Positions 1 to 12,018 of a DNA stretch of 12,018 nucleotides are shown in pieces (position 1 is the stretch's first letter; the number at the start of each line of letters is the position of its first letter). Where the stretch lies: contig JAKFWB010000538.1 of the NCBI GenBank assembly GCA_021732945.1, forward strand, positions 1 through 12,018, given 5' to 3'. The position numbers and the translations under genes are program-made. The notes beneath the pieces were generated by a model. It ran no database searches. It was not told where the DNA came from and worked only from the letters and a program-made list of their open reading frames with translations. This DNA comes from Porphyrobacter sp. (GTDB taxonomy: Bacteria > Pseudomonadota > Alphaproteobacteria > Sphingomonadales > Sphingomonadaceae).

Positions 1-222
1 GGCACAGTCGTCGCAGTTCGGCCCTTCCCTCGCTTCTTTGCGGGCCAGGTAGCGCGCCTGTTTTTCGGCTGCGCGTGTCGCAGCGTCCGCGCCCGCCGTG
101 TCGTGCGCGTAGCTCGCCATGCTTGCTGCCACATCGGTGGCTGGCGCAGCTTGTGCCGCTGCGGGGACGCCTATTGCGGCTGCCATGACCGGCAGGCCGA
201 TGATCAGATGTCTGTGTGTCAT
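1..222 (-). CDS. secreted or periplasmic protein, C-terminus beyond window
   Basis: The ATG at 222-220 opens a frame that runs uninterrupted off the left edge, giving the first 74 residues. The first 25 residues look like a Sec signal peptide: MTHRH, a hydrophobic core (LIIGLPVMAAAIGVPAA) and an AQA/A cleavage site near residue 25. The exported part is Ala-rich and then charged (residues 52-68) and shows a CDDC pair near the edge, which could be redox-active or metal-binding; that is only a guess. The start is supported by a purine-rich AAAGGGAAG ending four bases before the ATG. It is the last visible gene of the minus-strand series, about 40 nt after the 67-residue gene. Many conjugative operons encode exported proteins, but I do not recognise the family. 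Confidence 0.7.
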   Translation of the reverse strand, partial: MTHRHLIIGLPVMAAAIGVPAAAQAAPATDVAASMASYAHDTAGADAATRAAEKQARYLARKEAREGPNCDDCA

Positions 223-238
223 TGTGCTTCCCTTTCCG

Positions 239-266
239 TGTTACCTGATACCAGTTACCAGTTACC
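239..266. repeat. four imperfect 7-bp tandem repeats (consensus AGTTACC)
   Basis: TGTTACC, TGATACC, AGTTACC and AGTTACC follow one another without spacing. They cover the stop codon of the 67-residue gene (262-264) and the short gap before the secreted-protein gene. This could be a replication-slippage product or a small binding site. Confidence 0.7.
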
Positions 267-465
267 ATCCCGTCCTGCGGCCGTCGCGCAGATCGGTCTG
301 CGCACGGCTGTCGCCGAGCGAGGATCGCCGCACCTCGAGCCGGACGCCCTTCCCGCTGGCGGTTGTGCGGATATCTCGCAGGTCGATATCGTTGCGCTTG
401 GCCCAGCGTTCGGCGGCGGCATCGTCGGCGAAATCGCCCATGTCTTCGAAATTCCAGTTGCTCAT
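262..465 (-). CDS. small hypothetical protein (67 aa)
   Basis: A 67-residue acidic-then-basic protein beginning MSNWNFEDMGDFADDAAAER. No membrane segment, signal peptide or recognisable domain is visible. The N-terminal half (residues 1-45) looks like a compact alpha/beta fold with the segment RNDIDLRDIRTT. The C-terminal 20 residues are basic and probably disordered. The gene is credible despite its size: AAAGGA sits eight bases before the ATG, it lies in a 50-nt-spaced position in the minus-strand gene series, and competing frames here have no ribosome site. The stop codon falls inside the heptamer repeats at 239-266, so slippage there could alter the C-terminus. Function unknown. Confidence 0.65.
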   Translation of the reverse strand: MSNWNFEDMGDFADDAAAERWAKRNDIDLRDIRTTASGKGVRLEVRRSSLGDSRAQTDLRDGRRTGW

Positions 466-518
466 CGTCTTGTCCTTTCTTCAGCAGGTTGTCGCGTGCG
501 TGCCGGTCTTTTGTGGGT

Positions 519-1163
519 TCATTCGAATGTCTGGAATTCGATCTCTGCGCGCATGCTGTGCTCCAACGCGTCTTCGATAAGATCGAGTGTTTCCGGGTTC
601 GCGAGGGCGACGACAATGTCCTGATAGGGCGCATCGTTGCCGTGAATGTCTCTTCCCAGAACCATGATCGACCGGCGGTAGGCGCTCATCGGATGGTCGT
701 TCATGGTTGAACAGCAGATGGTCCACCAGTTGGGCATGATCCTCAAGGACCGCATGGCGTCTTCGAATTGCTGTTCGGCCATCAGGATCGCATAGTCACG
801 GCCACCGGAGCGCAGGTCGATGTAATCGTGGGCCGGTCGCAGCAGATCGATCTGGAACACGTGAAACCAGGCCGTTTCAGCGTAGTTGGGGTTGGCAAGT
901 TCCCTCAGGGGGACGGCGTCTGGCCTGTGGTAGTAACCCTGGAAGCCGTCAGGCCCCCTGATCCACAGGAAGTCATTATTGATATCGCTCGCGATGCGCG
1001 CAGCCGCTTCTTCGTCCGTCAGCTGGTGCCAGGAAACCGAGACAAGGCGGTTCGAATAGTCCTTGTAGGTGCGCTGGGGCGACCGCAGGGGATCTGGTTC
1101 GGACCACGAAGGTTTTGCTCCCGCAGAGATCCTTGACCGCGTGAACATGGACATCAAACTCAT
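519..1163 (-). CDS. hypothetical protein (214 aa)
   Basis: A soluble 214-residue protein without signal peptide or membrane helix. The first 35 residues are basic and probably flexible. The rest reads as a mixed alpha/beta domain with aromatic stretches (residues about 67-77, LWIRGPDGFQG, and 145-152, PNWWTICC) and an acidic C-terminal helix (about 193-214). The start is well supported: AGGA lies seven bases before the ATG, and the ATG overlaps the TGA of the upstream XRE-like gene in ATGA, typical of translational coupling. I do not recognise the family. Co-expression with the DUF2726 and regulator genes suggests an accessory plasmid function such as host-range or defence interaction, but that rests on position only. 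Confidence 0.8.
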   Translation of the reverse strand: MSLMSMFTRSRISAGAKPSWSEPDPLRSPQRTYKDYSNRLVSVSWHQLTDEEAAARIASDINNDFLWIRGPDGFQGYYHRPDAVPLRELANPNYAETAWFHVFQIDLLRPAHDYIDLRSGGRDYAILMAEQQFEDAMRSLRIMPNWWTICCSTMNDHPMSAYRRSIMVLGRDIHGNDAPYQDIVVALANPETLDLIEDALEHSMRAEIEFQTFE

Positions 1164-1492
1164 GGTGTGTTCCTCGTGAATTCGGTCGGGTTTGATCGTC
1201 CCCGATTGATCGGGGCGGTCGATGCGCGGCGTGACAGGTCGTAGGGGTACACCTCTCGCTCGATGCGGAAGTCAGACACTGGCTTGAGATTGCCGCCCAT
1301 GACGATCCATTCTGTATCGACGTTATACAGCATTCTCAGGGGCTTGAGAATCGCAATTGGTGGTTCTGCAATCGTCGCTTCCCAGATGAGGAGCGCGCGG
1401 CGGGTGAAGCCGAGGCTCCGCGCAATGCGATCTTCTGACGGGCCCGACCTAAGCCGCACCGCACGGACCCGCTCGCCGACGCTGATCGTCAT
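1160..1492 (-). CDS. XRE-like helix-turn-helix protein (110 aa)
   Basis: Residues 5-66 fit the Cro/C1 helix-turn-helix pattern: GERVRAVRLRSG, then DRIARSLGFTRRALLIWE as the two-helix DNA-contact unit, then EPPIAILKPLRMLYNVDTEW closing the five-helix bundle. The usual Gln/Glu positions of helix 2 are divergent, so DNA binding is likely but not certain. The C-terminal 45 residues are basic and look unstructured. The start is firm: GGAGGT lies six bases before the ATG, and the gene overlaps both neighbours by four bases (ATGA at each end). It shares the 'D-x-x-W-hydrophobic-hydrophobic-x-G' ending with the other XRE protein at 3150-3461, suggesting distant paralogues. A regulator of this operon is the simplest role. 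Confidence 0.8.
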   Translation of the reverse strand: MTISVGERVRAVRLRSGPSEDRIARSLGFTRRALLIWEATIAEPPIAILKPLRMLYNVDTEWIVMGGNLKPVSDFRIEREVYPYDLSRRASTAPINRGRSNPTEFTRNTP

Positions 1493-1953
1493 GCGAGTAC
1501 CTCCGCCAAGGCTTGGCGCACGGTGGCGAAGGTGTGGCGGATCGGTCCAAGCCGAATAGTGAGGTAGCCCGCCCGCGAAGTCATACGGTCGCGTTGCCGG
1601 TCGGCCGAGCGATTGTGCGTGCGGTCGTCGAGCTCGACGATAGCGATGATGTCGCCGCTTGCCCGGTCCTCGAGCACGAAATCGACCCGCTTGGACGAGA
1701 AGCGGTTGCGCACGCTGGTCGAGCGAGATCGGTCAAGCCCTGCCGCAGGCCGCAGGATTGCACCCATTGAGACTTGCGCATGCACCCTCGCGTGAGGCAC
1801 GGCCCGCTCGATCATGGCGCACACGACGCGCTCCCGTTTGGTCATCAGCGGCGCCGCGCGCACGGGCAGCGAGCCTATGCCGCGTTTGGCGGACATGAGC
1901 ATGACCACGAAAACCGCGAGGGCAATGAATGCGAGAATCCCGAGCTCCGTCAT
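1489..1953 (-). CDS. membrane-anchored DUF2726-like protein (154 aa)
   Basis: One N-terminal membrane helix (residues 4-20, LGILAFIALAVFVVMLM) is followed by a cytoplasmic domain matching my memory of DUF2726: 'LMTKRERVVCAMIERAVP' (36-53), 'VHAQVSMGAIL' (57-67), 'SSKRVDFVLED' (86-96) and 'IIAIVELDDRTHN' (102-114). Asp91 with Glu107-x-Asp109 follows the D...ExK-like spacing of the restriction-endonuclease fold, although the Lys is replaced, so catalysis is uncertain. I start at 1953 rather than at the further upstream ATG at 2055 because the extra 34 residues are basic, would overlap the previous gene, and the domain with its anchor begins here. The stop overlaps the next gene (ATGA). DUF2726 proteins occur on many mobile elements; the function is unproven. 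Confidence 0.8.
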   Translation of the reverse strand: MTELGILAFIALAVFVVMLMSAKRGIGSLPVRAAPLMTKRERVVCAMIERAVPHARVHAQVSMGAILRPAAGLDRSRSTSVRNRFSSKRVDFVLEDRASGDIIAIVELDDRTHNRSADRQRDRMTSRAGYLTIRLGPIRHTFATVRQALAEVLA

Positions 1954-2396
1954 AGCGGCTCTGGCCCCATTGGGCTCGTTGCGCTGAGGTGTAACTTCGT
2001 CATCTCTCTGGCCCCTTCGACGTGTCGTAGCTGTCGAGACCCCACGCTTCGGCAAGGGCCAGAAATGTTGGATGTGCCGGACTCGTTGCGGTCGCGAAGA
2101 CGCCTTCGGGAAGGCCCTGGTCGTCGGTGTCTGATGATATGTGATAGGCGGTGAAGAGCGTCTCGACGAAATGTATCAGGAACCGCAGACGATCAGCGTC
2201 GCTCTCGAACCGCATGCCGTCGAACCGGTTCGCGAAATGATCGAAGTCTGCCTCTCCGAGTCCTCCGGCCAGCATAATAGTCTCTATAAGAGCCAATGCC
2301 CGCAGGTTGGCCTTCTTAACGTCGGCCGGTGTCGGGGGTGCCGCTCGCTTCCGCCGGATCCATTGCCACAACTTTCTCATAGCGGCTCCGGCCCCA
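1950..2396. repeat. 20-nt direct repeat pair flanking the 126-aa gene
   Basis: Plus-strand positions 1950-1969 and 2377-2396 are identical except for one base (C/T at the twelfth position). On the minus strand each copy reads TGGGGCCRGAGCCGCTATG plus one A, so each copy contains the start codon of a gene: the DUF2726 gene and the 126-residue gene. The 427-bp offset equals one whole gene, so the unit looks like a module inserted by recombination at a gene junction, or a tandem duplication whose copies have diverged. Confidence 0.75.
2000..2380 (-). CDS. hypothetical protein (126 aa)
   Basis: A 126-residue soluble protein beginning MRKLWQWIRRKRAAPPTPAD. A short amphipathic basic N-terminus (1-13) is followed by a largely helical body (residues about 19-85) with acidic and aromatic positions, then a Gly/Ala/Pro-containing tail. 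The start at 2380 is preferred over an upstream in-frame start at 2539: it gives an ATGA overlap with the 257-residue gene, and the upstream 53 codons are the out-of-frame shadow of that gene. GGAG lies five bases before the ATG. The end is followed by 46 nt without a gene. The gene is bracketed by the 20-nt direct repeats and may be a later insertion. Family not recognised. Confidence 0.7.
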   Translation of the reverse strand: MRKLWQWIRRKRAAPPTPADVKKANLRALALIETIMLAGGLGEADFDHFANRFDGMRFESDADRLRFLIHFVETLFTAYHISSDTDDQGLPEGVFATATSPAHPTFLALAEAWGLDSYDTSKGPER

Positions 2397-3150
2397 CGAG
2401 CATTTGCCGTGTTTTCAGGTTGCCGTCGATCCGACGGTGGAGGTCGATGCCGTTCCCGCGCGAGTGCCCGAACTCCATCAGCTCGGCCACGGTTTCGTAT
2501 TGGGTGTTGGGCCCGAAGAACTTGGCATTTCCATGCCATTTTTGTCCTTCGATCACACGCATGCGCCAGATGCCGACGGGGGCGGGGATCGTTACCTCGC
2601 TGTTTGCCGCGACGAAGACGGAGATCACATGGCGATCTGTCTCAGGGTGGACTAGCTGAACAACGGCGTTGGAATCGCTTGTCCTCACCGCGAGTTGGCT
2701 GCGCACAATTTTCATCGGGAGATTACTTGCGACGCTAACGCTGCCGGTTTCTGGGAACGGGAGGCCGGGCTCGGTGTCGGGCAGCCACCCTCCCCGCCGA
2801 AGATCACCCAACATCGGAATGGCGTAGGTAGTGAGGCACAAGAGCGGTATCGCCCATGCTGCGAAACGTCTGGTCCCCGACGAGACATTTTGACGCGGCT
2901 GACGCGATATTCGCCGTCCGTGCTGTCCGCGGGGCTCGTTCCTTTTTCGAGAGAAGCCTGCGGCCGCTATGCGGTCGTACTGGTCGAAACTGGTGTCTTT
3001 ACCGACCCAGCTCGCCCCTCCGCGCGGAACCTCGTCAGCGATTCTTGCCGCATCACGCTCAGCCTTGTTGAAACTCCACCTGGAGGGGGCCTTTTTGCCC
3101 TGCCGCTCCCAATATCGTTCCTTCATGTAGTCGCGGTCATCGATTCCCAT
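2377..3150 (-). CDS. single-pass membrane protein with C-terminal extracytoplasmic domain (257 aa)
   Basis: Residues 1-95 are strongly basic and cytoplasmic, starting with the motif MGIDDRDYMKERY. A membrane helix follows (about 96-114, FAAWAIPLLCLTTYAIPML), and the remainder should be periplasmic. The distal domain (about 148-245) contains the motif GIWRMRVIEGQKWHGNAKFF at 193-212, followed by GPNTQY; I recall similar 'W-x-G...FGP-x-T' segments in uncharacterised plasmid and phage proteins, but cannot name a family. The start is very well supported: AAAGGAGT ends seven bases before the ATG, and TGATG joins it to the XRE gene. The N-in/C-out topology and operon position would suit a surface or mating-associated role; this is inference. 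Confidence 0.82.
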   Translation of the reverse strand: MGIDDRDYMKERYWERQGKKAPSRWSFNKAERDAARIADEVPRGGASWVGKDTSFDQYDRIAAAGFSRKRNEPRGQHGRRISRQPRQNVSSGTRRFAAWAIPLLCLTTYAIPMLGDLRRGGWLPDTEPGLPFPETGSVSVASNLPMKIVRSQLAVRTSDSNAVVQLVHPETDRHVISVFVAANSEVTIPAPVGIWRMRVIEGQKWHGNAKFFGPNTQYETVAELMEFGHSRGNGIDLHRRIDGNLKTRQMLVGPEPL

Positions 3151-3461
3151 CAGCGCGACTCCTTTCCGGTTTGAGGTGCGCGGAGTTCGTAGTCGCCATC
3201 TTCGGCCGAATGCCGACGCCTAACGCCTAGCAAAAGCCACTGAGGGTCAATGCGGTAGTCTCCGCAGAATTGCGCCAGAAGGCTCACGGGCGGGTCTGTA
3301 TGGCCCTTTTCGTACCCTGTGAGGGTCTGGCGCGCGATCCCGAGGCGTTCGGCAAGCTGCTCCTGCGTGAGGTCGAGCGATATTCGCGCGCATTTCATAC
3401 GGTGCGCAAGGCCTGACATGTCGCGGGTTCGGTGATCGACAGGATTGGCAGCCAAGGTCAT
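3150..3461 (-). CDS. XRE-family transcriptional regulator (103 aa)
   Basis: Residues 18-78 form a textbook Cro/C1-type helix-turn-helix: MKCARISLDLTQEQLAERLG, then IARQTLTGYEKG as the recognition and closing segment, then DPPVSLLAQFCGDYRIDPQW. The flanks are short and charged. The chosen ATG at 3461 overlaps the stop of the 94-residue gene in ATGA and is preceded by GGAAG at good spacing; the longer frame to 3692 is the shadow of that gene. Met15 is a possible internal start. The stop overlaps the next start as TGATG. A likely role is feedback control of the transfer operon, since it is the first cytoplasmic regulator after the relaxase. Confidence 0.88.
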   Translation of the reverse strand: MTLAANPVDHRTRDMSGLAHRMKCARISLDLTQEQLAERLGIARQTLTGYEKGHTDPPVSLLAQFCGDYRIDPQWLLLGVRRRHSAEDGDYELRAPQTGKESR

Positions 3462-3742
3462 GCGGCGACTTCCAGAGCTTGAGACGCGTCCGTCGCGCGC
3501 GGCATCTTCTGAGCCTGTTTCTGCGCGCGCCATTCCATCCCCCACAGCAAGCCAGCCATGAGCGTGATCGCCATCGCGAGCATGACCGAAAGGTAGGCTT
3601 CGGCGATGGGGTCTTGGCCGGGTTCGCCCATGTGCTCGGCCATGGCCCACTCCTGGCAGAACTCCATGCCGTAGCCTTCGACATTGCACCAATGGATGTG
3701 GTTGCCGTGGACAACGTAATCGTAATTGATCGATGGTTGCAT
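3458..3742 (-). CDS. small single-pass membrane protein (94 aa)
   Basis: The N-terminal 45 residues are polar with His, Cys and Trp (HGNHIHWCNVEGYGMEFCQ, 12-30). They are followed by one membrane helix (about 49-69, AYLSVMLAMAITLMAGLLWGM) and a short basic tail (71-94), so the basic tail is probably cytoplasmic and the Cys/His-rich part outside. The start lies two bases after the relaxase stop, with GGAGAT seven bases before the ATG, so translation is almost certainly coupled to the relaxase. Small membrane proteins next to relaxase and coupling-protein genes can act in entry exclusion or mating-pair contact, but there is no sequence signature for that here. Family not recognised. Confidence 0.75.
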   Translation of the reverse strand: MQPSINYDYVVHGNHIHWCNVEGYGMEFCQEWAMAEHMGEPGQDPIAEAYLSVMLAMAITLMAGLLWGMEWRAQKQAQKMPRATDASQALEVAA

Positions 3743-3744
3743 GA

Positions 3745-6700
3745 TCAGATCTCCAGGCTGATGTCTTTTTCGGGGAAGGGTTTGTCCGGCACGCGCGGTT
3801 CGACCGCGACGCGGTGCTTGCTGAGGTCCATGCTGTCTGGCTTCACGAGGTCGGCGGGCACTTCGGGATTGAAGGTCTTGTCCGACTTGCTTGGCCCAGA
3901 GCCTCTGTCTCTGGGAGGATCGATCTCAAGGCCGCCGACCGTCTCGAGCGCGCTGGTCTTGTTGCCCTCGTTGCGCTCGATGGCGCTGATCAGCCGATCC
4001 TTGTTATCGGTGTGGAGTGTCAGATCGTCCCGCACGCGGGTGACGGTGACGTTGAACAGGCGCTGGTTCGACAGGTTGCTTTCCGACCCGCTCATCACCG
4101 CGATGCCCTTGTCGGTGGTCACGCCCTGCGCCATGTGCATGTTGATTGCATATGCTAGGCCGAGGCGTTCGAGCATGGGGTCGCCCTGCTTCAGATGCAC
4201 CGTCTGATCATCGGCGCTCTTCACGCTGATGCCGTCCTTGCTCACCCCCGTGACCTGCGCGAGCGAGGCATTGTAGAGCCCCCGCTCTTTGTCGTTCGCC
4301 GTCCACCGGATCTGATCGTTCGCGTGAAGCTTGATCTCGCTGCGTTGGGTGAGCCCGAGCGCGTCACGCTTGTCGTTGGGGTCGATCTTCTGCGGGTCAA
4401 ACCGCACTGTGCGGTTCCCGATCTTCAGCTCGACCCGGCCCTTGGCATCGACGCCGAGCACCTCGTAGCTGCCGCGCCGGAGCCCGATTTCCGAGACCGC
4501 GCGTGCAACTTCAAGCGTCTGACCGGTCCTATAGGTCTGGGGGTAGCGCAGTTCCTCTCGCTCTACATTGACCCGTTCGAGCACCTTCAAAGATATGCTG
4601 TCCTTGCCAAGCGTGCCGTCGGCACGCAGACCATCCTGGATGCGCTGGTTGAGCTCGGCACGGGCGTCCCGGCCGGAGGCGAACACCATCGTCCGGTCGC
4701 GCTCATCCTTGGGAAGCCCCAGCCATTGGTCAGCTGCGGATTTGATGTGATCGGGGCTGGCCTTGAGCTTATCGCCCAGCACTTCCATCGCGCCGCGAAC
4801 CTCGCCCCGATTGGCCAGCGCTGCGACCGTGCGCAGCTGATCGGTGCGCTGGCGCAAGTTCTCGTCCATCCGCACCATGGCGATCCCATCGGCCTGCGCC
4901 ATCGCGAAGGCCTTGCCCGCATCGATCGATGAGAGCTGCTGGCGGTCGCCGATCATGATCAGCTTCTCGACGCCGAGTGCATTGGCGATGCCGACCAGAT
5001 GCCTCATCGGCTCGCTGCCGACCATTGAGGCTTCATCCAGCACCAGCACCGTGCCCTTCAGCGCATCGCGCGCCGCGTCGTAACCCTGTCCCTGCCCCGC
5101 GAGTGCTGCCTTGGCATAGGCATTCACGAAGGATGACACCGTCTGTGCTTCGATGCCTGCACCGTCCCTGAGGTCGCCAACCATCTTGTTCTGGAAGGCG
5201 AGCCCCAAAACCTTGTGACCTTGCTGCTCGGCAACCCGGGCCACGGCCCCGATCATGGTCGACTTGCCCGCGCCCGCGACCCCTTGCACCGCGACGATGC
5301 GGTCGCTGGACGAGAGGCCGAGCACGGCAGCGGCCATCTGGCCCGTGTTGAGCTGCTTGTCGCCGGAGACGGCGTTGATGCGTTCGACCGCAGCGTCAGG
5401 CGCAACGATCGGCGTTGCAGCCCCCCTGCCCCTGTCGATCTGGGCAAGGATCAGGGATTCGGTCGCAAGGGCGTGCGGCGTCGTGACATGGGTCAGCGCG
5501 CCATCGATCCGGTTTGACTGGCCCGGGATGAGGTTTCCGCTCTCAAGCAGCTGCTCGACGCGGGCATCGACCTTCTCGGCCGTGACACCCCTCAAGCCCA
5601 GATCGAGCGCGGTTTTGGTGATCTGTGGGATCGGAAAGGCCGCCTCTCGCTGTTCGAGAATGCGGATGGCCGAAGCGACTGCCGCCTGCGCGCGCAGGTC
5701 GTCTGGCGAGAATTTGAGGCGGTCGAGCCCCTGCGTTACCAGCGGGTCTTTCTCCCTGAACACCCCGCCGAGCGCTGTGACGATGTTCGATATGGTCTCG
5801 CTGAGGCGCTGGGTCGGTGTGTTGAGCCGGTCAGGTGTCGTCCCGGCCGCGCGCGATTTCGCTTCCTCGATGACCTGCTTCCCGTCGAACCCGATCGCGG
5901 CGGCGCGCTCTCGCCAGTCGGCGGCGAGTTTCTCGCGGTCCTCGACATTGAGCTTTGGATCTCGGCTGTTCTTCGTGATGCTGCGAAGACTCTCGGTAGA
6001 GGTCAGTCCGAGTTTCTCGCTTCGGGCGAGGATCTCTGCCCGACGCTTGCTGAACTCGTCGATCGCCTCCTTGGGCACGCCGTTGATCTCGAACTGGCCG
6101 TGCTTGCCGGTTATGCGCGTCTCGTAGCCAAGCTCAGCCAGCTTTTCGCGGAAAGCAGCATGGTAGGCTGCACCAATGACCGAGTTGTTTTTCCATAGCT
6201 GGCCATTGTGGAGCGCCTGCCAAGCCCCGTTCGCCATGCGGGTGAGGTTGGCGATTACGACATGGATGTGGCCCTGTGGATCGAGCGCGCGGCTCGTGTC
6301 GTGGGCAAACATTCCGTAGACGAGATTACCCGTGCGCACCGGCTCGCCCGACTTCGTTCGCTCATAGGTTCGCCCTTCGGCAAACTTGCTCTCCACCCAT
6401 GTCATGGTTTCGCGGACGGCGCTCCAGTGGGCCGCTAGGATGCGCTCGTCCCCGGATACCAGTGCCAGGATGCTGGCTGATTTCGGCATCGAGAATGTGA
6501 GGTCCATCCCCGACTGGCGGTTGGGCACCTGTCCGACCTTCTCGCCATTGGGCAGCTCACCATTCAGGATCTTCTCGAAGGCATCCTTGGTGACCTCGCC
6601 GCTGAGACCAAGCATCTCAGCGCCTTTCCCTGCCCATCCGGTCTCAGGGTTGTCGTTCGCTGCTCCGCGTACTGCGTCCCCGGTGCCGACGCCGGCTTCA

Positions 6701-6873
6701 CCGCCTTTGTCAGCACCGCCACCGCCCAGCCCTTCTCCGCCGCCGCCGGGGCCGCCATCACCGCCCCCCGCGCCGCCGCCTTCGCCGAGGTAATAGTCAG
6801 CCGGGTGCTTGTCGTCCTTGGCGAAGTATTCGGCGGCTCCAGAGGCGGATTTGACCGATGCGACCGAGAGCAT
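3745..6873 (-). CDS. trwC: MobF-family conjugative relaxase-helicase (TrwC/TraI type, 1042 aa)
   Basis: This protein nicks oriT, stays bound to the 5' end through tyrosine, and unwinds the transferred strand. It starts with the family signature MLSVASVKSASGAAEYFAKD. Candidate catalytic tyrosines are 27 and 28 (ADYYLG). The metal-binding histidines are 191, 202 and 204 (AHDTSRALDPQGHIHVVI). The relaxase domain ends near residue 290. A RecD-like SF1 helicase follows: Walker A GVAGAGKST (531-539), Walker B VLDEAS (611-616), motif III IGDRQQLSS (641-649), and a C-terminal motif near 908-946 (AINMHMAQGVTT and VTVTRVRDD). Length is close to R388 TrwC and much shorter than F TraI. Oddly, a glycine-rich tract (30-58) follows the tyrosine pair. 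GGGAG precedes the ATG, which lies two bases after the coupling-protein stop. Confidence 0.97.
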   Translation of the reverse strand: MLSVASVKSASGAAEYFAKDDKHPADYYLGEGGGAGGGDGGPGGGGEGLGGGGADKGGEAGVGTGDAVRGAANDNPETGWAGKGAEMLGLSGEVTKDAFEKILNGELPNGEKVGQVPNRQSGMDLTFSMPKSASILALVSGDERILAAHWSAVRETMTWVESKFAEGRTYERTKSGEPVRTGNLVYGMFAHDTSRALDPQGHIHVVIANLTRMANGAWQALHNGQLWKNNSVIGAAYHAAFREKLAELGYETRITGKHGQFEINGVPKEAIDEFSKRRAEILARSEKLGLTSTESLRSITKNSRDPKLNVEDREKLAADWRERAAAIGFDGKQVIEEAKSRAAGTTPDRLNTPTQRLSETISNIVTALGGVFREKDPLVTQGLDRLKFSPDDLRAQAAVASAIRILEQREAAFPIPQITKTALDLGLRGVTAEKVDARVEQLLESGNLIPGQSNRIDGALTHVTTPHALATESLILAQIDRGRGAATPIVAPDAAVERINAVSGDKQLNTGQMAAAVLGLSSSDRIVAVQGVAGAGKSTMIGAVARVAEQQGHKVLGLAFQNKMVGDLRDGAGIEAQTVSSFVNAYAKAALAGQGQGYDAARDALKGTVLVLDEASMVGSEPMRHLVGIANALGVEKLIMIGDRQQLSSIDAGKAFAMAQADGIAMVRMDENLRQRTDQLRTVAALANRGEVRGAMEVLGDKLKASPDHIKSAADQWLGLPKDERDRTMVFASGRDARAELNQRIQDGLRADGTLGKDSISLKVLERVNVEREELRYPQTYRTGQTLEVARAVSEIGLRRGSYEVLGVDAKGRVELKIGNRTVRFDPQKIDPNDKRDALGLTQRSEIKLHANDQIRWTANDKERGLYNASLAQVTGVSKDGISVKSADDQTVHLKQGDPMLERLGLAYAINMHMAQGVTTDKGIAVMSGSESNLSNQRLFNVTVTRVRDDLTLHTDNKDRLISAIERNEGNKTSALETVGGLEIDPPRDRGSGPSKSDKTFNPEVPADLVKPDSMDLSKHRVAVEPRVPDKPFPEKDISLEI

Positions 6874-6875
6874 GA

Positions 6876-9335
6876 TCAGTCTCCCAACCCGAAGTCGTCG
6901 TCGATCGCGGGTGTGCCGTGTGAGGCTTCCCTATCGTTGCTGTGGCTCTGATCCTTCTGGTCAGTCCCTGCACCCTCGCGGGTCTCGCGCTGGATTTGCT
7001 CTTCGGGCCGGTCCCGATCCTGCTTCCCGAGCGTCTTTTCGGTCAGCGCCTCCTTGGCCTGTTCGCGATTGATTTCGGTCTGATCGCCACTGATGGCTAT
7101 GAGCTGTTTCATGACGGAGAGACCCGCCGTTCTCGGCTGACCGTCATCGGCATCCGCGTCTTTTGCGGGGACATCCGCAGGGTTGTCGTTGCTGGGCGCA
7201 ACGGCCCTGACAATCTCGCTCTCGCCGAACATCCCATCGGCAGCTTTCTCAGCCTCCGAGCGTCCGTCAGCCTTCTCAGTGCTCTCCGCCTTTTCCAGCG
7301 CCTCGGTTGTCTCCTGCTCCGCTTCCTCAGCCTCCACGCGCCCGGTCGGCGGCAAGGTTTCAGGACCACCCTCACTCCCCCCTTCCGCGCTCTCTGGCCG
7401 GCTCGCCGGCCGTTTGGCATCTGGCGGTTTGTAGGGCGTCGGTTCCATGCTGGTCACACGCAAGAACCCTTGGGCGACTTCGGGGTAATCCTTCCATTGC
7501 AGCTTGATCCGCGCGGCCGGAAACCCGTCGGGGAACTTTATGAAGCCGTGCATCGACGGCAGGTTCGTAATGTCGTCGGGAATGACCAGCGGCTCAATTG
7601 CCTTGCGCGGCGTCAGGGTCGATGCATCGCGGGTGTTGTTGTAGCCATAGCTGTAGGCTTCATCCATCTGGCGGACCTCGCGGTTGCCGATGAATTCGGC
7701 GCAGCGTTCAGCCGACTGGTAATCTGCTGTGGCCAGGATCAGCTTGGTGCGCGCAAGGCCTGCCAGATTGGTCGCACCTTTCTCGCCGTAGGTCTCCTCT
7801 AGCTTGGCAAAGGAGTGGATGCCGAGAACGAAGGCACCGCCATAGTTTCGGGCGGTCTGCAGGCCATTGCCGATGGCAGGAAGGGCATGCAGAGCATTGA
7901 CCTCGTCGAACAGGAACCAGGTCCGAAGATCGCGTGTGCGCGGAAGCGTCATCTGGGCGGTGACGGCCATGTCGGTCCAGAGCGTCAGCAGCATCCGGGT
8001 GAAGTTCATGTCGGAATAGCTTGACGTGATGAACAGGATCGAGCCGGGCGCCGAGGCCTTGACCCATGCCTTGATCGAGAAGCTGTCAGGCTTCTCGGGC
8101 GAAGGGTCGGGGATGTAGCGAATGGCGTTGGCGTTCGTGTTGAATACCGACCGGATCGACTCCGCCATGCGGGCCGCAGTTTCGGCCGTAAGGGGAGCCG
8201 CGACCGTGTCCTTCAACTTGGCATGGATCTGCTTCAGGTTGGCGGTCATCAGGTGATGGGCAATGGCCGCGTTTGACATCTCGCCGTCGGCTTTGAGCTT
8301 CATGCAGATTTCAACGAACAGGGTTCGTGCAGCATTCTGCCAGAAGGGCTCCTTCTCATCTGGGTGCGACGGGATCAGGGCGGTGGCGGCCGTGAGAAAA
8401 TCGGCATAGAGTTCGCAGTCGTTGAAGATGGTCCAGGGCACGCACCGTTGATCCATAGGATTGAGGATTGTGTCGCTCTCCGGGTTGTAGAAGGCTTCGA
8501 CAAACGCGCCGGTCAAATCGAAGATCACTGCGTTCTGGCCGCGCTCACGCAGTTGAGTTACGAGCGAGCGAAGCTGGGTGGTCTTGCCCGCACCAGTTGT
8601 GCCGATCAGCATGGTGTGGCTTTGCTCGAGTCGCCATGGATAGGGAACGCCCGCGATCATGTAAGGTTGATGGATCCCAAGCTCTCGTTTCTGCTGGCGG
8701 TCCAGATTGATGATGTCAGTAGGTTCGCGCGGAGGATCGAGACGCGAGCATTCATAGGCAAAACGGTTGCCGTTATGGGCTCGGACTTCCGCTCGCAGGA
8801 CTTCGCGCTCGACCAGCATGGCACCGCGCTCATGGCGTTCTTCGAGGATCGATTTGCCGCGTTTCCGGGAGAACTCGATGAACCAGATGCTGAGCGGTGC
8901 AGCGATGAAGATGGCCATGAAAGCCGAGCCGAAAAGGCAGCGAAGCGCCTTGGCCGAGGCAGAGGCAACGTAGGGGTCGTAAGGCACTGCCCCCATCAGC
9001 GTGGGGCGGATCATCCCATTGGGAAGAGTGAGGTGAATGACCTTCGTTGGGTCGAGCAGCATCAGCGACCAAAGACCCGAATACATGCGCATCAGGACGA
9101 GATGAATTTCGGGCGTGCTGAGCGACAGGCTGATGGTCGTGGCAAGCGCCAGACTGAAGACCAGAAACCAGATCAGGAGCGGGATTTTGATCCCAGCAAA
9201 CCACATCCAGAATTCGTGGGTAACCAGCTGCGATCCGCGGGTGAAGTTGCCGGCGTTTCGGGTCACTCTTCCGCGTGCGGAATGATGCTGGATCGTGGCG
9301 CCCTTGCCGTTGAATCGGATGTCATCGCGGCGCAT
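6876..9335 (-). CDS. trwB: type IV coupling protein (VirD4/TraD/TrwB family, 819 aa)
   Basis: This inner-membrane ATPase brings the relaxase-DNA complex to the secretion channel. Numbering from the chosen start: two membrane helices (about 41-70 and 135-154) enclose a short periplasmic loop. The ATPase domain has Walker A GTTGAGKTT (245-253) and Walker B WFLFDEVNAL (473-482), then motif-rich segments near LGIHSFAKL (504-512) and SAERCAEFIGNREV (541-554). The last 175 residues or so are acidic, Ser/Glu-rich and probably disordered, ending DDDFGLGD. The start at 9335 is chosen over the in-frame start at 9383 because GGAGGA lies just upstream at ideal spacing. It overlaps the ribbon-helix-helix gene by 14 nt. 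At the other end the stop is two bases from the relaxase start. Confidence 0.95.
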   Translation of the reverse strand: MRRDDIRFNGKGATIQHHSARGRVTRNAGNFTRGSQLVTHEFWMWFAGIKIPLLIWFLVFSLALATTISLSLSTPEIHLVLMRMYSGLWSLMLLDPTKVIHLTLPNGMIRPTLMGAVPYDPYVASASAKALRCLFGSAFMAIFIAAPLSIWFIEFSRKRGKSILEERHERGAMLVEREVLRAEVRAHNGNRFAYECSRLDPPREPTDIINLDRQQKRELGIHQPYMIAGVPYPWRLEQSHTMLIGTTGAGKTTQLRSLVTQLRERGQNAVIFDLTGAFVEAFYNPESDTILNPMDQRCVPWTIFNDCELYADFLTAATALIPSHPDEKEPFWQNAARTLFVEICMKLKADGEMSNAAIAHHLMTANLKQIHAKLKDTVAAPLTAETAARMAESIRSVFNTNANAIRYIPDPSPEKPDSFSIKAWVKASAPGSILFITSSYSDMNFTRMLLTLWTDMAVTAQMTLPRTRDLRTWFLFDEVNALHALPAIGNGLQTARNYGGAFVLGIHSFAKLEETYGEKGATNLAGLARTKLILATADYQSAERCAEFIGNREVRQMDEAYSYGYNNTRDASTLTPRKAIEPLVIPDDITNLPSMHGFIKFPDGFPAARIKLQWKDYPEVAQGFLRVTSMEPTPYKPPDAKRPASRPESAEGGSEGGPETLPPTGRVEAEEAEQETTEALEKAESTEKADGRSEAEKAADGMFGESEIVRAVAPSNDNPADVPAKDADADDGQPRTAGLSVMKQLIAISGDQTEINREQAKEALTEKTLGKQDRDRPEEQIQRETREGAGTDQKDQSHSNDREASHGTPAIDDDFGLGD

Positions 9336-9618
9336 GGAATTCCTCCATGCGTTCGTGGGCGATTTGCTCCAGACCGGGAGCAAGATCGCTATGCTCTCGG
9401 TGGACGATTAGATCGACCGCAGCCTGGGTGTATTCGAGGAGGAGAATGAGGCGCTTTGGATCGATCGAATAGCCGTTGAGAGCGCTTTTGGCGCCCATTC
9501 TTATTGCTATTCTAACGGCTTCATTGCGAGAGCAGTCACGCTGCACCGCTAGAGCATCGATCAGTGCCAGCTCCTGCGGACTACAGCGCAGGCTGATGTA
9601 GTTGTTCTTGGTAGTCAT
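9322..9618 (-). CDS. ribbon-helix-helix DNA-binding protein, probable oriT accessory factor (98 aa)
   Basis: Residues 5-42 fit a CopG/Arc-type ribbon-helix-helix: a beta strand NNYISLRCS (5-13), helix A SPQELALIDALAVQRD (13-28), a turn CSRNEAV and helix B to about 42. The remaining part (55-90) is helical, with LLEYTQAAVDLIVHREH. Its place directly before the coupling-protein and relaxase genes matches trwA in R388, whose product binds oriT, stimulates nicking and represses the operon; the same role is inferred here. The ATG at 9618 has only a weak ribosome site (GGATGG), located inside a hairpin (9622-9642). The 3' end overlaps the coupling-protein gene, whose ribosome site lies within this gene. 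Confidence 0.88.
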   Translation of the reverse strand: MTTKNNYISLRCSPQELALIDALAVQRDCSRNEAVRIAIRMGAKSALNGYSIDPKRLILLLEYTQAAVDLIVHREHSDLAPGLEQIAHERMEEFHAPR

Positions 9619-9621
9619 AGC

Positions 9622-9642
9622 CCATCCACTGGTTGTGGATGG
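9622..9642. promoter_or_regulatory. 8-bp inverted repeat covering the ribosome site of the RHH gene
   Basis: CCATCCAC, a 5-nt spacer and GTGGATGG pair perfectly. On the minus-strand transcript the second arm contains the only purine-rich stretch before the ATG at 9618, three bases downstream. It may be an RNA hairpin that limits translation, or a DNA operator for the RHH protein. Confidence 0.55.
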
Positions 9643-9693
9643 TGGGGCTTTCGCAGAATTCTTTTAGCACCCTGGTGGCGGGTTGAGAAGAGC

Positions 9694-9759
9694 AATGGCA
9701 ATTCATTTTGAAATTGCCATTTATCGTGCTATAACAGTGCTATACTTGCTGGAACCAGC
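9694..9759 (+). other. predicted oriT core with nick site at 9730/9731
   Basis: A perfect 10-bp inverted repeat (AATGGCAATT at 9694-9703, AATTGCCATT at 9712-9721, 8-nt spacer) is followed by TATCGTGCT/ATAAC. R388 oriT, as I remember it, has a hairpin followed by TATTGTCT/ATAGC, cut by TrwC at the slash. The two differ by one inserted and two substituted bases, and the distance from hairpin to cut is nine versus eight bases. The plus-strand orientation would place the tra genes last in transfer, as in R388. GTGCTATA is repeated 11 bp further on (9737-9744), and a second small hairpin, GCTGG/CCAGC, follows at 9748-9759. The gene-free stretch 9619-10114 also carries the other inverted repeats listed here. 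Confidence 0.6.
9726..9744. repeat. GTGCTATA direct repeat, 11-bp period, across the nick region
   Basis: GTGCTATA occurs at 9726-9733 and 9737-9744. The 11-bp period puts both copies on the same helix face, as expected for a binding site of a small DNA-binding protein such as the adjacent RHH protein. The first copy contains the predicted nick. Confidence 0.6.
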
Positions 9760-9766
9760 TAGTGAA
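9739..9766 (-). promoter_or_regulatory. possible promoter of the tra operon
   Basis: On the minus strand TTCACT, a 16-bp gap and TATAGC give a weak sigma-70-like pair, with start expected near 9732, about 115 nt before the RHH start codon. It overlaps the GTGCTATA repeats and the predicted nick, which would suit autoregulation by the relaxosome. The match is poor and other placements are possible. Confidence 0.25.
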
Positions 9767-9798
9767 TTGAAATGAAGCGCTGAAGCAAAATGATACGG

Positions 9799-9814
9799 CG
9801 CTGTATATACAGCG
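9799..9814. promoter_or_regulatory. 16-bp perfect palindrome followed by T-tract
   Basis: CGCTGTATATACAGCG is a perfect palindrome, followed on the plus strand by GTTTTTG. It could be a protein-binding site within oriT, or a short terminator (6-bp stem, ATAT loop, five T) for plus-strand transcripts. Confidence 0.45.
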
Positions 9815-9985
9815 GTTTTTGATCGCGGGCGCCGCATTCGGTGTGCATTCCTTAGGGACTGCGACCGGGGCTTGATGCCGTCCTGGTCTTTGATCCTGAT
9901 GTGAGTCTGGAATTCCTGTGGGGGAGTCGCTGCGCGGGTCGTTCGGGTACGGGACGATTGGGCTGTGCGGAGCGATTTCGCCCCT

Positions 9986-10014
9986 AAAGCGCCAAGCCTT
10001 GGCGATGGCGCTTT
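9986..10014. repeat. nested inverted repeats in the oriT-side intergenic region
   Basis: AAAGCGCC (9986-9993) pairs with GGCGCTTT (10007-10014). Within and overlapping it, CGCCAAG (9990-9996) pairs with CTTGGCG (9998-10004). The two folds exclude each other, so this is either a cruciform or binding site or an alternative structure on single-stranded DNA. No gene or T-run is attached. Confidence 0.5.
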
Positions 10015-10056
10015 CATCATCAATCGATGTTCAGCGATTGGACATTCACTGCCGTC

Positions 10057-10084
10057 TTGATCCTCAGAAGGATAGCCCTATGCT
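10057..10084 (+). promoter_or_regulatory. possible promoter of the coiled-coil gene
   Basis: TTGATC (10057-10062), a 16-bp gap and TATGCT (10079-10084) form a reasonable sigma-70-type pair. The start would be near 10091, about 24 nt before the ATG at 10115. Confidence 0.4.
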
Positions 10085-10114
10085 TTGCAGCGCAGGGCGA
10101 TAAGGGAACGTGTG

Positions 10115-10333
10115 ATGGCAGCTAAGATCGAGAAGGAACGAGCCGCAATTCGTGAGGAAGAATTGAAGCTCGCAGAGCGCAAGAAGAGGCTTGCGGAACG
10201 CGAAGCCGAAGAGCGCGCATCGGCGATGGCAAAGAGCGTTCTCACGAAGCTCGATTCAGATCGTCTTGTGGCTCTCCTGAGCCGTATGAAAACGCTCGGA
10301 ATCGAAGAGGTCGAGAAGCGTCTTCTGGCTTAG
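10115..10333 (+). CDS. small charged coiled-coil protein beside oriT (72 aa)
   Basis: The protein is dominated by a long charged helix (residues about 2-45: KIEKERAAIREEELKLAERK and a second heptad block), ending with a small domain TKLDSDRLVALLSRMKTLGI (54-73 region) and VEKRLLA. The start at 10115 is supported by AAGGGA seven bases upstream; a GTG one codon earlier is possible, and a TTG at 10085 is less likely. It is divergent from the tra operon and is the first gene on the predicted leading side. The length and coiled-coil-then-small-domain layout recall small oriT accessory proteins such as Agrobacterium TraC or MobC, but that is an analogy of shape and position, not a family assignment. 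Confidence 0.75.
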   Translation: MAAKIEKERAAIREEELKLAERKKRLAEREAEERASAMAKSVLTKLDSDRLVALLSRMKTLGIEEVEKRLLA

Positions 10334-10387
10334 CAGGAGTGCTTCGAAACCGTGGTAAGGATTCTCGAAGCCGTGAAGGCAAATAAA

Positions 10388-10416
10388 GAAGGGCGCTGAC
10401 ATGGTCAGCGCCCTTC
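10388..10416. terminator. bidirectional intrinsic terminator
   Basis: A perfect 13-bp stem (GAAGGGCGCTGAC and its complement) with a 3-nt loop lies between two convergent genes. On the minus strand it is followed by TTTATTT, a good tail for the 186-residue gene. The plus-strand tail (CCGTTT) is weaker but could serve the coiled-coil gene. Confidence 0.85.
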
Positions 10417-10436
10417 CCGTTTGGTCTGGTTGGAGG

Positions 10437-10997
10437 CTATCGCCAGACGAGTTGTGGATCGGCTGACAGGCATGCGCGAAGCATCCTGTCGAGCTGTTCG
10501 AGGCATGTTTCCATTCCGCCCCATGTGAGATGTCGGCGCGTTGGTGGATCATTGATAGCTTGGCTCAAGTCATCGGCGTCAATCGACCCTGTCGATGCGT
10601 TGCCCATTCCGATTGCGTCAAGCAGAAGCTGACCATTGGTATCGCTGAGATTGATCGGAAAGGCACCGTCTGGAGTCGAGGAGACGCCCATCATAATTTG
10701 AGCATCAGCGCGTTCTCTCCAGATACGGACGTTCAGGCCGAGAAATTGCGCTTCTTCGATGACGCCGATTACCGCTTCCTGGTTCCCAAAAAGTCGGGCT
10801 AGGGTCGCCCAGCTCCATGGGCACACGCGGGCATTGAAGCCATCTTCCAAGTATGAGAAATCGGGGTCGTCAAAGATGCCGACAAGTTGTCCATGCGATT
10901 GCGCGAAGGCTCGGAAGGCAGTCAATTGCTGAAGCGTTATGCATGCCGGTTTCGAGACTGGAGCAACCTTGCTTTGCAGCTGAAAGGTCATTGTCAT
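10437..10997 (-). CDS. hypothetical protein (186 aa)
   Basis: A soluble 186-residue protein with no signal peptide or membrane helix. A polar N-terminus (1-20) precedes an alpha/beta-looking body with FDDPDFSYLEDGF (42-54), CPWSWATLARLFGNQEAV (59-76) and INLSDTNGQLLLDAIGM (115-131). I do not recognise a family. The start at 10997 (MTMTF) is chosen because GAGGAG lies nine bases upstream; the frame stays open to a TTG at 11030, where no suitable spacing exists. It is transcribed toward the coiled-coil gene and stops at the shared terminator. Its upstream region holds a 12-bp palindrome and a leader with an intrinsic terminator, so its expression may be conditional. As a leading-region gene it would enter the recipient early. 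Confidence 0.8.
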   Translation of the reverse strand: MTMTFQLQSKVAPVSKPACITLQQLTAFRAFAQSHGQLVGIFDDPDFSYLEDGFNARVCPWSWATLARLFGNQEAVIGVIEEAQFLGLNVRIWRERADAQIMMGVSSTPDGAFPINLSDTNGQLLLDAIGMGNASTGSIDADDLSQAINDPPTRRHLTWGGMETCLEQLDRMLRACLSADPQLVWR

Positions 10998-11052
10998 GGT
11001 CAAGCACTCCTCACTGGAACGCTCGATCAATCCCCCTCCCCTCTTGCTGTGA

Positions 11053-11064
11053 GCGACATGTCGC
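11053..11064. promoter_or_regulatory. 12-bp perfect palindrome upstream of the 186-aa gene
   Basis: GCGACATGTCGC is a perfect palindrome about 55 bp before the start codon at 10997 and downstream of the leader terminator. An operator for a dimeric regulator is possible. Confidence 0.35.
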
Positions 11065-11080
11065 GAACGGCAACGATGGC

Positions 11081-11122
11081 GATAAAAATGATGGCCCTGC
11101 CGGGTCGCTGTGCAGGGCCATC
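11081..11122 (-). terminator. intrinsic terminator inside the leader of the 186-aa gene
   Basis: On the minus strand GATGGCCCTGC, an 11-nt loop and GCAGGGCCATC form a perfect 11-bp GC-rich stem followed by ATTTTTATC. It lies 84 bp before the next start codon, so it ends a short upstream transcript or works as an attenuator. Confidence 0.8.
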
Positions 11123-11198
11123 TAGGGTGGTCTCATGGGAGACCTCGGGTTGCTGGCAGCTGTCTTGGGGGAGAGCTGCGAAGCAGAACTTACGCATC
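11084..11198 (-). ncRNA. candidate small RNA or attenuator leader
   Basis: A transcript from the promoter-like pair at 11205-11232 would be about 115 nt and end at the terminator above. It holds three successive hairpins: GCAGCT/AGCTGC (11156-11161 with 11174-11179), GGTCTC/GAGACC with a 4-nt loop (11129-11144), and the terminator stem. No ribosome site and convincing ORF pair is seen; the frame 11215-11027 runs through the terminator. It may be a stand-alone RNA or a leader controlling the 186-residue gene. No known riboswitch family is recognised. Confidence 0.4.
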
Positions 11199-11204
11199 GT
11201 CCGA

Positions 11205-11232
11205 AATTTATTCAAGTATCATCGTGAGACAA
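11205..11232 (-). promoter_or_regulatory. possible promoter abutting the tandem array
   Basis: On the minus strand TTGTCT (11232-11227), a 16-bp gap and TAAATT (11210-11205) resemble a sigma-70 promoter. The -35 box touches the first base of the repeat array at 11233. This short AT-rich stretch stands out from the GC-rich array. Confidence 0.4.
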
Positions 11233-12018
11233 GGCGCGGCGGCGATGCCAGCGAGGCACGCATGTGCCGATGCGCTGGCGAGCAGCGCCGCGCCGTGATC
11301 GGGCGCACGGCAGACCGTGCGAAGCCGATGCGGACGAAGGTCCGCAAGGCCAGCAAGGGACTGCCGGTGCGCGCGCGCCGAGGGTCGCCCCAGCCCGGGC
11401 CGACGACGGCCCGTCGATGCGTCGATCACGCGCTGCGGCAGGCGCGGCGGCGATGCCAGCGAGGCACGCATGTGCCGATGCGCTGGCGAGCAGCGCCGCG
11501 CCGTGATCGGGCGCACGGCAGACCGCGCGAAGCCGATGCGGACGAAGGTCCGCAAGGCCAGCAAGGGACTGCCGGTGCGCGCGCGCCGAGGGTCCCCCAG
11601 CCCGGGCCGACGACGGCCCGTCGATGCGTCGATCACGCGCTGCGGCAGGCGCGGCGGCGATGCCAGCGAGGCACGCATGTGCCGATGCGTTGGCGAGCAG
11701 CGCCGCGACGGGATCGGGCGCACGGCAGACCGCGCGAAGCCGACGCGGACGAAGGTCCGCAAGGCCAGCAAGGGACTGCCGGTGCCCGCGCGCATACGGT
11801 CGCCCCAACCCGGGCCGACGACGGCCCGTCGAGCCGCCGATCACGCGCTGTGGCAGGCGCGGCGGCGATGCCAGCGAGGCACGCATGTGCCGATGCGCTG
11901 GCGAGCTGCGCCGCGCCGGGACCGGGCGCACGGCAGACCGCGCGAAGCCGACGCGGACGAAGGTCCGCAAGGCCAGCAAGGGACTGCCGGTGCCCGCGCG
12001 CCGATGGTCGCCCCAGCC
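11233..12018. repeat. 208-bp tandem repeat array, almost four copies, rich in hairpins
   Basis: Copies start at 11233, 11441, 11648 and 11856; periods are 208, 207 and 208, and the last copy runs off the window. Copies 1 and 2 differ at very few positions; copies 3 and 4 carry more substitutions. In copy 1 a 62-nt extended hairpin is built from GGCGCGGCG/CGCCGCGCC (11233-11241 with 11286-11294), GCCAGCG/CGCTGGC (11247-11253 with 11273-11279) and GGCAC/GTGCC (11255-11259 with 11264-11268). CGTGATCG/CGATCACG (11294-11301 with 11423-11430) then encloses three hairpins with 4-nt loops at 11305-11320, 11330-11345 and 11397-11412. Long open frames exist on both strands, but a 208-bp period shifts frame at each copy and no ribosome site is seen, so I treat the array as non-coding. 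Confidence 0.9.

Follow-up and report, generated by a model that had tools for sequence, protein, structure and literature searches.

A 208-bp tandem array made of covarying hairpin modules closes the analysed contig of Porphyrobacter sp. (the whole stretch of 12,018 nucleotides, hereafter the window). The genes around it place the array in the leading region of a MobF conjugative plasmid of sphingomonads, and the plus strand is very probably the transferred one (T-strand). The structure of the array and its strand orientation are well supported, and the strand that folds is probably the T-strand. With about an even chance of being right, the array can be read as a single-stranded DNA landing array that, once in the recipient, would initiate early transcription or the synthesis of the second strand in the manner of Frpo/ssi but without -35 and -10 boxes.

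Plasmid setting and the tandem array

The genes for a ribbon-helix-helix protein, a TrwB-type coupling protein and a MobF relaxase (Table 1) follow one another in the order of R388. A TrwB profile search gave 80 loci which, together with the window and pYT40, make 82 leading sides. A conserved nic-like block lies between the ribbon-helix-helix gene and the array, which begins 1.4 kb away on the leading side; of 78 leading sides, 61 carry the motif T.[CG]GGTGTG on the plus strand and none carries it on the minus strand. In the F plasmid GGGGTGTGG, its nic, directly precedes traM and is oriented toward psiB and ssb, with a second copy within the leading region on the other strand. In annotated plasmids the genes past the array (ssb, Phd, DUF736, and others) are mostly directed to oriT, as are ssb and psiB in F. 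It is because of the gene order, the nic-like site, and the gene directions that the plus strand is taken for the transferred one and the array is assigned to the leading region. An 82-aa charged ORF (10085-10333, plus strand), opposite in strand to the leading genes, adjoins oriT; pYT40 and locus L116 have an annotated small gene in a similar place and orientation, the comparison being by position only.

Table 1. Features of the window
Feature	Position	Strand	Size	Basis and remarks
MobF (TrwC-type) relaxase-helicase gene	3745..6873	-		Pfam TrwC 1.4e-78, AAA_30 3.6e-39
TrwB-type coupling protein gene	6876..9383	-		Pfam TrwB_AAD_bind 1.1e-148
Ribbon-helix-helix (CopG/TrwA-like) gene	9322..9618	-		Pfam RHH_1 4.1e-5
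Putative nic region	9825..9861	+		hairpin 9825-9835, GGTGTGCA 9840-9847, TTAGGGACTG 9852-9861; conserved 9-mers
fam186, acidic leading gene near arrays	10437..10997	-	186 aa	family search in relatives
Hairpin between fam186 and array	11090..11122	+		sequence; same in L105 and L072
Hairpin	11129..11144	+		one stem pair changed on both sides in L072, by eye
Array copy 1	11232..11439	+	208 bp	TRF and unit matching
Module M1, copy 1	11233..11294	+	62 nt	weak R1 covariance-model hit 11231-11296, E 0.25
Module M2, copy 1	11309..11365	+	57 nt	M2 expression and covariation
Simple hairpin M3, copy 1	11396..11413	+		sequence
Array copy 2	11440..11646	+	207 bp	unit matching
Array copy 3, most diverged	11647..11854	+	208 bp	unit matching
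Array copy 4, cut off by contig end	11855..12018	+	at least 164 bp	unit matching

The preliminary description had recognized nearly four head-to-tail 208-bp copies, and TRF agrees: positions 11232-12018 form a tandem repeat with a period of 208, 3.8 copies, and 95% matches, the copy number being a lower bound on size since the array reaches the contig end. The unit matches the whole assembly at four places, all of them these copies. Every complete copy contains a 62-nt nested hairpin (M1), a 57-nt module (M2), and a simple hairpin (M3). The 62-nt hairpin described previously as perfect does exist, but it is interrupted by internal loops; the stem at 11330-11345 is indeed unchanged in all four copies and that at 11397-11412 in the three copies that include it, and the G-U-compatible change reported for copy 3 is present. 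With DNA parameters and 100 shuffles each, the fold of copy 1 has a z score of -5.3 on the plus and -5.2 on the minus strand, while the values for the decayed copy 3 are only -1.6 and -2.3, closer to shuffled sequence. Long ORFs run across the array, yet no reading frame repeats between copies, the period not being a multiple of three, as had been pointed out. Also in line with the earlier account, a simple scan of 9600-12018 finds no sigma-70 promoter or terminator site inside the window array. No Rfam family matches the window at the gathering score.

Conservation of stems, loops, and strand

The modules keep one orientation and their stems covary. In 86 sequences a regular expression for the Sphingomonas-type (S-type) module gives 134 matches (72 distinct) on the T-oriented strand and none in reverse. 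Among 34 diverse modules 11 of the 15 stem pairs have changed on both sides, 93.5% of cells are paired, and the number of double-change cells is 100 against a shuffle mean of 37.9, a value reached in none of 500 shuffles; slid controls collapse to pairing in 19-46% of cells. The M2 expression matches 44 times in the T orientation and once in reverse, and a set of 31 distinct M2 modules, drawn from Erythrobacteraceae-type and Novosphingobium-type loci, shows covariation at inner as well as outer pairs, with one outer pair being AT in 18, GC in 12, GT in one, and AC in none. The random substitutions sparing no stems by which the preliminary description could have been refuted are not seen, since the stems covary. 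The ratios of G-U to A-C (9:13, 13:12, and 6:5) reveal no strand preference, which counts against the assignment of the fold to one strand.

Changes on both sides of a stem with pairing kept are unexpected for a sequence-specific duplex site, and they make it very unlikely that the array binds proteins in double-stranded form, as a partition centromere, iterons, or stbDR-like repeats, even though repeats near oriT are known from R388 as well (stb). The centromere proposed earlier is also disfavoured by pYT40 (NZ_CP041223), the only plasmid in which this was compared: its array lies at about 10 kb, while ParB, an AAA ATPase, and RepA are at 152-156 kb and a further ParB-family gene at 163-165 kb, which places RepA and ParB about 40 kb from the array; three stretches of this plasmid, about 122 of its 182.8 kb and everything except 72-133 kb, were covered. 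At 23.7-29.3 kb it has floR and tet(G), flanked by IS6100 copies.

Stable DNA loops include c(GNAB)g, c(GNNA)g, and c(GNA)g. Among distinct tetraloops of 24 array regions (delimited by the author), cGNABg accounts for 39 of the 77 T-strand loops and for none of the 78 on the opposite strand, with 2 of 43 in shuffled arrays and 10 of 126 in the leading region at 5-9.9 kb as controls; the RNA-type GNRA/UNCG loops number 0 of 77 and 3 of 78, respectively. Unpaired positions on the T-strand are rich in purines (A:T of 647:318 and 305:26 in folds without G-U). Counted per locus, 17 of 19 array or module loci are biased to the T-strand, none to the opposite one, and two tie.

The covarying stems and purine-rich loops would also fit a structured non-coding RNA made from the plus strand, its tandem modules regulating or acting as a decoy, and the strand specificity is compatible with a transcript. 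The regulatory RNA suggested in the preliminary description is nevertheless weakened and now appears rather improbable: the window scan finds a single plus-strand promoter-like site, at 9767-9794, and none at or near the array, GNRA/UNCG loops are missing from the 77 plus-strand tetraloops, no Rfam family reaches its gathering score, and the transcript would be antisense to the leading genes.

Hairpins with DNA-type loops favour the T-strand also in the leading region outside the arrays (71 against 13 on the other strand, p 8e-11, stray modules accounting for four of the 71), including the 0.2-1.1 kb adjoining TrwB (19 against 4), while on the lagging side the counts are 22 and 12 (p 0.12). 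On the leading side 39 loci favour the T-strand, three the other strand, and 16 tie; on the lagging side the numbers are 15, 8, and 35. These loop classes were picked after the arrays had been seen. In eight plasmids added later, which are relatives, the leading side including arrays has 30 against 10 distinct hairpins (p 0.002; seven plasmids favour the T-strand and one the other), and the lagging side 3 against 4 (p 1.0). All these p values ignore relatedness. The F plasmid displays no loop bias (2 against 3). Counting DNA-type loops on the leading-region T-strand is a test applicable to other plasmid groups.

Two further groups of T-strand hairpins with GNA triloops were noticed. In the first (loci L064, L061, L039, and L057) differing stems are set in a common frame of the form GCGGGCA-hairpin-CAACACGG or close to it; L064 and L061 have it at 7337 and 6814 bases from the TrwB start, about 120 bp upstream of ssb, a position at which PMC11541004 reports Frpo in enteric plasmids. 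The second, ATTTTGC-GCA-GCAAAAT and its variants in a shared G-rich frame, occurs 2.5-5.2 kb from the TrwB start in L005, L064, L066, L069, L072, L056, and L095.

Distribution of the arrays and their association with fam186

A tandem-repeat scan with TRF of the 78 leading sides longer than 500 bases found arrays in 21, some of them near-duplicates, with periods of 87-406 bp. The arrays lie 1.7-4.6 kb from the TrwB start, so that related bacteria have such arrays on their plasmids at a comparable position and with the strand unchanged; Erythrobacter colymbi (L105) has 5.3 copies of the very unit of the window. A covariance model, R1, built from S-type modules and run on 59 chosen sources with an E limit of 1, yields 149 hits. 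It matches the window array weakly (11231-11296 and 11851-11919, E about 0.25) and, also weakly, further divergent arrays, there with position and strand as expected; five weak hits (L060, L076, L085, L101, and L119; E 0.1-0.6) are misplaced or on the wrong strand. Of the eight complete plasmids added later, p213 from Sphingomonas sp. AAP5 (L133), of which 18.6 kb was covered, contains an array with 18 modules, and L131, L136, and L138 have one to three modules each; at E 0.05 no R1 module is found in L132, L134, L135, or L137, nor in F.

GC-rich imperfect palindromes in tandem, with single modules elsewhere in the leading region, resemble selfish REP/BIME-like repeats, which would have come to lie there by chance. 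That origin is highly improbable, as the modules have a single orientation and R1 at E 1e-4, under stricter filters, hits only 3 of 246 genomes of the order (the window's own genome being without a hit). The dispersal over the chromosome expected of a REP/BIME element is not seen with the S-type model: each of the 95 matches that seven carrier genomes give at E 1e-4 falls on a contig bearing TrwB and this transfer region. Nine of these contigs were matched by coordinates to known loci, and the three others, newly examined, have TrwB, fam186, and a SLOG/DUF2493 gene.

The gene next to the array, fam186, codes for a protein of an acidic family (median pI 4.9, n=77) without a Pfam, NCBIfam, or PADLOC hit; its predicted structure is a confident model (pLDDT 87), and fold searches returned no clear solved relative. 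As for a type III toxin-antitoxin system (ToxIN-like), in which tandem RNA repeats precede a toxin of ToxN fold, the array does precede a gene, fam186, but the folded strand is the opposite one, again with no PADLOC hit and no clear match in fold searches. Searching PLSDB by tblastn with two fam186 queries gave 48 and 51 records, all with sphingomonad names.

A fam186 member, in some cases broken, is present in 45 of the 82 leading sides and in all 21 with TRF arrays. Among the 68 leading sides of at least 3 kb, 28 have both the gene and a module, 24 neither, 12 the gene only, and four a module only, i.e. 12 of the 40 fam186 loci of this size have no detected module. The gene is short or split in array loci L047, L051, L054, and L109, and also in L036; thus, it is not required everywhere. 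In L095 the array is about 2.2 kb away from it. The co-occurrence of array and gene, and the hairpin bias of the leading T-strand beyond the arrays, suit a single-stranded platform to which a protein would bind without synthesis being started, the candidates being fam186, SSB, and an anti-defence factor; it would shield the 5' part of the T-strand or stop its back-sliding. This explanation is rather unlikely.

In most S-type loci of a 25-locus set, only a short distance with few AT-rich bases separates the modules from fam186 downstream, an arrangement that suits expression starting on single strands. In L118, L119, L124, L125, and L138 the module is on the oriT side of fam186, not upstream, and second-strand initiation suits these better. 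In the window and in L105 an AT-rich stretch (about 11204-11228) separates the array from fam186; it could be an ordinary promoter, although the simple sigma-70 scan does not flag it. Inspection by eye of the 25 loci showed that most have a purine tract, resembling GGGGAGGGGGA when read on the coding strand, upstream of fam186 and shortly before the Shine-Dalgarno sequence.

It is worth noting that in L117 (7687-9558) WP_185707960, annotated as a 'hypothetical protein', extends across the array and into fam186; roughly its first two thirds are probably a false translation, which suggests that an annotated long 'protein' spanning an array of this kind can be false. In L137 a gene of 3.8 kb is annotated at the corresponding position, and since R1 finds no module there, that gene may be real.

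Possible function and comparison with known systems

Of the four options listed in the preliminary description, the single-strand initiation array is the one favoured by the leading-region location, the transferred strand, the covarying stems, and the DNA-type loops, the regulatory RNA and the centromere having lost ground as described above and nothing encountered incidentally in the analyses pointing to a recombination target. According to this proposal, the modules would form successive hairpins, capped by C(GNAB)G and containing GNA/GA internal loops, as the T-strand enters the recipient, and would recruit an initiation factor, for which we infer RNA polymerase, a primase/primosome, or a plasmid protein loading them. 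Recruitment would result in early expression of the adjacent leading gene fam186, in complementary-strand synthesis, or both, and conversion to double strands would remove the hairpins and so switch the device off. A large number of copies would raise the chance of loading and buffer the decayed ones.

More tentatively, such arrays could represent functional DNA of a new class, in which selection has favoured tandem modules for their folding in the single-stranded state, with DNA-specific loop chemistry and a GNA/GA internal-loop core, and which is active only for the minutes during which the incoming strand is single. In a wider sense, MobF plasmids of sphingomonads might carry a whole set of such elements on their leading strand, the array being the largest.

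In phage N4 the virion RNA polymerase uses hairpin promoters, and C(GNA)G mini-hairpins are also known; the array has in common with them DNA hairpins with very stable GNA-type loops, but its modules are larger and contain several internal loops. The stbDR of R388, short direct repeats beside oriT and upstream of stbA, shares with the array its repeats and its place on the leading side of a MobF plasmid, whereas the array consists of long structured modules.

The closest comparison is with the single-stranded DNA promoters Frpo/ssi in the leading regions of F and ColIb-P9, which are active on the incoming strand, as described in PMC9849209 and PMC11541004. The common features are the leading-region location, a predicted fold of the transferred strand, proximity to early leading genes transcribed toward oriT, and further hairpins near ssb. 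In contrast to Frpo/ssi, the array is tandem (18 modules in one complete plasmid) and GC-rich, with GNA/GA internal loops, GNAB caps, and covarying stems. The -35 and -10 boxes which in Frpo are restored by the stem were sought here too; the simple sigma-70 scan finds no promoter-like site at 11232-12018, and the array is therefore not classed as Frpo. The single-stranded promoters in these two papers were found through sequence similarity and sigma-70 boxes, the candidate search in PMC11541004 combining BLAST with a -35/-10/UP consensus, which the array type would escape. How plasmids express genes and rebuild the second strand on entry is largely open outside enteric bacteria; if the proposed function is true, a GC-rich array of covarying DNA-type hairpins would be a second solution to this task, found by structure and strand bias.
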